A stretch of DNA of 64,000 nt from Solirubrobacter ginsenosidimutans (GTDB lineage Bacteria; Actinomycetota; Thermoleophilia; Solirubrobacterales; Solirubrobacteraceae). The notes under the pieces are model-generated. The model was not told the DNA's origin and did not search any database. It was given only the letters and a program-made list of their open reading frames with translations. The stretch lies in assembly GCF_027587205.1 (NCBI RefSeq), contig NZ_JAPDOD010000026.1:1-64000 (forward strand), given 5' to 3'. Of this stretch, positions 1 to 64,000 are shown piece after piece (the stretch's first letter is position 1; each line of letters opens with the position of its first letter). The translations under genes and the position numbers were made by a program.

Positions 1-390
1 GGCGCCGAGCGGGTCGCCGCCGAGCGACGGCGCGGCGGGCGCGGGCGGTGCGCTCCGGGCGGGCGGGGCGCCCAGCGGGTCGCCGGAGGTCGCGGCCGGT
101 GGGGCGCCGAGCGGGTCGCCGAATGACGGTGCGGACGGGTCCACGACGGGGCCGGTCGGCGCCGGCGGCGGCGGCGCGTGGTGGCCACCCATCAGCGGGT
201 CGCCTTGCGGACCGCCGGTGGCCTCCTGCGGCTGCTGCGGGATCGGGCGGCCGTGCTTGTCGTACTCGACGATCGGGCCGCTGGGCCGCATCGTGCCGGA
301 GCTACCGGAAGTGTTGACCTGCTTCTGCACCTCGTCGAGCTTGCTCTGCGCCTGCTCGGCGAGCTTCTTGGCCTTGTCGAGGAACCCCAT
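1..390 (-). CDS. Repeat-bearing Pro/Gly-rich protein, N-terminal part (runs off window)
   Basis: The frame opens at the ATG at 388-390 and is still open at base 1, so only the first 130 residues are seen. Residues 1-25 form a charged Lys/Glu/Gln-rich helix (MGFLDKAKKLAEQAQSKLDE) with no signal peptide or membrane segment. From about residue 65 the chain is low complexity, with four copies of Gly-Asp-Pro-Leu followed by Gly or Met, separated by Pro/Ala runs. Codon third positions are almost all G or C, as in true genes here. I do not recognise the family. The likely role is a cytoplasmic protein whose helix and flexible linker lead to a domain outside the window. Confidence 0.75.
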   Translation of the reverse strand, partial: MGFLDKAKKLAEQAQSKLDEVQKQVNTSGSSGTMRPSGPIVEYDKHGRPIPQQPQEATGGPQGDPLMGGHHAPPPPAPTGPVVDPSAPSFGDPLGAPPAATSGDPLGAPPARSAPPAPAAPSLGGDPLGA

Positions 391-410
391 GCCGCGACAC
401 TAGCGCGAAG

Positions 411-432
411 GGCCCGCTCGGTGGAGCGGGCC
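411..432 (-). other. 9-bp hairpin upstream of the repeat protein
   Basis: Perfect inverted repeat GGCCCGCTC / GAGCGGGCC with a 4-base loop, between the ligD-type gene stop (515) and the ATG at 390. No U-tract follows in the leftward direction, so it is either a weak terminator or a 5' leader hairpin. A second weaker stem (CGGGGT / ACCCCG) lies just upstream, around 455-480. Confidence 0.5.
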
Positions 433-514
433 TCGCATCGCTCGCGCTCGCTACGGGGTTTCCTACGGACACCCCGCTTATCGGCGCGTCTCACATAAAC
501 ACGCCGGGCCGGTC

Positions 515-1372
515 TCATTTAAGGCGCAAGACCGCTGCCGCCGCGTCGATGTCGTGCCAGGCATCGCCGCCCTTGAGCCGCGTCTCGAGCTCGCGCAGCT
601 TGAACTGCTGCGGATGCAAGCCGGCGTCGGCGACCTCGTCCCAGGTCACCGGCATCGCGACCGGCGCACCCGCGAGCGCCCGCACGGCGTAGGGCGCGAC
701 GATCGTCTGCCCGTAGGTGTTGCGCGCGACGTCGACCAGGATCCGGCCCTCGCGCTTGTCCTTGCGCCAGAAGGTGGTCAACGTGTCGGGCCGCTCGGCG
801 GCGATCTGCTCGGCGAGCTCCCCCGCCCGCTGACGCACCTCATCGGCGGTGCGCGTCCGCTTCAGCGGGGCGACGATGTGGATGCCGCGCGACCCGGTGA
901 CCTTGGCGAACGGCTCCAGGCCGAGGTCGCGGAGGATCTCGGCGGTCACGAGCGCCGCGTCGCGCACCAGGTTGAAGTCGTCGCCCGTCGGGTCGAGGTC
1001 GAACACGATCCGGTCGGGCTTGTCGCGCAGGTCGCAGCGGGCGTTCCAGATGTGCGGCGTGACGCAGTTCTGCTGCGCCAGCCAGCGCAGCGTGTCGGCG
1101 TCGTTGATCATGCCGTGCGTGATGTCCCCGCCCTTGCGGCGCGGAACCTCGCAGCGTGCGACCCAGTCCGGCGCGCCCTTGGGCAGCGACTGCTGGACGA
1201 CGACGTCGCTCGCGATCCCCTTGTTCCAGCGCCAGAGGTTCATCGGGCGGTCCTTGCAGTGGGGGACCATGTAGGCGGCCACGCGCGCGTAATGCTCGGC
1301 CAGCTCGGCCTTCGTGATCCCGTCGTCGGGGAACAGGACCTTGTCGGGATTGGAGAGCTTTACCTCGGGCAT
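515..1372 (-). CDS. Stand-alone LigD-type polymerase (Prim-Pol) domain
   Basis: A 285-residue protein matching the polymerase domain of the bacterial NHEJ ligase LigD, an archaeo-eukaryotic-primase fold that adds ribonucleotides and fills gaps at double-strand breaks. Visible motifs: the metal-binding pair in FDLDPTGDDF (about residues 123-132), the GSRGIHI motif with its catalytic His, the third acidic site in ILVDVARN, then NTYGQTIVAPYAVR. The length equals one domain, with no ligase or nuclease domain fused and no ku gene in the window. Such split LigD components are common in actinobacteria. It sits 6 bases downstream of a 98-residue unknown gene and could be co-transcribed with it and dapB. 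Confidence 0.9.
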   Translation of the reverse strand: MPEVKLSNPDKVLFPDDGITKAELAEHYARVAAYMVPHCKDRPMNLWRWNKGIASDVVVQQSLPKGAPDWVARCEVPRRKGGDITHGMINDADTLRWLAQQNCVTPHIWNARCDLRDKPDRIVFDLDPTGDDFNLVRDAALVTAEILRDLGLEPFAKVTGSRGIHIVAPLKRTRTADEVRQRAGELAEQIAAERPDTLTTFWRKDKREGRILVDVARNTYGQTIVAPYAVRALAGAPVAMPVTWDEVADAGLHPQQFKLRELETRLKGGDAWHDIDAAAAVLRLK

Positions 1373-1378
1373 CTCGCC

Positions 1379-1675
1379 TCAGCGACGCCCACGCAGGACG
1401 TCCGTGAACCGCTTCGGCACCTCGGCGTCCTCTCCTTCCTCCCACAGCGTCACGACCAGCAGCTCGCCGCGCGGCTTGTCCTCAATGCAGACGAAGACGA
1501 GGTCGGCGCGCTGCAGGTCGCGAACCAGGATCGCGCCGCGCTCGCCCGGCGAGACCTGCCCCGCGTCGAACGCCTTCGAGACCCGCGCCGTGATCTCCAA
1601 CCGTGGGTCCAGCGCCCCGCGCACCCGCTGCAGGTAGCGCTCGACCGCGTGGTCGGTGACGGAAACTAAGGCCAC
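1379..1675 (-). CDS. Small conserved-looking protein, unknown function (98 aa)
   Basis: ATG start at 1675, overlapping the last 10 bases of dapB, so the two are probably translationally coupled. The chain is soluble, with a charged N-terminal part (VSVTDHAVERYLQRVRGALD) and alternating hydrophobic stretches (ADLVFVCIEDK, ELLVVTLWEEG) that look like two beta strands. The HAVERYLQRV segment resembles the start of phage or toxin-antitoxin-type small proteins that bind nucleic acid, but this is only a resemblance. No catalytic motif is evident. It sits between dapB and the LigD polymerase gene. Confidence 0.7.
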   Translation of the reverse strand: MALVSVTDHAVERYLQRVRGALDPRLEITARVSKAFDAGQVSPGERGAILVRDLQRADLVFVCIEDKPRGELLVVTLWEEGEDAEVPKRFTDVLRGRR

Positions 1676-2322
1676 AAGAGCCGCTCGAGCCCGATCACCG
1701 GGGACTCGGGCAGCTGGGCCACTTGACGGATCGCGAGCAGGACGCCGGGCATGAAGCTCGTGCGGTCGGTCGTGACGTGGCGGATGGTGAGGGTCTGGGC
1801 GACGTCGCCCAGGATCACGTCCTGGTCCGCGACCACCCCCGGGAGGCGGATGGAGTGGATCGGCACGTCGCCCGCCATCGCCTGCGCGGTGCGCGCCGCG
1901 GTACCTGACGGCTTGTCGAGCTTCCCCGGCCGGTGGTACTCGACGATCTCGGCGCCGGCCATGTGCTTGGACGCCTCCGCGGCGAAGCGCATCATCAGCA
2001 CCGCGCCGATCGCGAAGTTGGCGGCGGCGAAGACCTTGCCGGGCGCACCCGCGACGGCTGAGCGCAGCTCGCCGTCGTCCCAGCCGGTGGTGCCGATCAC
2101 GACGTGCACGCCCGCGTGGGCGGCGAGCCGGGCGTTGCCCACCGCCATCGACGGGATCGTGAAGTCCACGACCACGTCGGCGCCGGCGAGCACCGACTCA
2201 AGCGACACATCGAGCGACGGGTCGGCGCGACCCGTCAGCTCCATGTCTTCGGCCGCCTCGACGGCGGCGCAGGTCGTCGCCCCCATGCGCCCGGCGGCAC
2301 CGGCGACGGCGACCCTGATCAT
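1666..2322 (-). CDS. dapB: 4-hydroxy-tetrahydrodipicolinate reductase
   Basis: DapB reduces 4-hydroxy-tetrahydrodipicolinate with NAD(P)H in the lysine/diaminopimelate pathway that feeds peptidoglycan. The Rossmann nucleotide motif is at the extreme N-terminus (VAVAGAAGRMG). The substrate/catalytic segment EYHRPGKLDKPSGTA is the family's His-x-x-Lys-x-Asp-x-Pro-Ser-Gly-Thr-Ala signature, with one histidine replaced by Tyr-His order. At 218 residues it is a little shorter than the usual 240-270. The ATG at 2322 overlaps the M16 peptidase stop by 4 bases, and the 3' end overlaps the next gene by 10 bases, giving a tight operon. Confidence 0.95.
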   Translation of the reverse strand: MIRVAVAGAAGRMGATTCAAVEAAEDMELTGRADPSLDVSLESVLAGADVVVDFTIPSMAVGNARLAAHAGVHVVIGTTGWDDGELRSAVAGAPGKVFAAANFAIGAVLMMRFAAEASKHMAGAEIVEYHRPGKLDKPSGTAARTAQAMAGDVPIHSIRLPGVVADQDVILGDVAQTLTIRHVTTDRTSFMPGVLLAIRQVAQLPESPVIGLERLLWP

Positions 2323-3548
2323 GCGGCCTTGCTGTTGACCGTGCCCGTGATCTTCTCGACCGCGGAGCAGAACGTGTCCTCGTCGGGCCCGATGCCCGCG
2401 GCCGAGAGTCCGTCCGGCGCCCACAGCTCGTCGACCAGGGAGCGCATGTCGTCCATCGTCACTGCGTCGATGCGCTCCATGACCTCGTCGGTCTCCAGCA
2501 GCGGCAGATCGAACAACAGCGACCCGCCGAGCCGGTGCATGCGCGCGCCGGTGGACTCCATGCCCAGCACGACCCGCGCCTTGACGTTCTCGCGGGCGCG
2601 GACGAGCTCGGCCTCGGTGGCCGGCTCCTCGCGCAGGCGCTCGAGCTCGTCGCTGACGACCTGCATCGCCTCGACGATGTTGTCCGGGCGCGTGCCGACG
2701 TAGAGGCCGACCTGGCCCGTGTCGGAGTACTGGCCGGCGAACGAGTAGACCGAGTACGCCAGCCCGCGCTCCTCGCGTACGGCCTGGAAGAGCCGTGAGG
2801 AGGACAGGCCGCCGAAGATCGCGTCCAGGACGCGAGCCGCGAAGCGCCGCTCGTCGCCCCGCTGGAGGCCGAGGCCGCCGAGCGTGACGTGCACCTGCTC
2901 GGTGTCCTTGCGCACGAAGCGCACGTTGGTCTCCGGCCGCGCCGGAGCGGGCTCCGGCGCTTCGACGGGCTCCAGCGCCCGGTGATCGCCGAGCGTCTTG
3001 GCCGCCAGCTCGACGATCGCGTCGTGGTCGACCGAGCCGGCCGCCGCGATGACGACCGAGCGCGGCACGTAGCGCCGCGCGTGGAACTCGGCGATCACGT
3101 CGACCGGCGTGTCGCGGATCACCGGCGCGCGGCCGATGATCGGGCGCCCGAGCGGGTGCGTGCCGAAGACGGCCTCGCCGAGCACGTCGAACACCGTGTC
3201 CTGCGGATCGTCCTCGTACATGGCGATCTCCTCGAGCACGACCTCGCGCTCGGGGTCCACGTCCTTGAACGCGGGGCGCCACACCATGTCGGCCATCACA
3301 TCGAAGGCCGCGGGCAGGTGCTGATCGAGCATCCGCGCGTAGACCGCGGTGCTCTCCTTGTCGGTGCCGGCATTGAGCTCGGCGCCCATGCCGTCGAAGA
3401 GCTGGTCGATCTCCGCCGAGCCGTAGCGGTCGGTACCGCGGAAGAGCAGATGCTCGAGGAAATGCGAGAGGCCGGCCTCCCCCACCGCCTCACCGCGCGA
3501 GCCCGTGGCGACGAAGAACCCCAGGGCCGCGGACCGCACGGAGGGCAT
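2319..3548 (-). CDS. M16 family zinc peptidase (processing-peptidase-like)
   Basis: The inverted zinc motif His-Phe-Leu-Glu-His is at residues 29-33 (GLSHFLEHLLFRGT), with the downstream Glu in EREVVLEEIAMYEDDP. The second inactive-like half contains the conserved RGLAYSVYSF. It matches the PepR/YmxG family that follows pnp in many Gram-positive genomes, which is the position here. The ATG at 3548 is the first canonical start, but the upstream in-frame codons (ITELDSGLRIVTEA) are also conserved in this family, so the true start may be a non-canonical codon near 3586. It overlaps dapB by 4 bases. Confidence 0.92.
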   Translation of the reverse strand: MPSVRSAALGFFVATGSRGEAVGEAGLSHFLEHLLFRGTDRYGSAEIDQLFDGMGAELNAGTDKESTAVYARMLDQHLPAAFDVMADMVWRPAFKDVDPEREVVLEEIAMYEDDPQDTVFDVLGEAVFGTHPLGRPIIGRAPVIRDTPVDVIAEFHARRYVPRSVVIAAAGSVDHDAIVELAAKTLGDHRALEPVEAPEPAPARPETNVRFVRKDTEQVHVTLGGLGLQRGDERRFAARVLDAIFGGLSSSRLFQAVREERGLAYSVYSFAGQYSDTGQVGLYVGTRPDNIVEAMQVVSDELERLREEPATEAELVRARENVKARVVLGMESTGARMHRLGGSLLFDLPLLETDEVMERIDAVTMDDMRSLVDELWAPDGLSAAGIGPDEDTFCSAVEKITGTVNSKAA

Positions 3549-3618
3549 GGCCTCCGTGACGATCCGCAGCCCTGAATCGAGCTCCGTGATGCGATGGCTA
3601 GGGATTTTCCGGCCTCAG

Positions 3619-5922
3619 TTAGGAACGGTCGGGGTCACGGTCGCCGCGCGGGGCGCGGTCACGGTCACGGCCACGGCCGCCACGGTCGCCGCCGCCACCG
3701 CCGCCGCGGGGGCCGCGGTCGCGGTCACGCCCGCCGCCGCGCGGACCGCGCGGGGGACGGTCGCCGCCACCCATGGTCGGGTCACCGGTGCCGACGGAGG
3801 CGAGCTCCTCCTTGGTCTTGCCGGCGATCTCGGGGTCCTCGGCGAGGCGCAGGCCGATGCGGCCACGCTCCTTGTCGACCTCGACGACGCGGACGGAGAT
3901 CTCGTCGCCCTTGTTGAGCACCTCTTCGACCGTGCCGACGCGGTTGCCCGGCGACACGTTGGAGATGTGCAGCAGGCCGTCGGTGCCCTTGGCGAGTTCG
4001 ACGAAGGCGCCGAAGGTCGTGGTCTTGACGACCTTGCCCTGGAACTCGTCGCCGACCTCGACCTCCTTGGTCATCGACCGGATGCGGTCGACCAGGGCGT
4101 CGCCCTTGGCGCCGGTGACGGCGTAGACCAGGACCATGCCCTCGTCGTTGACGTCGATCTGGGACTCGTACTCCTCCTGCAGGGAGCGAATCGTCTCGCC
4201 GCCCTTGCCGATGAGCAGGCCGATCTTCTCCGGATCGATCTGGATCGAGCTGATCCGCGGGGCGTGCTCGGAGAGCTGCTCGCGCGGGGCCTCGATCGCC
4301 TCGTGCATCTTGCCGAGGATGAACTCGCGACCTTCCTTGGCCTGGGCCAGGGCGTCGCTCATGATCTCGAACGTCACGCCCGTGATCTTGATGTCCATCT
4401 GCAGGGCGGTGATGCCCTCCGAGGTGCCGGCGACCTTGAAGTCCATGTCGCCGAGGTGATCCTCGACGCCGGCGATGTCGGAGAGGATCGTGTAGTCGTC
4501 GCCCTCCTTGATCAGGCCCATGGCGATGCCGGCGACCGGGCGGATGAGCGGCACGCCCGCGTCCATCAGCGACAGCGAGGAGCCGCAGACCGAGGCCATC
4601 GAGCTCGAGCCGTTGGACTCCAGGATGTCCGACACGACGCGGATCGTGTAGGGGAACTTCTCCTGGTCGGGGATCATCGGGACCAGCGCGCGCTCGGCGA
4701 GCGCGCCGTGGCCGATGTCGCGGCGCTTGGGGCCGCGCATGAAGCCGGCCTCGCCCACGGAGAAGGGCGGGAAGTTGTAGTGGTGGAAGTAGCGCTTAGA
4801 CGTCTCGAGCCCGAGGTTGTCCAGACGCATCTCCTCACGCGTGGTGCCGAGCGCGACAACGCTCAGCGCCTGCGTCTGACCGCGCGTGAACAGCGCCGAG
4901 CCGTGCGTGCGCGGCAGCGGCTTGACGTCGATCGTGATCTGGCGGATCTCACGCTCGGAGCGGCCGTCCGGGCGCTTCTTGTGAACGGCGATGCGCTCGC
5001 GGATCGTCTTCTTCTCGAGCGCGTCGAACGCGAGCTGCGCGTCCTGGCGCTTCTCGGCGTAGTCGGCCGCGTCCTCGGCTCCGGAGTACTTCTCCAGGAC
5101 CTCGGCCTCGACGGCCTTCGTCGCGTCCTGGCGCTCCAGCTTGTCGGTGACCGACGTCGCCGCGTCCAGCTTCTTGCCGTGCGACTTGGCGATCTTGGCG
5201 ATCAGCGCGTCGGGCGCCTTCTTGACCTCGATCTCCTGCTTGGGCTTGCCGGCCTTCTTCTGCAGCTCGACCTGCGCCGCGCACAGCTTCTTGATCGCCG
5301 AATGCGCGATGTCCAGCGCGTCCAGGATCTCGGCCTCAGGAACCTCGTTGGCGCCGCACTCGACCATCAGGACGGCCTCGTCGGTACCAGCGACGACGAG
5401 ATCCATGTCCGTGGTCAGGAGCTGCTCGTCGGTCGGATTGACGACGAAGTTGCCGTCGATCTTGCCGATGCGGACGGCGCCCACGGCGGTCGGGTACGGA
5501 ACATCGGAGATCATCAGCGCGGCGGACGCGCCGTTCATCGCGAGGACGTCGTACGGGTGGACCTGGTCCACCGAAAGCGTGAGGTTCACGAGCTGCGTCT
5601 CACGACGCCAGCCCTTCGGGAAGAGCGGCCGCAGCGGGCGGTCGATCATGCGGGCGATCAGCGTCGCCTTCTCGCCGGCGCGGCCCTCGCGCTTGAAGAA
5701 CGAGCCGGGGATCTTGCCCGCGGCGTACATGCGCTCCTCGACATCCACCGTCAGCGGGAGGAAATCAACGTCGCGCAGGTTGCCGGCCGTCGCGGTGGAG
5801 AGCACCACGGTGTCGCCGGCGGTGACCGTAACGGCCCCTGAGGCCTGCTTGGCCATCTTGCCCGTCTCGAAGGCGATCTCGGTACCGCCGATTTCTACGG
5901 CGACCCGGTGCACTTCAGACAT
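3619..5922 (-). CDS. pnp: Polyribonucleotide nucleotidyltransferase (PNPase)
   Basis: A phosphate-dependent 3'-5' exoribonuclease of the RNA degradosome, 767 residues. It has two RNase PH domains separated by a helical domain (first PH has FFKREGRAGEKATLIARMIDRPLRPLFPKG, split here as the conserved Arg-rich active-site stretch; second PH ends with SLSLMDAGVPL). KH (IGLLIGKGGETIRSL) and S1 (VGDEFQGKVVKT) domains follow, then a C-terminal tail of about 50 residues rich in Arg-Gly-Gly and Asp-Arg. The ATG at 5922 is preceded by GAAAGGG, a good ribosome-binding site. Unusually it is not next to rpsO, which lies 6.1 kb upstream on the same strand. Confidence 0.97.
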   Translation of the reverse strand: MSEVHRVAVEIGGTEIAFETGKMAKQASGAVTVTAGDTVVLSTATAGNLRDVDFLPLTVDVEERMYAAGKIPGSFFKREGRAGEKATLIARMIDRPLRPLFPKGWRRETQLVNLTLSVDQVHPYDVLAMNGASAALMISDVPYPTAVGAVRIGKIDGNFVVNPTDEQLLTTDMDLVVAGTDEAVLMVECGANEVPEAEILDALDIAHSAIKKLCAAQVELQKKAGKPKQEIEVKKAPDALIAKIAKSHGKKLDAATSVTDKLERQDATKAVEAEVLEKYSGAEDAADYAEKRQDAQLAFDALEKKTIRERIAVHKKRPDGRSEREIRQITIDVKPLPRTHGSALFTRGQTQALSVVALGTTREEMRLDNLGLETSKRYFHHYNFPPFSVGEAGFMRGPKRRDIGHGALAERALVPMIPDQEKFPYTIRVVSDILESNGSSSMASVCGSSLSLMDAGVPLIRPVAGIAMGLIKEGDDYTILSDIAGVEDHLGDMDFKVAGTSEGITALQMDIKITGVTFEIMSDALAQAKEGREFILGKMHEAIEAPREQLSEHAPRISSIQIDPEKIGLLIGKGGETIRSLQEEYESQIDVNDEGMVLVYAVTGAKGDALVDRIRSMTKEVEVGDEFQGKVVKTTTFGAFVELAKGTDGLLHISNVSPGNRVGTVEEVLNKGDEISVRVVEVDKERGRIGLRLAEDPEIAGKTKEELASVGTGDPTMGGGDRPPRGPRGGGRDRDRGPRGGGGGGDRGGRGRDRDRAPRGDRDPDRS

Positions 5923-5975
5923 ATGTCCCTTTCTTCGCCCCGCCTCGGAAGTCGGCAGGGGTCCTCTGCGTCGTC

Positions 5976-5999
5976 TTGACACTTCGGTAGTCGTTGACA
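5976..5999 (+). promoter_or_regulatory. Two TTGACA hexamers in the pnp/saccharopine-dehydrogenase divergent gap
   Basis: Perfect -35-like TTGACA hexamers occur at 5976-5981 and 5994-5999 on the + strand, 54 bases or more upstream of the rightward gene at 6053. No -10 with good spacing is obvious; TTAGAA at 6006-6011 is too close to the second hexamer. They are candidate promoter elements only. Confidence 0.3.
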
Positions 6000-6052
6000 G
6001 GCATGTTAGAAGGCGCTTTCACACCGTGCGTCGACGGGTAAGGTCCGCGCCT

Positions 6053-7144
6053 ATGGCACAGCAGCGCATCGTCGTCTTCGGGGCCACGGGCTACACGGGG
6101 CGGTTGATCGCCGAGCGTCTGGTCGCCCAGGGCGCGCGCCCGGTGCTGGCGGGCCGCTCCTCCTCCCGCCTGGCGGAGTTGAGCGCAGCGCTCGGCGGTC
6201 TGGAAACGGTGCGGGCGGACGTACTGCGCAAGAACTCCGTGTTCGATCTCGTGGATGGCGACGACGTCCTGGTCTCCACCGTCGGCCCGTTCGCGAAGTG
6301 GGGCGAGCCCGCCGTGCGCGCCGCGGTGGCCGCCGGCTGCGTCTACCTCGACACCACCGGCGAGCCGGCGTTCATCCGCCGCGTGTTCGAGGAGTTCGAC
6401 GCGCCGGCGCGCAAGTCCGGCGCGCGGCTGCTGACCGCGATGGGCTACGACTTCGCGCCGGGCGCCCTGGCCGGCGCGCTGGCGCTCGAGGAGGCCGGTT
6501 CGGAAGCGGTGCGCGTCGACGTGGGCTACTACGCGCTCGGCGGCGGCCCGTCGTCCTTGTCCGCGGGCACTCGCGAGTCGCTGGTGGGCGTCACGCTGGG
6601 CGACGGGCACGCCTACCGCGACGGTCGCGTGCGCGGCGTGCGCTCGGCGGAGCGGGTGCGGTCCTTCAGCGTCGCGGGCAAGCAGCGCGAGGCGATCTCC
6701 GTCGGCGGCGCCGAGCACTTCGGCCTCCCCGCCTCCTACCCGGGCCTGCGCGAGGTCAACGTGTACCTCGGGTGGTTCGGGCCGCTGGCGCGGCCGCTGC
6801 AGGCCGGGTCCTTCGTCGGCGAGTTCGTGCGCAAGGTCCCGCTGACCACGACCGTGATGCGCTTCGCGGGCGAGCGCGCGCTCGGACTCGTCTCCGGCCC
6901 TGAGCCCGGCACCACGCCGGGCGGGCGCTCCTGGATCGCCGCCGAGGCGTCCGACGCCGCGGGGCGCGTCCTCTCCGAGGTCCACCTCGCGGGCGTCGAC
7001 GGCTACGCGTTCACGGCGGGCTTCATGGCCTGGGCGGCCCAACAGCCCGTGTCCGGCGTGGGTGCGCTCGGCCCGGTGGAGGCGTTCGGGCTCGAGCGGC
7101 TCGAGGCCGGCGCCGCGGCAGCGGGCCTCACCCGCGTGCCGTAG
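6053..7144 (+). CDS. Saccharopine dehydrogenase-like NAD(P)-binding protein (trans-acting enoyl reductase type)
   Basis: A 363-residue protein with an N-terminal Rossmann fold (VVFGATGYTGRLIAERL) and the TVGPFAKWGEPAVRAA and CVYLDTTGEP segments typical of saccharopine dehydrogenase family members related to mycobacterial trans-acting enoyl reductase. Family members reduce lipid or amino-acid-derived substrates; the substrate here is not predictable. The start at 6053 follows GTAAGG. It is transcribed divergently from pnp and converges on an FAD oxidoreductase gene 6 bases away. It is part of the block that separates pnp from rpsO. Confidence 0.85.
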   Translation: MAQQRIVVFGATGYTGRLIAERLVAQGARPVLAGRSSSRLAELSAALGGLETVRADVLRKNSVFDLVDGDDVLVSTVGPFAKWGEPAVRAAVAAGCVYLDTTGEPAFIRRVFEEFDAPARKSGARLLTAMGYDFAPGALAGALALEEAGSEAVRVDVGYYALGGGPSSLSAGTRESLVGVTLGDGHAYRDGRVRGVRSAERVRSFSVAGKQREAISVGGAEHFGLPASYPGLREVNVYLGWFGPLARPLQAGSFVGEFVRKVPLTTTVMRFAGERALGLVSGPEPGTTPGGRSWIAAEASDAAGRVLSEVHLAGVDGYAFTAGFMAWAAQQPVSGVGALGPVEAFGLERLEAGAAAAGLTRVP

Positions 7145-7150
7145 TCGCCC

Positions 7151-8788
7151 TCAGCGCGCGAGCAGCGAGAGCGCGCGGCCGACCAGGCCCGCGGGCGTGA
7201 CCTCGCCGCTCGCGGACACGTGCAGCGGTGACGCCGCCGGCCGGCGCAGCCGCCAGAGGACCTTGTCGAGCGCCCGGGCGGGGCCCAGCGCCGGCGGCTC
7301 GCGCAGCGGCCAGACGTCGCAGCGCCGCTGCGCGGAGCGCGTCGCGTCGAGGATCGCGTTGACCGCCCGCCGCGCGGCCTCGTTCGCGCCCTCCATCGTC
7401 GCCAGATCCGTGTGCGTGCGGACGTAGTCGGCGGCCAGCATCAGGTTCGGGATCCGGGTCGCCGCGTCCGGCCGGTCCGCCCACGAGCCCTTGGTGTTGA
7501 CCAGCAACGGCTCGGCGTTGGTCGCGCCGGACGGGTTCGGGAACTCGATCGCCTCATCCAGGAACCACGACACCACCTCCACGCCGTCCAGCGCGTCGTC
7601 GAGGTGCGCCTGCAGCTGCGCCCAGACCTCGGCGCGGATCTCCTCCGGCGTGCAGAGCGCCGCGACCTTCCCGGTCACCCGCCCGGCGCGCTGCCATTCG
7701 GAGATGTCGATCGACAGCACACCCCCGACCGGCAGCGTCACCCCGCTCCAGAACTGGCGCTGGGAGATCGAGGTCAGCGCCCATTCGGAGTCGAGGTAGA
7801 TCGCGTGACCACGCACGAGCGGCAGGTCGTCGCGCAGGTAGAGCAGGAAGCCGTTCATCCAGCGCGTGACCAGCCGGTCGAGGCCGTTCAGCCGCGGCTC
7901 GGCGCGGCGCAGCTCGGGTGAGAGCAGCCCGCGCATGATCTCGACGGGCAGCGCGGCGACATAGAAGTCGGCCCGCACGGCGCGCCCGCCCACGGTCGCC
8001 GAGGCGATCCGCCCGTCGCGCAACAGCAGCCCCTCGACGGGCTCCCCCAGGCGCACGTCCACGCCGAGCGCGCGCAGATGCTCGACCCATGGCCCGATCC
8101 ACGCCTCCGAGGTCGGCGCGTCGAGCACGCGGTCGGCACGCGCGCCCGCGCGCGAGAGGTCAAGCAGCAGCTGGACGAGGATCAGCCCGCCGGTCCGCGC
8201 GCTCATCTCCTTCGCGCGCGCCGCGACGAGCGTCCGCGTCAGTCCGTCGGCCAGGTAGCGCCGGAACGCCTCCGAGCGGGACTCGGCCTGCACATAGGAC
8301 CACCAGCTCTCGAGGTCCCACTGCTCTACCCGCCGCGCGTCGCAGGAGGCCAGCAGCGTGAAGAGCCGCTCGAGCAGCCACGCGACGTCACCCGCCGGCA
8401 CGCCCAGCTGCGTCGCGGCGTCGAACACGAACCGCGCGAGCACGGCCAGGTCGGCCAGCGTCTCCGGGGCGTGCGCGGGCGCCAGCAGCTCGTTCTCCCC
8501 GTCCGCGCGTGCGAGCAGGATCCGCTCGGCGCCGACGAGACGGTCAAGCGCCGACCCGCTCCCCGACGGGATCCGCGCCATCGTGTCCGGCAGGTGGCGG
8601 TAGAACGCCGGGAAGAACCGGAAGCCGTGCTCGGCGGGCAGGCCGTCGGGCGTCGGGTAGGAGCGCGCCTTGCCGCCCGGGAGCGCGCGCTTCTCGTACA
8701 CCGTCACCGAGAACCCGCGCTCGGCGAGTTCGTGCGCCGCCGACAGGCCGCCCACGCCTCCACCCAGTACCGCCACGGTGGTCGCCAC
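7151..8788 (-). CDS. FAD-dependent oxidoreductase, phytoene-desaturase/HpnE-like
   Basis: A 545-residue flavoprotein with the dinucleotide-binding motif VAVLGGGVGGLSAAHEL at the N-terminus, then EKRALPGGKARSY and the EHGFRFFPAFYRHLPDTM segment typical of the carotenoid/hydroxysqualene desaturase group of the amine-oxidase fold. The C-terminal FAD motif is PNLMLAADYVRTHTDLATMEGANEAA. It probably oxidises or dehydrogenates a hydrophobic isoprenoid or lipid substrate. About 60 extra residues follow the FAD-binding end. No squalene or carotenoid synthase gene lies nearby, so the pathway is open. Confidence 0.85.
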   Translation of the reverse strand: MATTVAVLGGGVGGLSAAHELAERGFSVTVYEKRALPGGKARSYPTPDGLPAEHGFRFFPAFYRHLPDTMARIPSGSGSALDRLVGAERILLARADGENELLAPAHAPETLADLAVLARFVFDAATQLGVPAGDVAWLLERLFTLLASCDARRVEQWDLESWWSYVQAESRSEAFRRYLADGLTRTLVAARAKEMSARTGGLILVQLLLDLSRAGARADRVLDAPTSEAWIGPWVEHLRALGVDVRLGEPVEGLLLRDGRIASATVGGRAVRADFYVAALPVEIMRGLLSPELRRAEPRLNGLDRLVTRWMNGFLLYLRDDLPLVRGHAIYLDSEWALTSISQRQFWSGVTLPVGGVLSIDISEWQRAGRVTGKVAALCTPEEIRAEVWAQLQAHLDDALDGVEVVSWFLDEAIEFPNPSGATNAEPLLVNTKGSWADRPDAATRIPNLMLAADYVRTHTDLATMEGANEAARRAVNAILDATRSAQRRCDVWPLREPPALGPARALDKVLWRLRRPAASPLHVSASGEVTPAGLVGRALSLLAR

Positions 8789-8812
8789 GGGCAGAGCCTA
8801 CGTACTCCAAGC

Positions 8813-9307
8813 GTGTTCGCCTACCACACCCTTCGCCGAGTGCAGCGCCTGCCCGGCACGCCGGCCGAGGTCTTCCCGTTCTTCGCCGACGCCGGCAACC
8901 TCGAGGCGATCACCCCGCCGTGGCTCGCATTCCGCGTCATCACGCCGCGGCCGATCGAGCTGCGCGTCGGCGCGCTGATCGAGTACCGGCTGACGCTGCA
9001 CCGGCTCCCGATCAGCTGGCTGACGCGGATCGAGGCGTGGGAGCCGGGCGTGCGCTTCGTCGACGCCCAGCTCAGCGGGCCGTACAAGCTCTGGCACCAC
9101 ACCCACGAGTTCGAGCCCGACGGCGCGCACCACACGCTGATGCGCGACACCGTCCGCTATGCGCTGCCGCTGGCCCCGCTGAGCGCGATCGCCCACCGTG
9201 CCTTCGTGGCGCGCGATCTGCAGCGGATCTTCGACCACCGCCGCGATTACTTGACCGTGATGGTGCCTTCCATCCCAGCGGCGCGGTGGCCGTCGACCGG
9301 GCAGTAG
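8813..9307 (+). CDS. SRPBCC-fold protein (polyketide cyclase/dehydrase-like)
   Basis: A 164-residue helix-grip protein: LRRVQRLPGTPAEVFPFFADAGNLE at the start is the usual lipid-transport-like opening, followed by PPWLAFRVITPRPIELRVG and the C-terminal helix ARDLQRIFDHRRDYL. Family members bind small hydrophobic ligands in a cavity; no specific ligand can be named. The GTG at 8813 gives the family's usual N-terminus. The last 20 codons overlap the convergent cupredoxin gene by 61 bases, so the C-terminal tail TVMVPSIPAARWPSTGQ reads antisense through the copper-site codons. It is divergent from the FAD oxidoreductase gene. Confidence 0.82.
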   Translation: MFAYHTLRRVQRLPGTPAEVFPFFADAGNLEAITPPWLAFRVITPRPIELRVGALIEYRLTLHRLPISWLTRIEAWEPGVRFVDAQLSGPYKLWHHTHEFEPDGAHHTLMRDTVRYALPLAPLSAIAHRAFVARDLQRIFDHRRDYLTVMVPSIPAARWPSTGQ

Positions 9308-9696
9308 AACGTGTAAGTGCCGGGCTTGAGGTCGACGCTCAGCGGCGGGGCGTCGGCCCCCGTCACGGTCTCGGTGGTCTTCTCGTCGAGCCCGTTGCCC
9401 TCGATCGCCACCGCGTGCGGGATCTGGGCCTGGTTGCTGAAGTCGATCTCGACGGTGCCGGCTTGAGCCGTCAGCTTCGATTCGGTGAACTTCAACGCCC
9501 CGCCGGGGTCGGCCGCGATGGCCAGCTTGGCGCCCGAGCCGCCCGCGGCCTCCGTGGGCGTGTCCGTCGCGGCGGCCGTGGGCGTGTCCGTCGCGGCCTC
9601 GGTCGCGGCTGGCGTGGAGCTCGACTCGTTGTCGTTTCCGCCGCAGGCGGCGAGCGTGAGCGCGGCCATCGCCGCGAGTACTGCAATACGTCTCAT
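9247..9696 (-). CDS. Cupredoxin (plastocyanin-like) lipoprotein
   Basis: A 149-residue exported copper protein. The lipobox is LAAC with Cys18, followed by a Thr/Ala linker containing two ATDTPT repeats. The type-1 copper ligands are visible: His94 (IPHAVAIEG), Cys132 (YCPVDGH), His137 and Met142 (GMEG). It is a membrane-anchored electron carrier on the outer face of the cell membrane. It lies downstream of, and in the same direction as, an ECF sigma/anti-sigma pair and may be in its regulon. The 3' end overlaps the convergent SRPBCC gene. Confidence 0.93.
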   Translation of the reverse strand: MRRIAVLAAMAALTLAACGGNDNESSSTPAATEAATDTPTAAATDTPTEAAGGSGAKLAIAADPGGALKFTESKLTAQAGTVEIDFSNQAQIPHAVAIEGNGLDEKTTETVTGADAPPLSVDLKPGTYTFYCPVDGHRAAGMEGTITVK

Positions 9697-9727
9697 ACCA
9701 GGGGATACGTGAGCGCGTTCCCCTGGT

Positions 9728-10426
9728 TCAGCTCAGCTTCGCACCCAGGATGTCGTAGGGCTTGACCTCGCCGTTGGCGAGGTGCTCACGGCGCACCAGA
9801 CGGATCTTGTCGTACTGGCCCTTCTTGACCGCGGTGGTGAGGATCACGTACGCGTCGCCCTTGGCGTCGACGCGGAACGTCCCCGCGCTGGCGCTCCACC
9901 CGGGAGCGTCGCACCAGACCTCGTAGACGTCGCCGGTCGGCAGGTTGTTGACCCACAGGCGCACGACGGTGCCGGATTCCGAGGTCCGCAGCCCGGCGCG
10001 GGCGCTGGCGTTGGCCGGCGCGGGGCCGAGCTTGGAGAACGCGAGCCGGTACTGGGAAGCCGGCCGGCCGCCGTTCTTCTCATAGTTGAGGCCGAGCGTG
10101 AGGAGCGCGATCGCGATCGCCGCACCCGCCAGCGCGCTCCCGACGCCTAACGCGATCCTCGGCCGCCAGCGCCGCCGCCGGGGACGCTCGACGCGCTCGC
10201 GCGCGAAGCGATCCAGCAGCCGCTCCTCGATGGCTGGTGGCAGCGGTTCGTCGTCCGTGGCGCCCGTGACGACCGCGAGGTCGAGCAGACCGGGAATCCC
10301 CGCCAGCTCGCTGTGGGCCGCCGCGCACTCCGGGCACGTCGCGAGATGCGCGCGCACGCGCTTCTCGGAATCCTCGTCCAGCGCGCCCAGGACGAACGCG
10401 CCGATGTCCTCGTGGACGTGCGTCAT
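9728..10426 (-). CDS. Transmembrane anti-sigma factor (RskA-like, zinc-binding)
   Basis: A 232-residue partner of the adjacent ECF sigma factor. The cytoplasmic N-terminal part has the zinc anti-sigma motif His-x3-Cys-x2-Cys (AHLATCPECAAAH). One membrane helix follows an Arg-rich stop (about residues 105-130). The extracytoplasmic anti-sigma-K domain includes LWVNNLPTGDVYEVW. The ATG at 10426 overlaps the sigma gene stop as ATGA, a standard translational coupling. The extracellular domain probably senses a redox or envelope signal and is released by regulated proteolysis (inference from the RskA family). Confidence 0.92.
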   Translation of the reverse strand: MTHVHEDIGAFVLGALDEDSEKRVRAHLATCPECAAAHSELAGIPGLLDLAVVTGATDDEPLPPAIEERLLDRFARERVERPRRRRWRPRIALGVGSALAGAAIAIALLTLGLNYEKNGGRPASQYRLAFSKLGPAPANASARAGLRTSESGTVVRLWVNNLPTGDVYEVWCDAPGWSASAGTFRVDAKGDAYVILTTAVKKGQYDKIRLVRREHLANGEVKPYDILGAKLS

Positions 10427-10968
10427 GCCCGCACCCCCATCTCCTCCAAGACCAGCCGCAGCGAACGCAGCGCGTACCACGTGCGGCTTTTGACTGTCCC
10501 CTCGGGCAGCCCGAGCCGTTCGGCGATCTCGCGCACGGCCAGTCCCTGGACGTGGGCGAGACGGATCACCTGGCGATGCTCGGGCGTGAGCTTCTCGAGG
10601 GCACTGGCCACTTGCCAGCCGAGCATGGCACGCTCGATCGAGAGTCCTTCAGGGTCCTGCTCGTCGCGCGGCTCATGCAGTGCCAGCGCGGGACGCACGG
10701 CGGCTCGCCGGCGCGTATCGATGATCGCGTGGCGCGCGATCTGGTAGAGCCACGTCCTGACGCTGCCGCGCGTGGGGTCGTAGGCCTCGGCGTGCCGCCA
10801 GGCACGCGTGAACACCTCCTGCACGACCTCTTCGGCGGTCCCCCTGTCACCGAGCGCGTTCAGCGCGAAGCCGTACAGCTCGCCCGCGTAGGAGCGATAG
10901 AGCGCGCGCAGCGCCTCGCCGGTGGCATCCGACGAGATCTTGGCGAGGAGTTGCGCATCTGTAGCCAT
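10423..10968 (-). CDS. ECF-type RNA polymerase sigma factor
   Basis: A 181-residue sigma-70 family member with region 2 (LYRSYAGELYGFALNALGD, then AEEVVQEVFTRAWRHA and RTWLYQIARHAIID) and region 4 (LEKLTPEHRQVIRLAHVQG, then AVREIAERLGLPEGTVKSR). It has no region 1 or 3, as in ECF group sigmas. The SigK/RskA-type pairing with the overlapping anti-sigma gene is clear. The neighbours are a DsbA-like protein and a peroxiredoxin upstream and a copper protein downstream, suggesting control of redox stress. ATG start at 10968. Confidence 0.95.
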   Translation of the reverse strand: MATDAQLLAKISSDATGEALRALYRSYAGELYGFALNALGDRGTAEEVVQEVFTRAWRHAEAYDPTRGSVRTWLYQIARHAIIDTRRRAAVRPALALHEPRDEQDPEGLSIERAMLGWQVASALEKLTPEHRQVIRLAHVQGLAVREIAERLGLPEGTVKSRTWYALRSLRLVLEEMGVRA

Positions 10969-11049
10969 CTGCCGCTCGTTAATACGCGCCGGTCCGCTTC
11001 GTGGTTCGATCCGGCCGATTCCACTGTAGGCACAGGTTTGCCGATCTGG

Positions 11050-11487
11050 CTACGAGCCGGGCTGATCCGGGTCCAGCAGCGAGCGGCCCGGGTACATCCG
11101 GCCCTCCGTGAACGCCGTCGGCGTCGTCACGACGCCCGCCCGCACACCGCCGCGGAACTGCTCCTTGACACGCGCCACGACCGCCTCGGAGCGGCGGTCG
11201 GCGTCGAAGCGCTCGACGTCGAGGCCGAGCTGCTGCGCCCGCGCCCACAGGTGCGGGTCCTCCAGCCGGCCCTGGTCGGCGAACAGGGCGTCGTGCATCT
11301 CCCAGAAGCGACCTTGCAGCCCGGCCGCCTCGGCCGCGCAGGCGGCGGCGTAGGCGCGGGGGTGCGAGGACTTCACGGGAAAGTGGCGGAAGCAGACCTC
11401 GAACTCCCCCAGGCGCGCCTCGAACGCGGCGCAGAACGGGCACTCGTAGTCCCCGTAGACGACCACCGGGCGGCCGCTGCCGCGCAC
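11050..11487 (-). CDS. DsbA-family thiol-disulfide protein
   Basis: Thioredoxin fold with active site Cys-Pro-Phe-Cys (YGDYECPFCAAFEARL, Cys16 and Cys19 from the GTG at 11487) and the cis-Pro region VVTTPTAFTEGRMYPG. There is no signal peptide, so it may act in the cytoplasm, perhaps with the peroxiredoxin gene 47 bases upstream. The start is doubtful: the in-frame upstream codons read LPPVGPDDHVRGSG, a conserved opening of this family, but contain no ATG/GTG/TTG. A CTG at 11538, overlapping the peroxiredoxin stop as CTGA, is the only alternative. Confidence 0.85.
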   Translation of the reverse strand: MRGSGRPVVVYGDYECPFCAAFEARLGEFEVCFRHFPVKSSHPRAYAAACAAEAAGLQGRFWEMHDALFADQGRLEDPHLWARAQQLGLDVERFDADRRSEAVVARVKEQFRGGVRAGVVTTPTAFTEGRMYPGRSLLDPDQPGS

Positions 11488-11534
11488 GTGGTCGTCAGGG
11501 CCGACCGGGGGCAGCGGGGCTGAGCTGAGGTCGC

Positions 11535-11987
11535 TCAGGACAGCGCGTCGAAGATCAGGTTCGCGCCGGGCAGATCGCTCGGCGAGGGCGCCTCGAAGCT
11601 CCAGCGCACGGTCCCGTCAGGGTCGATGACGACCAGTGCCCGCTGCGGGAAGCCGCCCGGGTGCAGGACCCCGAACGCCGCGCAGGCCGCGCCCTTGGGC
11701 TCGAAGTCCGAGAGCTGCTCGATCTCGATGCCGAGGCTCTTCTGGAACGCGGTCTGCGAGTAGTGCGCGTCGCAGGAGACCGCGTAGAGCGTCGCGCCCT
11801 TGGCCGCGAAGTCCTCCAGCACCTCGTTGTAGAGCGAGAGCTGGTCAGTACAGACCGGCGAGAACGCGAACGGATAGAAGACGAGGACCGTGGTGCGCCC
11901 GAGCAGCTGCTCGCGCGTGAAGTCCTCGCCCGTGGAAGTCTTGAGCGTGAAGTCGGGCGCGGGGTTGCCGGCCTCGACGATGGTCAT
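11535..11987 (-). CDS. Peroxiredoxin (AhpE/Bcp-like)
   Basis: A 150-residue thiol peroxidase. The peroxidatic Cys46 lies in FYPFAFSPVCTDQ, the usual P-x-x-x-[T/S]-x-x-C pocket with Ser43. Cys72 (VSCDAHY) and Cys102 (GAACAAFG) are candidate resolving cysteines. It reduces hydroperoxides with thioredoxin-like or mycoredoxin-like donors; the DsbA-like gene directly downstream is a candidate partner. ATG start at 11987. It lies in the block inserted between rpsO and pnp. Confidence 0.93.
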   Translation of the reverse strand: MTIVEAGNPAPDFTLKTSTGEDFTREQLLGRTTVLVFYPFAFSPVCTDQLSLYNEVLEDFAAKGATLYAVSCDAHYSQTAFQKSLGIEIEQLSDFEPKGAACAAFGVLHPGGFPQRALVVIDPDGTVRWSFEAPSPSDLPGANLIFDALS

Positions 11988-12040
11988 ACGCCGTTAAGGT
12001 CGGATGATCGGGGTGGGGCGGAGGGGATGTCCGCCTTCAC

Positions 12041-12310
12041 TTATCGGCGGAGGCCCAACTCGCGGATCAAGGTGCGGTAGCCCTCGAGATCCTTCTTCTG
12101 CATGTAGTTGAGGAAACGGCGGCGGCGGCCGACGAGCATCAGAAGGCCCCGGCGCGAGTGGTGGTCATGCTTGTGCTCGCGAAGGTGCTCGGTGAGGTGG
12201 TTGATGCGGTGCGTAAGCAGCGCAACCTGAACCTCGGTCTTGCCCGTGTCCGTCTCGTCGCGGCCGAATCGCGAGATGATCTCGCGCTTTTCCTCTGTGG
12301 TCATGGTCAT
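12041..12310 (-). CDS. rpsO: 30S ribosomal protein S15
   Basis: An 89-residue S15 with the full family signature: [33 protein letters not shown]. It binds the central domain of 16S rRNA early in 30S assembly. Two ATGs are possible, at 12310 (overlapping the GGDEF gene stop by 4 bases) and at 12304; both give a normal N-terminus ([10 protein letters not shown]). It is normally followed by pnp, but here pnp is 6.1 kb away. The leftward neighbour is a peroxiredoxin gene. Confidence 0.98.
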
Positions 12311-13194
12311 GTGCGGCCGTGCAGGGTAGCAGCCATGACCCGGTCACGTCCGGCGGACTTGGCTGCATAGAGCGCCTCGTCGGCGCGGTGGAGCAGATCC
12401 TCGGGCGCTTCTCCGTCCCACGTGGCCAGCCCGATGCTCACGGTCACGGGCACCTTGGTGCGCGCACCCGCCAGCTCTGCGCGCAGCTTCTCGGCGACGT
12501 GCGCCGCGGCCGAGACGTCGGTGTCGGGCAGCAGGACGAGGAACTCCTCCCCGCCGAGCCGGCCCAGCTGGTCCTCCGCGCGCAGGTTGGCGCCGAGGAC
12601 GCGGGCGGCGGCGACGAGCACCTGATCGCCGGTGATGTGCCCGTGGCGGTCGTTGATCCGCTTGAAGTGGTCGAGGTCCAGCATCGCGATCGAGAGCGGG
12701 TGGCCGTGGCGGCGGGCGGCAGAGACCATTCCGCCCAGCTGGGTCAGGATCGCGCGCCGGTTCGAGAGGCCGGTGAGCGCGTCCTCGCGCAACAGCGCCT
12801 CCAGGCGGGCGCCCTGGGCGACGAGCTCGAGCTGCAGCTCCTTGGTGCGCCCGGCGGCCGTCACCCGCGTCAGCACCTCGCCGTCGGACACCGGCTCGAC
12901 GAGGTAGTCCTGGACGCCCGACCGCATCCCCTCAGCGGCCTGCTCGGGGGTGAGCCCGGGGCGCTCGATCATCAGGATCGCGGTGCCGTAGGCGACCGGG
13001 TCGCTCTTGATCGCGCACACGAGGTCACCGCAGCATTCGACGTGGATCAGCGCCACGTCCGGCGCCCACGCACGACAGCGCTCGAGAGCCTCGACCGGGT
13101 CGCCGACCTCGCTCACGGAGTGCCCCGAAGCTTCGAGGACGCGCGTGAGCCGCCTGCGCTTCGGCGTGAGGGCATGAGCCAGCAGAACCCGCAT
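12307..13194 (-). CDS. Diguanylate cyclase with degenerate receiver domain
   Basis: A 295-residue two-domain protein. Residues 1-115 have the receiver fold, but the phosphorylation residues are missing: no acidic pair after beta-1 (VLLAHAL), His51 where the phosphorylated Asp should be (VALIHVEC), and Glu100 for the conserved Lys ([11 protein letters not shown]). Residues 135-290 are a GGDEF domain with an intact active site GGEEF (214-218) and an inhibitory-site motif Arg-Ala-Glu-Asp (205-208), so it probably makes c-di-GMP with product inhibition. Its stop overlaps rpsO by 4 bases, tying a signalling gene to a ribosomal gene. Confidence 0.93.
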
Positions 13195-13248
13195 TTGACC
13201 TCAATACCCCATCACGTTCCCCCGAAGCTCGGATGAACGTCCAAATGG

Positions 13249-14127
13249 TCAGATCAGGGCGCGGATGTCGTCGACGTCGCGGTGCATCTGCTCGACCAGG
13301 CTCTCCGCCGAGTCGAAGCGGCGCTCGCCGCGGATGCGCTCGACGAAGTCCAGCCGGAGCTCCTTGCCGTACAGGTCGCCGTCGAAGTCCAGGATGAACG
13401 CCTCGACGAGCAGCCCGCGGCCGGTCACGAACGTCGGGCGGACGCCGATCGACACCGCCGCCGTCCACTCCCCCACGCCCGGCACCGCCGCGCGGCAGGC
13501 GTAGATGCCGTGGTCGGGGACGGCGTGGGTGGGGTCGGGGACCAGGTTCGCGGTCGGGAAGCCGAGGGTGCGGCCGCGCTTGTCGCCGTGGGCGACGATC
13601 CCGCGCATCCCGAACGGCGCGCCGAGCAGCCGGGCGGCCTCGGCGACCGCGCCGGTGGCGATCAGCCCGCGGATGTGGGTCGAGGAGACGATCTCGCCGT
13701 CGATCTCGACCAGTTCCACCACCCGCGTGGAGAACGCGTCCTGGGCCTCGAGCAGCTGCGAGTCGCCCTGCGCGCGGTTGCCGAAGCGGAAGTTCTCTCC
13801 GACCGAGACCTGCGTCGCGCCGAGGCGCTCGACCAGTTCGTGGTCGATGAACTCCTGCGCGGTCTGCGCGGCGCGCGCCCCGTCGAACGGGATCACGATG
13901 AGTTCTTCGACGCCGAGCGCGGCGATCAGATCGGTCTTCTGCTCGAGCGTCGTGAGCAGCTTCGGCGCCGACTGCGGGGCGACCACGGTGCGCGGGTGCG
14001 GCTCGAAGGTGAGCACGCTGTCGGCACCGCGGATGACCTCGCGGTGCCCGGCGTGCACGCCGTCGAACTCGCCTACCGCCAGGCGGCGCTCGCGCGGCTG
14101 CGCGTCAGGGAGCCAGATGGTCTGCAT
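13249..14127 (-). CDS. ribF: Bifunctional riboflavin kinase / FAD synthetase
   Basis: Makes FMN and FAD from riboflavin. The N-terminal nucleotidyltransferase half has VGEFDGVHAGHREVI and the FRFGNRAQGD motif. The C-terminal kinase half has GTPA-like RGIVAHGDKRGRTLGFPTAN and the GVRPTFVTG strand. At 292 residues it is the normal length (about 300). It follows truB with overlapping start and stop codons (14127), as in many Gram-positive rbfA-truB-ribF-rpsO clusters. Confidence 0.96.
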   Translation of the reverse strand: MQTIWLPDAQPRERRLAVGEFDGVHAGHREVIRGADSVLTFEPHPRTVVAPQSAPKLLTTLEQKTDLIAALGVEELIVIPFDGARAAQTAQEFIDHELVERLGATQVSVGENFRFGNRAQGDSQLLEAQDAFSTRVVELVEIDGEIVSSTHIRGLIATGAVAEAARLLGAPFGMRGIVAHGDKRGRTLGFPTANLVPDPTHAVPDHGIYACRAAVPGVGEWTAAVSIGVRPTFVTGRGLLVEAFILDFDGDLYGKELRLDFVERIRGERRFDSAESLVEQMHRDVDDIRALI

Positions 14128-14927
14128 CAGCCGCGGAAGCCTACGACGGGCTTGAGCGTGGCGCCGCCCCGCGGCTCGGCGAGGGCGATCAGGCCGTCGG
14201 CGTCGCGCAGGCGGACGAAGCCCGACGCGCGGCCGGGGACCGTCACGCCGTGGGCCGCCTTGCGCGCATCGTCCTCGTCGAGGTCCACGACCGGCAGGAA
14301 GTCGAGCGCGTCGTCGAGCGAGATCAGGCGCTCGTCGTCGGCGTCGGCGACGTCGAAGCCGCCGATGTGGGTGCGGCGCAGCTCGACGCAGTACGCGTCG
14401 TGCAGGTCGGCGATCAGCGAGCGCACGTAGGTGCCGCTGGAGCAGACGATCTCAAAGCCCGCGCGGCCGTGCTCGCGCCACAGCAGCTCGAACTTGGTCA
14501 CCTCCACCTCGCGCTCGGGCACGACGACATCCTCCCCCGCCCGGGCGAGGGCGTAGGCGCGCTTTCCCCCGATCTTCACCGCGCTGTAGGCGGGCGGGCG
14601 CTGGGTGATGCGCCCCGTCGGCAGTACGAGCTCGTCCGGCGGCATGGTGCCGGGCGTGATCTCGCCCTCGGTGTCGCCCGTCGACGACACGAAGCCCAGC
14701 CGTGCGACGGTCTCGTAGCGCTTGGGCAGCTCCATCATGAAGCGCTGGATCCGCGTCCCGCGCCCCACGCCGACGATCAGCAGGCCGGTCGCGAACGGGT
14801 CCAGCGTCCCCGCATGGCCGACCTTGACGCCCCGACCCAGGCGCCGCCGGATCTTCGCCACGACGTCGTGCGACGTCACGCCGGCCGGCTTGTCGACGAG
14901 AAGAATGCCGTCGGTCAACTCAGACAA
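14127..14927 (-). CDS. truB: tRNA pseudouridine-55 synthase
   Basis: TruB isomerises U55 in the T-loop of tRNAs. The N-terminal GILLVDKPAGVTSHDVV and the catalytic segment GHAGTLDPFATGLL with its Asp are intact, followed by KRYETVARLG and the SSGTYVRSLIADL motif. The C-terminal PUA-like tail is short. It overlaps the DHH gene by 8 bases at its start and ribF at its stop, so the unit is co-translated. Confidence 0.97.
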   Translation of the reverse strand: MSELTDGILLVDKPAGVTSHDVVAKIRRRLGRGVKVGHAGTLDPFATGLLIVGVGRGTRIQRFMMELPKRYETVARLGFVSSTGDTEGEITPGTMPPDELVLPTGRITQRPPAYSAVKIGGKRAYALARAGEDVVVPEREVEVTKFELLWREHGRAGFEIVCSSGTYVRSLIADLHDAYCVELRRTHIGGFDVADADDERLISLDDALDFLPVVDLDEDDARKAAHGVTVPGRASGFVRLRDADGLIALAEPRGGATLKPVVGFRG

Positions 14928-15918
14928 GTTGCTCTGCTACCTGCTCGCGCAGGAACTTCACCAGCTCGTCGAACTCGAGGTCGGTGGAGAAGCCGGCCGC
15001 GCGCCGGTGGCCGCCGCCGCCCAGCGCCCGCGCGATGACCGAGACGTCGATGCGGTCGTCGGTCGCGCGCAGCGAGACCTTGCGGGCCGGCTCGCCGTTG
15101 AGCTGGTCGCGGACCAGGCCGGCGACCGCGGTGCCCGCGACCGAGCGCAGGTAGTCCACGACGCCCTCGGAATAGCTCTCGTCGGCGCCCGCGGAGCGGT
15201 AGTCGTCGCGGGTCAGGTGGGTCACGGTCAGCAGGCCGCCGTCGAAGCGCTCGACGTTCGTCAGGCCCCGCGCCAGCAGCTCCAGCTTGCCCTGCGGGAT
15301 GCCCTCGTAGAGATGGCGGTAGACGGCGTGGGCGTCGATCCCGGCCGCGATCAGCTCGGCGGCCATCTCGTGCGCCCGGGCGCCGGTGTTGTCGTACATG
15401 AAGCGCCCGGTGTCGGTCACCAGGCCGACGTAGAGCGCCTCGCCGATCGGCTCGGTGATCGGTACCTCGAGCGCGTGCATCAGGTCCCACACCATCTCGG
15501 CCGTGCACGACGCGTGCGGGTCGACGTGGTTGATCGTGCCGAAGCGGGTGTTGTCGTGGTGATGGTCGATGTTGACGATCAGCCGGTCGGGCTCCTCCTT
15601 GAGCGCGTCGGCCGAGGTGCGGTCGATGTTGCCGCAGTCCAGGAAGATCAGCGTGCGCTCGCTCAGGTCGGCGGGCGGCTCCGTCGTGAGCCCTTCGAGC
15701 TGGATGAAGCGGTACTCGTACGGCAGCGGGAACTCGTGCGCCGGCATGAACGCGACCGCGTCCTTGCCGAGGGCGGTCAGGACGAGCTGCATCGCCGCCA
15801 GCGAGCCGACGGCGTCGCCGTCCGGGCGCTCGTGGGTCGTGAGGCAGAAGCGCTGGTGCTCGCGGATCGCCCGCAGCGCCTGCGTACGTGACGACGAAGC
15901 CCCGTTGGTGCCCGGCAT
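14920..15918 (-). CDS. DHH/DHHA1 phosphoesterase (NrnA-like oligoribonuclease/pAp phosphatase)
   Basis: A 332-residue protein of the NrnA group that degrades nano-RNAs and dephosphorylates pAp, or c-di-nucleotide-derived dinucleotides. DHH motifs: THERPDGDAVGSLAA, FLDCGN, NIDHHHDNTRFG and LVTDTGRF. The DHHA1 end has the Gly-rich RALGGGGHRRAAGFS. It lies between rbfA and truB, the usual actinobacterial place. A diguanylate cyclase gene downstream in the same operon makes a role in c-di-GMP (pGpG) turnover plausible but unproven. Confidence 0.94.
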   Translation of the reverse strand: MPGTNGASSSRTQALRAIREHQRFCLTTHERPDGDAVGSLAAMQLVLTALGKDAVAFMPAHEFPLPYEYRFIQLEGLTTEPPADLSERTLIFLDCGNIDRTSADALKEEPDRLIVNIDHHHDNTRFGTINHVDPHASCTAEMVWDLMHALEVPITEPIGEALYVGLVTDTGRFMYDNTGARAHEMAAELIAAGIDAHAVYRHLYEGIPQGKLELLARGLTNVERFDGGLLTVTHLTRDDYRSAGADESYSEGVVDYLRSVAGTAVAGLVRDQLNGEPARKVSLRATDDRIDVSVIARALGGGGHRRAAGFSTDLEFDELVKFLREQVAEQLV

Positions 15919-16265
15919 CAGGACGGCTCTTCTTGCTGGTCCAGCAGCTCGGAGATGCGCATCCCACGCTCCGGCGTGTCGTCGTAGACGAACTGCAGCT
16001 GCGGCGTGTTCTTCATCCGCAGCTCGCTGCCCACCCGGCGCTGGAGGAAGCCGTGCGCGGAGTCCAGCGCCTTGAGCGTGCGGCGCCGTTCCCCGGGGTT
16101 GCCGAGGACCGACACGAAAACGCGCGCATGGCGAAGATCCGGCGATGTCTCGACAGCGGTCACGGTGACGAATCCGACCCTTGGGTCCTTCAGCTCTGAA
16201 GTGATCGCGGCGGACAAGACCTCCCTCACGGCCTCGTTGACCCGACGCATCCGATCGGAGGTCAT
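15918..16265 (-). CDS. rbfA: 30S ribosome-binding factor A
   Basis: A 115-residue KH-like assembly factor for the 16S 5' domain. The typical opening RMRRVNEAVREVLSAAI, then ELKDPRVGFVTVTAVETSPDLRHARVFVSV (given here only as the family's most conserved segment, residues about 25-55) and LRMKNTPQLQFVYDDTPERG, identify it. The start overlaps the DUF503 gene stop as ATGA at 16262-16265. Confidence 0.96.
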   Translation of the reverse strand: MTSDRMRRVNEAVREVLSAAITSELKDPRVGFVTVTAVETSPDLRHARVFVSVLGNPGERRRTLKALDSAHGFLQRRVGSELRMKNTPQLQFVYDDTPERGMRISELLDQQEEPS

Positions 16266-16585
16266 CCTAGTGACTCCAAGTCGTCCCAGGATGCAAGTCT
16301 GTACTCAATCCTGACGCCTTGCGGAAAACGGCCGTCCAGCGCGCGCTGCACGGTGTCCACGGTGTGCTCGGCGAGCGCGACCGAGCGAGCCGCGATCGCC
16401 ACCGCGAGCGTCGACCGCTGCCAGGAGTCCTGATGGCCGACCTCGGCCACGGACGTATGCAGGCGCTCCCGTAGGAGCGCCTTCACACGGTTGAGCTCGG
16501 CTCGCTTGCCCTTCAGCGAGCCGGACTCAGGAAAGAACAGATGCACGCGCATGAGTACGACGTACGCGCGTTCCGCGTCGGTCAA
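16262..16585 (-). CDS. DUF503 (YlxP-like) protein
   Basis: A small protein of the YlxP/DUF503 family found between infB and rbfA in Gram-positive bacteria; its function is unknown, perhaps in translation. Diagnostic segment: ESGSLKGKRAELNRVKALL and VAEVGHQDSWQRSTLAVAI. The first ATG is at 16552, but this drops the first beta strand. The TTG at 16585 restores the family's N-terminus (AYVVLMRVHLFF) and lies 5 bases after the infB stop, so I prefer it (107 residues). Confidence 0.9.
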   Translation of the reverse strand: MTDAERAYVVLMRVHLFFPESGSLKGKRAELNRVKALLRERLHTSVAEVGHQDSWQRSTLAVAIAARSVALAEHTVDTVQRALDGRFPQGVRIEYRLASWDDLESLG

Positions 16586-16590
16586 CGAAG

Positions 16591-18930
16591 CTAGGTGAGC
16601 TTGCGCTCGACCTGGCGGGTCTCGTAGACCTCCATCGTGTCGCCCTGCTCCACGTTGGAGTAGTTGTTGAGCACGACGCCGCACTCGAAGCCCGCGAGCA
16701 CTTCGCGGACGTCCTCGTTGAAGCGCCGCAGCGACCCGATCTCGCCGTCGTGGACGACGGCACCGTCGCGGATCAGGCGCACCTTCGCGCCGCGCGTGAC
16801 CTTGCCGTCGGTGACCATGCAGCCCGCGATCGTGCCGACCTTCGACGCGCGGAAGATCTCCCGCACCTCGATGTTGCCGACGACGTCCTCGACGGTCTCC
16901 GGCGCCAGCATGCCCTGCATGGCGTCGCGGAGCTCCTCGATCGCGCGGTAGATGACCGAGTAGTTCCGGATCTCCACCCCTTCGCGGTCCGCGAGCTGGC
17001 GGGCGTCGCCCACCGGCCGGACGTTGAAGCCCATGACGATCGCGTCCGACGCGGCCGCCAGGTTGATGTCGGACTCGGTGATGCCGCCGACCCCGGCGAG
17101 CACGATCGAGACCTGCACCTCTTCCTGGGGCAGCTTGGCGATCTCGTCCTCGAACGCCTCGAGCGAGCCGGACACGTCCGCCTTGAGCACGAGGTTGAGC
17201 TCGTTGAGGCCGCCACGCTGGTCGAAGATCGTCGCCAGCGAGCGCTTGTTGCCGCGGCGCCGCGCCTGCTGCTCGAGCTTCAAGCGGTTGGCGCGCTCAC
17301 CGGCCAGCGAACGGGCCTTGCGGTCGTTCTCGACCACGTGCGCGAACTCGCCCGCCTCGGGCACGGTGTCGAAGCCGAGCACCTCGACCGGCTCGGACGG
17401 CCCGGCGGTCTTGACGCGCTTGCCGGTGTAGTCCGACATCGCTCGCACGCGACCCCAATGGGCGCCCGCGACGATCGCGTCACCGATCTTCAGCGTGCCG
17501 CGCTGGACCAGCACCGTCACGACGGCGCCACGGCCCGGGTCGAGCTTGGACTCGATGACCGTGCCCGACGCGTCCGCGTCGGGGTTGGCGGTGAGCTCCT
17601 CGATCTCGGCCGTGAGCTGCAGGCCCTCGAGCAGATCCTCCAGGCCCTGCTTGGTCTTGGCCGAGACGTCGACGAACATCGTGTCGCCGCCCCACTCCTC
17701 GGGCTGGAGCCCGAGCTGGGTCATCTCCGTGCGGACGCGGTCAGGCTGCGCGCCTTCCTTGTCCACCTTGTTGACGGCGACGACGATCGGCACGTCGGCG
17801 GCCTTCGCGTGGTCGACGGCCTCGCGGGTCTGCGGGCGCACGCCGTCGTCGGCGGCGACCACGATGACCGCGATGTCCGTCGCCTGGGCGCCGCGGGCAC
17901 GCATGGCGGTGAACGCCTCGTGGCCCGGGGTGTCGAGGAACGTCGTCACGCGGCCGTCGTCCTGGTGGACCTGGTAGGCGCCGATGTGCTGCGTGATGCC
18001 GCCGGCTTCTCCCGCGGCCACGTCGGTCTGCCGGATCGCGTCCAGCAGCGACGTCTTGCCGTGGTCGACGTGACCCATGATCGTGATCACCGGGGGGCGC
18101 GGCTCGAGGTCCTCGTCGGCGTCCTCGAAGGTCGGATCGGCGTTGGCGTCCTCGGCCGCCGTGACGATCTCGATCTCCTTGTCGAACTCGTCGGCGATGA
18201 CCTGGATCACGTCGTCGGACAGCGTCTGCGTGAGCGTCGCCATCTCGCCGAGGCTCATCAGCTTCTTGATGATCTCCGGGACACCGATGCCGAGGTACTC
18301 CGCGACATCCTTGACGGTCGAGCCGGAGTTGAGGCGGATGAGGTCCGGCTTCAGCGCCGAGACGTCCTGCGCGACAGGCTCTTCGTAGGTACCGCGACGG
18401 CGACGGCCGCCGCGACGGCGCGGCGGACGATTCGGGGGACCGCCACCGGGGCCGCCACCAGGGCCGCCGGGACCGCCCGGGCCGCGGCGTGCGGCCTGGG
18501 AGTCGATGACGACCCTGCGGACGCCACCGGCCGAACCCGGAGCGCGCTCGCCCTGCAGCGAGGAGCGCGTCGGCCGGCGCGAACCCGGACCGCCCGCGGC
18601 ACCGTTGCCGGCTTCGGGCTTGGGCTTCGGCTTGGCCTTGGGCTTCGGCGGGGTCTTGGGGGCGAGATTCTCCGCGCGCGGGGCGCGCGCGGTGCCGTGA
18701 CCGAAGCCGGCGCGCTGCTGAAGCACCGGCGCAGCCGGCTTCTTCGCGGCGCCGTTGCTCGCGATCGCCTTGGGCTTGGGCTTACCGGTCAACGCGGCGT
18801 CGGCGAGCTTCTCGTCCACGGCGGTTGCGGCGGCCTTCACCTGGAGGCCGGCAGCGTTCAGCCGCTTAATGACCTCCGAGGTCGGCATGTCGTACTGCTT
18901 GGCTAGCTCGTGGACGCGCTTCTTGGCCAT
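16591..18930 (-). CDS. infB: Translation initiation factor IF-2
   Basis: A 779-residue GTPase that places fMet-tRNA on the ribosome. N-terminal domain [20 protein letters not shown] is at residues 1-55, then a low-complexity Lys/Pro/Ala and Gly/Arg-rich linker to about residue 200. The G domain has [26 protein letters not shown] and NKVDKEGA, and the C-terminal IF2 domains follow. It is short for actinobacteria (often 900-1,000 residues) because of the linker. The start at 18930 is inside the end of ylxR. Confidence 0.97.
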
Positions 18931-19184
18931 GTTTTCGTTAAGTCTACGGTTTCCTGTGAGAGGGATACGGGCGCTCTGAAGGCGCGGTTGAAGGCGCGAC
19001 GAGCTGTCGCAGCCTCGATGCATTCGCGAGTTGGATGCAGCCAGGCGCCCCTGCCGGGCAGGGTCGCGCGAGGATCCGGCACCGCGCAGCCGTTCACGTT
19101 AGCGAAACGGGCAAGATGCGCTCGAGGCGCAACTTGCCCGCAGCCAACGCAGCGGCGCTGAGGCTTATGCCCCGACGCGGTCAG
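18903..19184 (-). CDS. ylxR: YlxR-type (DUF448) RNA-binding protein
   Basis: The YlxR domain sits where expected between nusA and infB: QRRCVGCGQVAPRAHLARFA, then PGRGAWLHPTRECIEAATAR. YlxR binds RNA and modulates RNase P in some Firmicutes. No ATG, GTG or TTG lies near the domain. The closest start is CTG at 19184, inside the nusA 3' end and preceded by AAGGA; it gives the tidy N-terminus [11 protein letters not shown]. The next candidate is a TTG at 19343, deep in nusA. It overlaps infB by 28 bases and nusA by 20. Confidence 0.8.
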   Translation of the reverse strand: MTASGHKPQRRCVGCGQVAPRAHLARFANVNGCAVPDPRATLPGRGAWLHPTRECIEAATARRAFNRAFRAPVSLSQETVDLTKTWPRSASTS

Positions 19185-20439
19185 TGTCCTTGTTGGCGAG
19201 CGCCTGATGGGCGTCGAGGCCGCAGTAACGCGAGCCCGGCAGCGCGGCGTTCGGGCAACGGCGGCCGTTGCCGAGGATCGCGGCGCAGCGACCGCCGGTC
19301 TCCTCCTCCTCGCCGTACCCGGAGTCCTGCTCTTCCTTGGCAAACTCCGTTTCGGAGCGGATGTCGACCCGCCAACCGGTCAGGCGCGCGGCGAGCCGCG
19401 CGTTCTGGCCTTCGCGGCCGATCGCCAGGCTGAGCTGGTCGTCGGGCACGATCACCGTGGCCTGCTTGTTGGTGTCGTCGACGAGCACCTCGCGCACACG
19501 CGCGGGGCTGAGGGCCTTGGCCACGAACCGGGCCGGCTCCTCGTTGTAAGGGATGATGTCGATCTTCTCGCCGCGCAGCTCGGAGACGACCATGCGCACG
19601 CGGGACCCGCGCGGGCCGACGCACGCGCCGACCGGATCGACGCCGTCGGCGTGCGAGACGACCGCGATCTTGGAGCGGTAGCCGGGCTCGCGGGCGACGC
19701 CGGTGATCTCCACCAGGCCGTCGGCGATCTCGGGCACCTCGAGCTCGAAGAGCTTCTTGATCAGCTCCGGGTCACGGCGGCTGACGATGATGCTCGGGCC
19801 GCGCGTGCTCGATGAGACTTCCTTGATCACGGCCTTGATGCGCTGCGAGTGGTCGTAGCGCTCGCCGTCGACCTGCTCGGACTTCGGCAGCAGCGCCTCC
19901 ACCCGCTCGCGCAGCTGCACGAGCGTGTAGCGGGAATCGGACTGCTGGACGATGCCGGTGATCAGCTCGCCCACACGGTCGCGGTACTCCTCGAACATCA
20001 TGTCGCGCTCGGCCTCCCGGATCCGCTGCAGGATCACCTGCTTGGCGGTCTGGGCGGCGATCCGCCCGAAGTCATGCGGCGTGACGTCGCGGATCTCGAT
20101 CTGGTCCTCGAAGTCACTCAGGCGGCCAGGATCGATGTCCGGCGCCTCAGGGATGATGACTTCGCCGGTCTCCGGGTCCACGCGGCGCTCGAGCGCCCCC
20201 GTGGCCTGCTCCTCGGCCTCGTCGAGCAGCTGATCCTCGAGCTCCTCGGGCAGGAGGAACTCCTCGACGATGAAGTCGCCGGAATCACGGTCCATGCGGA
20301 CGCGGGCGTAGCGCGCCGCGCCGGGCTGCTTCTTGTACGCGGACAGGAGCGCGTCCTCGAGCGCGCCCATCAGCTTCTCCTCGGAGATGCCCTTCTCGCG
20401 CCCGAGAGTCTTGACTGCTTCGACGATCTCTGCGGACAT
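19165..20439 (-). CDS. nusA: Transcription termination/antitermination factor NusA with Cys/His-rich tail
   Basis: A 424-residue NusA: N-terminal RNA-polymerase-binding domain ([20 protein letters not shown]), S1 domain around residues 130-200, and two KH domains ([20 protein letters not shown] and [21 protein letters not shown]). After KH2 comes an acidic Glu-rich linker and an unusual tail with Cys385-x9-Cys395-x10-Cys406-x4-His411, a probable small zinc site. It lacks the AR repeats of proteobacterial NusA. It starts 5 bases after the rimP stop. Confidence 0.96.
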
Positions 20440-20444
20440 GTTCC

Positions 20445-20861
20445 TCAGTCTCCCACGAGGTTCGAACGATGGATGTCGGCGTAGGCGATCGACACGACGC
20501 CGGTCTCGGCGGCGACGGTGACTTCCCGATCGGTGGCGTTGAGGAGCTCGCCCGTGAAGGAGCGGCGTCCGTCATGGTCGCCCCGCGTACGTACACGGGC
20601 GCGCCTGCCGACGTAGCGGCTGAAATGCTCCGGCTTCGACAGCGGGCGCTCGGTGCCGGGTGAGGACACCTCGAGCGCGTAGCGTTCCCGCAGCTCGGGG
20701 AGGTGGTGGGTGACACGCTCGCAGAGGGCCAGCGTGACTCCCTGCGGGTGGTCGATGAAGAGGCGGACGAGGTCGCCCCCGACGACCTCGGCGAGCAGGA
20801 CCTCGACTTCGGGCTCCACCTCTGATAGGCGGGCCTCGATGTCGGCCTGGATCGTGCTCAT
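20445..20861 (-). CDS. rimP: Ribosome maturation factor RimP
   Basis: RimP helps 30S assembly and heads the nusA-infB operon in most bacteria. Diagnostic: the ALEVSSPGTERPLSKPEHFSRYVG segment (residues about 70-93) and the C-terminal SH3-like domain with DIHRSNLVGD. The ATG at 20861 is chosen because GGAGGTGAC precedes it by the right spacing; an upstream in-frame start at 20882 adds only MLNKGGD. A terminator-like hairpin with a U-tract ends 20 bases before the ATG, leaving no room for a separate promoter. Confidence 0.95.
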   Translation of the reverse strand: MSTIQADIEARLSEVEPEVEVLLAEVVGGDLVRLFIDHPQGVTLALCERVTHHLPELRERYALEVSSPGTERPLSKPEHFSRYVGRRARVRTRGDHDGRRSFTGELLNATDREVTVAAETGVVSIAYADIHRSNLVGD

Positions 20862-20880
20862 GTCACCTCCCTTATTCAAC

Positions 20881-20905
20881 AAAAAAGCGGGCTCTTCGCC
20901 CGCTT
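20881..20905 (-). terminator. Intrinsic terminator / possible attenuator just upstream of rimP
   Basis: In the leftward direction an 8-bp stem AAGCGGGC / GCCCGCTT (20885-20905) with a 5-base loop is followed at once by TTTTTT (20881-20886 as A residues on +). It ends 20 bases before the rimP ATG, whose ribosome-binding site starts at about 20871. A smaller GGCC-TTCC-GGCC hairpin is at 20915-20926. It either terminates the moxR-TPR unit or attenuates the rimP-nusA operon, or both. Confidence 0.85.
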
Positions 20906-20966
20906 CCCAAAGTTGGCCTTCCGGCCGCGAAAAGCTGTTTGTCCAGAGTAGCAGTGCGTTCGCGAT

Positions 20967-21326
20967 CTATGCCGCCTTACGCGCGCGGTCGCGATAGATG
21001 CGGTAGTCCCGGCGCTTGGGGTTCATGTTGGCGGCCAAGGTCAGCGGCTTGCGCGCCTCGGCGGTGCGGCCGAGCTGCATCAACGCGCGTCCGAGGCAGA
21101 ACAGCGCGTAGTCGTTCGTCGGGGCGGAATCGACGACCGCCTCGAACTCCGCTCGCGCCTCCTCGAACCTTCCGGTGCGGAAGTACGCCCGGCCGAGGCC
21201 CTCGCGGATCGAGGTCTTGTCGGGCTCGAGGTCCCGGGCCTTCGCGAGGGGGATGATCGCCTGGTGGTAGTGCCCGTCCTCCAGCAGCGCCATTCCTCGC
21301 TGATAGAGGTCATAGACATCGTCCAT
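20967..21326 (-). CDS. TPR-repeat protein (119 aa)
   Basis: A small soluble protein with about two and a half tetratricopeptide repeats: YDLYQRGMALLEDGHYHQAI, then IREGLGRAYFRTGRFEEARA and YALFCLGRALMQLGRTAEAR. It ends in a basic tail (RRDYRIYRDRARKAA). The likely role is protein-protein interaction. ATG at 21326 is the start that begins the first repeat, 22 bases after the transglutaminase stop, so it is the last gene of the moxR-DUF58-transglutaminase unit. Confidence 0.85.
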   Translation of the reverse strand: MDDVYDLYQRGMALLEDGHYHQAIIPLAKARDLEPDKTSIREGLGRAYFRTGRFEEARAEFEAVVDSAPTNDYALFCLGRALMQLGRTAEARKPLTLAANMNPKRRDYRIYRDRARKAA

Positions 21327-21348
21327 CCGGGCAATTGTAAGCCCAGAA

Positions 21349-23625
21349 TTACCTCGGCGGGAGGGCCCACCAGGCGCGAATATGGCCCAATATGCCGCCG
21401 CCGCGTCCGAGTTCGGCCCGCAGCCCGCGCCGTTGCGCGCGTGTGGGATGGCTCGGTTCGTCGCGGTAGCGGTTCTCACGCAGCGCGCGCACGTAGCCCG
21501 CGGCGGCGGGGGTGTTGGCGAAGCGCAACTCCAGCGCGTGCAGCGTCGTTCCGGGGGCCGGTTCGCGGCGGGTGCGCCTGAGCGCGCGCTCGAGCTCGGA
21601 CAGCGCCGGCGGGGCGCCGCGACGCCAGCGGCGCAGCGCGAGGTAGCCGAGGCCGGCCAGGGCGAACGCGCCCGCGACGATCGCCGGGATCCGCCACCAC
21701 GGCGCGGCCGGGTCGGTCACGGCGACGTTGGCGCCGCGCTCGCTGACCGGGTCGCCGCCGAAGTTGGAGCCGGTGGCGTTGCCGAGGTTGCCCCCCGTCG
21801 TCCTGGCGTCCAGCGGCTGGCTGCGGGCCGGGGAGTCGGCGGGCGTCGGGTCGAACGTCAGCCAGCCCCAGTTGGGGTAGTAGACCTCGACCCACGCGTG
21901 CGCGTCGAAGTCACGCACCACGTACTCGCCCGTCTTGAAGTCGGTGGCGCCGGTGGAGAAGCCGGTGGCGACGCGCGCGGGGATCCCGCCCATCCGCAGC
22001 AGCAGCGCCATCGCGCCGGAGTACTGCTGGCAGTAGCCCTGCTTGGTGTCGAACAGGAACCCGTCGAGGGTCGACGAGGCCCTCGGTGGCACCTCGGAGT
22101 ACGTGAACTCCTTGCCGGAGAAGTAGTCCAGCAGCCGCTGCACGTACTCGTCGGGGGTCTTCGCTCCGTCGCTGAGCTGGAGCGCGAGGGCGTAGATCCG
22201 GCCGAGGCCTGCCCGGTCGAGGACCTCGGTGGCCGTGCCGTTGCGCGGCGGGTAGACGATCGGGGCGCCCTTGGTGCCGAAGAACGGGAACGCGATGTCG
22301 AACTCGCTCGCGCCCGGGACGCCCGGCAGCGACGCGTGGATCGTCGCGTAGTTGGCGAGCGCCGACTCGTAGTCGACCCCCGCGCGGCGGCGCTGGCGCT
22401 CGGTCGGCTTGGGGGTGTAGACCGTCGCGGTGTACGCGTCGCCGCGGCGCAGCGTGCGCCCCGGGATGTAGAGCCCGTCGAGCGTGGGGATGGTCTCCAG
22501 GCGGGGAATGTCGATCTCCGACGCGAAGCCCGCGGTGACGAACTGGTCCGAACGCAGGTTGCGGACGGAGACCTTGATCTTCTGCGTCCAGTTCTTCAGC
22601 GCCAGCGGGTTGTCGGTCGGCAGCTCGTTGACCGACACCGGCGTGTCCGTGCGCCGCCAGATGTTGCCGTCGAACATGTCGAGGTTGGTCGTCTTCCAGT
22701 ACGCGGGCGTCTTGGCCTTCACGCGGATCAGCTCGCGCCCGTCGCGCGGCCAGTTCAGCCCGGCGTAGGTCTGGGTGTCCCAGTTGAACGACGTCGACTT
22801 CGAGGCCGACGTGTCGGCCGCCCACGTCTCGTAGTCGAACCAGGGGGTGTCGCGATTGAGGATCGGCGCGGCGCCGAGCGCCACGAGCGTCGCGACGACG
22901 GCCAGGGCGACGGCGGCGAGCGAGTCGCGCCGGCGCAGCTTCTCCAGGCGCAGGAACGCGACCATCAGCAGCGTGAAGACCGCGCCGCGCAGGAACTCGA
23001 CGGTGAAGTCGAGCGCGACGACCGGCACGACGTAGAGCACGATCAGCAGGAGCAGCGCCGCGGCCGGGAAGCCGAGCTTGGACCGTCGCGGCCAGAACGC
23101 GAGCAGCGCGGCCACCAGCACGAGCGCCGAGCCGCCGAGCGGGATCACGGTGCGCACCCAGTCGTCCAGGCCCCGGTAGGGCACGCGGACGCCCGGCAGA
23201 TCGGAGATCCCGCGTGAGATCCCGCTCGCCAGCTCGCCCCACCCGCCCGGAAGCAGCAGCTCGTCGGCGACCCGCCCGGCCAGGAGCATCAGCGCGACCA
23301 GCGGGACGATCGCCGCGACCGCCGCGACGACGCGCCACTTGCCCGGCAGCCGCCCCGCGCCGAGCATGGCGGCGACCGCCAGGATGGCCACGCCGACGAC
23401 GGTCCAGCCGCGCTTGGGCTCCGCGGGCTCGAGCATCGACATCCAGTGCAGCGCCCCCCACGCGGCGAGCGCGACGAACGCGATCGAACGCGCGACGGCG
23501 ACGGGCAGGACGGTCGCGCCGGTCGCGCTGCGGATCGTCGGCTTGACCGGCGTCGAGAGCTGGGTCGCGACGGCGTCGTCGTGCGACTTCGGGCGCTGCG
23601 GCGGCGGGGCGAGCGTCGCGCTCAC
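21349..23625 (-). CDS. Membrane transglutaminase-like protein (DUF3488 plus TGase core)
   Basis: A 758-residue protein: an N-terminal block of about six membrane helices (residues 45-260), a long extracellular domain, and a transglutaminase core with Cys532 (KQGYCQQYSG), His576 (FDAHAWVEVYYPNWGW) and Asp592 (FDPTP). One more helix follows at about 670-690, with a cytoplasmic basic tail. GTG at 23625 is the best start (MSATLAPPP). Together with DUF58 and MoxR it forms a known actinobacterial triad of unclear function, probably an extracytoplasmic crosslinking or proteolytic system controlled by the MoxR ATPase. Confidence 0.93.
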   Translation of the reverse strand: MSATLAPPPQRPKSHDDAVATQLSTPVKPTIRSATGATVLPVAVARSIAFVALAAWGALHWMSMLEPAEPKRGWTVVGVAILAVAAMLGAGRLPGKWRVVAAVAAIVPLVALMLLAGRVADELLLPGGWGELASGISRGISDLPGVRVPYRGLDDWVRTVIPLGGSALVLVAALLAFWPRRSKLGFPAAALLLLIVLYVVPVVALDFTVEFLRGAVFTLLMVAFLRLEKLRRRDSLAAVALAVVATLVALGAAPILNRDTPWFDYETWAADTSASKSTSFNWDTQTYAGLNWPRDGRELIRVKAKTPAYWKTTNLDMFDGNIWRRTDTPVSVNELPTDNPLALKNWTQKIKVSVRNLRSDQFVTAGFASEIDIPRLETIPTLDGLYIPGRTLRRGDAYTATVYTPKPTERQRRRAGVDYESALANYATIHASLPGVPGASEFDIAFPFFGTKGAPIVYPPRNGTATEVLDRAGLGRIYALALQLSDGAKTPDEYVQRLLDYFSGKEFTYSEVPPRASSTLDGFLFDTKQGYCQQYSGAMALLLRMGGIPARVATGFSTGATDFKTGEYVVRDFDAHAWVEVYYPNWGWLTFDPTPADSPARSQPLDARTTGGNLGNATGSNFGGDPVSERGANVAVTDPAAPWWRIPAIVAGAFALAGLGYLALRRWRRGAPPALSELERALRRTRREPAPGTTLHALELRFANTPAAAGYVRALRENRYRDEPSHPTRAQRRGLRAELGRGGGILGHIRAWWALPPR

Positions 23626-23658
23626 GGGCGCGCCTCGCGCGACGCCGCGCCCGGCATC

Positions 23659-23701
23659 GAGCGTCGAGTTTCTCGCGCAGAGCCGCAGAAAGTCGACGCT
23701 C
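23659..23701. repeat. 15-bp inverted repeat between DUF58 and transglutaminase genes
   Basis: The arms GAGCGTCGAGTTTCT (23659-23673) and AGAAAGTCGACGCTC (23687-23701) pair at 14 of 15 positions around a 13-base loop. They lie in the only sizeable gap (121 bases) of the moxR unit, 34 bases upstream of the transglutaminase GTG. No U-tract follows. It could be an mRNA processing or attenuation hairpin, an operator, or a dispersed palindromic element. Confidence 0.75.
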
Positions 23702-23746
23702 GTCGCGCGAGTCCGCGGGACGTCGACGGCCGCGGCACGCGCGGCA

Positions 23747-24847
23747 TCACGCCGCGCCCTCCAGCGCCGCAACGGCGGCGGCGCCGGACGCGCGGCCGGA
23801 GACGTAGCCGTAACAGCCCGCGACCTCGAGCATCGAGCGGCGGCCGCCGATCTCCCCCGGCACGACCACGAGGCATCCGCCCGGGGTGCGGCCGAGCCCG
23901 CGCGGGGCACGGTCGACGGGGCGAGCGGCGACGTAGATCACGAGCCCGCGGCGGTTCTGCGCCGCGGCCAGCGACGGGCCGGCGGCATCGTCCATCAGCG
24001 CCATGCGCACGTGCAGCGCGGGCCAGGACAGCAGGTCGTGCTCGATCACGGACGCGCGCCGATCGCCCGGCATCAACAGCGAGCAGCCGGTCTTGCGGGC
24101 GAAGTGGATGGCGAGCGAGGACGCGGCGCGGACCGCGGCGTCCAGCGCCTCGGGCGACGCCGGCGCCCGTGGGTCCATGACGACCAGCGGCCGCGAGTCG
24201 GCTTCGGAGATCAGCTTGCGCTCCATCAACCCCGCGCCACGCGCGAACGACTGCCAGTGGATCCGCGAGGCGGGTGAGCCCTCGCGCCACGGGCGCAGGC
24301 CGTCGATCTCGGTCTCGGCGGCGGCGAGCAGCGAGGCGCGGGCGTGCGCGGGAGTCGCGTCTCCCCCACCCGCGGTCAGGTTGACCGGGTAGATCTTCGG
24401 CAGGACCAGGATCTCGTCCGTCGCCGGCCCGGCGATCACGCGCTGCGCCAGGCCGAACGGGTCACGCAACACGAGGGCGGGCGGCGGGAGCCGGCGGCGG
24501 CCGCGGCGGCCGAAGGTGACCTCGATCCGCACCCGCGCCTGGCGGCGCCCCGCGGGAAGGCGGACCGGCTCGGGGAGCAGCGGCTCGTCGATCCAGCCGG
24601 GCGGAAGCGGCAGCCGTCCGGCCTTCGCCGAGAGCTTGACCTGCAGCGGCTGGTCCTCGATCACCGAGCGCACGCTGATCTCGCGGCCGAGCTTCGCGCC
24701 CACGCCGCCGAGCCCGATCCACGCCGCGGCACCCGCGCCGAGCAGCAGCAGCGCGGCGCCGGTGACGTAGAGCGGCTCGGCGTCGAACGTGCCCGCGACG
24801 ATCAGCAGCAGCAGGCCGAGCGCGGCGCACCCGATCGCGCTGCGCAC
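23747..24847 (-). CDS. DUF58 membrane protein
   Basis: A 366-residue protein with two N-terminal membrane helices (residues 1-50) and a cytoplasmic vWA-like region. The family hallmark LRPWREGSPASRIHWQSFARG is near the middle (about residues 195-215; quoted minus its last residue elsewhere as the DUF58 core). DUF58 proteins are encoded with MoxR ATPases, whose stop-start gap here is 7 bases, and with transglutaminases. They are thought to be MoxR substrates or adaptors in envelope assembly. Confidence 0.9.
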   Translation of the reverse strand: MRSAIGCAALGLLLLIVAGTFDAEPLYVTGAALLLLGAGAAAWIGLGGVGAKLGREISVRSVIEDQPLQVKLSAKAGRLPLPPGWIDEPLLPEPVRLPAGRRQARVRIEVTFGRRGRRRLPPPALVLRDPFGLAQRVIAGPATDEILVLPKIYPVNLTAGGGDATPAHARASLLAAAETEIDGLRPWREGSPASRIHWQSFARGAGLMERKLISEADSRPLVVMDPRAPASPEALDAAVRAASSLAIHFARKTGCSLLMPGDRRASVIEHDLLSWPALHVRMALMDDAAGPSLAAAQNRRGLVIYVAARPVDRAPRGLGRTPGGCLVVVPGEIGGRRSMLEVAGCYGYVSGRASGAAAVAALEGAA

Positions 24848-24854
24848 TACACCC

Positions 24855-25829
24855 TCACAACGCTCGGACCGACGCGATCGCGTCCGCGACGATCTCCGAG
24901 CGCTGGACGCCCGCGGCCTCGGGGGCGAGCATCAGACGGTGGGAGAGGACCGCGTCGGCGAGCGCCTGGACGTCGTCGGGGAGCGCGTGGTCGCGGCCGT
25001 GCACGAGCGCGCGGGCCTTGGCCGCGCGCAGGAGCATCAGGCCGGCGCGCGGCGACGCGCCGAGCTCGACGCGGTCGTCCTCGCGCGTGCGCCGCAGCAG
25101 CGCCACGATGTAGTTGCGCAGGGCTTGCGACGCGTGGACGCGGTGGGCGGTCTCGACGGCGTCGACGATCTCCGCGCGAGTCGCGACGGGCTCGAGGTCG
25201 AGCACGCGGTCGCGGGACTCGTGGCCGAGCAGCATCCCGGCCTCGGCCTCCGCGTTCGGGTAGCCCATCGAGAGCCGGACCATGAAGCGGTCCACCTGCG
25301 CCTCGGGCAGCGGGTAGGTGCCCTCGTACTCGACCGGGTTCTGCGTCGCGAAGACCAGGAACGGGCGCGCGAGCTCGTGCGAGGTGGCGTCGACGGTGAC
25401 GTTGCGCTCCTGCATGCACTCGAGCAGGCCGGATTGCGTCTTCGGTGACGCGCGGTTGACCTCGTCGACGATCACGACGTTGGCGAAGATCGGGCCCGGG
25501 CGGAACTCGAAGCGGCCTTCGCGCTGGTTGTAGATCTGCGAGCCGACGATGTCGGCCGGCAGCAGGTCGGCCGTGCACTGCACGCGTGCGAACGCGCAGT
25601 CGATCGAACGCGAGAGGGCCCGCGCCAGCGCGGTCTTGCCGACGCCCGGATAGTCCTCGACGAGGATGTGGCCCTCGGCCAGCATCGAGACGGTGACGTG
25701 CTCGAGCACCTCGTCCTTGACCTCGACGGCGCGGCGGATGTTCTCAGTGACGCGACGGGCGACCGCCACGGCGGTGTCGACCTCGGCCTGCGCGAGCCGC
25801 TCCGGGACGGCCTCCTCCAACGGTTCCAT
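24855..25829 (-). CDS. MoxR-family AAA+ ATPase
   Basis: A 324-residue chaperone-type ATPase: Walker A VEDYPGVGKTALARAL, Walker B NVVIVDEVNRASPKTQ, sensor 1 FLVFATQNPVEYEGTYPLPEAQ (a 22-residue segment abbreviated here to its core ATQNPVEYEGTYPLPEAQ) and arginine finger region DRFMVRLSMGYP. MoxR proteins remodel or assemble metalloenzymes and vWA/DUF58 partners. The ATG at 25829 directly abuts the coaBC stop codon (25830), so the moxR unit is read through from the coaBC operon. Confidence 0.95.
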   Translation of the reverse strand: MEPLEEAVPERLAQAEVDTAVAVARRVTENIRRAVEVKDEVLEHVTVSMLAEGHILVEDYPGVGKTALARALSRSIDCAFARVQCTADLLPADIVGSQIYNQREGRFEFRPGPIFANVVIVDEVNRASPKTQSGLLECMQERNVTVDATSHELARPFLVFATQNPVEYEGTYPLPEAQVDRFMVRLSMGYPNAEAEAGMLLGHESRDRVLDLEPVATRAEIVDAVETAHRVHASQALRNYIVALLRRTREDDRVELGASPRAGLMLLRAAKARALVHGRDHALPDDVQALADAVLSHRLMLAPEAAGVQRSEIVADAIASVRAL

Positions 25830-27086
25830 TCAGCGTCGAACCTTTATGTCGTTTGATGAACGGCGGCTCAAGACGGCGTCGAGGATCGCCGCCGCGACCA
25901 CACCCTTGGACGCCTTCGGGACATGCCGCTCTTCGTCGGCCGTGACGATCCAGACTTCGTTATCGGTGGACTCGAAGCCGATTCCGGCTCCGCCGATGTC
26001 GTTAACGACGATCGCGTCGAGTTTCTTACGCGTGAGCTTCTCGCGTCCGTACGCGAGCGCGCCCGCGCCATGCTCCGCGGCGAAGCCGACGATCAGCTGG
26101 CCGGGACGGCGGCGCTCGGACAGTACGGACAGCACGTCAGTAGTACGCACGAGCGACAGGTTCAGTTCCGCGCCCGTCCGGTCCTTCTTGATCTTGCCCG
26201 CCTGGGCTTCGGCCGGGCGGTAGTCGGCGACGGCGGCCGCCATCAGCAGCACGTCGCAGGCGTCGAAGCGTGCGGCGCAGGCGTCGGCGAGCTCGGCGGC
26301 GCTGGTCACATCGACGTAAGCGATGCCCGGCGAACGCGGGATCGAGACGTTGGCCGCGACGACGGTGACGCTGGCGCCGCGCCGCTGTGCCTCCTCGGCG
26401 ACCGCGAACCCCATGCGACCGGAGGAGCGGTTGCCGACGAAGCGCACGGAGTCGATCGCCTCGCGCGTCCCGCCCGCGGTCACGAGGACGTTCGCACCGT
26501 CGAGTTCGCCGCCCACTCGCAGGGCGTTTTCCACGGCCGCGAGCAGCTCCGGCGACTCGGGCAGCCGCCCGATCCCGAACTCCCCGGGAGAGCCGAGCGA
26601 GCCCGTTCCGGGCGTCAGGACCGTCACGCCGCGCTCGCGCAGGAGCGCGAGGTTCGCCTGGGTCGCCGCGTGCTCATACATCGCGTTGTTCATGGCCGGA
26701 GCGACGATCAGCGGTCGCCGGCATGCGAGCGCGGCCGCCGTCAGCAGGTTGTCGGCGGTGCCGTGGGCGAGCTTGGCGAGCGTCTGCGCCGTCGCCGGCG
26801 CGATCAGGTAGGCGTCTGCGTGCTCGACGAGCGCGAGGTGCGAGAGCGGCGCATGGTCAGGGAGCGGGTCGCCCGGGAAGACCCCGCGCAGCGGGTCCGG
26901 TTCCCATTCCGTGACGAGCACGGGCGCGCCGGTGATCCCGGCGAAGGACGCCTGTCCGACGAAGCGGGTGGCCGCCTCGGTCTGCACCACGCGCACGCTG
27001 TGGCCCGCCTTCAGCGCGAGGCGGGTGAACTCGAGCGCCTTGTAGGCCGCGATCCCGCCGCACACACCGAGAAGGATGCGCGGCAC
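25830..27086 (-). CDS. coaBC: Phosphopantothenoylcysteine decarboxylase / phosphopantothenate-cysteine ligase
   Basis: A bifunctional coenzyme A enzyme, 418 residues. The FMN-binding CoaC half has GVCGGIAAYKALEFTR and the PAMNNAMYEH motif. The CoaB half begins near residue 190 with the GAN-VLVTAGGTREAID type opening and contains NRSSGRMGFAVAEEA and the KKLDAIVVND lysine motif. It follows rpoZ by 9 bases, the standard gmk-rpoZ-coaBC order. Confidence 0.97.
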   Translation of the reverse strand: MPRILLGVCGGIAAYKALEFTRLALKAGHSVRVVQTEAATRFVGQASFAGITGAPVLVTEWEPDPLRGVFPGDPLPDHAPLSHLALVEHADAYLIAPATAQTLAKLAHGTADNLLTAAALACRRPLIVAPAMNNAMYEHAATQANLALLRERGVTVLTPGTGSLGSPGEFGIGRLPESPELLAAVENALRVGGELDGANVLVTAGGTREAIDSVRFVGNRSSGRMGFAVAEEAQRRGASVTVVAANVSIPRSPGIAYVDVTSAAELADACAARFDACDVLLMAAAVADYRPAEAQAGKIKKDRTGAELNLSLVRTTDVLSVLSERRRPGQLIVGFAAEHGAGALAYGREKLTRKKLDAIVVNDIGGAGIGFESTDNEVWIVTADEERHVPKASKGVVAAAILDAVLSRRSSNDIKVRR

Positions 27087-27095
27087 GGCGACGTA

Positions 27096-27323
27096 CTAGC
27101 GGTAGCGGTACGCGACCTTGCCGGTCGCGACTTCCTCGAGCGCGATCGTCAGGTAGTTCTTGGAGGCCGTGTCGACCATCGGCGGCGGGAACTCCTCGAA
27201 CGTGCCCTCACCGAGGTTGTGGTAGTACGAGTTGATCTGACGCGCGCGCTTGGCGGCGACGATCACGCTCGCGTACGGTGAGTCGACATGCTCGAGCAGG
27301 CGGTCTACGCGGGGAGAAATCAC
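27096..27323 (-). CDS. rpoZ: RNA polymerase omega subunit
   Basis: A 75-residue omega subunit that helps fold beta-prime: VDSPYASVIVAAKRARQINSY, then TASKNYLTIALEEVATGKV. It is short, as in other actinobacteria. The start is a GTG at 27323 (encoding MISPRVDRLLEHV). The divergent rightward gene starts only 3 bases away, so any rpoZ promoter must lie inside that gene's 5' end, or rpoZ is read through from gmk across the rightward gene. Confidence 0.95.
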   Translation of the reverse strand: MISPRVDRLLEHVDSPYASVIVAAKRARQINSYYHNLGEGTFEEFPPPMVDTASKNYLTIALEEVATGKVAYRYR

Positions 27324-27326
27324 ACA

Positions 27327-28616
27327 GTGAGTCTAGCTGCCGCAGTCATGTTCCTCGCAGGAACCGCCGCGACGGCGCATGCGGGGCCGCCCCCGTCACC
27401 GGTCGAGGTGGCGCACGTCGCCCTCGGCACGACGCTCGGCGCCGTGATCGCCGGGCCCGACGGCGGGGCGTGGGTGCGGATCCAGCGCCGCGACGGCGCG
27501 GCGATCGGGCGCGCGACGCCCGACCGGTCGTCGTTTCATACGGCCGCGGTCCAGGAGCCGCTGAGCGACGAGCGGGCCGCGCTCGGCCCGGACGGCCAGG
27601 CGTGGTTCGGGTCCGGCAGCGTCGTCGATCGCTCGGACGCCGCCGGGAAGGTCACCCGCGCCGACGTGGGCGAGACGCTCGGTGACGTCATGGCCGGCGG
27701 CCCTGACGGGACGCTGTGGGCGTTCGGCGACGGGACGCTCCAGCGCATCACTCCGCAGAACGTCCTGACCAGCGCGCCGCTGGCGCTGCCCGCCTGCCGC
27801 GAGCAGTCGCAGCCGCGCGACATGCAGCGCGCATCCGACGGTGCCGTCTGGGTCGCCGACTCGGGCTGCAGCCGGCTGCTGCGGATCACGCCCGACGGCG
27901 TGGCCCAGACGATCGCGCTGCGCGACGACGAGGCGCCGTTCGCGCTCGCCGCCGACAACGCCGGCGGGATGTGGTTCGCGCAGGTCGGCGTGCCGGTACG
28001 GATCGGCCACGTCGACGCCGGCGGGGCGGTCACCCGCCTGCGTGCGTCGTCGCGCTTCGGCGCGGTCACGGACATCGCCTTCGACACCCTCAACGACACG
28101 CCGTACCTGGCGTTCGGCCGCTGCGTGCTCGGCGTCGTCGCGCCCGACGGCACGGTGGGCTTCCGGCCGGCGCCGATCCCGGCGCGCCAGCTCGCCTTCA
28201 CCTCGGGTGGGACGGCGTGGCTCGCCAGCGCCACACGGCTCGTGTACACGTCCTCCGGCGCCGTGCAGGGGACCTGCGACGACACGCCGCCCAAGGTGGG
28301 GCTGGCGCCGGCCTTTCGCCACAGCGTCACCCTCGCCCAGCTGCGTCACGGCTTCCGGATCCGCCTGCGTGAACCGGGCACCATCACCGCCACGCCGTTC
28401 TACGGCTCGGACGACGACGGCCAGTCGACGTTCAAGATCGTCCGCGCCGCCCACGGCGGGACGCTCACGTTCCGTCTGCCGCGGACGCGCATCCGCGGCT
28501 ACGAGCGCGACCTGGCCGCCGGCCGCAAGCCCGAGTTCAGCCTCTACGTCGAGGCCACCGACCGCGACGGCAACGTGGCGACGGCGGGCGGCGGGGGCCG
28601 GCGTGTAACGGGGTAG
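27327..28616 (+). CDS. Secreted beta-propeller protein (virginiamycin-B-lyase-like repeats)
   Basis: A 429-residue exported protein. The GTG at 27327 has GGGGAGA at a suitable distance and opens directly into a signal sequence (SLAAAVMFLAGTAATAHA); an ATG at 27288 would add a 13-residue arm and overlap rpoZ. The mature part has repeated blades of the Gly-Pro-Asp-Gly-x-x-Trp type (IAGPDGGAWVRI, ALGPDGQAWFG, AGGPDGTLWAFG, RASDGAVWVADSG), as in Vgb-lyase/SMP-30-like propellers. An extra C-terminal beta domain follows. The ligand is unknown. The gene sits alone between rpoZ and gmk, which are normally adjacent. Confidence 0.85.
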   Translation: MSLAAAVMFLAGTAATAHAGPPPSPVEVAHVALGTTLGAVIAGPDGGAWVRIQRRDGAAIGRATPDRSSFHTAAVQEPLSDERAALGPDGQAWFGSGSVVDRSDAAGKVTRADVGETLGDVMAGGPDGTLWAFGDGTLQRITPQNVLTSAPLALPACREQSQPRDMQRASDGAVWVADSGCSRLLRITPDGVAQTIALRDDEAPFALAADNAGGMWFAQVGVPVRIGHVDAGGAVTRLRASSRFGAVTDIAFDTLNDTPYLAFGRCVLGVVAPDGTVGFRPAPIPARQLAFTSGGTAWLASATRLVYTSSGAVQGTCDDTPPKVGLAPAFRHSVTLAQLRHGFRIRLREPGTITATPFYGSDDDGQSTFKIVRAAHGGTLTFRLPRTRIRGYERDLAAGRKPEFSLYVEATDRDGNVATAGGGGRRVTG

Positions 28617-28624
28617 CTCGGCCG

Positions 28625-29179
28625 TCAGGCGCTGGCGCGGACGATCTGCTCGAGCTGATCGGCGGCGTCGTCGAGGCGGTCGTTGTGGACCACGTGGGCG
28701 AACTCGTCGGACGCGGCGAGCTCCGCCTTGGCCACCTGAAGGCGCGCTTCGATCTGTTCAGGAGTGTCCGTGCCGCGCCCGATCAACCGAGTGCGCAAGG
28801 TCTCTTCCGAGGGCGGGGCGATGAAGATGCGAATGGCGTCAGGCATGGTGTCTGCGACCTGACGCGCGCCCTGGACCTCGATCTCCAGGACGACCGACGC
28901 GCCCTCCGCGGTCCGTTTGTCCAGCTCGGAGCGCAGCGTGCCGTAGCGGCGTCCCGAATACTCGGCGTGCTCGAGGAAGTCGCCCTCGATCACGCGCCGG
29001 TCGAACTCCACGTCGTCGAGGAAGTGGTAGTGCGTGCCGTGCTCCTCACCCGGGCGCGGGGCCCGGGTGGTGGCGGAGACGGCGAGCTCGAGCTCGGGGA
29101 CGCGCTCGAGCAACGTGCGGATGAGCGTGCCCTTACCGACCCCGGAGGGGCCGGTGATGACGAAGACCTTCCCGGGCAA
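28625..29179 (-). CDS. gmk: Guanylate kinase
   Basis: Converts GMP to GDP. P-loop ITGPSGVGKGTLIRTL, GMP-binding VSATTRAPRPGEEHGTHYHFL (core SATTRAPRPGE) and the lid region RLIGRGTDTPEQIEARL are all present in 184 residues, the normal length. It starts 7 bases downstream of the mihF stop and converges on the propeller gene with an 8-base gap. Confidence 0.97.
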   Translation of the reverse strand: MPGKVFVITGPSGVGKGTLIRTLLERVPELELAVSATTRAPRPGEEHGTHYHFLDDVEFDRRVIEGDFLEHAEYSGRRYGTLRSELDKRTAEGASVVLEIEVQGARQVADTMPDAIRIFIAPPSEETLRTRLIGRGTDTPEQIEARLQVAKAELAASDEFAHVVHNDRLDDAADQLEQIVRASA

Positions 29180-29186
29180 GTCGTGA

Positions 29187-29531
29187 CTAGCGCCGCAGCA
29201 TCGAGACGAGCTCGGTGCGCTGGCGCGGCGACAGCCCGCCGATGGTCTTCGACGGCGAGATGCGGCAGAGCTGCAAGACCTTGTTCACCTTCACGCGCCC
29301 GTACTTCGGCACCGCCAGCAGCAGGTCGAAGACCTTGGCGGAATGGACGTATTCAGGCGGCTCGAGCAAGAGATCGTGGATGCTGACCTTGCCGGCCTTT
29401 AGATCACGCTTGAGCGTGGCGCGCTTGGTCCTGATCTCGTTCGCGCGCTGGAGCGCCTCCATGCGCTGGACGAGGGAACGCTCAGGGGCAGCCGTGGTGG
29501 GCTTGGCGGGCGTCTTCGTCGCTGGCGGCAT
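29187..29531 (-). CDS. mihF: Actinobacterial integration host factor
   Basis: A 114-residue nucleoid protein of the mycobacterial IHF type, unrelated to proteobacterial IHF. The helix-two-turn-helix core is clear: GRVKVNKVLQLCRISPSKTI and GLSPRQRTELVSMLRR, preceded by RTKRATLKRDLKAGKVSI. Start ATG at 29531 is only 8 bases after a TAGACT box, so the mRNA may be leaderless. The gene lies between carB and gmk, its usual place, but the usual pyrF in between is absent. Confidence 0.95.
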   Translation of the reverse strand: MPPATKTPAKPTTAAPERSLVQRMEALQRANEIRTKRATLKRDLKAGKVSIHDLLLEPPEYVHSAKVFDLLLAVPKYGRVKVNKVLQLCRISPSKTIGGLSPRQRTELVSMLRR

Positions 29532-29977
29532 GGGCGGCGAGTCTACAGCGAACAGAGCCTCCGACAAGGGGCTGGGCAGGTAATTCACCTTGACCTGAAG
29601 TTGAGGTTCAATGCTTGACGGACAGGTTGACGATAAGCCCACGCTTTGCAGGCTTTTTGGACGCAAAATCCGGACACTGTTCGGTGTCCAGAGTGAAGGA
29701 TTTTTGGCACTTTTCTCGGACGCGCGACAGACCAGCGAACCCTCGATCGGATGCATGCCCGCGACGACCATCATCTACGCCCGCACGTAGACCGTCAACG
29801 ACGCGGCCGGGGCACTCTATCTGACCGATCCGGGTCTTGGGAACCCGAACGCGCCCCCTTTACGACAGAAACCTGTGCAAGGGTCTAGTCCAACGGTGAT
29901 CGGGCCTGACGCGGCCGCCGGGTGTCACCGAATGCACGGTGAGCGGCGACCGCGTCAAAGCGACCTGACAGCGTTCG
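29532..29977. other. 446-base gap between carB and mihF, no gene seen
   Basis: No convincing gene on either strand. It is less GC-rich than its surroundings around 29580-29720. It holds the mihF promoter (29540-29567) and a dyad GGACAC-N6-GTGTCC at 29672-29689 that could be an operator. In many actinobacteria pyrF (and sometimes pyrD/pyrK) lies here; no trace of either can be read. Confidence 0.7.
29540..29567 (-). promoter_or_regulatory. Probable mihF promoter (leaderless arrangement)
   Basis: Reading leftward: -35 TTGTCG (29562-29567), 16-base spacer, -10 TAGACT (29540-29545, fitting TANNNT), then 8 bases to the ATG at 29531. Transcription would start at or within a base or two of the start codon. 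There is no Shine-Dalgarno sequence before the ATG, consistent with this. Confidence 0.5.
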
Positions 29978-33044
<3,067 letters not shown>

Positions 33045-33055
<11 letters not shown>

Positions 33056-34145
33056 GGGTCGCGAACAGGTCGATGAACTCGTCGAAGAGGCCGAGGGAGT
33101 CGTTGGGGCCGGGGCCCGCCTCGGGGTGGTACTGGACGCAGCCGGCGGGGACGTCGAGCAGGCGGATTCCCTCGATCGTGTTGTCGTAGAGGTTCACGTG
33201 GGTGAGCTGCGCCGCGCCGAGGTCGGACTCGATGATCTCCCCCGGCGTTCCGGCGACCGCGAAGCCGTGGTTCTGGCTGGTGATCGCGATCCGGCCGGTT
33301 CTGAGGTCCTTGACCGGGTGGTTGGCGCCACGGTGGCCGAAGGGCAGCTTGTAGGTGTCAAGCCCGGCGGCGCGGCTGAGCAGCTGGTGGCCGAGGCAGA
33401 TGCCGAACACCGGCTTGGTCGTCAGCAGCGTCTTGATGTTCTCCACGATGTAGTCCAGCGCGGCGGGGTCGCCGGGGCCGGGCACGAGGAAGAAGCCGTC
33501 GGGGTCGCGGGCCAGCAGCTCCTCGGCCGTGCTGGTGCACGGGAGGATCTCGAGCGTCGCGCCGCGGGAGGTGAAGTTCCGGATGATCGAGCGCTTGATC
33601 CCGGTGTCCAGGGCGACGATCCGCGGACCGTCGCCTTCGCCCGCGTACACGCGGGGCGCGGCGATCGTCACCTCGCGGGCGAGGTCGCGGCCGACCATGC
33701 TCGGCTCGGCGTCGATCCGCTCGCGGGCCTCCTTCTCACCGACGTCCGCGGAGAAGATGCCGCCGCGCATGGCGCCGGCGGAGCGGATGTGGCGGACGAG
33801 CGCGCGGGTGTCGACGCCGCTGATGCCCGGAATGCCGTGCTCGCGCAGCCAGCTCAGCCAGCCCTGGTCCGCACCGGGCGCGCCGTCGTAGTCGGTGGCG
33901 GAGCGCATGATCGCGCCCGCGGCGTGGATGAAGTCGGACTCCATCGCGGCCTCGGAGACGCCGTAGTTGCCGACGTGCGCGGTCGTGAAGGTGATCAGCT
34001 GGCGGGCGAAGCTCGGGTCGGTCATCGACTCCTGGTAGCCCGACATGCCGGTCGTGAAGACGACCTCCCCGGTGACCGAGCCGTGCGCGCCGACGGCGTC
34101 GCCGTCGAAACGCGTGCCGTCCTCCAGTAGGACGTAGGCGCTCAT
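33045..34145 (-). CDS. carA: Carbamoyl-phosphate synthase small subunit (glutaminase)
   Basis: A 366-residue class I amidotransferase that supplies ammonia to CarB. N-terminal domain with [18 protein letters not shown], then the glutaminase with the nucleophile Cys in [17 protein letters not shown] and the His-Glu pair in [20 protein letters not shown] precedes the ATG at 34145 by 7 bases. The 85-base gap to pyrC holds short GC-rich dyads only. Confidence 0.97.
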
Positions 34146-34230
34146 GAGGTGGCCTCCACGGAAGACAGTGGCCTGCGGCGGCGAGCCGCTAGGCGAGGTG
34201 CCGCAAGCGCATGCGAGCGCGTAGCGCGAG

Positions 34231-35553
<1,323 letters not shown>

Positions 35554-35557
35554 GAAA

Positions 35558-36493
35558 TTAAGCGGGCACCGGAGCGGTTGAGAGGGCGGGCTGCGGCGCG
35601 CTTCGGCCTGCGAGCAGCTCGTAGAGGACAGCCATGCGGACGACGACGCCGGCTTCGACCTGCTGGCCGATCACGGCCTGCGGCGAGTCGATGACCTCGG
35701 CGGCGAGCTCGACCCCGCGATTCACGGGGCCCGGATGCATCAGGACCTGGCGGGCGGTGAGCCGGCGGCCGTTGATCTGGTACTGCGCCGCGTACTCGCG
35801 CAGGCTGGGCACGAAGGAGTCGTTCATGCGCTCGTTCTGCATCCGCAGCGCGTAGACGACGTCGGCCTGGGCGAGGTCGTCGAGGTTGTAGGCGACGTCG
35901 CAGAGCGCCTCCATCCCGCGCGGGATCAGCGTCGGCGGGCCGCAGACCGTGACCTTGGCGCCCATCTTGGTGAAGGCGTGGATGTTCGAGCGCGCGACGC
36001 GGCTGTGCAGGACGTCGCCGACGATCCAGATGTCCAGGCCCTCGAGGCTGCCGAGGCGTTCGCGCAGCGTGTAGACGTCCAGCAGCGCCTGCGTCGGGTG
36101 CTCGTGCTTGCCGTCGCCGGCGTTGACCACCCCGGCGGTCGTCCAGCCCGCGACCAGCGCGGCGGCGCCGACGTGGGGCGAGCGGATGACGATCAGGTCC
36201 GGGCGGTAGGCGCTGAGCGTCTGGACGGTGTCCTTGAGCGACTCGCCCTTCTCGACGCTCGACCCGCTCGAGACGAAGTTGATGACGTCGGCGCTGAGCG
36301 ACTTCGCCGCCAGCTCGAAGGAGCTGCGGGTGCGCGTGGACGCTTCGTAGAAGAGGTTCAGCACCCGCCGCCCGCGCAGCGCCGGGACCTTCTTGATCTC
36401 GCGCTCGGAGACCTCGGTGAAGGTCTTGGCGCGATCCAGGATGCGCTCGATGCCGGCTCGGTCCAGGTCTTCGATCGACAGCAGATGCCGCAT
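35558..36493 (-). CDS. pyrB: Aspartate carbamoyltransferase catalytic subunit
   Basis: A 311-residue transferase, the first committed step of pyrimidine synthesis. The carbamoyl-phosphate motif YEASTRTRSSFELAAKSL is at about residues 48-65, followed by VIRSPHVGAA, GDGKHEHPTQALLD and VMHPGPVNRGVELA. No regulatory pyrI gene is present, so control is by PyrR. Its start overlaps the pyrR stop at 36493. Confidence 0.97.
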   Translation of the reverse strand: MRHLLSIEDLDRAGIERILDRAKTFTEVSEREIKKVPALRGRRVLNLFYEASTRTRSSFELAAKSLSADVINFVSSGSSVEKGESLKDTVQTLSAYRPDLIVIRSPHVGAAALVAGWTTAGVVNAGDGKHEHPTQALLDVYTLRERLGSLEGLDIWIVGDVLHSRVARSNIHAFTKMGAKVTVCGPPTLIPRGMEALCDVAYNLDDLAQADVVYALRMQNERMNDSFVPSLREYAAQYQINGRRLTARQVLMHPGPVNRGVELAAEVIDSPQAVIGQQVEAGVVVRMAVLYELLAGRSAPQPALSTAPVPA

Positions 36494-37041
36494 CAGGTGT
36501 ACGCCTCCTCGAGCTCCGTGATGATGACCTCGTCCGTGCCGTCGACCTCGCGCACGCGGACGTTGACGCGCTCCGAGCGCGCGGTGGGAAGGTTCTTGCC
36601 GACGTAGTCGGGGCGGATCGGCAGCTCGCGGTGGCCGCGGTCGGCGAGCACGGCGAGCTGGACCCGGGCCGGCCGTCCGTAGTCGAAGAGCGCCTCGATC
36701 GCCGCCCGGACGGTGCGGCCGGTGTAGAGCACGTCGTCGACGAGGACCACGGTGTAGTCCTCGAGGCGGAAGCTCAGGTTCGTGGCGTGGACCGCCGGGT
36801 CCACCGCGCGCTTGGAGATGTCGTCGCGGTAGAAGGCGATGTCGATGTCCCCGAGCGGGACCTCGGTGTCCAGCAGGTCGCAGACGAGCTGGTGCAGGCG
36901 GGTGGCGAGGTGGGCGCCGCGCCGGTGGATGCCCACGAGGGCGACGGGCCGGCCACTGTTCTTCTCCACCACCTCATGCGCGATGCGCACGAGTGTGCGG
37001 CGGATGTCGTCCTCGTCGAGGACGACCTTCGGTTCTGACAC
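36493..37041 (-). CDS. pyrR: Pyr operon regulator / uracil phosphoribosyltransferase
   Basis: PyrR binds pyr mRNA in response to UMP and also has UPRTase activity. The PRPP motif [21 protein letters not shown] (core [14 protein letters not shown]) and the N-terminal [20 protein letters not shown] are intact in 182 residues. GTG start at 37041. The matching RNA site lies directly upstream, over the ribosome-binding site, which implies translational autorepression as in mycobacteria. Confidence 0.97.
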
Positions 37042-37045
37042 GTGG

Positions 37046-37080
37046 TTCCTTCCTGGCCTCTCGGGACCGGGTTAAAGGGA
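37046..37080 (-). promoter_or_regulatory. PyrR-binding RNA element overlapping the pyrR ribosome-binding site
   Basis: Leftward the leader reads GGTCCCGAGAGGCC (37055-37068), matching the conserved PyrR binding loop (consensus like UCCNGNGAGGYU) with its bulged stem GG-U-CC / GGCC. The Shine-Dalgarno AGGAAGGAA (37046-37054) follows at once. No terminator is seen, so PyrR bound with UMP would block ribosome access and not terminate transcription. Confidence 0.85.
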
Positions 37081-37104
37081 CTTGACCCGTGTTCTAGCAG
37101 GGCG

Positions 37105-38049
37105 TCAGGACGACGCGGGCTCCAGGTCGGTCTTCACCAGGTGCGGTTCGCCGCGCTCGGGGAACGGGAGCTCGATCGAGTCGAAGTCGCGCGGGACGAC
37201 CGTGTTCTCGAAGATCTCCCTGGCCTCCTGGCGGACCTCGCGCGGGAAGTAGCGCGTCGAGAGGTGGGTCAGCGCGAGCAGCTTGACGCCCGCGTCCGCG
37301 GCGGTGCGGGCGGCCTGAGCGGCGGTCGAGTGGCCGGTCTCTCGCGCGCGCGCCTTGTCCTGCTCCAGGAACGTGGCCTCGTGCACCAGCAGATCGGCGT
37401 TGTGGGCGTAGACCTCGACGGACTGGACCGGGGACGTGTCGCCGGTGTAGACGATCCGGCGGCCGGGCCGGTCCTCCCCCACCACCTGCTCGGGCGTGAC
37501 GCCGTCGACGGTCTCGCCGCGCTGCAGGCGGCCGAAGTCCGGCCCCTCGGTGATGCCGAGCGCGCGGGCGGTCTCGACGTCGAAGCGCCCCGGCCGGTCG
37601 TCCTCGATGAAGGCGTAGCCGTAGGCCTCGATCCGGTGGCTGACCGGGAACGACGCGATCACGAAGTCGTTGAAGCCGACCTCCTCGTGCTGCTCGAGCT
37701 CGATGATCTCCAGCGGGTAGTTCGTGCGGCCGATGATCGGCTTGAGCACCTGCTGGTAGAGCGCCTTCAGGCCGGGCGGGCCGAAGACGTCCAGCGGCCG
37801 GTCACGGTCGCGCATGTCGAACGTCTTGATCATTCCCGGCAGCCCGAGCCAGTGGTCCAGGTGCAGGTGGGTGATGAAGATCGCGTCGACGTCGGGCAGC
37901 CCGATGCTCTTGAGCAGCTGATGCTGCGTGCCCTCGCCGCAGTCGAGCAGGATCCGCTCTCCGCCGGCACGGAGCAGAAGCGCGGGCAGGCCGCGCTTCG
38001 GCGTCGGAACGGAGCCGGCGGTGCCGGCGAAGAAGAGCGACAGGTCCAT
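37105..38049 (-). CDS. rnz: Ribonuclease Z (tRNA 3' endonuclease)
   Basis: A 314-residue metallo-beta-lactamase-fold nuclease that matures tRNA 3' ends. The zinc motif THLHLDHWLGLPG is present, with further ligands in PVSHRIEAYG, VYTGDTSPV and ALTHLSTRY. Start ATG at 38049 gives the family opening MDLSLFFAGTAGSVPTPKRG. The tRNA-Arg in this window lacks an encoded CCA end, which is the kind of substrate RNase Z processes. Confidence 0.95.
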   Translation of the reverse strand: MDLSLFFAGTAGSVPTPKRGLPALLLRAGGERILLDCGEGTQHQLLKSIGLPDVDAIFITHLHLDHWLGLPGMIKTFDMRDRDRPLDVFGPPGLKALYQQVLKPIIGRTNYPLEIIELEQHEEVGFNDFVIASFPVSHRIEAYGYAFIEDDRPGRFDVETARALGITEGPDFGRLQRGETVDGVTPEQVVGEDRPGRRIVYTGDTSPVQSVEVYAHNADLLVHEATFLEQDKARARETGHSTAAQAARTAADAGVKLLALTHLSTRYFPREVRQEAREIFENTVVPRDFDSIELPFPERGEPHLVKTDLEPASS

Positions 38050-38138
38050 TCGGACCCGCGAGGCTAGCGCGCCGTCGCCGGGGCTCGGCGCTGCTTGCGA
38101 GGCCTGCACGGCGGTCAGCCGCACGCTCCCGGCTGCCC

Positions 38139-39905
38139 TTACCCGCAGGGGATGAGCGCACGAACCACGGTGCCGCGGGCGACTTCCGACTCGACCTCGA
38201 GGCGTCCATCCAACGCGGCGACGCGGTCGGCCAGGCCGCGGAGGCCGGAGCCGTTGCCGGGATCGGCGCCGCCGATGCCGTCGTCGGCGACCTCGACCAC
38301 CAGGCGCCCGTCGTCGCGCCGGATGTCCACCCGCGCGAACGTCGCGTGGGCGTAGCGGACGACGTTGGTGATCGCCTCGGCGACGACGAAGTACGCCGCG
38401 GCCTCGACCGGTTCAGGCAGGCGCTCCTGCGGCGCGGCGACGATCTCGACCGGCAGCGGCATCCGCTGGGCGAGCGCCTCCACCGCGGAACTCAGACCGC
38501 GGTCAGACAACACCGCGGGATGGATGCCGCGGGCGAGGTCGCGCAGCTCCCGGATCGCCGCGTCGAGGTCGCTCGCGGCGGTCTCCAGGAGCGTCTTCGC
38601 CGCACCCGGGTCGTTGTCGATCCGCCGGCGCGCGACCTGCAGCGAGAGCGACAACGCCACCAGCCGCTGCTGCGCCCCGTCGTGGAGGTCGCGCTCGATC
38701 CGGCGGCGGGCGGCGTCGGCGCTCTCGACGATCCGGGCGCGCGACGCCTGCAGCTCCTTGACCTTGGCGTGCAACTCGGCGGCGAGCCGCTCGTTCTCCA
38801 GCGCCAGCGCCGCGGCGCCCACGACGGCCTGGACGAGCTCGCGCTCCTCCGCCACCGAGGCGTCATGCACGAGCATCGCGACCTGCTCGGAGTCGCGCTC
38901 CACCGGCGTGCACGCGCGTCCGCCACCCGGCCGCGGCAGCGTGATCGTCCCGCCGGTGGCGTCCACCCAGTCCTCGCGCTCGGGGAGCCAGTAGGCGAGC
39001 GTCAGCGACGGGTCGCCCAAAGCGCTCGCCAGCGCGTCGCGCAGGCTGCCGTGGACGCCCCCGCCGCCGAGCCGGGCGACGAGGTCGCTGACCGCCGTCG
39101 CCCCCGCGACCCGGCTGCGCAGCAGCCCCGCCAGGAAGGCGAACGGGACGGTGGCGAGCGCGATCACCCGCGCGCGTTCGAGCGTCTCCTGGGTCCCCGT
39201 CGCCACGTCGAGCGCGCCGAGCACCGACCACACCGCGTAGAGCGCGAGCACGAGGCCGCCGCTCGCGTAGACGAGCGTCAGCGCGCGGCGCTGCGGCCGC
39301 GTCGCCCGCCGCCAGCGGGTCCAGACGATCACGATCAGCAGCGCGATCAGGACCGCCACCAGCGCCAGCCGCGCCCGCGAGAGCACGTCGAAGAGACCCG
39401 GCTTCTCGGCGATCAGCAGCGGGTTCGCGGGCAGGCCGAAGTTCGCGGTCTGCTCGAAGACCAGGCAGATCCACCACCCCACCGTCGCGAGCAGATACGA
39501 CGCGCCCGCCAGCGCGATCTCCCACCGCGCCCGCAACCGCCCCGACGGGAACGCCAGCAGGATGTGGAAGAGGATCGCGTACGGCACCGCGATCACGACC
39601 AGGCCGGCGATGAACGGCCAGGAATCGGTGCTGACGATCAGCCCCGACAGGCAGTAGGTGAAGCCGACCGCGACGAGCAGTGCCCCGAAGCGGTTCTCCG
39701 GCCGGCGCTGCCAGGCCAGCAGCCCGGTGCCGATCGAGGCGCCGCCGATCACCGGCCCGAACACCGCGATCAGGTCGCGATGGTGCCCGCCGACGCTGTG
39801 GATCGCGAGCGCCAACGGGACGACACAGGCGACGACGCCGAAGGCGGCGAGTCCGATCAGCAGCCGCCGCGGAGCTGACGGTTCAGTCGACACGGCGCGG
39901 CTCAC
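38139..39905 (-). CDS. NarL/UhpB-type sensor histidine kinase
   Basis: A 588-residue membrane kinase. There are about eight hydrophobic segments in residues 1-270, then a GAF-like linker, a coiled coil and a HisKA_3 domain with the phospho-acceptor His in RRRIERDLHDGAQQRLVAL. The ATPase domain follows: VVAEAITNVVRYAHA (N box) and VEVADDGIGGADPGNGSGLRGL (G1/G2 boxes, core VADDGIGGADPGNGSGL). No response regulator gene is adjacent, so it is an orphan in this window. Confidence 0.9.
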   Translation of the reverse strand: MSRAVSTEPSAPRRLLIGLAAFGVVACVVPLALAIHSVGGHHRDLIAVFGPVIGGASIGTGLLAWQRRPENRFGALLVAVGFTYCLSGLIVSTDSWPFIAGLVVIAVPYAILFHILLAFPSGRLRARWEIALAGASYLLATVGWWICLVFEQTANFGLPANPLLIAEKPGLFDVLSRARLALVAVLIALLIVIVWTRWRRATRPQRRALTLVYASGGLVLALYAVWSVLGALDVATGTQETLERARVIALATVPFAFLAGLLRSRVAGATAVSDLVARLGGGGVHGSLRDALASALGDPSLTLAYWLPEREDWVDATGGTITLPRPGGGRACTPVERDSEQVAMLVHDASVAEERELVQAVVGAAALALENERLAAELHAKVKELQASRARIVESADAARRRIERDLHDGAQQRLVALSLSLQVARRRIDNDPGAAKTLLETAASDLDAAIRELRDLARGIHPAVLSDRGLSSAVEALAQRMPLPVEIVAAPQERLPEPVEAAAYFVVAEAITNVVRYAHATFARVDIRRDDGRLVVEVADDGIGGADPGNGSGLRGLADRVAALDGRLEVESEVARGTVVRALIPCG

Positions 39906-39939
39906 CCTAGCGACGGGTGTGCCGCGCGAGATGGGTTAC

Positions 39940-40605
39940 CTACGGCAGGATGTCGTTGACCGACACGAGGAAGCGGCCGTCGGCGGTCAGCGCCATCTCC
40001 CCCTCGATGTGCAGTCGCGCGGGGCCCTGCTCGGTCCAGAGGTCGAGGAAGTACGCCCAGCCGTCGTCGCCCGGCTCCTCGGAGCGGCTGAGGACCTCGA
40101 TGCCGTAGTGCTCCCGGGGCGGCGGCACGAGCGCCTCGGGCCAGTCGTCCTCGACTCGGCGCTGGAGGTCCTCGATCGCGAGCTCCTCGCCGGAGAGGTC
40201 GTGCAGCTCTTCGTACTCGCCGTCGACGACGAGCTCGACGATCTTCTCGAGCGCTTCGTACATGCCGTCGGGCATCAGCTCGAGCGTCGGGGGGAGCGGC
40301 GCGTGGAAGTCGATCGCCAGCTCCGGCGACAGGTCCAGCCGGTTGTAGAAGTAGTCCTCGGCGGCCGCGCGGGCCTGGCCGCGGATCGCCTTCGGGATGC
40401 CGGCCGCGCTCAGGCCGATCATGGCGGCGCGCATCGCGTCGCTCAGCGTCCCGTGGGGCTCGGCGAGCTGCGCGGTCACCGCGCGCCCCTGCTCGGTCAG
40501 CTGCGCGACCGAGGGACCGTCCATGAGGATGGCGGGCGCGTCGTGGCGGTTGTACCCCGGCAGCGCGCGCACCGCCGAGTGCATGACAATTAGATGGTCG
40601 CCCAT
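39940..40605 (-). CDS. Unknown protein in the ATP-grasp/alpha-E cluster (221 aa)
   Basis: A soluble acidic protein not recognised by family. The N-terminal half is helical (ALSDAMRAAMIGL-type, with GIPKAIRGQARAAAEDYFYN). The C-terminal half looks like an alpha/beta domain (IVELVVDGEYEELHDLSGEELAIEDLQRRVED, about residues 121-152, then PEALVPPPREHYGIEVL), faintly like DUF7668-type domains. The ATG at 40605 follows the transglutaminase-like gene stop by one base (TGACATG), so it is in that operon and may be a cluster-specific component. Confidence 0.8.
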   Translation of the reverse strand: MGDHLIVMHSAVRALPGYNRHDAPAILMDGPSVAQLTEQGRAVTAQLAEPHGTLSDAMRAAMIGLSAAGIPKAIRGQARAAAEDYFYNRLDLSPELAIDFHAPLPPTLELMPDGMYEALEKIVELVVDGEYEELHDLSGEELAIEDLQRRVEDDWPEALVPPPREHYGIEVLSRSEEPGDDGWAYFLDLWTEQGPARLHIEGEMALTADGRFLVSVNDILP

Positions 40606-40606
40606 G

Positions 40607-41467
40607 TCAGGCGCGAGAGGGTGACACGTCGCTGCGCGTCATTCGCACGGACGCGCTGAGTTCTGACCCCTCCATGCCGCGGTAGACGCCCTTGATCGGC
40701 GGCACGTCCGCGTAGTGGCGCCCGTGGCCGATCTTGACGTGGGTCTCGCCGCCGAGCTGGCGGTTGGTCGGGTCCAGTGCGACCCACGTGAGCCCGTCCG
40801 CGCCGGGAAGGAGCGCCTCCACCCACGCGTGCGTCTCGACCTCCGCGGAGGCCTCGTCGTCGTCGGACGGCGCCCACAGGTACCCGGAGACGTAGCGCGC
40901 GCCGACTCCGTGGCGGCGCAGCAGCAACAGCGCCAGGTGGGCGAAGTCCTGGCAGACGCCCGCGCCCGCGGCCAGCAGGTCACCGACGGTCGAGCCGACG
41001 TACGTGACGCCGGCCCGGTACTCGAAGCGGTCCGGGATCACCTCGACCAGGCGCTGGGCGGTGCCGAGCGGCGAGTCCGCGCGGGTGAGGCCGACGAGGT
41101 CGTCGATCGTCAACGCGTCCGGCTCGGAGCCGTCCAGCAGCAGGAACTCGCCCGCCGCCGCGTCGTACGCCCGGTCCTCGATCGCCGACCAGTCGGTCTC
41201 CGGCGGCACGTCGGGCGAGGTCGTGCGCACCCGCGCCCGCACGTCGATCGAGAGGTGCTCGTGCGGTCGCGAGATCCCGAACTCGATCACGGTCGTCCCG
41301 AAGTAGTCCAGGTGCTGATTGAGCCGCGACTCCGGATCGACGCGGACGACGAAGTCCTCGACGCTCTGGGTCGCCATCGTCGCCGGCTTCACCCGCAGCG
41401 CGTTCAGGTTGTCCGTCACCGGGCCGCTGTAGCGGTACTCGGTCAGGTAGCGGATGGCGAAGTTCAT
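40607..41467 (-). CDS. Transglutaminase-like cysteine peptidase of ATP-grasp cluster
   Basis: A 286-residue protein: an N-terminal beta domain (MNFAIRYLTEYRYSGPVTDN) and a transglutaminase-like core with catalytic Cys at about 172 (GAGVCQDFAHLALLLLRRHG), His (VETHAWVEALLPG) and Asp (WVALDPTNRQLGG). It belongs to the COG1305 subfamily always found with alpha-E and circularly permuted ATP-grasp proteins, predicted to trim or ligate peptides. The start overlaps the alpha-E stop as ATGA. Confidence 0.92.
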   Translation of the reverse strand: MNFAIRYLTEYRYSGPVTDNLNALRVKPATMATQSVEDFVVRVDPESRLNQHLDYFGTTVIEFGISRPHEHLSIDVRARVRTTSPDVPPETDWSAIEDRAYDAAAGEFLLLDGSEPDALTIDDLVGLTRADSPLGTAQRLVEVIPDRFEYRAGVTYVGSTVGDLLAAGAGVCQDFAHLALLLLRRHGVGARYVSGYLWAPSDDDEASAEVETHAWVEALLPGADGLTWVALDPTNRQLGGETHVKIGHGRHYADVPPIKGVYRGMEGSELSASVRMTRSDVSPSRA

Positions 41468-42423
41468 GCCGAGACGGGGCGGGCGGCGGGCTTCGCCGGG
41501 TTGCCAAAGTAGCGGCCGGCGATGTCGACATCGACCATGCCGAGCTCGACCTGGACGATCTCCAGCGTCTCCGCCAGGGTGCCGTCGATGACCGGCGTGC
41601 GCGCGCGGAAGTCGAGGTCGGCCATCAGCCGCGACAGGCGCAGGACGGCCGGCGAGCCGCGGTAGGCCGGGTCGGCGGCGGTGAGGGCGGCGTGCAGCGC
41701 CTCGATCGAGAACGCGACGCTGTCCGGGTAGTCGGCTTCGAAGAGCAGGAAGCGGGCGACCGGCCGCGCGTTGGGCGGCGCGGGGACCGAGCGCCGGTAG
41801 GCCTGAAAGCCGCCGACGGCCTGCAGCAGCGCTAGCGCTTGGCCGTCGCGGACGTGCTCCTCGGCGTCGGCGCCGTCGGCCGGCAGCGCCACGCGCAGCA
41901 TCCGCAGGACCATGTCGGCGGACTCGATCGCGGCGCCCGCCTGCAGGAACGCGTGGGCCTCGTCGCGCAGCATCGTGCGCCCGGTCACGCCCCAGAACAG
42001 CCCGCAGCGCTCGCGCACGTACGCGTAGACGCTGTACGGGCCGGTCTGGACGGCGGCGGAGATGTTGCGCTGCAGCAGGCCGAGGTGGAAGGTGTTGATC
42101 GCCTCCCACATCTCGCCGCTGAAGACGTCGCGGACGGTGCGCGCGCCCTCGCGGGCGCGGGAGATGCAGTTCAGGACGGACGTCGGGTGCTCGGGGTCGA
42201 GCGTGAGCAGGCGCAGGACCTCGTCGCGGCTGGCGCTCGTCTCCGGCGGCTCGCCGCTGACGATGGTCAGCAGCGCGTCCCAGCTCAGCCGGACGCCCGC
42301 CGGGTCGTCCGGGCGGCCCTGGAGGTCGGCGTGGAAGACGCCGTCGAGCATGCGCGAGGTGTGCTCGGCGCGCGCCAGCTGGCGGCCGATCCAGTACAGC
42401 TCGTGGGCGATCCGGGCGAGCAT
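41464..42423 (-). CDS. Alpha-E domain protein (DUF403)
   Basis: A 319-residue all-helical protein with the family opening MLARIAHELYWIGRQLARAEHTSRML, shown here only by its core AHELYWIGRQLARAEHT, and the NTFHLGLLQRN-like middle. Alpha-E proteins partner circularly permuted ATP-grasp enzymes (DUF404/407); no activity has been assigned, and a peptide-ligation complex has been predicted by genome context. It abuts the ATP-grasp stop (42424) with no gap. Confidence 0.93.
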   Translation of the reverse strand: MLARIAHELYWIGRQLARAEHTSRMLDGVFHADLQGRPDDPAGVRLSWDALLTIVSGEPPETSASRDEVLRLLTLDPEHPTSVLNCISRAREGARTVRDVFSGEMWEAINTFHLGLLQRNISAAVQTGPYSVYAYVRERCGLFWGVTGRTMLRDEAHAFLQAGAAIESADMVLRMLRVALPADGADAEEHVRDGQALALLQAVGGFQAYRRSVPAPPNARPVARFLLFEADYPDSVAFSIEALHAALTAADPAYRGSPAVLRLSRLMADLDFRARTPVIDGTLAETLEIVQVELGMVDVDIAGRYFGNPAKPAARPVSA

Positions 42424-43971
42424 CTATTGCTGTTGTTGTTGCTGCTGGGAGGACCAGGCGCCGCCGAGCGGGAGGCCCGGCATGCGCGGCGGCTGCCAGC
42501 GCGACAGGCGCGGCTGCTCGGGAGCGTGCTCGGCGTCCTCCTCGAGCACCCACGTGTCCTTCGATCCGCCGCCCTGGGAGGAGTTGACGATCATCGAGCC
42601 CTCGCGCAACGCCACGCGGGTGAGCCCGCCCGGGACGATGTGGATGTTCTCCCCGAAGACCGCGAACGGCCGCAGGTCCACGTGGCGGGGCGCGAGCGCG
42701 CCGTCCGGGCCGGCGGTCGGGACGGTCGAGAGGTGCACGAGCTCCTGCGCGATCCACTTCTCGGGCAGCCGGTTGATCTCGTCCGCCTGGCGCTGCAGTT
42801 CCTCGTCGGACGCCGTCGGCCCGATGAAGACGCCCTTGCCGCCGGACTCCGAGGTCGGCTTGACGACGACCTGATCGAGCCGCTTGAGGATCGCCTCGCG
42901 CTGCTCGCGGTCGCTCATCAGGTACGTCGGCACGTTCTCGACCAGCGGCTCCTCGCCGAGGTAGTAGCGGATCATCTCCGGCACGTAGTGGTAGATCGCC
43001 TTGTCGTCGGCCACGCCGGTGCCGACGGCGTTGACGATCGCCACGCTGCCCGCTCGGTAGGCCCGCATCAACCCGGGGACGCCGAGCACGCTGTCGGGGC
43101 GGAACTCGAGCGGGTCCATGAAGTCGTCGTCGATCCGGCGGTAGATCGCGTGGACGCGCTGCAGGCCGCGGGTCGTGCGGATGTGGCAGACGGCGTCTCG
43201 CACGACGAGGTCGGAGGCCTCGACCAGCTCGACGCCCATCTGGCGCGCCAGGAAGGCGTGCTCGAAGTAGGCGCTGTTGAACGGGCCGGGGGTCCAGACG
43301 ACGACCGTCGCCTCCTCCTCCCCGCCCGTCGGCGCGACCTCCTCCAGCGCCGTTCTCAGCAGCGCCGGGTAGTGATCGACGGGCCGCACGCGGTAGTGCT
43401 CGAACAACCCGGGCAGCAGGCGGGTCATCGCGCGGCGGTTCTCGAGCACGTAGCTGATGCCGCTCGGCGTGCGGACGTTGTCCTCGAGCACCTTCCAGGC
43501 GCCGTCGTTGTCGCGCACCAGATCGCAGCCGGAGACGTGGCAGTAGACGCCGCCGGGTGGGCGGATGCCGTGCGCGGCGCGGGCGAAGGCCGGTCTCGAC
43601 ACGACCAGCTCCCACGGCACCTTGCCGTCGTGGATGATCTCGCGCGCGTGGTAGACGTCGTCGACGAAGTGGTTGAGCGCGCGGATGCGCTGCGCGAGGC
43701 CGCGCTTGATCGTCTGCCACTCGCTCGCCGGGATGATCCGCGGGACGAGGTCGAGCGGGAACGGGCGATCCCGGACCGGTCCGTCACCGGGACCTCCGGC
43801 GTCGAACGTGATGCCCTGCTGCATGAAGATCGCGTCGCGGCGGCGGCCCGCCGCGGTCAGGGCCTCGGGACCGAGCGCCTCCAGCGCTTCCACCAGCGTG
43901 CGGGCGTGCGGGCGGGGCTCCCCGTCGGATGCGACGAGCTCGTCGTAGAAGTCCCAGTCCAAAGCCGCCAA
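42424..43971 (-). CDS. Circularly permuted ATP-grasp protein (peptide-ligase-like), poly-Gln tail
   Basis: A 515-residue protein of the COG2308 type. Diagnostic segments: QQGITFDAGG, PFPLDLVPRIIPASEWQTIK, LNHFVDDVYH, ISYVLENRRAM, and the C-terminal ATP-binding VVVKPTSESGGKGVFIGP. It is predicted to be an ATP-dependent amine/carboxylate ligase. The TTG at 43971 restores the family N-terminus (DWDFYDEL) but lies 115 bases inside the MFS gene. The C-terminus ends in seven glutamines coded by CAG/CAA repeats, absent from the usual family. Confidence 0.92.
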   Translation of the reverse strand: MAALDWDFYDELVASDGEPRPHARTLVEALEALGPEALTAAGRRRDAIFMQQGITFDAGGPGDGPVRDRPFPLDLVPRIIPASEWQTIKRGLAQRIRALNHFVDDVYHAREIIHDGKVPWELVVSRPAFARAAHGIRPPGGVYCHVSGCDLVRDNDGAWKVLEDNVRTPSGISYVLENRRAMTRLLPGLFEHYRVRPVDHYPALLRTALEEVAPTGGEEEATVVVWTPGPFNSAYFEHAFLARQMGVELVEASDLVVRDAVCHIRTTRGLQRVHAIYRRIDDDFMDPLEFRPDSVLGVPGLMRAYRAGSVAIVNAVGTGVADDKAIYHYVPEMIRYYLGEEPLVENVPTYLMSDREQREAILKRLDQVVVKPTSESGGKGVFIGPTASDEELQRQADEINRLPEKWIAQELVHLSTVPTAGPDGALAPRHVDLRPFAVFGENIHIVPGGLTRVALREGSMIVNSSQGGGSKDTWVLEEDAEHAPEQPRLSRWQPPRMPGLPLGGAWSSQQQQQQQ

Positions 43972-45116
43972 GGTCCGTGCATCCTATTCAGCAGAGCGAC
44001 GCCCGCGAGGCCAACCGTCGCGGCTTGGACCAGGAGTACAACGCGATAGTCGACAAGCGCGACGAGTGCCGCCCCGAGGGCGATTGACAACGTCTGCGGC
44101 GCGCCCAGCGCGAGCTCGGAGGCGGCGAACGCCCGGCCCTGGAGATTCGCGGGCGTGCTGCGCTGCAGCAACGTGAGCAGCGCGACCACGATCCAGGGCA
44201 GGCCGAGGCCGAACAGGACCTTGCCCGCCAGGACGACCGGGAGGTCGCTATCGGCCATCAGCAGCGCGCCGAGGGCGAAGATCGTCATGCCGAAGCCGGC
44301 GGCGCGGACCTCCCCGTGGCGTTTGAGGGCGGTCGTCGCCGTGAGCGCGCCCACGATCGCGCCGACCCCCTGCACCGCCATCAGGACGCCCACGAACGCG
44401 GACGGCTTGCCGAGCGCGTCCGGCAGCTCGAAGATCAGCGTCTCGCTGAAGCCGATCACGAGCATGCAGAGCGCGCAGCCGGCGACCATCGCCTTGAGGT
44501 CGGGCGTGCGGGCGATGTGGCGCGCGCCGGCGGTGATGCCGGGGTTCGCGTGTGGTTGCGGCTTCGGCTCTCTGAGCTTGAGCGCGAAGAGCGCGGCGGT
44601 GGCGGCGAGGAACGTGGCGGAGTCCAGCAGCGCGACCGCGGCGCCTCCCGCGAGCGTGTAGAGGCCGGCGCCGGCCAGCGGGGTGATGAGCCGCAGCGCT
44701 TCTCTGACCGTCTGCAGCGTGGCGTTGGCCTTGGCGAGTTGCTCCGTCGGCACGAGCGTGTGCAGCAGCGCGGACTGGCCCGCCGAGAGCACCACGTACG
44801 ACGCGCCGTAGGCGACCGCGACGGCGTAGATGATCCATACGTCGCCGCGGTCGTGGACGGCGAGCAGCGGCAGGACCGCCAGCGCGGTGAGCGGGTTGAC
44901 GGCGAGCAGCAGCGTCCGGCGCCGGACGCGGTCCACCAGCAGGCCGGCGAACGGGCTTGCGAGCTGCGGCGCGACGATGCACAGGAAGACGAGGCCGGCG
45001 GCCGAGCTCGACCCTGTCAGGTCCTTCACCCAGAGCCCGAGCGCGAGCCACAGCGCGGTGTCGCCGAGCAGGCTGAGCGACTGCCCGCAGAGGAAGATGC
45101 GCGTGTCGCGGCTCAT
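43857..45116 (-). CDS. MFS transporter
   Basis: A 419-residue major facilitator with about twelve membrane helices, opening MSRDTRIFLCGQSLSLLGD, and the loop 2-3 motif GLLVDRVRRRTLLLAV. It probably exports small molecules. Its last 38 codons run into the ATP-grasp gene in another frame, giving a polar Ser/Thr/Arg tail (LWTGTSTTSSSHPTG) after the last helix. The start overlaps the ArsR regulator stop as ATGA, so the regulator, transporter and ligase genes form one leftward unit. Confidence 0.92.
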   Translation of the reverse strand: MSRDTRIFLCGQSLSLLGDTALWLALGLWVKDLTGSSSAAGLVFLCIVAPQLASPFAGLLVDRVRRRTLLLAVNPLTALAVLPLLAVHDRGDVWIIYAVAVAYGASYVVLSAGQSALLHTLVPTEQLAKANATLQTVREALRLITPLAGAGLYTLAGGAAVALLDSATFLAATAALFALKLREPKPQPHANPGITAGARHIARTPDLKAMVAGCALCMLVIGFSETLIFELPDALGKPSAFVGVLMAVQGVGAIVGALTATTALKRHGEVRAAGFGMTIFALGALLMADSDLPVVLAGKVLFGLGLPWIVVALLTLLQRSTPANLQGRAFAASELALGAPQTLSIALGAALVALVDYRVVLLVQAATVGLAGVALLNRMHGPWRLWTGTSTTSSSHPTGSPARTPARWWKRWRRSVPRP

Positions 45117-45679
45117 AGCCGGTACGCGAGGGTGAGGATCTCGACGCGTTCGGCGCCCTCGGGGTGCTCGTCGCTCGGCGTGCGCCGGTCGGCATAGCGC
45201 TTGAACAGCAGCTCGACGATCTCCTCGTCGATGGCCTTCAGCTCGTCCGGCGTCAGATACAGGCCCATCTGGTTCATGCCGGTCACCGCCCGCCACTCCT
45301 CCGGCAGCGACTGGCGATCCTCGAACGCCTGCCGGGCGCGGGCGAAGTAGCGATCGCGCAGGACCCGGTCCAGCGTGCGGGCGGCGGTCGCGGTCTCCGG
45401 GTCCTCGTGGACGTCGGTGAAGCTCATCCCGAGGTGGCGCAGCTTCCACGGCCGCTTGCGGCCCGTCCCGCCCTCGGCCTCCTCGACGAACCCGTACTTG
45501 GCGAGCTGGCGCAGGTGAAACGACGCGTTCGCCGGGCTCTCCCCCACCCGCTCGCCCGCCTCGGTCGCGGTCAGCGTCCCCGCGTGGATGAGCTCCTCGA
45601 GCAGCGCGAGCCGGATCGGGTGGGCCATCGCCCGCATGGTCTTCGGGTCGGTGAGCTTGCGCGGCCCTTCGAAAGACAT
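45113..45679 (-). CDS. ArsR-family winged-helix regulator
   Basis: A 188-residue regulator. The N-terminal HTH reads MAHPIRLALLEELIHAGTL, then TEAGERVGESPANASFHLRQL and the beta wing KYGFVEEAEGGTGRKRPWKL. No metal-binding Cys pair is seen. The C-terminal half, which may bind a ligand, is larger than classic ArsR. A palindrome sits 3 bases upstream of its ATG, overlapping the -10 box, so it probably represses its own operon, including the MFS transporter and the ATP-grasp cluster. Confidence 0.93.
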   Translation of the reverse strand: MSFEGPRKLTDPKTMRAMAHPIRLALLEELIHAGTLTATEAGERVGESPANASFHLRQLAKYGFVEEAEGGTGRKRPWKLRHLGMSFTDVHEDPETATAARTLDRVLRDRYFARARQAFEDRQSLPEEWRAVTGMNQMGLYLTPDELKAIDEEIVELLFKRYADRRTPSDEHPEGAERVEILTLAYRL

Positions 45680-45682
45680 GTT

Positions 45683-45714
45683 TCGAAAGATAGCTTTCGA
45701 TAGCTGTCAGTCAA
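45683..45714 (-). promoter_or_regulatory. ArsR operon promoter with operator palindrome (leaderless)
   Basis: Leftward: -35 TTGACT (45709-45714), 16-base spacer, -10 TATCTT (45687-45692), then 7 bases to the ATG at 45679, so the mRNA is probably leaderless. A perfect inverted repeat TCGAAAG-ATAG-CTTTCGA (45683-45700) covers the -10 box, and another CTTCGAAAG copy lies inside the first codons. This fits an autorepressor operator. Confidence 0.75.
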
Positions 45715-46195
45715 GGGCGATCAGCTCGAAGGTCAGCGAATCGCCGTCGATCGTCGCCACGCCCATCGTGTGCTTCGGGGCCCGCCGGCGCTCGGTGGGC
45801 GAGCCGGGATTGAAGATCTGGAAGCCGTCCTGGTCCTCGTGCAGCGGGATGTGACTGTGGCCGAAGACGACCGCGTCCGCGTCGGGGAAGCGGTTGCGCA
45901 TCCGGGCGAGGCGGCCGCCACTCGGTCCCGCGTCGTGGACCATGCCGATCCTCACTCCCTCGAACGCGACGACACGCTGCACGGGCAGGCCGAGGATCAA
46001 CTCGCGGCTGTCCACATTCCCGCACACCGCGTGCACCGGCGGACCGAGCGCCTGCAGCTGGTGCAGGACCTCGACCGTCATGAAGTCCCCGGCGTGCAGG
46101 ATCGCGTCAGCTGATCTCAGCCGCTCGACGCACGCGTCCGGCAGCCGCCGCGGCCCGCGCGGCATGTGCGTGTCGGAGATGACCGCGACGATCAC
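45707..46195 (-). CDS. YfcE/MJ0936-type metallophosphoesterase
   Basis: A 162-residue calcineurin-fold phosphodiesterase. Metal ligands are in VAVISDTHM (Asp, His), AILHAGDFMT (Asp), CGNVDSREL (Asn), VVFGHSHIP (His-x-His). The GTG at 46195 starts directly before the first strand. Family members hydrolyse phosphodiesters such as cyclic nucleotides in vitro; the natural substrate is unknown. The gene's stop lies in the ArsR -35 region, so the two leftward genes are tightly packed. Confidence 0.92.
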   Translation of the reverse strand: MIVAVISDTHMPRGPRRLPDACVERLRSADAILHAGDFMTVEVLHQLQALGPPVHAVCGNVDSRELILGLPVQRVVAFEGVRIGMVHDAGPSGGRLARMRNRFPDADAVVFGHSHIPLHEDQDGFQIFNPGSPTERRRAPKHTMGVATIDGDSLTFELIALD

Positions 46196-46206
46196 CGCCG
46201 CGGCAG

Positions 46207-46326
46207 CTAGGCCAGGCGCGGGGCGAGCGCCAGCGCCACGAGGCCCAGCGCGATCCACGTGGGCGCGCCGAAGATCCCGCCCGCGACGACGATCACAGCG
46301 GCCACGGCGATCTCGGAACGTCTCAT
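46207..46326 (-). CDS. Small membrane protein (39 aa)
   Basis: Opens at ATG 46326 with a short basic start (MRRSEIAV) followed by two hydrophobic stretches (VAAVIVVAGGIFG and APTWIALGLVALALAP), so it is a one- or two-helix membrane peptide. It ends 11 bases before the phosphoesterase start. No family recognised. The codon pattern is GC-rich at third positions, but the shortness leaves doubt. Confidence 0.55.
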   Translation of the reverse strand: MRRSEIAVAAVIVVAGGIFGAPTWIALGLVALALAPRLA

Positions 46327-46405
46327 GGGTTCGAGCCTACGGCAGTTCGCGCCGCCCCATGCCCGACTTTCCGCCAGCGCTTGCCGCACGACGGGCTCGG
46401 TGCGC

Positions 46406-46456
46406 GGGGGTGCGTAACGACAGCTTCCTCAGGGGACGTTCTCGTTACGCACCCCC
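46406..46456. repeat. 15-bp perfect inverted repeat upstream of tRNA-Arg
   Basis: Arms GGGGGTGCGTAACGA (46406-46420) and TCGTTACGCACCCCC (46442-46456) pair perfectly around a 21-base loop, and TTTT follows on the + strand (46458-46461). It could be a rightward intrinsic terminator, but no rightward gene ends upstream. A dispersed palindromic element is the other reading. Confidence 0.8.
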
Positions 46457-46526
46457 CTTTTGCGGGCGATCGTTCGGGCTCAACGTCGACCGCGACGGCC
46501 ACCCAGCGCTAAGCTTCCGGACCCGA

Positions 46527-46599
<73 letters not shown>

Positions 46600-47225
46600 T
46601 TTCTCACCCCGCGTCGTCACGCATCGTCTGGCGACACCCGGAAGCGTCAAGGAAGTGCGGTCTAGAGCCATAGACGGCAAGCACAGCCGGTACGGGCTTC
46701 GGCGTTTCAGGCATAGGCTCCTTCGCCCTCCGACTCGCCGCCCGTCGCCGCAGTCCCTGAGCGAGCGCGCCGCGTGATTGCTGGCCGCTGCGCGTGTGTT
46801 CCGACTCCGACTCTGATCTCGATGAAGCCGCCAACTGCTCCGTGCCACTGCCACCGCCGCGTTGGCCGTGATCGGCGGCTTTCCTACGCGTGTCGGGCGC
46901 TACACGGTTCGCGGCGAAATCGACTATCTCAACGGCGCGAATTCGGCGAGCTACGCCCGTACGCGCGAGCAGTTCAACCTCGTCATCAAGGTTTAGCCTG
47001 CCGGCCACCGCACCATCTTCTGCGGATGTGCAAAGTTCCGCGGTTTGTAGTCCGTAGCCTCGAGCGATCCTGCTCGGCTGCTACCCGGTCACCCCACCCG
47101 TTGATGGTTTAGGAACCTTTCCGGTCGCGTGTGATCGGGCCTAGGATTCGGGGCCGTGTGGAAGCTGTGCTCGCGCTGAGAAGTGGGGCCCAGTCGTCCG
47201 TCCAAGCCGAGCGTTTGGAATTCGC
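46600..47225. other. Sparse region downstream of tRNA-Arg
   Basis: Apart from the remnant at 46862-46996, no gene is supported on either strand. Base use is less GC-rich and less codon-like than the surroundings. No direct repeat of the tRNA 3' end was found by eye, so an attachment site is not demonstrated, although the location fits a decayed integration site. Confidence 0.5.
46862..46996 (+). pseudogene. C-terminal remnant of a protein gene after the tRNA
   Basis: Frame reading VGRYTVRGEIDYLNGANS, then YARTREQFNLVIKV and a TAG. It looks like genuine protein sequence (a beta hairpin plus helix, as at the end of extracellular lipoproteins) but has no proper 5' part; an in-frame TGA lies 42 bases upstream of the first TTG. 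Probably a decayed gene tail. No family assigned. Confidence 0.35.
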
Positions 47226-47474
47226 ATGACCTCTCTCGAAGACAAACTCACGCCGCGCGAACAGGCGTTGGTCAAGGAGACGTACGCGATCGTCCTCGCG
47301 GAACTTGACTTGCGTGTCCGACCAGGCAGCCAGGACGCGTGGCGCGGCTCGTGGCATGGCTGCATCGAACAAGAGGATGCCGAAGCCGTGCGTGCAATCG
47401 TGCGGTCGATGCCCGGTCTGGACACAGCGCGTCAACGATTGGCCGGGACCGTCTCACCGTTGGCGAACTCATAG
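47226..47474 (+). CDS. Hypothetical protein (82 aa)
   Basis: ATG at 47226; MTSLEDKLTPREQALVKETY opens a balanced soluble sequence with ELDLRVRPGSQDAWRG and EDAEAVRAIVRSMPGL helices. No ribosome-binding site is clear, and third-position GC is lower than in neighbours. No family recognised. It may be a real small gene acquired with the post-tRNA region or a chance frame. Confidence 0.4.
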   Translation: MTSLEDKLTPREQALVKETYAIVLAELDLRVRPGSQDAWRGSWHGCIEQEDAEAVRAIVRSMPGLDTARQRLAGTVSPLANS

Positions 47475-47623
47475 ACCTCTGGTGCCTTGTACGCGCACGG
47501 ACGCCGCAAGCCCACGCGACCGATTCCGCGCCGTCTTCCGTGACCGGGCGACGGTTGCCGCTCCGCGCGTGAATCACGAAACGCGTCAAGGCGCTTTCCG
47601 CCCGCCTTCGTAGAGCCAAACTG

Positions 47624-48112
47624 TCACTCGTAGGTGATGTAACCCTCGAAGCCTCCGATCACCTTGTGGCCGTGCAGTTCGCGGACGTGGTCGGACTGCT
47701 CGGTGACGCGGACGAACAGCCCGCCGCGGAGTGAGCGGAGGAGGCCGACGACGTCGGCGGAGGTCGCGTCGGTGAGCTTGAGCGCGTCCGCGATCTCGCG
47801 TGGCTGGAGGACGACCACGTGTGGGATCTCGAGGATCGCGCCGAGCAGCGGTGGGCCGAAGGCGTCGAGCCACCAGGTGCGCTCGCGGTGGGTGTCGCGG
47901 TCGATCAGGCGGAAGGCGAGGGCGTCGGCGTCGCCCTGCTTGCCCGCTCCCCAGACGCCCCAGAAGCGCGGGCTCGGGACGGTGGTCTCGCTCGCGAAGG
48001 CCGCGGTGAGATCGTCGTCGGCGCTGTCGTCGACGACCCACACGATGATCGGCGGCGCGCCGGCCGCGCGGATCAGATGGCAGCGAACCGCTCTTTCCAT
48101 GGCGGGCGCCAT
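47624..48112 (-). CDS. Hypothetical protein (162 aa)
   Basis: A soluble protein with strand-rich hydrophobic segments (PPIIVWVVDDSADD, ILEIPHVVVLQPREIADALKL and GLFVRVTEQSD) and a C-terminal GGFEGYITYE. ATG at 48112 with AGGA 8 bases upstream; a second ATG at 48100 is possible. Codon usage is typical of this genome. No known family or catalytic motif. It is divergent from the 49-residue gene at 48189. Confidence 0.7.
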   Translation of the reverse strand: MAPAMERAVRCHLIRAAGAPPIIVWVVDDSADDDLTAAFASETTVPSPRFWGVWGAGKQGDADALAFRLIDRDTHRERTWWLDAFGPPLLGAILEIPHVVVLQPREIADALKLTDATSADVVGLLRSLRGGLFVRVTEQSDHVRELHGHKVIGGFEGYITYE

Positions 48113-48188
48113 CCTCTCATTCCTGGCCGGATCGCTGCCCCTTTGGGGCCTATCGCCAAATGCTCAAGGTATGTAGCGTCTGCCTTTC

Positions 48189-48338
48189 ATGGTGCCCAGT
48201 AGCAAGAGCTATCAGGACCAGATCCGCGAGATCCAGAGCTTGATCACGACCGCCGAAGAGACGCTCGCGCAGGCCAAGTGGGCGCTCGAGACGCTCGTCT
48301 TCCGGCTCGCTCAGGACGAGAAGGAAGCGGGCTCCTGA
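48189..48338 (+). CDS. Small helical protein (49 aa)
   Basis: ATG at 48189. The chain is one long amphipathic helix or coiled coil (YQDQIREIQSLITTAEET, then WALETLVFRLAQDEKEAGS) with third positions nearly all G or C and biased codons, the mark of a true gene. It overlaps the end of the convergent zinc-ribbon membrane gene by 28 bases. No family is known to me. Confidence 0.7.
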   Translation: MVPSSKSYQDQIREIQSLITTAEETLAQAKWALETLVFRLAQDEKEAGS

Positions 48339-49963
48339 GCGCTGACGGCGAGGGCGCCTCCGGCGGCACCGAACAGGGCGCCGCCGAGGAGGAAGACGGT
48401 GAAGACCGAGGTGTCGTCGGCGTCGCCGTGGAACAGGCCGCCGGCGAGGACGACGAGGAACGCCATCGTGATCGCCCACACGGGTCCGGTCAGTGCGCCC
48501 CAGAGCGCGGCGCTCTGGAGGGAGCTCGCGGCGACGGCCCGAGCGGCGGCGAAGCCCGCGTAGAGCGCGCCGAGCGTGACGAGGCCGATCAGCAGGATCA
48601 GCGCGGGGATGAAGACCGCGGCGGGGAGCGCGTCGGCGTACGCGAATACCCGGAACGTGCCGCCCCGGCCGGGAAGGTCGTTGGCGTCCGCGACGGGGAA
48701 CGGCAGGCCGAGCGCGCCGTCGCCGTCTGCGCTGAAGCGCGCGCCGGCGGCGAGGGCGGTCAGGTTGATGCCGTGCTCGCCGGCGAACAGCGCCTCTTCG
48801 ACGAGCGCGGTCGGAGCGGAGCGCTGGAGGCGCACGCTGCCCGCGTCGCGCCCCACCTGGATCAGCCAGCCCGCGGTGCCGACGACCGTGCAGATCGCGA
48901 GCACCACCGCCAGCGGGCGGAGCGCGGCGAGCGCGGCGCGGGTCGGCTTTTCCGGCAGCCGCGCGGTGAGCGTGTCGAGCGGGAGCTTGGTCGCGGCGCC
49001 GATCATCCCCCCGAGCGCGCCCCACAGCAGCCCTAGAGCGAACGCGCCGGCGGGCGAGGGAGAGATCCGCGTCGTGCTGGCGCCGCCGATCAGCGCGAAG
49101 ACGAGCATGAGGACCGCGAACGGGACCGCCACGAGGCTCGCCCACCCGAGCCGCGCGACCGGGCTCGCTCCCTCGGTCCGGTAGAGCTGCGAGCGGGTCG
49201 CGAGGATCAGCGCGCCGAGGGGGATCGCGACGAGCACGAGCGGGTGGATGCGGCGCGTGCCGGAGACGAGCAGCCCGGGTTCCTCGACCATCGCGGTCAG
49301 CTGCGTCCCGACGGCCTGGCGGAACATCTCCTTGAACACGGTCGTGTCGATCCCGGCCGCGCCGATGATCGAGTTCTCGGGCGCGACGACGGCGATCACC
49401 AGCCCGGCGACGAGCACGATCCCGGCGGCGATCGCGGCCGCCACCGCCGCGGCGACCATCCCCGGCAATGCCAGCCGCTCGCGAATCAACCCGGAGAACT
49501 CCGCGGCCGCCCGCGGGGGCGGAGAATCGGCGCTGAGCGGCGCGTCGTCGCGCGCGGGGGCGGCGGCCGCTTGCGGCGCCGGAGCGTCGCCGGGCATGGG
49601 CGGCGGGTCAGCCGGTGCCGGCGGCTCGGGGTCGCGTGTCTCGGCCGGCGGTGCCGCGGCGCGCGGCGTCGGCGGCTCGGCGACGGGTCTCGTCGGCTCG
49701 GCCGGCGGCTCCGCGGCGCGTGGCGCGGGCGTGGGCGGCTCGGGGTCGCGTCGCGTCGGCTCGGCCGGCGGCTCCTCGACGCGTGGCACCGGTGGTGCGT
49801 CCGGCCCGCCTGCCGACCACAGACCGCTCGAAGGCGGCGGTGGGGCGGGTTTCGGAGGGGCGTCGACCGCGTACTCCTCCTGGCTCGCGCCGCAGGAGGG
49901 GCAGAACCGCGCGCGGGCGCTGATGCGTTCGCCGCAGTTCGGGCAGAAGATGGTGTCGGGCAT
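48311..49963 (-). CDS. Zinc-ribbon, proline-rich membrane protein
   Basis: A 550-residue protein. N-terminal double zinc ribbon FCPNCGERISARARFCPSCG (Cys pairs at about 7/10 and 21/24), then about 110 residues of Pro/Ala/Glu linker with repeated PPAEPTR units, and a C-terminal block of roughly eight to nine membrane helices from residue 165. The ribbon faces the cytoplasm. Similar proteins are common and uncharacterised in Thermoleophilia-like genomes. It is divergent from the D-aminopeptidase gene. Confidence 0.88.
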   Translation of the reverse strand: MPDTIFCPNCGERISARARFCPSCGASQEEYAVDAPPKPAPPPPSSGLWSAGGPDAPPVPRVEEPPAEPTRRDPEPPTPAPRAAEPPAEPTRPVAEPPTPRAAAPPAETRDPEPPAPADPPPMPGDAPAPQAAAAPARDDAPLSADSPPPRAAAEFSGLIRERLALPGMVAAAVAAAIAAGIVLVAGLVIAVVAPENSIIGAAGIDTTVFKEMFRQAVGTQLTAMVEEPGLLVSGTRRIHPLVLVAIPLGALILATRSQLYRTEGASPVARLGWASLVAVPFAVLMLVFALIGGASTTRISPSPAGAFALGLLWGALGGMIGAATKLPLDTLTARLPEKPTRAALAALRPLAVVLAICTVVGTAGWLIQVGRDAGSVRLQRSAPTALVEEALFAGEHGINLTALAAGARFSADGDGALGLPFPVADANDLPGRGGTFRVFAYADALPAAVFIPALILLIGLVTLGALYAGFAAARAVAASSLQSAALWGALTGPVWAITMAFLVVLAGGLFHGDADDTSVFTVFLLGGALFGAAGGALAVSAQEPASFSS

Positions 49964-50043
49964 GCGGTCGCCAGGGCCTCCGTCGCGCCCAATGGGTATC
50001 AGGTCGGCGGCGCCAGGCGCGCGGCCGAGGTACTAATACGGCG

Positions 50044-50853
50044 GTGAACGTCCTGATCATCAGTGACATGGAAGGCGTCGCCGGCATCTGCCGGTGGGAG
50101 CAGGTCAGCGCGGGCCGCTCCGGCTACGAGGAGGGGCGCCGCCTCTACACGGAAGAGCTCAACGCGACCGTGCGCGGCGCGTTCGCCGGCGGCGCGGCCG
50201 AGGTCGTGGTGATGGACTGTCACGGCGCCGGCGGCGACTGGTCCTTCAACTCGCTGATCCCGGAGTCGCTGGACGCACGGTGCGAGTTCGTGGTCCAGCA
50301 CGAGTGGACCGAGTACACCGAGCTGCTCGAGCAGGGCTGCGACGTCGCGCTGTTCGTCGGCCAGCACGCCCGCGCGGGAGCGGAGCGCGGCGTGCTCTCG
50401 CACACGGTCAGCTCAACGAGCTGGCGCAACCTGCGCTTCAACGGCACGCTGGTCGGCGAGGTGGGCATCAATGCCGCGCTGTGCGGGACCTGGGGCACGC
50501 CGGTCGCGCTCGTCACCGGCGACGACGTCGTCTGCGACGAAGCCACGGAGCTGCTCGGCCCGAGCCTGAAGACGCTCGCGGTCAAGCGCGGCCTCGGGCG
50601 CTTCTCGGCGCGCCACCTCTCCCCCGTCCGTGCTCGCGAACTGCTCGAGGAAGCCGCCCGTGAAGCGGTCGAGAACGTCGCCACAGCACCGATCTACACG
50701 CCCGGCGCGCCCTGCACGATCGAGGTCGAGCTGGGCAGCACCGAGCATGCTGCCGCGTTCGCCCACCGCGCCAACGTCACCGTCACCGACCCGCGCACCG
50801 TCGAGGCGACGGCGGACACGTGGTGGGACGCCTGGCGCGCCATCTACCTCTAG
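50044..50853 (+). CDS. D-aminopeptidase, M55 (DppA) family
   Basis: A 269-residue zinc peptidase like Bacillus DppA, which cleaves D-Ala-containing peptides. Zinc ligands: Asp/Glu in LIISDMEGVAGI, His in VVMDCHGAGGDW, His in LFVGQHARAGAE and Glu in LVGEVGINAALCG. GTG start at 50044. The stop shares a 4-base CTAG with the convergent gene stop. It may recycle peptidoglycan peptides; no dpp transporter genes are adjacent. Confidence 0.92.
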   Translation: MNVLIISDMEGVAGICRWEQVSAGRSGYEEGRRLYTEELNATVRGAFAGGAAEVVVMDCHGAGGDWSFNSLIPESLDARCEFVVQHEWTEYTELLEQGCDVALFVGQHARAGAERGVLSHTVSSTSWRNLRFNGTLVGEVGINAALCGTWGTPVALVTGDDVVCDEATELLGPSLKTLAVKRGLGRFSARHLSPVRARELLEEAAREAVENVATAPIYTPGAPCTIEVELGSTEHAAAFAHRANVTVTDPRTVEATADTWWDAWRAIYL

Positions 50854-52373
50854 CCACAGAAGTCGACGGTGTCGGCCATCACGGAGTCGTTCTCGCGGAT
50901 CAGCGCGACCGTGACCTTGCGGCAGGTCGCGTCGGCGGCCAGATGCGTCCCGAGCGTGACGTCCTGGTTGGTGAGCGCGAAGGTCGCGCCCGCGGTCCCG
51001 GCCTTGACGCCGCACGCCTGCGCGTCGTCGGCGCCGAACGCGAACAGGCAGTCGGTCGGCGTCCCCGGCGGGCGGAACCAGACGCCCTTGAGCACGCCGC
51101 AGCCTGACGTCGACAGCCCGGCGAAGCGCACGTCGCCGCCGAACAGGCCCACGGTGACCTCGCAGGACGCGGGCGTCGGCACCTCGGAGTTCTCGGTCGT
51201 GTCCGCGACGCCGCTGCAGCCGGGGTCGGGATCGGTCGTGCCCGCCGAGTCGCGGGAGTCGACGAGGCCGTCGCCGTCGTCGTCCTTGCCGTTGTTGCAC
51301 TTGGGCGCGGGCGGCGGGAGCGTCGCGCAGTTACCGACCGGCTCCTGCAACTTGGTGACCGTGCCGTCGAGCTTGTAGAGCGCGATCGTCGCCCGCTTCG
51401 CGCAGTCGACCGGGCCCTTGAGCTGCAGCGTCATGTCGACGCCGTCGCGCTCGCCGTCCTTCAACGACGCCACACCGAACGGGTCCGACACCTCGCAATC
51501 GAAGCCGTTGTTGGCCATCAGGCAGGCGGCGACCCCCGGAGCGACCTGAATCTCGGCCTCATAGAAGGTCCCGCAGCCCGGGTTGATCCCGACGTTGATC
51601 TCGGTGGGATCGTCCACCATGCCCAGACCGGAACTCGCCGCGCACTCGGCCGACGCGGGCACCTCGGAGTTCTCGGACGTGTCCCCCGCATCCGAGCAGC
51701 CCGGGTCCTCCCAGTCGGTCTGGCCGTCGCCGTCGTTGTCGACGCCGTCGGCGCACGCCTTCTTGCCGCCTGTTCCGGGAGTCGGCGTGGGCGTCGGGGT
51801 CGCCGCGGGCCGCCCAGGGGCGCTGCCCGGGCGGGAGATCGCGCCGCCACCACCCGGGGCCGGAGCGGCAGCGCCTGGTGCCGGCAGCGACACCGCGGGA
51901 CCGAGGCCGAGCCGGGCGAGCACGTCCGCCGCGCCCGCCGGCGCCGCCTTGCCGCACAGCTTCGCCGCCAGCACCGGGCCGAGCGCCTTGACGTCCGCCT
52001 TGCCCTTCAGGCGCTTGCCCAACAGGGCGCCGAGGTCGCCGCACGCGACCGGCTTGCCGCCGCCGTCCAGCGCCTTCGGGAACGTCTTGAGCCCCTTGAC
52101 CTTGCCGCCCACGGTCAACACGACCTTCCCGCCCGCCGCCACGCCGCGCGGGCGGATGACCGCCACCGCGAGCCGCCCCTTCCCCACGCCGCCCGCCACC
52201 GTCACACCCGCCGGTGCCGACCGCACCTTCACCGACTTCCCGCCGGCACCAACCGCGACGGCCACCTGGCCCTCGGGCGGAACGGCCACTGAAAGCGAAG
52301 ACGCCTCCGCCGCCACGGCACCCGAGAGGAACACGGCCAGAGTCAGCAACGCAAGACGGAGGGCGGAGAGCAT
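50850..52373 (-). CDS. Secreted protein with two calcium-binding thrombospondin-3-like modules
   Basis: A 507-residue exported protein: signal peptide (MLSALRLALLTLAVFLSGAV), a beta-rich N-terminal region, a Pro/Thr linker and two related modules with Asp-rich calcium loops: DNDGDGQTDWEDPGCSDAGD and KDDDGDGLVDSRDSA, each followed by DT-x-ENSEVP and a Cys-bearing beta domain (C-x8-GCG pattern). ATG at 52373 is the start that gives the signal. It is divergent from the M14 carboxypeptidase and both may be envelope proteins. Function unknown. Confidence 0.85.
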   Translation of the reverse strand: MLSALRLALLTLAVFLSGAVAAEASSLSVAVPPEGQVAVAVGAGGKSVKVRSAPAGVTVAGGVGKGRLAVAVIRPRGVAAGGKVVLTVGGKVKGLKTFPKALDGGGKPVACGDLGALLGKRLKGKADVKALGPVLAAKLCGKAAPAGAADVLARLGLGPAVSLPAPGAAAPAPGGGGAISRPGSAPGRPAATPTPTPTPGTGGKKACADGVDNDGDGQTDWEDPGCSDAGDTSENSEVPASAECAASSGLGMVDDPTEINVGINPGCGTFYEAEIQVAPGVAACLMANNGFDCEVSDPFGVASLKDGERDGVDMTLQLKGPVDCAKRATIALYKLDGTVTKLQEPVGNCATLPPPAPKCNNGKDDDGDGLVDSRDSAGTTDPDPGCSGVADTTENSEVPTPASCEVTVGLFGGDVRFAGLSTSGCGVLKGVWFRPPGTPTDCLFAFGADDAQACGVKAGTAGATFALTNQDVTLGTHLAADATCRKVTVALIRENDSVMADTVDFCG

Positions 52374-52525
52374 GTCGCCGAAGCTACGGCCGCCCTGGCC
52401 GAGGCGCATCGGGGATCCCCCTAGTCGCGGTGTTGAGCGACCTCCACGCCTAATTACCTGTATTCCGATCAGGTTTACGTAGCCTGCCGGACTAGAACGT
52501 CCATTTCAGCACCTTGAGGGGGAAC

Positions 52526-55500
52526 ATGTTGCGCAGACGCGTTTTCGCGCTGTCCGCAGGTTTCGTGCTGCTCGCCGCGAGTCCAGCGCTCGCTTCGACC
52601 GAGGAGCACGTAACGCCGTATCAGACGACTGTGTCGCTGGAGGAGGCACAGTTGATCCAGGACCAGACCGGCACCGAGCTCGACCACGCCGGGTACGACG
52701 GCAAGTCCGCCGAGCAGCACCTGAATCTCGACCTCTTCCCGTCGCAGGCGGCCAAGCTCGAAGACGAGGGCTTCGATCTGACCGAGGTCACCCTGCCCAA
52801 GCTCGGGCCGAAGGCCGCGCGCGCCACGGGCGGCGACAGCCCCAACCCGTACTACGACGTCTACCGCAGCTACTCCGAGCCCGGCGGCATCGCCGACGAG
52901 CTGCGCGGCCTCGCCCGTGACTACCCGGACGTCGTGAAGCTGGTCGAGATCGGCAAGTCGATGCTCGGCAAGCCGATCCTGACGATCAAGATCACCTCCA
53001 ACGCCCGCAACACGCCCGACGGCACGCGGCCGGCGATCCTCTACGGCGCCACCAACCACGCCCGCGAGTGGATCACGCCCGAGGTCGTCCGCCGCGAGGC
53101 GCACTGGATCCTCAACCACCAGGACGACGTCCGCGTGCAGGAGATCCTCAAGAAGACCGAGCTGTGGTTCCTGCCCGTCCAGAACCCGGACGGCTACGAC
53201 TACACGTTCACCTGCGGCACCGGCACCGCGACCAAGGTCTGCGGCCCCGGCGACGCGAACTCCAACCGCCTGTGGCGCAAGACCCTGCGCGACAACAACG
53301 CCAACGGGATCTACGGCGACCAGGGCGACGGCGTCGACCCCAACCGCAACTTCCCGGAGCAGTGGGCGCTGGACGAGGAGGGCTCGAGCGCGAACCCCGG
53401 CAACGAGGACTACCGCGGCCCGTACGCCAACTCGGAGCCCGAGAACTTCGCCTACGACCGGCTGCTGCGCCGCATCAAGCCGATCGCGAACCTCAACTAC
53501 CACTCGGCCGCCCAGCTGCTCAACAGCTCCTTCGGCTTCATCACCAACCGCCCGGCGGACGACAACACGCTGGCCCGCTCGCTGACCGGCACCGACGGCG
53601 ACGCCGCGGTGGACCCGTACCAGCCCGACCAGGCGTCGGACCTCTACGTCACGCACGGCGAGACCGTCGACTGGGCTTACTTCCAGTTCGGCACGATCGG
53701 CTTCACCCCCGAGCTCGACACCGCCCAGACCGGCGGCTCGAGCGCGTCCTCGTTCGTCTTCCCGGACGATGAGGACAAGGTCAACGCCGTCTTCGAGAAG
53801 AACCTCCCGCTCGCGCTGAACCTCGCGTGGAGCGCCGCCGGCGACGACTTCGACCGCCCGCGCAACTTCTTCGACGACGCCAGCCGCTACAAGGTCAAGG
53901 CCACGCTCGACATCGAGCCGACCGTGTTCGACGTCTCCTACGGCGGCGACCAGCAGGTCGAGGCCATCGTGCGCAAGGATCTCGGCCCGACCGACTTCCA
54001 GGCCTCGGTCTCCGGCCCGGGCGGCCGCAACCAGACGCTGTACCTGCGCGGTGCGCTCTACCAGGGCGGCGAGCGCTACGGCGACGTCCCCGGGAAGTAC
54101 TTCCAGCGCGTGCGGGCGACCGTGCCCGCCTCGTTCCCGCCCACCAGCACGACGGGGACCAACGCCAACCCGCGCCCGGTGATCACCGGTGACACCGTCA
54201 CCATCACCGTCCGCGCCGGCGGCCAGGAGCAGGTCTTCACCTACAAGGTCGTCTCCACCCCGCAGGACAAGACCAAGAAGCGGATCCTCGTCGTCGCGGC
54301 CGAGGACTACACCGGCACGGCGCCGAACAAGACGCCCTACGCCACCGCGCCGCGCTACCTCGCGCAGCACGTCGACGCCCTGAAGGCGGCCGGCTACGAG
54401 GTCGACACCTACAACATCGACGCGCCTCCCGGCACGATCAAGTACCCGACGTTCCTCGGCGTGCTCTCGCACTTCGACGGCGTCCTGTACTACACGGGCG
54501 ACGACCTCGTCCCGCAGGATCCGGGCCTGACGAACTACCGCCGCCTCTCGAACGCGACGACGCTGACCGGCGACACGCTGATCAGCCAGTGGGGCGCCAA
54601 GGGCTGGTTCAACCTCCGCGACTACCTCAACGAAGGCGGCAAGATCGTCATCGACGGCCGCAACGCCCACCAGACGTTCGCCAGCTCGAGCACCAGCGCG
54701 ACCGCCTACTCGGGCTACCAGTTCAACCCCGACCCGTTCTACGGGTTCAACTACCCGGCCGACAACCTCGGCGACGACAACCGGCCCGGCTCGGCGTTCA
54801 TCCGCCAGCACCAGGTCAACAACGACATCGAGCAGTACTTCTTCGGCGTCGGCTCGCGCACGGGCGGGGCCGGCTCGACGACGTACAACACCGCGCCGAT
54901 CGCGCCGACGGCGAACTCGATCTTCGCCGGCGTGGCGCCGTTCACCGTCGACACCGCGGCGGGCAACGACCCGACGCAGGACCTCGACGGCAACGCCACC
55001 CCGCGCGCGAAGTCGATCACCCGCCTGCGGACGTTCACGAGCGTGCTCTCCAGCCCCTCCCTGCAGCAGCCGCTGCGCCAGGAGAAGGCCGAGCTGGACT
55101 CGCAGACGACGCCGGCCCAGACCGCCAACGGCGGCGTCGCGATCTCCACGCGTGACACGGTGGCGTTCGGCTTCGGCCTCGAGCAGGTCGACCAGTCCAC
55201 CCGCGAGGCGCTGGTCTCCAAGGCGTTCGGCTACCTGCTGCCGGCCACGCCGGACACGACCGCCCCGGTGGTCGACTTCACCTACCCGCTCGAGCTCAAG
55301 GAGGTCACGGCGATCGACCCGGTCGACCTCGAGGTCAAGGGCTACGACGACCGCGGGGACATCAAGGAGGTGCGCCTGTACGCGAACGACACGCTCGTGA
55401 AGGCCAAGCGCTCCTTCCCGTTCCAGTTCCGCTACTACGTCCCGTCCAACGCCGCGGCGAACTCGGTCATCACGTTCAAGGCCGAGGCCGAGGACAAGGC

Positions 55501-56260
55501 CGGCAACGTCAAGACGATCACCCGCCAGGTGCGCGTCGTGTCCGCCGCGGCGATCGCGCAGACGCCGATCGCGGTCGGCCTGCCGGTCCTGACCGGCACC
55601 CCGACCGTCGGCTCGACGCTGACGCTGACGAACATCGCGTTCATCAACACGCCGACGAGCACCCGGTACGTCTGGTACCGCGACGGTGACGTCATCAGCG
55701 GCGCCGACAAGGTGACCTACACGCTGGTGGCGGCCGACCTCGGCCACCTGATCACCGCTCGGGTCTACGCCGGCAACGCCGACGGCGAGGGTGACTCGAC
55801 GCCCAAGAACGGCCTCTACGTCTCCGCGGCCGCCGGAGCGAAGGGCGACAAGGGCGACACCGGCGCGACCGGTCCCGCGGGCGCCAACGGTACGAATGGG
55901 ACCAACGGCGCGCCTGGCGCGACCGGCGCCACGGGTGCCACTGGCGCGACCGGCCCCGTGGGTCCGGCCGGCCCGAAGGGTGACAAGGGCGACAAGGGCG
56001 ATGCCCCCAACGTCCGCGTGACCTGCGATCTGGCGGCGGACGGCAAGTCCGTCGTCTGCACGATCACCGCCATCCCGCCGGCGGCGTCCAAGGCCGCCCT
56101 CAAGGGCACCGTGCGCCTCGCGGGCACGAAGAAGGCCACGAAGGTCAGCGGCAAGGGCAAGGTCAAGGTCCGCCTGCGGTCCTCGAAGAAGCTCAAGAAG
56201 GCACCGAAGGTCGTCGTCAAGCTCGGCTCCGCCAAGAGCCGCACCTACACGGCGCGCTAG
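52526..56260 (+). CDS. Secreted M14 zinc carboxypeptidase with Ig-like and collagen-like regions
   Basis: A 1,244-residue exported enzyme. Signal peptide 1-24 (start ATG 52526 after GAGGGGGA). M14 domain about 105-440: zinc ligands His178 and Glu181 (TNHAREW), His326 (LNYHSAAQ), catalytic Glu396 (FTPELDTA). Residues 440-1,020 hold further beta domains, 1,020-1,100 two Ig/Ig-like repeats. Residues 1,104-1,160 are 18-19 collagen-type Gly-x-y triplets (GDKGDTGATGPAGANGTNGT). A Lys-rich basic tail ends the protein. A likely cell-surface or released protease. Confidence 0.95.
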   Translation: MLRRRVFALSAGFVLLAASPALASTEEHVTPYQTTVSLEEAQLIQDQTGTELDHAGYDGKSAEQHLNLDLFPSQAAKLEDEGFDLTEVTLPKLGPKAARATGGDSPNPYYDVYRSYSEPGGIADELRGLARDYPDVVKLVEIGKSMLGKPILTIKITSNARNTPDGTRPAILYGATNHAREWITPEVVRREAHWILNHQDDVRVQEILKKTELWFLPVQNPDGYDYTFTCGTGTATKVCGPGDANSNRLWRKTLRDNNANGIYGDQGDGVDPNRNFPEQWALDEEGSSANPGNEDYRGPYANSEPENFAYDRLLRRIKPIANLNYHSAAQLLNSSFGFITNRPADDNTLARSLTGTDGDAAVDPYQPDQASDLYVTHGETVDWAYFQFGTIGFTPELDTAQTGGSSASSFVFPDDEDKVNAVFEKNLPLALNLAWSAAGDDFDRPRNFFDDASRYKVKATLDIEPTVFDVSYGGDQQVEAIVRKDLGPTDFQASVSGPGGRNQTLYLRGALYQGGERYGDVPGKYFQRVRATVPASFPPTSTTGTNANPRPVITGDTVTITVRAGGQEQVFTYKVVSTPQDKTKKRILVVAAEDYTGTAPNKTPYATAPRYLAQHVDALKAAGYEVDTYNIDAPPGTIKYPTFLGVLSHFDGVLYYTGDDLVPQDPGLTNYRRLSNATTLTGDTLISQWGAKGWFNLRDYLNEGGKIVIDGRNAHQTFASSSTSATAYSGYQFNPDPFYGFNYPADNLGDDNRPGSAFIRQHQVNNDIEQYFFGVGSRTGGAGSTTYNTAPIAPTANSIFAGVAPFTVDTAAGNDPTQDLDGNATPRAKSITRLRTFTSVLSSPSLQQPLRQEKAELDSQTTPAQTANGGVAISTRDTVAFGFGLEQVDQSTREALVSKAFGYLLPATPDTTAPVVDFTYPLELKEVTAIDPVDLEVKGYDDRGDIKEVRLYANDTLVKAKRSFPFQFRYYVPSNAAANSVITFKAEAEDKAGNVKTITRQVRVVSAAAIAQTPIAVGLPVLTGTPTVGSTLTLTNIAFINTPTSTRYVWYRDGDVISGADKVTYTLVAADLGHLITARVYAGNADGEGDSTPKNGLYVSAAAGAKGDKGDTGATGPAGANGTNGTNGAPGATGATGATGATGPVGPAGPKGDKGDKGDAPNVRVTCDLAADGKSVVCTITAIPPAASKAALKGTVRLAGTKKATKVSGKGKVKVRLRSSKKLKKAPKVVVKLGSAKSRTYTAR

Positions 56261-56271
56261 ACGCGGTTCGC

Positions 56272-56305
56272 TAGGGCGCTCCGCGATTCGTCGCGGGGCG
56301 CCCTA
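56272..56305. terminator. Long hairpin shared by convergent M14 and small-protein genes
   Basis: A near-perfect stem TAGGGCGC-T-CCGCGA / TCGCGG-G-GCGCCCTA around a TTCG tetraloop (15 bp with one T-G pair). It starts 12 bases after the M14 stop and ends on the stop codon of the leftward small gene, so the leftward gene's stop lies in the stem. No U-tract on either side; it probably protects or terminates both transcripts. Confidence 0.8.
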
Positions 56306-56476
56306 CGCGTCCTTGAACGCCGCTCGCTGTGCGAACCGCCCGGAATGGAAGGCCGCGAAGGTCGCCGCGGCGTCCGCGCTCATCCCGGTGATGTAGGCGA
56401 TCTGGCGGCCGGCGTCGCCATTGGCGGAGCTGGTTACGTCGGTTTCCGCCCGCTCTTCTGTCTTTTCCTGGGCCAT
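56303..56476 (-). CDS. Small protein A of a two-member family (57 aa)
   Basis: A 57-residue soluble protein, ATG at 56476, with a polar N-terminal arm (MAQEKTEERAETD) and the core GRQIAYITGMSADAAATF, then AAFHSGRFAQRAAF. The core is shared with the gene at 57701-57862 (G-R-x-A-x-[I/L]-TGMSADAA-x-TF-x-x-FH-[S/T]-G). Codon use is normal. AAGGAGG lies 14 bases upstream. It is divergent from the B12-binding gene. Not recognised as any known family. Confidence 0.75.
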   Translation of the reverse strand: MAQEKTEERAETDVTSSANGDAGRQIAYITGMSADAAATFAAFHSGRFAQRAAFKDA

Positions 56477-56550
56477 AGTCACACGCTACGCCTCCTTCCG
56501 GCGTACTACTACGCGCCGTACGTCCAGGGTTCTTGGCATCCTCAGCGTCG

Positions 56551-57210
56551 GTGAGCCTGGACGAGCACCGCGACGCATTCCTGGAGGGCCTGCTGGCGCG
56601 TGACTCCGCGCGGGCGCGGCTCGCGGTCCAGGCGGCGCTGGACGCCGGCGTTCCGATCCCGGACGTCTACCTCGAGCTGCTGCAGCCGGCGCTGCGCGAG
56701 GTCGGGCACCGCTGGGCGATGGGCACGCTCAACGTCGCGGAGGAGCATTACGCGACCGCCGTCGCCCGCTCGATCCTCGACGGGCTGTCGCGGCGCGTGC
56801 CGCGCGCGCCGAAGGACGGGCGCCTCGCGGTCGTTTCGGGGACGCCCGACGAGTTGCACGAGCTCGGGACGCGGATGGTCGCCGACTTCCTCGAGGCCGA
56901 CGGCTGGGAGGTCCTGCTGCTCGGCCCCGGCGCACCCGCCCACGACGTCGCGGAGCTCGTGGAGTCCGAGCAACCCGAGGTCGTCGCGCTCTCGACCGCG
57001 ACGGCGAGCGTCCTGCATGGTGTGGTCGAGCTCTTCGGCGCGGTCGCGGCGCTGAACCCGCGCCCGTGCATCGTCGCCGGCGGGCAGTTCTGGACGGCCG
57101 AGACGAGCGCGGCCGCGCTCGAGTTCGGCGCCGACCTGGTCATCCACGACCCACGGGACCTCGTCGCGACGCTGCAGGAGCGCATTCCCCCGCCGGGACT
57201 TGCCGAATGA
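56551..57210 (+). CDS. Stand-alone B12-binding, CarH/LitR-like photosensor protein
   Basis: A 219-residue protein with the helical cap (residues 1-80) and Rossmann B12-binding domain (90-215) of cobalamin photoreceptors. The light-sensing motif Trp-x9-Glu-His is intact (Trp55, Glu65, His66 in WAMGTLNVAEEHYAT), and the lower-ligand motif Glu-x-His-x-x-Gly is at 101-106 (DELHELG). There is no HTH domain, unlike CarH/LitR, so it would act through a partner or as a sensor. GTG start at 56551; an in-frame TTG at 56533 is possible. Overlaps the GNAT gene as ATGA. Confidence 0.88.
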   Translation: MSLDEHRDAFLEGLLARDSARARLAVQAALDAGVPIPDVYLELLQPALREVGHRWAMGTLNVAEEHYATAVARSILDGLSRRVPRAPKDGRLAVVSGTPDELHELGTRMVADFLEADGWEVLLLGPGAPAHDVAELVESEQPEVVALSTATASVLHGVVELFGAVAALNPRPCIVAGGQFWTAETSAAALEFGADLVIHDPRDLVATLQERIPPPGLAE

Positions 57211-57704
57211 GGATTCGCGAGGGCACACCGAACGATGCGCCGGCGGTGCTGGCGCTGTTCGACGAGGCGGTGCGCTGGCTCGTGGCCCGGGGGCAGACCG
57301 GGCAGTGGGGCACGGAGCCGTTCTCGGCTGTACAGGCGCGGGTGGCGCGGGCCGCCGAGTGGGCCGCGGGCGGCGGGTTGCGGCTCGCCTGCGAGGACGA
57401 GCAGGTGGTCGGGGCGATCGTGATCGGCGCCCGGCCGGATCACGTCTCCCCCGCGGACCGCGCCGAGCGCTACGTCGAGGCGCTGGTCACCTCACGCGCC
57501 CACGCGGGGCGCGACATCGGCGGCGAGTTGCTGCACCGCGCGATCAAAGAGACACGGACCGCCGGGATCCCGCTGTTGCGGGTCGATTGTTGGGCGGGTG
57601 CGCCGTCTCTGGTCGCGTGGTACGAGCGTCAGGGCTTCCATCGCAGCGGGACCTTCACCGTGCGCGGGTGGCACGGCCAGGTCCTCTCGATGGACCTTCC
57701 CTAG
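57207..57704 (+). CDS. GNAT-family N-acetyltransferase
   Basis: A 165-residue acetyltransferase fold: MRIREGTPNDAPAVLALFDEA, acetyl-CoA binding loop ALVTSRAHAGRDIGGELLHRA, and the C-terminal VDCWAGAPSLVAWYERQGFHRSG (core LVAWYERQGFHRSG). The substrate is unknown. The start overlaps the B12-binding gene stop (ATGA), suggesting a shared function such as light- or B12-controlled acetylation. The stop shares CTAG with the convergent small gene. Confidence 0.9.
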   Translation: MRIREGTPNDAPAVLALFDEAVRWLVARGQTGQWGTEPFSAVQARVARAAEWAAGGGLRLACEDEQVVGAIVIGARPDHVSPADRAERYVEALVTSRAHAGRDIGGELLHRAIKETRTAGIPLLRVDCWAGAPSLVAWYERQGFHRSGTFTVRGWHGQVLSMDLP

Positions 57705-57862
57705 CCTTCCTGCTGGTCGCGAATGTGCAGCCAGCGCAGGCCGGTATGGAAGTCCAGGAACGTCTTGGCCGCGTCGGCACTCATGCCGGTGAGGCCGGCG
57801 ACGCGGCCTTCCTCATGGGTGTCGAGCGGGTCCGGGCCGTCTGTGCGAATGGGGTTGTCCAT
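57701..57862 (-). CDS. Small protein B of the two-member family (53 aa)
   Basis: ATG at 57862 with a strong AGGAGGTACCA ribosome-binding site. MDNPIRTDGPDPLDTHEE is a polar arm; the core GRVAGLTGMSADAAKTFLDFH, shortened here to TGMSADAAKTFLDFH, matches the 57-residue gene at 56303-56476. It ends WLHIRDQQEG. It converges on the GNAT gene, sharing CTAG stops, and is divergent from the zinc-ribbon gene at 57959. Function unknown. Confidence 0.82.
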   Translation of the reverse strand: MDNPIRTDGPDPLDTHEEGRVAGLTGMSADAAKTFLDFHTGLRWLHIRDQQEG

Positions 57863-57958
57863 TGGTACCTCCTGAGCACGGTTATCGACCGCGTGATACA
57901 GGGGGCACAACCCGCTCTTCTGTCCGAGGCGGCGCGTAGGTTCGCGTTCGTGGCCGCG

Positions 57959-58282
57959 ATGACCATGTGCCCGCGCTGCGGGTCGACCTTCCTGCAACCA
58001 CTGCGCTGCGAGGCCAAGGGGTCCGACGTGGTCGTCGTCGAGTTGCGCTGCCCGGATTGCATGACCTGGCTGAAGGCGCCGCACACGCGCGCCGACATGC
58101 GGGAGCTCGATCGCCGGCAGGCCGAGTTCCGCGCGGAGATCGTCAGTCAGTACGAGCGGCTCGTGGCCGAGAGCATGGAGGCGCTGGCCGACTGCTGGGA
58201 ACGGGCGCTCGCGCTGGACCTGGTCAGCGCCGACGACTTCGTCGTCACGCCGGCACGCGACGACCGATCAGGCCCCAGATAA
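57959..58282 (+). CDS. Small zinc-ribbon protein (107 aa)
   Basis: Two Cys pairs make a treble-clef-like ribbon: MTMCPRCGSTFLQPLRCEAKG and ELRCPDCMTWLKAPH (Cys-x2-Cys and Cys-x2-Cys). A long charged helix follows (RELDRRQAEFRAEIVSQYER) and an acidic C-terminal region. Probably a nucleic-acid or protein adaptor. It overlaps the convergent membrane gene by 38 bases. ATG at 57959; ATG at 57965 also fits. Family not recognised. Confidence 0.75.
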   Translation: MTMCPRCGSTFLQPLRCEAKGSDVVVVELRCPDCMTWLKAPHTRADMRELDRRQAEFRAEIVSQYERLVAESMEALADCWERALALDLVSADDFVVTPARDDRSGPR

Positions 58283-58817
58283 GCAACAGCAGCCCGCCGA
58301 CGGCCCCGAAGGCGCCGGCGATGATCTCGATGATGCTGCGGAAGATCCCGGTGCCGCCAGGGGTCACGACGTAGGCGTCGGTGCTCGGGCCGGCGCAGTT
58401 GACGGAGATCTCTCCCCCGGGCGCGGTGAAGCGGCCGACGGTCGAAGCGCTGCCGAGCGTGACGCTCGAGCCCTGAAACGCCCCGCGGAACTGCGCGCCG
58501 CTGGAGGTCTCGCACGCCGTGCGGGCGATGATCTGCTCCTGGCGGTCGGTGTTCGAGAACACGCCGCCGCTGAAGATCACGTAGACGGTGTAGCGCTGAC
58601 CCGCCTCGGCGCGGAAGCTCGTCGGCTGGCCGAGCGGCGCGCGGGCGACGGCGTTGTCCTCGATCGCGCTGCGGGCGGTGACCGCGCCGGTGATGCCGAT
58701 CACGACCGCGACGCCGCCGGCGATCAGCAGCGCGAGGCCGACGATGATCCGCAGCGGCCCGCGCTTGCGGCGGGTCGGTCCGGCGCGCCAGCCGACCGGT
58801 GTGACGTCGCCGATCAC
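58245..58817 (-). CDS. Small membrane protein, unknown (190 aa)
   Basis: Two membrane helices, near the N-terminus (PLRIIVGLALLIAGGVAVVI) and at the end (IIEIIAGAFGAVGGLLLLIWG), flank an extracytoplasmic beta domain of about 105 residues containing two cysteines. GTG start at 58817 overlaps the upstream gene stop as GTGA. It is the last gene of the SAM-riboswitch operon if that transcript continues past metF. No family recognised. Confidence 0.75.
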   Translation of the reverse strand: MIGDVTPVGWRAGPTRRKRGPLRIIVGLALLIAGGVAVVIGITGAVTARSAIEDNAVARAPLGQPTSFRAEAGQRYTVYVIFSGGVFSNTDRQEQIIARTACETSSGAQFRGAFQGSSVTLGSASTVGRFTAPGGEISVNCAGPSTDAYVVTPGGTGIFRSIIEIIAGAFGAVGGLLLLIWGLIGRRVPA

Positions 58818-60349
58818 GACAGCGGAGGCCAGCAGTAGCGGTACCGCGGGATGTCCTCCTCGGCGCCTTCGAACCAGTTGTCCCAGTGCAGGCGATCGAT
58901 CAGCTCGGCGGCGCGCGCGACCTTGCCGAGCATCCCGCCGAGCTCGTCGGACTCGATCCGCCGCCGCGCGCCGGTCCCGCGTTCGAGCCGCGACTGGAGC
59001 TGCTCGTGCTGGTAGGCGGCCCAGCGTGCGCGGCCCTGCTCGTACTCCGGGCGGTCGCGATAGACGAAGACCAGCTGTCGGCAGCCGTGGGCGCGCATCC
59101 GGTCCTTGCCGTCCACGCACGGCTGCTTGGGGCCGGTGTTGGAGTGCGCGCCGCTGAGCCCGTGCACGCCGTCGACGGTCGCCTGGGCGCTGTAGCAGTC
59201 CTGCGGGTGCAGGCCGACGATCTCCAGGTAGGCCCGCAGCAGCTCCTGCGGCGTGCTCGGCAGGTACGGGAACGGCGACGGCGTCTCGGGCGGATGCAGC
59301 GTGCGGGTGTGCACGGCGCGGGCGATCGCGGCCCAGTTGAGCACTTCGACGCGGACGTCGGCGGGTGGGTGCAGGTACAGCGGGGCGGCCGCGCGCATGC
59401 GCGCGAAGTCGTCGCGGCCGGTCGGCGGATGCAGGGCGACCACGCCCCGCACGAGCGTGCACACGGGGTTGATGTGGTCGTCGCCGCTCTGGATCGACCG
59501 GAACTCCGAGATCCGCGCCAGGCCGGCGCACTGCTCCGGGCCGATCCCGGCCCCCACGCAGTACGCGAGGGCGAGCTCCTCGTCGAGCACCGACGGCTCG
59601 CCGACCCGCTTGGCCACCCAGTGGTCGTCGGCGGCGAACGCCGTGGCGACGATCGGCGGCGTCGTGCCGTCGGGATCGGAGTGCACGATGTCCCACTCGA
59701 CCGGCCGGCCCTTCTCGGAGTGCGGCGTGAGCGCCTGGCTGATCCGGTCGGGGACGCGGTAGACGCCGAACATGCGGTCGGGCGAGAGCCCGCTGCCGTT
59801 CACGTAGGCGAGCACCTCGTCGAGCTGGGTCTTGCCGCGGGTCATCAGCCGGCTGATGTGGACCGGCACGCGCTCCGGGGCGTTGTAGGGCGCGCGGGCC
59901 TCGTCGCGCACCGCGCGCTCGTGCGCGGCGACGTGCGCTCGCTGCAGCGGGTCCTCGATCTCCCGCACGGACGAGCGCCCGAGCACGTCGCGGGCCGACT
60001 GCTTGGCCTGACGGCCGAGCTCGACGCGAGCGAACCGGAACGAGGCGCCGTTGCTCTGCGCCGCCAGCTGCTCGGGCGTCTGCAGCTCGGGTCCGTACAC
60101 GGCGACCCCGGCGGGTCCGTAGAGCGCGCGCCGCTCCTCCTCGCGCGCCCTATTGCCCTCGTAGGCGAGCCGCGCGCCCGCCTCGGCGTGCTCGACCTGC
60201 GCCTGGTACGCCGCCCGGTGCTCCGGCGTCGCGTGTGCGAGCGCGGCGTCGATCTCGGCCTGGCTCGGCGGGTTGCGCGCCGCGCTGAGGCCTCTCGCCA
60301 GGTTGGCCGGCTTGAGTGCCTCCGCGGCGAGCTTGAGCGTCCGCTTCAT
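58814..60349 (-). CDS. Unknown 511-residue protein downstream of metF
   Basis: ATG at 60349, 35 bases after the metF stop. The N-terminal region is helical and charged (AEALKPANLARGL, then RAREEERRALYG). The middle and C-terminal parts contain a His/Asp/Cys-rich region (VHSDPDGTTPPIV, DDHINPVCTLVRG and LHPQDCYSAQATVDGVHGL) that could form an active site. No known domain recognised. It overlaps the 190-residue membrane gene and may be co-expressed with it, possibly from the SAM-controlled transcript. Confidence 0.8.
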   Translation of the reverse strand: MKRTLKLAAEALKPANLARGLSAARNPPSQAEIDAALAHATPEHRAAYQAQVEHAEAGARLAYEGNRAREEERRALYGPAGVAVYGPELQTPEQLAAQSNGASFRFARVELGRQAKQSARDVLGRSSVREIEDPLQRAHVAAHERAVRDEARAPYNAPERVPVHISRLMTRGKTQLDEVLAYVNGSGLSPDRMFGVYRVPDRISQALTPHSEKGRPVEWDIVHSDPDGTTPPIVATAFAADDHWVAKRVGEPSVLDEELALAYCVGAGIGPEQCAGLARISEFRSIQSGDDHINPVCTLVRGVVALHPPTGRDDFARMRAAAPLYLHPPADVRVEVLNWAAIARAVHTRTLHPPETPSPFPYLPSTPQELLRAYLEIVGLHPQDCYSAQATVDGVHGLSGAHSNTGPKQPCVDGKDRMRAHGCRQLVFVYRDRPEYEQGRARWAAYQHEQLQSRLERGTGARRRIESDELGGMLGKVARAAELIDRLHWDNWFEGAEEDIPRYRYCWPPLS

Positions 60350-60384
60350 GAGAATGCGGAAAGTACCGGAACCCTTTCGGCGGG

Positions 60385-61266
60385 TTAGGCGATGACGGCG
60401 GCCGGGAGCGAGCCGTGGGCGCGCAGGGCGGAGACGATCGCCCGGGTGGCCGGGGAGCGGTTGAGCGTGTAGAGGTGCACGCCGGGGGCGCCGTCGGCCA
60501 GCAGCTCCGCCGCCTGTGCCGTGGCGTAGGCGACGCCGAGCTCGGCGACGGCGCGCGGGTCGTCCTGGCGGCGCTCGAGCTCGCGGCGCAGGGCGGTGGG
60601 GATGCGCGCGCCGCACAGCGCCGCCACATGCTCGATCTGCTTGATGCTGGTGACCGGGATGATGCCCGGCAGGACCGGGACGTCGAGGGCGGCGCGGTCG
60701 ATGAAGCGGCGATAGTCGTCGTTGTCGAAGAAGAGCTGGGTCACGAGGACCTTGACGCCCGCGTCGACCTTCGCGCGCAGGTGGGCGAGGTCGGCGGCCT
60801 GCCCGCGCGAGTCCCGATGCGTCTCGGGATAGGCCGCGCCGAGCACGCTGAAGCCCGCCTCGGCGGCGAGCGCGATCAGCTCCAGCGAGCTCTGGACGCC
60901 GCCCTCGGGCGCGGTCCAGGTCGACTGCCCGCGGGGCGGGTCGCCGCGCAGGGCGAGGACGTTGTTGGCGCCGCCGGCGCGCGCCTCGGCCAACAGCTCG
61001 ACGAGACCCTCGCGCGTGAAGCCGGTCGCGGTGACGTGGGGGACGGCCTCCAGGCCGCGCTCGCGGGCGAGCCGGCGGACCACCGCGAGCGTCAGGTCAC
61101 GGGTCGTGCCGCCCGCCCCGCAGGTCACGGAGACGAACGCGGGCTCCAGCGCCGCGAGCTCCTCGATCGCGCTCCAGAAGGCCAGCTCGGCCTCGACGGT
61201 CCGGGGCGGCAAGAACTCGAACGAGACGATCGGCTCGCCGCCGCGTAGGCGCTCGTCGAGCCTCAT
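60385..61266 (-). CDS. metF: 5,10-Methylenetetrahydrofolate reductase
   Basis: A 293-residue FAD enzyme that makes 5-methyl-THF, the methyl donor for methionine synthesis. Opening PIVSFEFLPPRTVEAEL, then PAFVSVTCGAGGTTRD, NVLALRGDPPRG and the TQLFFDNDDYRRFID active-site segment. ATG at 61266. Lies downstream of the sulfur-carrier gene by 67 bases in the SAM-riboswitch operon, so its presence supports a methionine function for the unit. Confidence 0.96.
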   Translation of the reverse strand: MRLDERLRGGEPIVSFEFLPPRTVEAELAFWSAIEELAALEPAFVSVTCGAGGTTRDLTLAVVRRLARERGLEAVPHVTATGFTREGLVELLAEARAGGANNVLALRGDPPRGQSTWTAPEGGVQSSLELIALAAEAGFSVLGAAYPETHRDSRGQAADLAHLRAKVDAGVKVLVTQLFFDNDDYRRFIDRAALDVPVLPGIIPVTSIKQIEHVAALCGARIPTALRRELERRQDDPRAVAELGVAYATAQAAELLADGAPGVHLYTLNRSPATRAIVSALRAHGSLPAAVIA

Positions 61267-61333
61267 GCGAGCCACCGACGGTTCGTGGGTCCCTGGGCCA
61301 CGCGCGTGGGCCCTCGTCCGCGGGTTGCCAGGG

Positions 61334-61612
61334 TCATGCTCCGCCCGCCACCGCCGGGAGGATCGTGACCTCGTCGCCGTCGGCCACCGGCGTCTCGAGG
61401 CCGTCGAGGAACCGGATGTCCTCGCCCTTGAGATAGACGTTGACGAAGCGGCGCAGGGCACCGTCACCGTCGGCGATCCGCTCGCGCAGCTCGCCGTGCT
61501 GCTCGTAGAGGTTGTTCAGCGCCTCGCCGACCGTGCCGCCGTCAACCGAAGCCGCCGTGGCGCCGCCGGCCGCGTCGCGCAGCTGCGTGGGGAGCTTGAC
61601 CGTGACCGGCAT
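61334..61612 (-). CDS. Ubiquitin-like sulfur-carrier protein ending Gly-Gly-Ala (HcyS/CysO-like)
   Basis: A 92-residue beta-grasp protein of the MoaD/ThiS/CysO type: VTVKLPTQLRDAAGG, RRFVNVYLKGEDIRFLDG and the C-terminal VTILPAVAGGA. The tail is Gly-Gly plus Ala, so a protease must remove the Ala before adenylation and thiocarboxylate formation. HcyS-Ala of the Wolinella methionine pathway has the same tail. The ATG overlaps the thrC-like stop at 61612, so the two are translationally coupled. Confidence 0.93.
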   Translation of the reverse strand: MPVTVKLPTQLRDAAGGATAASVDGGTVGEALNNLYEQHGELRERIADGDGALRRFVNVYLKGEDIRFLDGLETPVADGDEVTILPAVAGGA

Positions 61613-62841
61613 CAGACGGCCACCGGGGCGAAGTGGGAGTCGAAGGCATCGATCGAGGCCGGGATCTCGGTGACCTCGAACGTGCCGCGGACCACGTCGA
61701 TCGTCTTCAGGCCGTCGCCGGTGACCATCGCCACGACGCGCTCGTCGGGGCCGATGTCGCCGCGGGCCGCCAGCTTGGCCAGCGTCGCGATCGTCACGCC
61801 GCCGGCGCTCTCGGTGAAGATGCCGGTGGTCTCGGCCAGCAGCCGGACGCCCGCGCGGATCTCGTCGTCGGTGACGGCGTCGATCCCGCCGCCGGTCCGG
61901 CGGGCGAGCTCGATCGCGTACGGGCCGTCGGCGGGGTTGCCGATGGCCAGCGACTTGGCGATCGTGTCCGGCTTGACCGGGCGGACGACGTCGTGACCCT
62001 CGGCGAACGCCTTGGCGACCGGCGAGCAGCCCTCGGCCTGGGCGCCGTTCATCTTCGGCACCTCGCCGGAGACGAGGCCGGCGTCGATGAACTCCTGGAA
62101 GCCTCTCGCGATCTTGGTGAACTGCGAGCCGGAGGCGATCGGGCCGACGATCCGGTCCGGCAGCTCCCAGCCGAGCTGCTCGACGGTCTCGAACGCGAGC
62201 GTCTTGGAGCCCTCGGCGTAGTAGGGGCGCATGTTGATGTTCACGAACGCCCAGTTCGGCCGCTCACCCGAGACCTCGGTGCAGAGGCGGTTGACATCGT
62301 CGTAGTTGCCGCGGACGGCGACGATCTGGGCGCCGTACGCGCCCGTGGCCAGGATCTTCGGCTCCTCGAGGTCGAACGGGATCAACACGTAGGCGGGCAG
62401 ACCGGCGGCCGCGGCGTGCGCCGCGACGGCGTTCGCGAGGTTGCCGGTCGACGCACACGCGAGCGTGTCGAACCCGAGCTCGAGTGCACGGGCGAGCGCG
62501 ACGGAGACGACGCGGTCCTTGAAGGAGTGCGTCGGGTTCGCGGTCTCGTTCTTGATGTAGAGCTCGCCGAGCCCGAGCCGCTCGGCCAGGCGGTCGGCCT
62601 TGACCAGCGGGGTCCAGCCCGTCGGCAGCGCGCTGCGCGCCGGGCCCTGCAGGGGCAGGAAGTCCGCGTAGCGCCAGATGGTGTGCGGCCCGGCCTGGAT
62701 GCGGCGCTTGAGCGCCGCCGGGTCGCCTTCGGGCAGCGAGTAGCTCACCTCGAGCGGGCCGAAGCACCGCTCACAGACGAAGCGCGCCTCGAGGGGGTAG
62801 GCGGTCTGACATTCCTTGCACTTCAGGGCATCTGCCGGCAT
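61612..62841 (-). CDS. Threonine synthase-like PLP enzyme (candidate homocysteine synthase)
   Basis: A 409-residue fold-type II PLP enzyme. N-terminal zinc ribbon CKECQTAYPLEARFVCERC, PLP Lys in NPTHSFKDR, phosphate-binding CASTGNLANAV and the FTESAGGVTIA segment. It fits the threonine synthase family that uses O-phosphohomoserine. It is placed under a SAM riboswitch with a Gly-Gly-Ala sulfur carrier and metF, which argues it may instead attach thiocarboxylate sulfur to O-phosphohomoserine to make homocysteine. A second, true threonine synthase elsewhere in the genome would support this. ATG at 62841 follows GGAGGA by 10 bases. Confidence 0.9.
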   Translation of the reverse strand: MPADALKCKECQTAYPLEARFVCERCFGPLEVSYSLPEGDPAALKRRIQAGPHTIWRYADFLPLQGPARSALPTGWTPLVKADRLAERLGLGELYIKNETANPTHSFKDRVVSVALARALELGFDTLACASTGNLANAVAAHAAAAGLPAYVLIPFDLEEPKILATGAYGAQIVAVRGNYDDVNRLCTEVSGERPNWAFVNINMRPYYAEGSKTLAFETVEQLGWELPDRIVGPIASGSQFTKIARGFQEFIDAGLVSGEVPKMNGAQAEGCSPVAKAFAEGHDVVRPVKPDTIAKSLAIGNPADGPYAIELARRTGGGIDAVTDDEIRAGVRLLAETTGIFTESAGGVTIATLAKLAARGDIGPDERVVAMVTGDGLKTIDVVRGTFEVTEIPASIDAFDSHFAPVAV

Positions 62842-62852
62842 GGGATTTCGAT

Positions 62853-62878
62853 CCTCCGCCCGGGCTGTGCGGTGGAGG
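62853..62878 (-). promoter_or_regulatory. SAM riboswitch expression platform: hairpin sequestering the ribosome-binding site
   Basis: Leftward, CCTCC (62874-62878) pairs with the GGAGG ribosome-binding site (62853-62857) of the thrC-like gene, supported by inner CCG/CGG pairs. Upstream, the aptamer P1 3' strand segment GAGATGC (62917-62923) is also complementary to GCATCTC (62891-62897), giving an alternative pairing that a SAM-bound aptamer would prevent. This suggests translational control. Confidence 0.65.
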
Positions 62879-62915
62879 TTCGAGTTCGGCGAGATGCACC
62901 GGGAATGACCCCAAC

Positions 62916-63035
62916 CGCATCTCCCAGGCTTTTCTTGGTTGGAGCCTGATGGAATTGCCACCTTCTTCCCGGCGTGCGACCGGGAGCAGGTTGGCGGGGG
63001 TTCATAGGGCCAATCCCTCCCCCCCTCTGGATGCG
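62916..63035 (-). ncRNA. SAM riboswitch (S-box/SAM-I superfamily aptamer)
   Basis: A 120-base leftward leader element with the S-box core: GAGGG(G)A, GGCCCTATGAA, GCCAACC, then AAGGTGGCAATTCC and CAGG. P1 is CGCATC (63030-63035) with GATGCG (62916-62921), ending GGGAGATGCG like the S-box GGAGAU end. P3 is CCCGG/CCGGG, closed by CCTG/CAGG. The control region is the thrC-like gene's ribosome-binding site. SAM-I is the likely class; SAM-IV or SAM-I/IV is not excluded. Confidence 0.85.
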
Positions 63036-63065
63036 TCCAGCTATCTATCGGAAGCGTAGCGAACT

Positions 63066-63086
63066 TTCCCGAGAGGGAAGTACAAT
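63066..63086 (+). promoter_or_regulatory. -10-like box and dyad upstream of corA
   Basis: TACAAT at 63081-63086 on the + strand lies 7 bases before an ATG at 63094, a leaderless arrangement. A dyad TTCCC-GAGA-GGGAA (63066-63079) sits in the spacer region and could be an operator for corA or the divergent SAM-controlled unit. The -35 is not clear. Confidence 0.4.
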
Positions 63087-63130
63087 CCCCGCCATGTTGC
63101 CGCCCACCGACGATCCGCTCAGTCCCGGCT

Positions 63131-64000
63131 ATGCCGAGCCTGCCACGGAGCCCATTCGGTCGGCGCGGTCGCGCCGCCGCTGAGGTCACCCCCGAACGCA
63201 CCGAGCCGCGCGTCGACATCGTCGAGTCGCCCGGCCTGCGGTGGATCAACATCGAGCGCCCTCGCGCCCTCGAGCAGACGTGGCTCGAGGAGCACTTCGA
63301 CTTCCACGCCCTCGACTACGAGGACGTCCGCTCGCGCAACCAGCGCCCGAAGGTCGATGAGTACGACGACTACCTGTTCATCGTGCTGCACTTCCCGCGC
63401 TACGACAAGGTCGTCTCGCGCCTGAACGCGGCGGAGGTCGACATGTTCGTCGGCCCCGACTTCCTGATCACGCTGCCCAACGAGCCGCTGCAGACGATCG
63501 ACTACCTGTTCGAGCGCTGCCGCACCAACGAGGAACTGCGCGAATCGCTGTTCTCCAAGGGCCCCGGTTACCTGCTCTACAAGATCGTCGATGACTGCGT
63601 CGACGCCTCGTTTCCGATGCTGGGCAAGATCGGCAACAAGCTCGAGCGCATCGAGGAGGAGATCTTCACGGGCGAGGGCGACGACGTCGTGCGCGACATC
63701 TCAAACGCCAAGCAGGAGATCATCAACTTCCGCAAGATCGTCCGCCCGCAGCGGCTGGCGTTCCGCGACCTCGAGCGCAACAAGGCGCGCTACATCGCCG
63801 AGGACCTCGACATCTACTTCGACGACCTGATCGATGGTTCCGAGCGTGCCTGGGACATGCTCGAGAACTACAAGGAGGTCGTCGAGGGCCTGGAGTCGAC
63901 CAACGAGTCGGCGATCGCCCATCGCACCAACGAGACCTTCCGCGTCCTGACCGCGATCTCGCTGATCTTCCTCCCGCTGACGCTGATCGCCAGCGTGTTC
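63131..64000 (+). CDS. corA: CorA-family divalent metal transporter (partial, runs off window)
   Basis: The first 290 residues of a CorA Mg2+/Co2+ transporter: SPGLRWINIERPRALEQTWL, then HFPRYDK and a long helical funnel (AKQEIINFRKIVRPQRLAF, ERAWDMLENYKEVVEGLEST). The window ends at AISLIFLPLTLIASVF, the first membrane helix just before the Gly-Met-Asn motif. The first in-frame ATG is 63131, without a ribosome-binding site; the better-placed ATG at 63094 is in another frame. Confidence 0.9.
   Translation, partial: MPSLPRSPFGRRGRAAAEVTPERTEPRVDIVESPGLRWINIERPRALEQTWLEEHFDFHALDYEDVRSRNQRPKVDEYDDYLFIVLHFPRYDKVVSRLNAAEVDMFVGPDFLITLPNEPLQTIDYLFERCRTNEELRESLFSKGPGYLLYKIVDDCVDASFPMLGKIGNKLERIEEEIFTGEGDDVVRDISNAKQEIINFRKIVRPQRLAFRDLERNKARYIAEDLDIYFDDLIDGSERAWDMLENYKEVVEGLESTNESAIAHRTNETFRVLTAISLIFLPLTLIASVF

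Follow-up and report, generated by a model that had tools for sequence, protein, structure and literature searches.

A SAM-riboswitch operon of Solirubrobacter ginsenosidimutans with a predicted carrier-dependent homocysteine synthase

What would an enzyme that resembles threonine synthase (ThrC) produce when its gene stands behind a SAM riboswitch and is followed by the genes of a sulfur carrier and of a methylenetetrahydrofolate reductase? Among the matches listed, the databases usually name the product of the first gene threonine synthase and that of the second a molybdopterin-type carrier. We analysed a stretch of 64,000 nucleotides from S. ginsenosidimutans (hereafter the window), which carries such a locus on its minus strand:

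62914-63037, minus strand: SAM (S-box, RF00162) riboswitch aptamer (cmscan 78.3 bits, gathering score 44.4, E 1e-16, full length 1-108)
62842..62913, minus strand: leader from the aptamer to the start of metM; by folding, its purine-rich ribosome-binding site (GGCGGAGG) is predicted to be mostly paired
62841..61612, minus strand: metM, ThrC-like PLP fold-type II enzyme, 409 aa (TIGR00260, NF006050, Pfam PALP, PF00291)
61612..61334, minus strand: metO, ThiS-family beta-grasp sulfur carrier, 92 aa, ending ILPAVAGGA (profile matches)
61266..60385, minus strand: metF, methylenetetrahydrofolate reductase, 293 aa (PF02219 E 3e-76; TIGR00676 280 bits vs cut-off 294)

The metM-metO-metF locus and its predicted pathway

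The RF00162 aptamer is the only SAM riboswitch above threshold in the window, and the stop codon of metM and the start codon of metO overlap by one base (TGATG). A first-pass annotation of this DNA had described an S-box aptamer, overlapping genes for a ThrC-like enzyme and a carrier, and metF; all of these were confirmed, with coordinates right to a few bases. The metF product is the likely supplier of the methyl group for the conversion of homocysteine to methionine.

We consider it highly probable, from the sequence comparisons given below, that metM, metO and metF form one operon under a SAM riboswitch and that its first product, which groups with Streptomyces homologues of the published MetM, would form homocysteine from O-phosphohomoserine and the thiocarboxylate sulfur of MetO. 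The same reaction had been proposed in the first-pass annotation, which also drew an analogy to CysM and took the riboswitch for a methionine signal; all three points fit the published MetM/MetO pathway and our tests of clade, residues and context, and the proposed reaction is very probably right. In the predicted sequence of events, a JAMM metalloprotease would trim the Gly-Gly-Ala end of MetO to Gly-Gly, this removal of the last alanine preceding adenylation and thiocarboxylation, both of which would be performed by a rhodanese-ThiF (MoeB/MoeZ-type) enzyme. MetM would then eliminate phosphate from PLP-bound O-phosphohomoserine and add the carrier sulfur, homocysteine being released, perhaps again by that protease in the manner of CysO-cysteine, and MetF would supply methyl-tetrahydrofolate. 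Rising SAM would switch the operon off, and in Solirubrobacter the MetM/MetO route would work alongside metX/metY.

The pathway itself is already in print. A ThrC-fold analogue of CysM, of which the first-pass annotation knew no description, was published in 2024 (Hasebe et al. 2024, Appl Environ Microbiol 90:e01247-24): excerpts from PMC12172450 describe the Streptomyces MetM as a hitherto unknown homocysteine synthase, which turns O-phosphohomoserine into homocysteine, and place a SAM riboswitch upstream of metM in S. albulus. The window locus resembles the Streptomyces system in its ThrC-homologous enzyme, adjacent sulfur carrier and SAM riboswitch, and by inference in O-phosphohomoserine as the substrate, but differs from it in having metF as third gene, in the Gly-Gly-Ala end of the carrier, and in that the nearest relative keeps metX/metY.

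For the scan of named genomes, the best 80 of 582 metM loci were used. A SAM riboswitch lies upstream of metM in all 24 named loci scanned, which were drawn from these best 80 of 582, and a carrier ending in PAVAGG (plus any tail) follows about 0.6 kb or less downstream of metM in 75 of the same 80, so that this arrangement is not a product of chance. A metF match was present in the fetched metM flank of one of the 80 loci (best 80 of 582), that of Solirubrobacter soli, some contigs ending early; neither metF as a neighbour nor the terminal alanine of the carrier is conserved among relatives.

The leader (62842..62913) presumably contains the expression platform. In the folding analysis its GCATCTC can pair with the 3' strand of P1, the free and the P1-forced folds are nearly equal in energy (-95.2 vs -95.0 kcal/mol), and the ribosome-binding site is predicted to be paired in both states. 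The GCATCTC/P1 pairing in the window leader was not significant (0.057 of 300 shuffles), and no consistent pairing of P1 with the leader was found across 25 leaders.

MetM compared with threonine synthase

The metM product matches TIGR00260 (threonine synthase) with 296 bits (cut-off 167) and NF006050 with 273 bits, below the cut-off of 303. TIGR00260 does not split MetM from the ThrC clade: S. soli has a separate hom-thrC pair (NF004976, 432 bits), and this hom-linked ThrC also matches TIGR00260, at 290 bits. The top named match to window MetM is S. soli DSM 22325 with 92% identity, and Streptomyces homologues show 56-60% (best 80 of 582); both here and in the tree, these are homologues other than S. 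albulus MetM itself. A tree of 99 rows unites the window and all 80 loci (best 80 of 582) in one clade of 81 rows with 100/100 support, including 31 Streptomycetaceae rows, and the 11 hom-type ThrC rows form a separate clade (100/100); only these two well-supported clades were used, as long-branch rows (L093, L105-L110) are placed unsafely. The sister of window MetM in this tree is S. soli (100/99).

These clades are told apart by 34 columns, each with a residue that is kept in 95% or more of the 81 MetM rows and that differs from 10 or more of the 11 ThrC rows. The window matches MetM at 32 of the 34, the exceptions being E99 and S345; it thus departs from the active-site residues common to the hom-type ThrC set. 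By alignment, Thr88, Ser155, Arg160 and Asn188 of Thermus ThrC (1uim), which we take to be contacts of the substrate phosphate, correspond to L135, N203, Y208 and S237 of the window enzyme. Window MetM is like ThrC in its fold, in the retained PLP lysine (K108) and in its likely substrate; unlike ThrC, it has these presumed phosphate residues replaced and the GNAG loop changed to ASGS, it carries an N-terminal CxxC...CxxC ribbon (C8, C11, C23, C26), and no hom or thrB gene adjoins it. Scoring 90 further loci from across the phylum at 29 of these 34 columns gave 25-29 MetM letters for the 66 rows that adjoin a metO and 24-29 for the 24 that do not, compared with 0-6 in 18 other paralogues. Some clade-specific columns vary phylum-wide, most of all H105, which is H in 43/66 rows with metO and in 5/24 without.

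The TIGR00260 match above cut-off would also suit a second threonine synthase (or synthase/deaminase), SAM-regulated to divert O-phosphohomoserine and only secondarily paired with a carrier, and threonine-related activities are reported for a Microcystis homologue in the excerpted text of PMC12172450. This protein is 51.6% identical to S. albulus MetM and has a metO-like neighbour gene but no SAM riboswitch; it showed threonine deaminase activity, formed little threonine at 30 mM substrate and caused no methionine rise in cells (PMC12172450, excerpts), results that count against a simple homocysteine-synthase reading of the Microcystis protein. For the window enzyme we regard this alternative as unlikely: the second threonine synthase that had been looked for exists in S. 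soli as the hom-linked ThrC, so that an enzyme of the window type is not the sole one there. The 34 clade-specific columns, the presumed phosphate contacts among them, also argue against it, as do the SAM riboswitch and the dedicated carrier. Another ThrC-like gene was found in all 12 genomes searched, in 11 of them one within the ThrC clade.

The carrier MetO and its C-terminal tail

The window carrier belongs to the ThiS family and is SAMP1-like (NF041918, 76 bits, cut-off 60), a match that would favour a SAMP1/ubiquitin-like protein modifier over a sulfur donor. Such a role is highly improbable here, given that the carrier gene forms a pair with that of a PLP enzyme downstream of a SAM riboswitch, and that 3dwg (listed as cfp10A, presumably CysO) and 4n6e (a ThiS/MoaD family protein) are the closest solved sequences, both ranking above the SAMP1 entries among the matches listed. 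Two known carrier systems come close to that of the window. The mycobacterial CysM/CysO/Mec system combines a PLP enzyme acting on a phosphorylated amino acid, a thiocarboxylated carrier and a protease that frees the product, cysteine (excerpts of PMC3227635). The scheme predicted for the window pairs the same kinds of components, although its product would be homocysteine and its carrier falls in the MetO group, apart from the CysO rows. With Wolinella HcyS/HcyD, the window shares a carrier end, Gly-Gly-Ala, that would need a JAMM protease, and the predicted product homocysteine. The Wolinella partner is said to be a fold-type I O-acetylhomoserine enzyme, whereas that of the window is a ThrC-like enzyme of fold-type II (PF00291).

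The window carrier ends in Gly-Gly plus one alanine (PAVAGG-Ala), which the first-pass annotation had singled out. This tail is not a defining feature: of the 120 closest carriers, among the matches listed, 94 end exactly in Gly-Gly and one in GGG, 24 have one other residue after Gly-Gly (Ala in 14, the window not counted), and one lacks a Gly-Gly end. The carrier end is readable in 77 of the named loci (best 80 of 582; a second, unrelated-looking match in L018 was dropped), with Gly-Gly in 58 and a longer end in 19, 12 of the latter being Gly-Gly-Cys; in the phylum-wide draw, 43/65 readable MetO end in Gly-Gly and 22/65 are longer. The tail state changed at least 15 times on a tree of 78 rows, and the terminal alanine of MetO is not a stable trait. 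CysO-type carriers readable near JAMM genes or beside an adenylase have a tail in 15/15 genomes (L117 and L204 counted as one gene), and the carriers of genomes without adjacent metO have one in 12/18.

Where a tail is encoded, we infer that it is trimmed, the near-universal JAMM protease being the simplest candidate. The tail did not serve to mark protease dependence in MetO, as it gave no contrast: JAMM matches of at least 50 bits were counted in 19/22 genomes with extended and 42/43 with Gly-Gly carriers (the unreadable carrier L285 left out), and the four genomes without such a match are multi-contig assemblies of 1.8-2.7 Mb.

Homocysteine routes and carrier use in Actinomycetota

ThrC, JAMM protease and adenylase of the window organism are predicted from S. 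soli, the nearest relative found; in the window, no JAMM gene was seen among the 34 of 46 predicted genes, plus metO, that were scanned. The protease and adenylase for which the first-pass annotation had looked have candidates in S. soli: a JAMM gene, near which a cysK/M-like gene lies, and a rhodanese-ThiF protein (NF006444, 555 bits, cut-off 449) as the candidate carrier-activating adenylase, adjoined by a CysO-type carrier ending in GGCV. Both families, JAMM and ThiF, are above cut-off in 20/20 genomes.

The expected absence of metX/metY was contradicted in the nearest relative. Both are present in S. soli, metY (TIGR01326, 607 bits, cut-off 495) followed by metX (NF001209, 350 bits, cut-off 331), so that the metM route would be a second homocysteine route there; this counts against the proposal, in that S. 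soli may not need a second route. No SAM riboswitch was found in the fetched metY-metX region of S. soli, and the sole one detected in that species lies upstream of metM. Exactly one SAM riboswitch is present in 17/20 genomes, always before metM (positions compared by eye). In the first 20 genomes, no metX match reached the TIGR01392 cut-off; matches below it comprised nine full-length ones of 314-459 bits and one partial of 300.

Across the phylum, MetM (E up to 1e-100) was detected in 94 of 246 sampled Actinomycetota genomes, and 90 of these 94 loci were fetched, the rest being S. soli and three with partial matches. The metO gene adjoins metM in 66/90, 19/90 have at least 1.5 kb downstream yet no metO, and 5/90 are too short for a call. 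In a subset of 80 genomes (the 66 with metO and 14 of the 19 without adjacent metO), a SAM riboswitch occurs in 63, within 1 kb upstream of metM in 57; none was detected within 1 kb of metM in the other 23 (strict filters, many draft genomes). A JAMM gene is above cut-off in 77 and metX in 22 of this subset.

The 19 loci without an adjacent carrier, like the 6 ThiS-family matches in the S. soli genome, might suggest that the enzyme is an O-phosphohomoserine sulfhydrylase working with free sulfide and that the carrier serves another pathway such as molybdenum cofactor synthesis. We hold this to be very unlikely, as metO is adjacent in 66/90 sampled and 75/80 named loci (best 80 of 582), and the MetO sequences, which are linked to metM, make up one group. 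In the 2024 work on Streptomyces, moreover, MetM and thiocarboxylated MetO reportedly turn O-phospho-L-homoserine into homocysteine, an in vitro role of the carrier.

Which carrier would then serve MetM where metO is missing? A carrier of the same family is encoded elsewhere in 18 of these 19 genomes, some with a second, weaker one, and in each of the 14 metO-less genomes that were also searched for JAMM, no more than 1.3 kb separates the best carrier from a JAMM gene; at many of these loci there are, in addition, genes resembling MoeB and cysK/M. A tree was built from 72 carriers (91 columns only; L117 dropped as a duplicate), its 39 MetO rows being a sample: the window, 17 selected named loci and 21 obtained by taking every third phylum locus. 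These MetO rows form one group (97/89), which contains the window carrier and excludes all 18 carriers from metO-less loci as well as 15 CysO rows. The 18 carriers are therefore not displaced MetO, and MetM there would need CysO, another carrier, or sulfide; the missing metO together with the best carrier beside JAMM suggests that MetM may borrow CysO.

Our tentative suggestion for the Actinomycetota, which may well fail, is that MetM can run on CysO, so that without metO a single set of carrier, adenylase and JAMM protease would serve the synthesis of both cysteine and methionine. MetO would be a dedicated offshoot of CysO-like carriers, and the same protease would trim the short tails (on every CysO seen and on less than half of the MetO; the window has Ala, many Streptomyces have Cys), the tailed carriers being made as inactive precursors. 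We found nothing on carrier sharing by MetM in the literature, among the matches listed, and the excerpts of PMC11237513, PMC12452182, PMC7311316 and PMC12910592 hold no mention of it; Hasebe et al. 2024 may discuss it.

The window locus is a well-supported addition to the published pathway, the twists being that the nearest relative also keeps metX/metY and that metF is the third gene; the new part would be the predicted sharing of carriers, which the metO-less genomes make directly testable for cysteine and methionine. The finding corrects the common naming of a gene present in 94/246 sampled Actinomycetota genomes, and in this lineage, which keeps genes for two homocysteine routes, the only detected SAM riboswitch stands on the carrier-dependent one.

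Carrier C-termini

Every CysO-type carrier that was read (15/15; loci L111-L119, L121, L122, L126, L199 and L202-L204, of which L117 and L204 are one gene) continues for one or more residues beyond Gly-Gly, with tails that include MV, AR, MR, R and CV, whereas most MetO end exactly at Gly-Gly. The carrier at locus L285 ends in AVAWG and contains a run of phenylalanines; this is probably an assembly error.

Other genes of the window

Three further genes were recorded:

52526-56260, plus strand: 1244-aa protein; M14 (zinc carboxypeptidase) domain plus a stretch of collagen-like repeats
56551-57210, plus strand: small protein with two B12-binding domains (domain matches)
58814-60349, minus strand: 511-aa protein, directly downstream of metF and on the same strand

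The two-B12-domain protein, in which no catalytic domain was matched, is possibly a sensor. Searches of Pfam and NCBIfam with the 511-aa protein returned no match.

Gene integrity in other genomes

Fragmentary matches to metY and metX lie side by side in the metM genome of Streptomyces tardus (G010, locus L075; C2:1552103-1553763), as if this route were decaying there. The metM matches of two other genomes, G069 and G117, each carry one in-frame stop codon.

The FCPU426 neighbourhood

In the MAG of candidate division FCPU426 (L206/L207, named locus L044), genes resembling hom, thrC and aspartokinase sit upstream of the riboswitch and metM, at a distance of about 7-9 kb (hom and aspartokinase were assigned by eye). 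The genes after metO encode a partial ThiF protein and a cysteine synthase. A single neighbourhood of this MAG unites aspartate-family and carrier genes.
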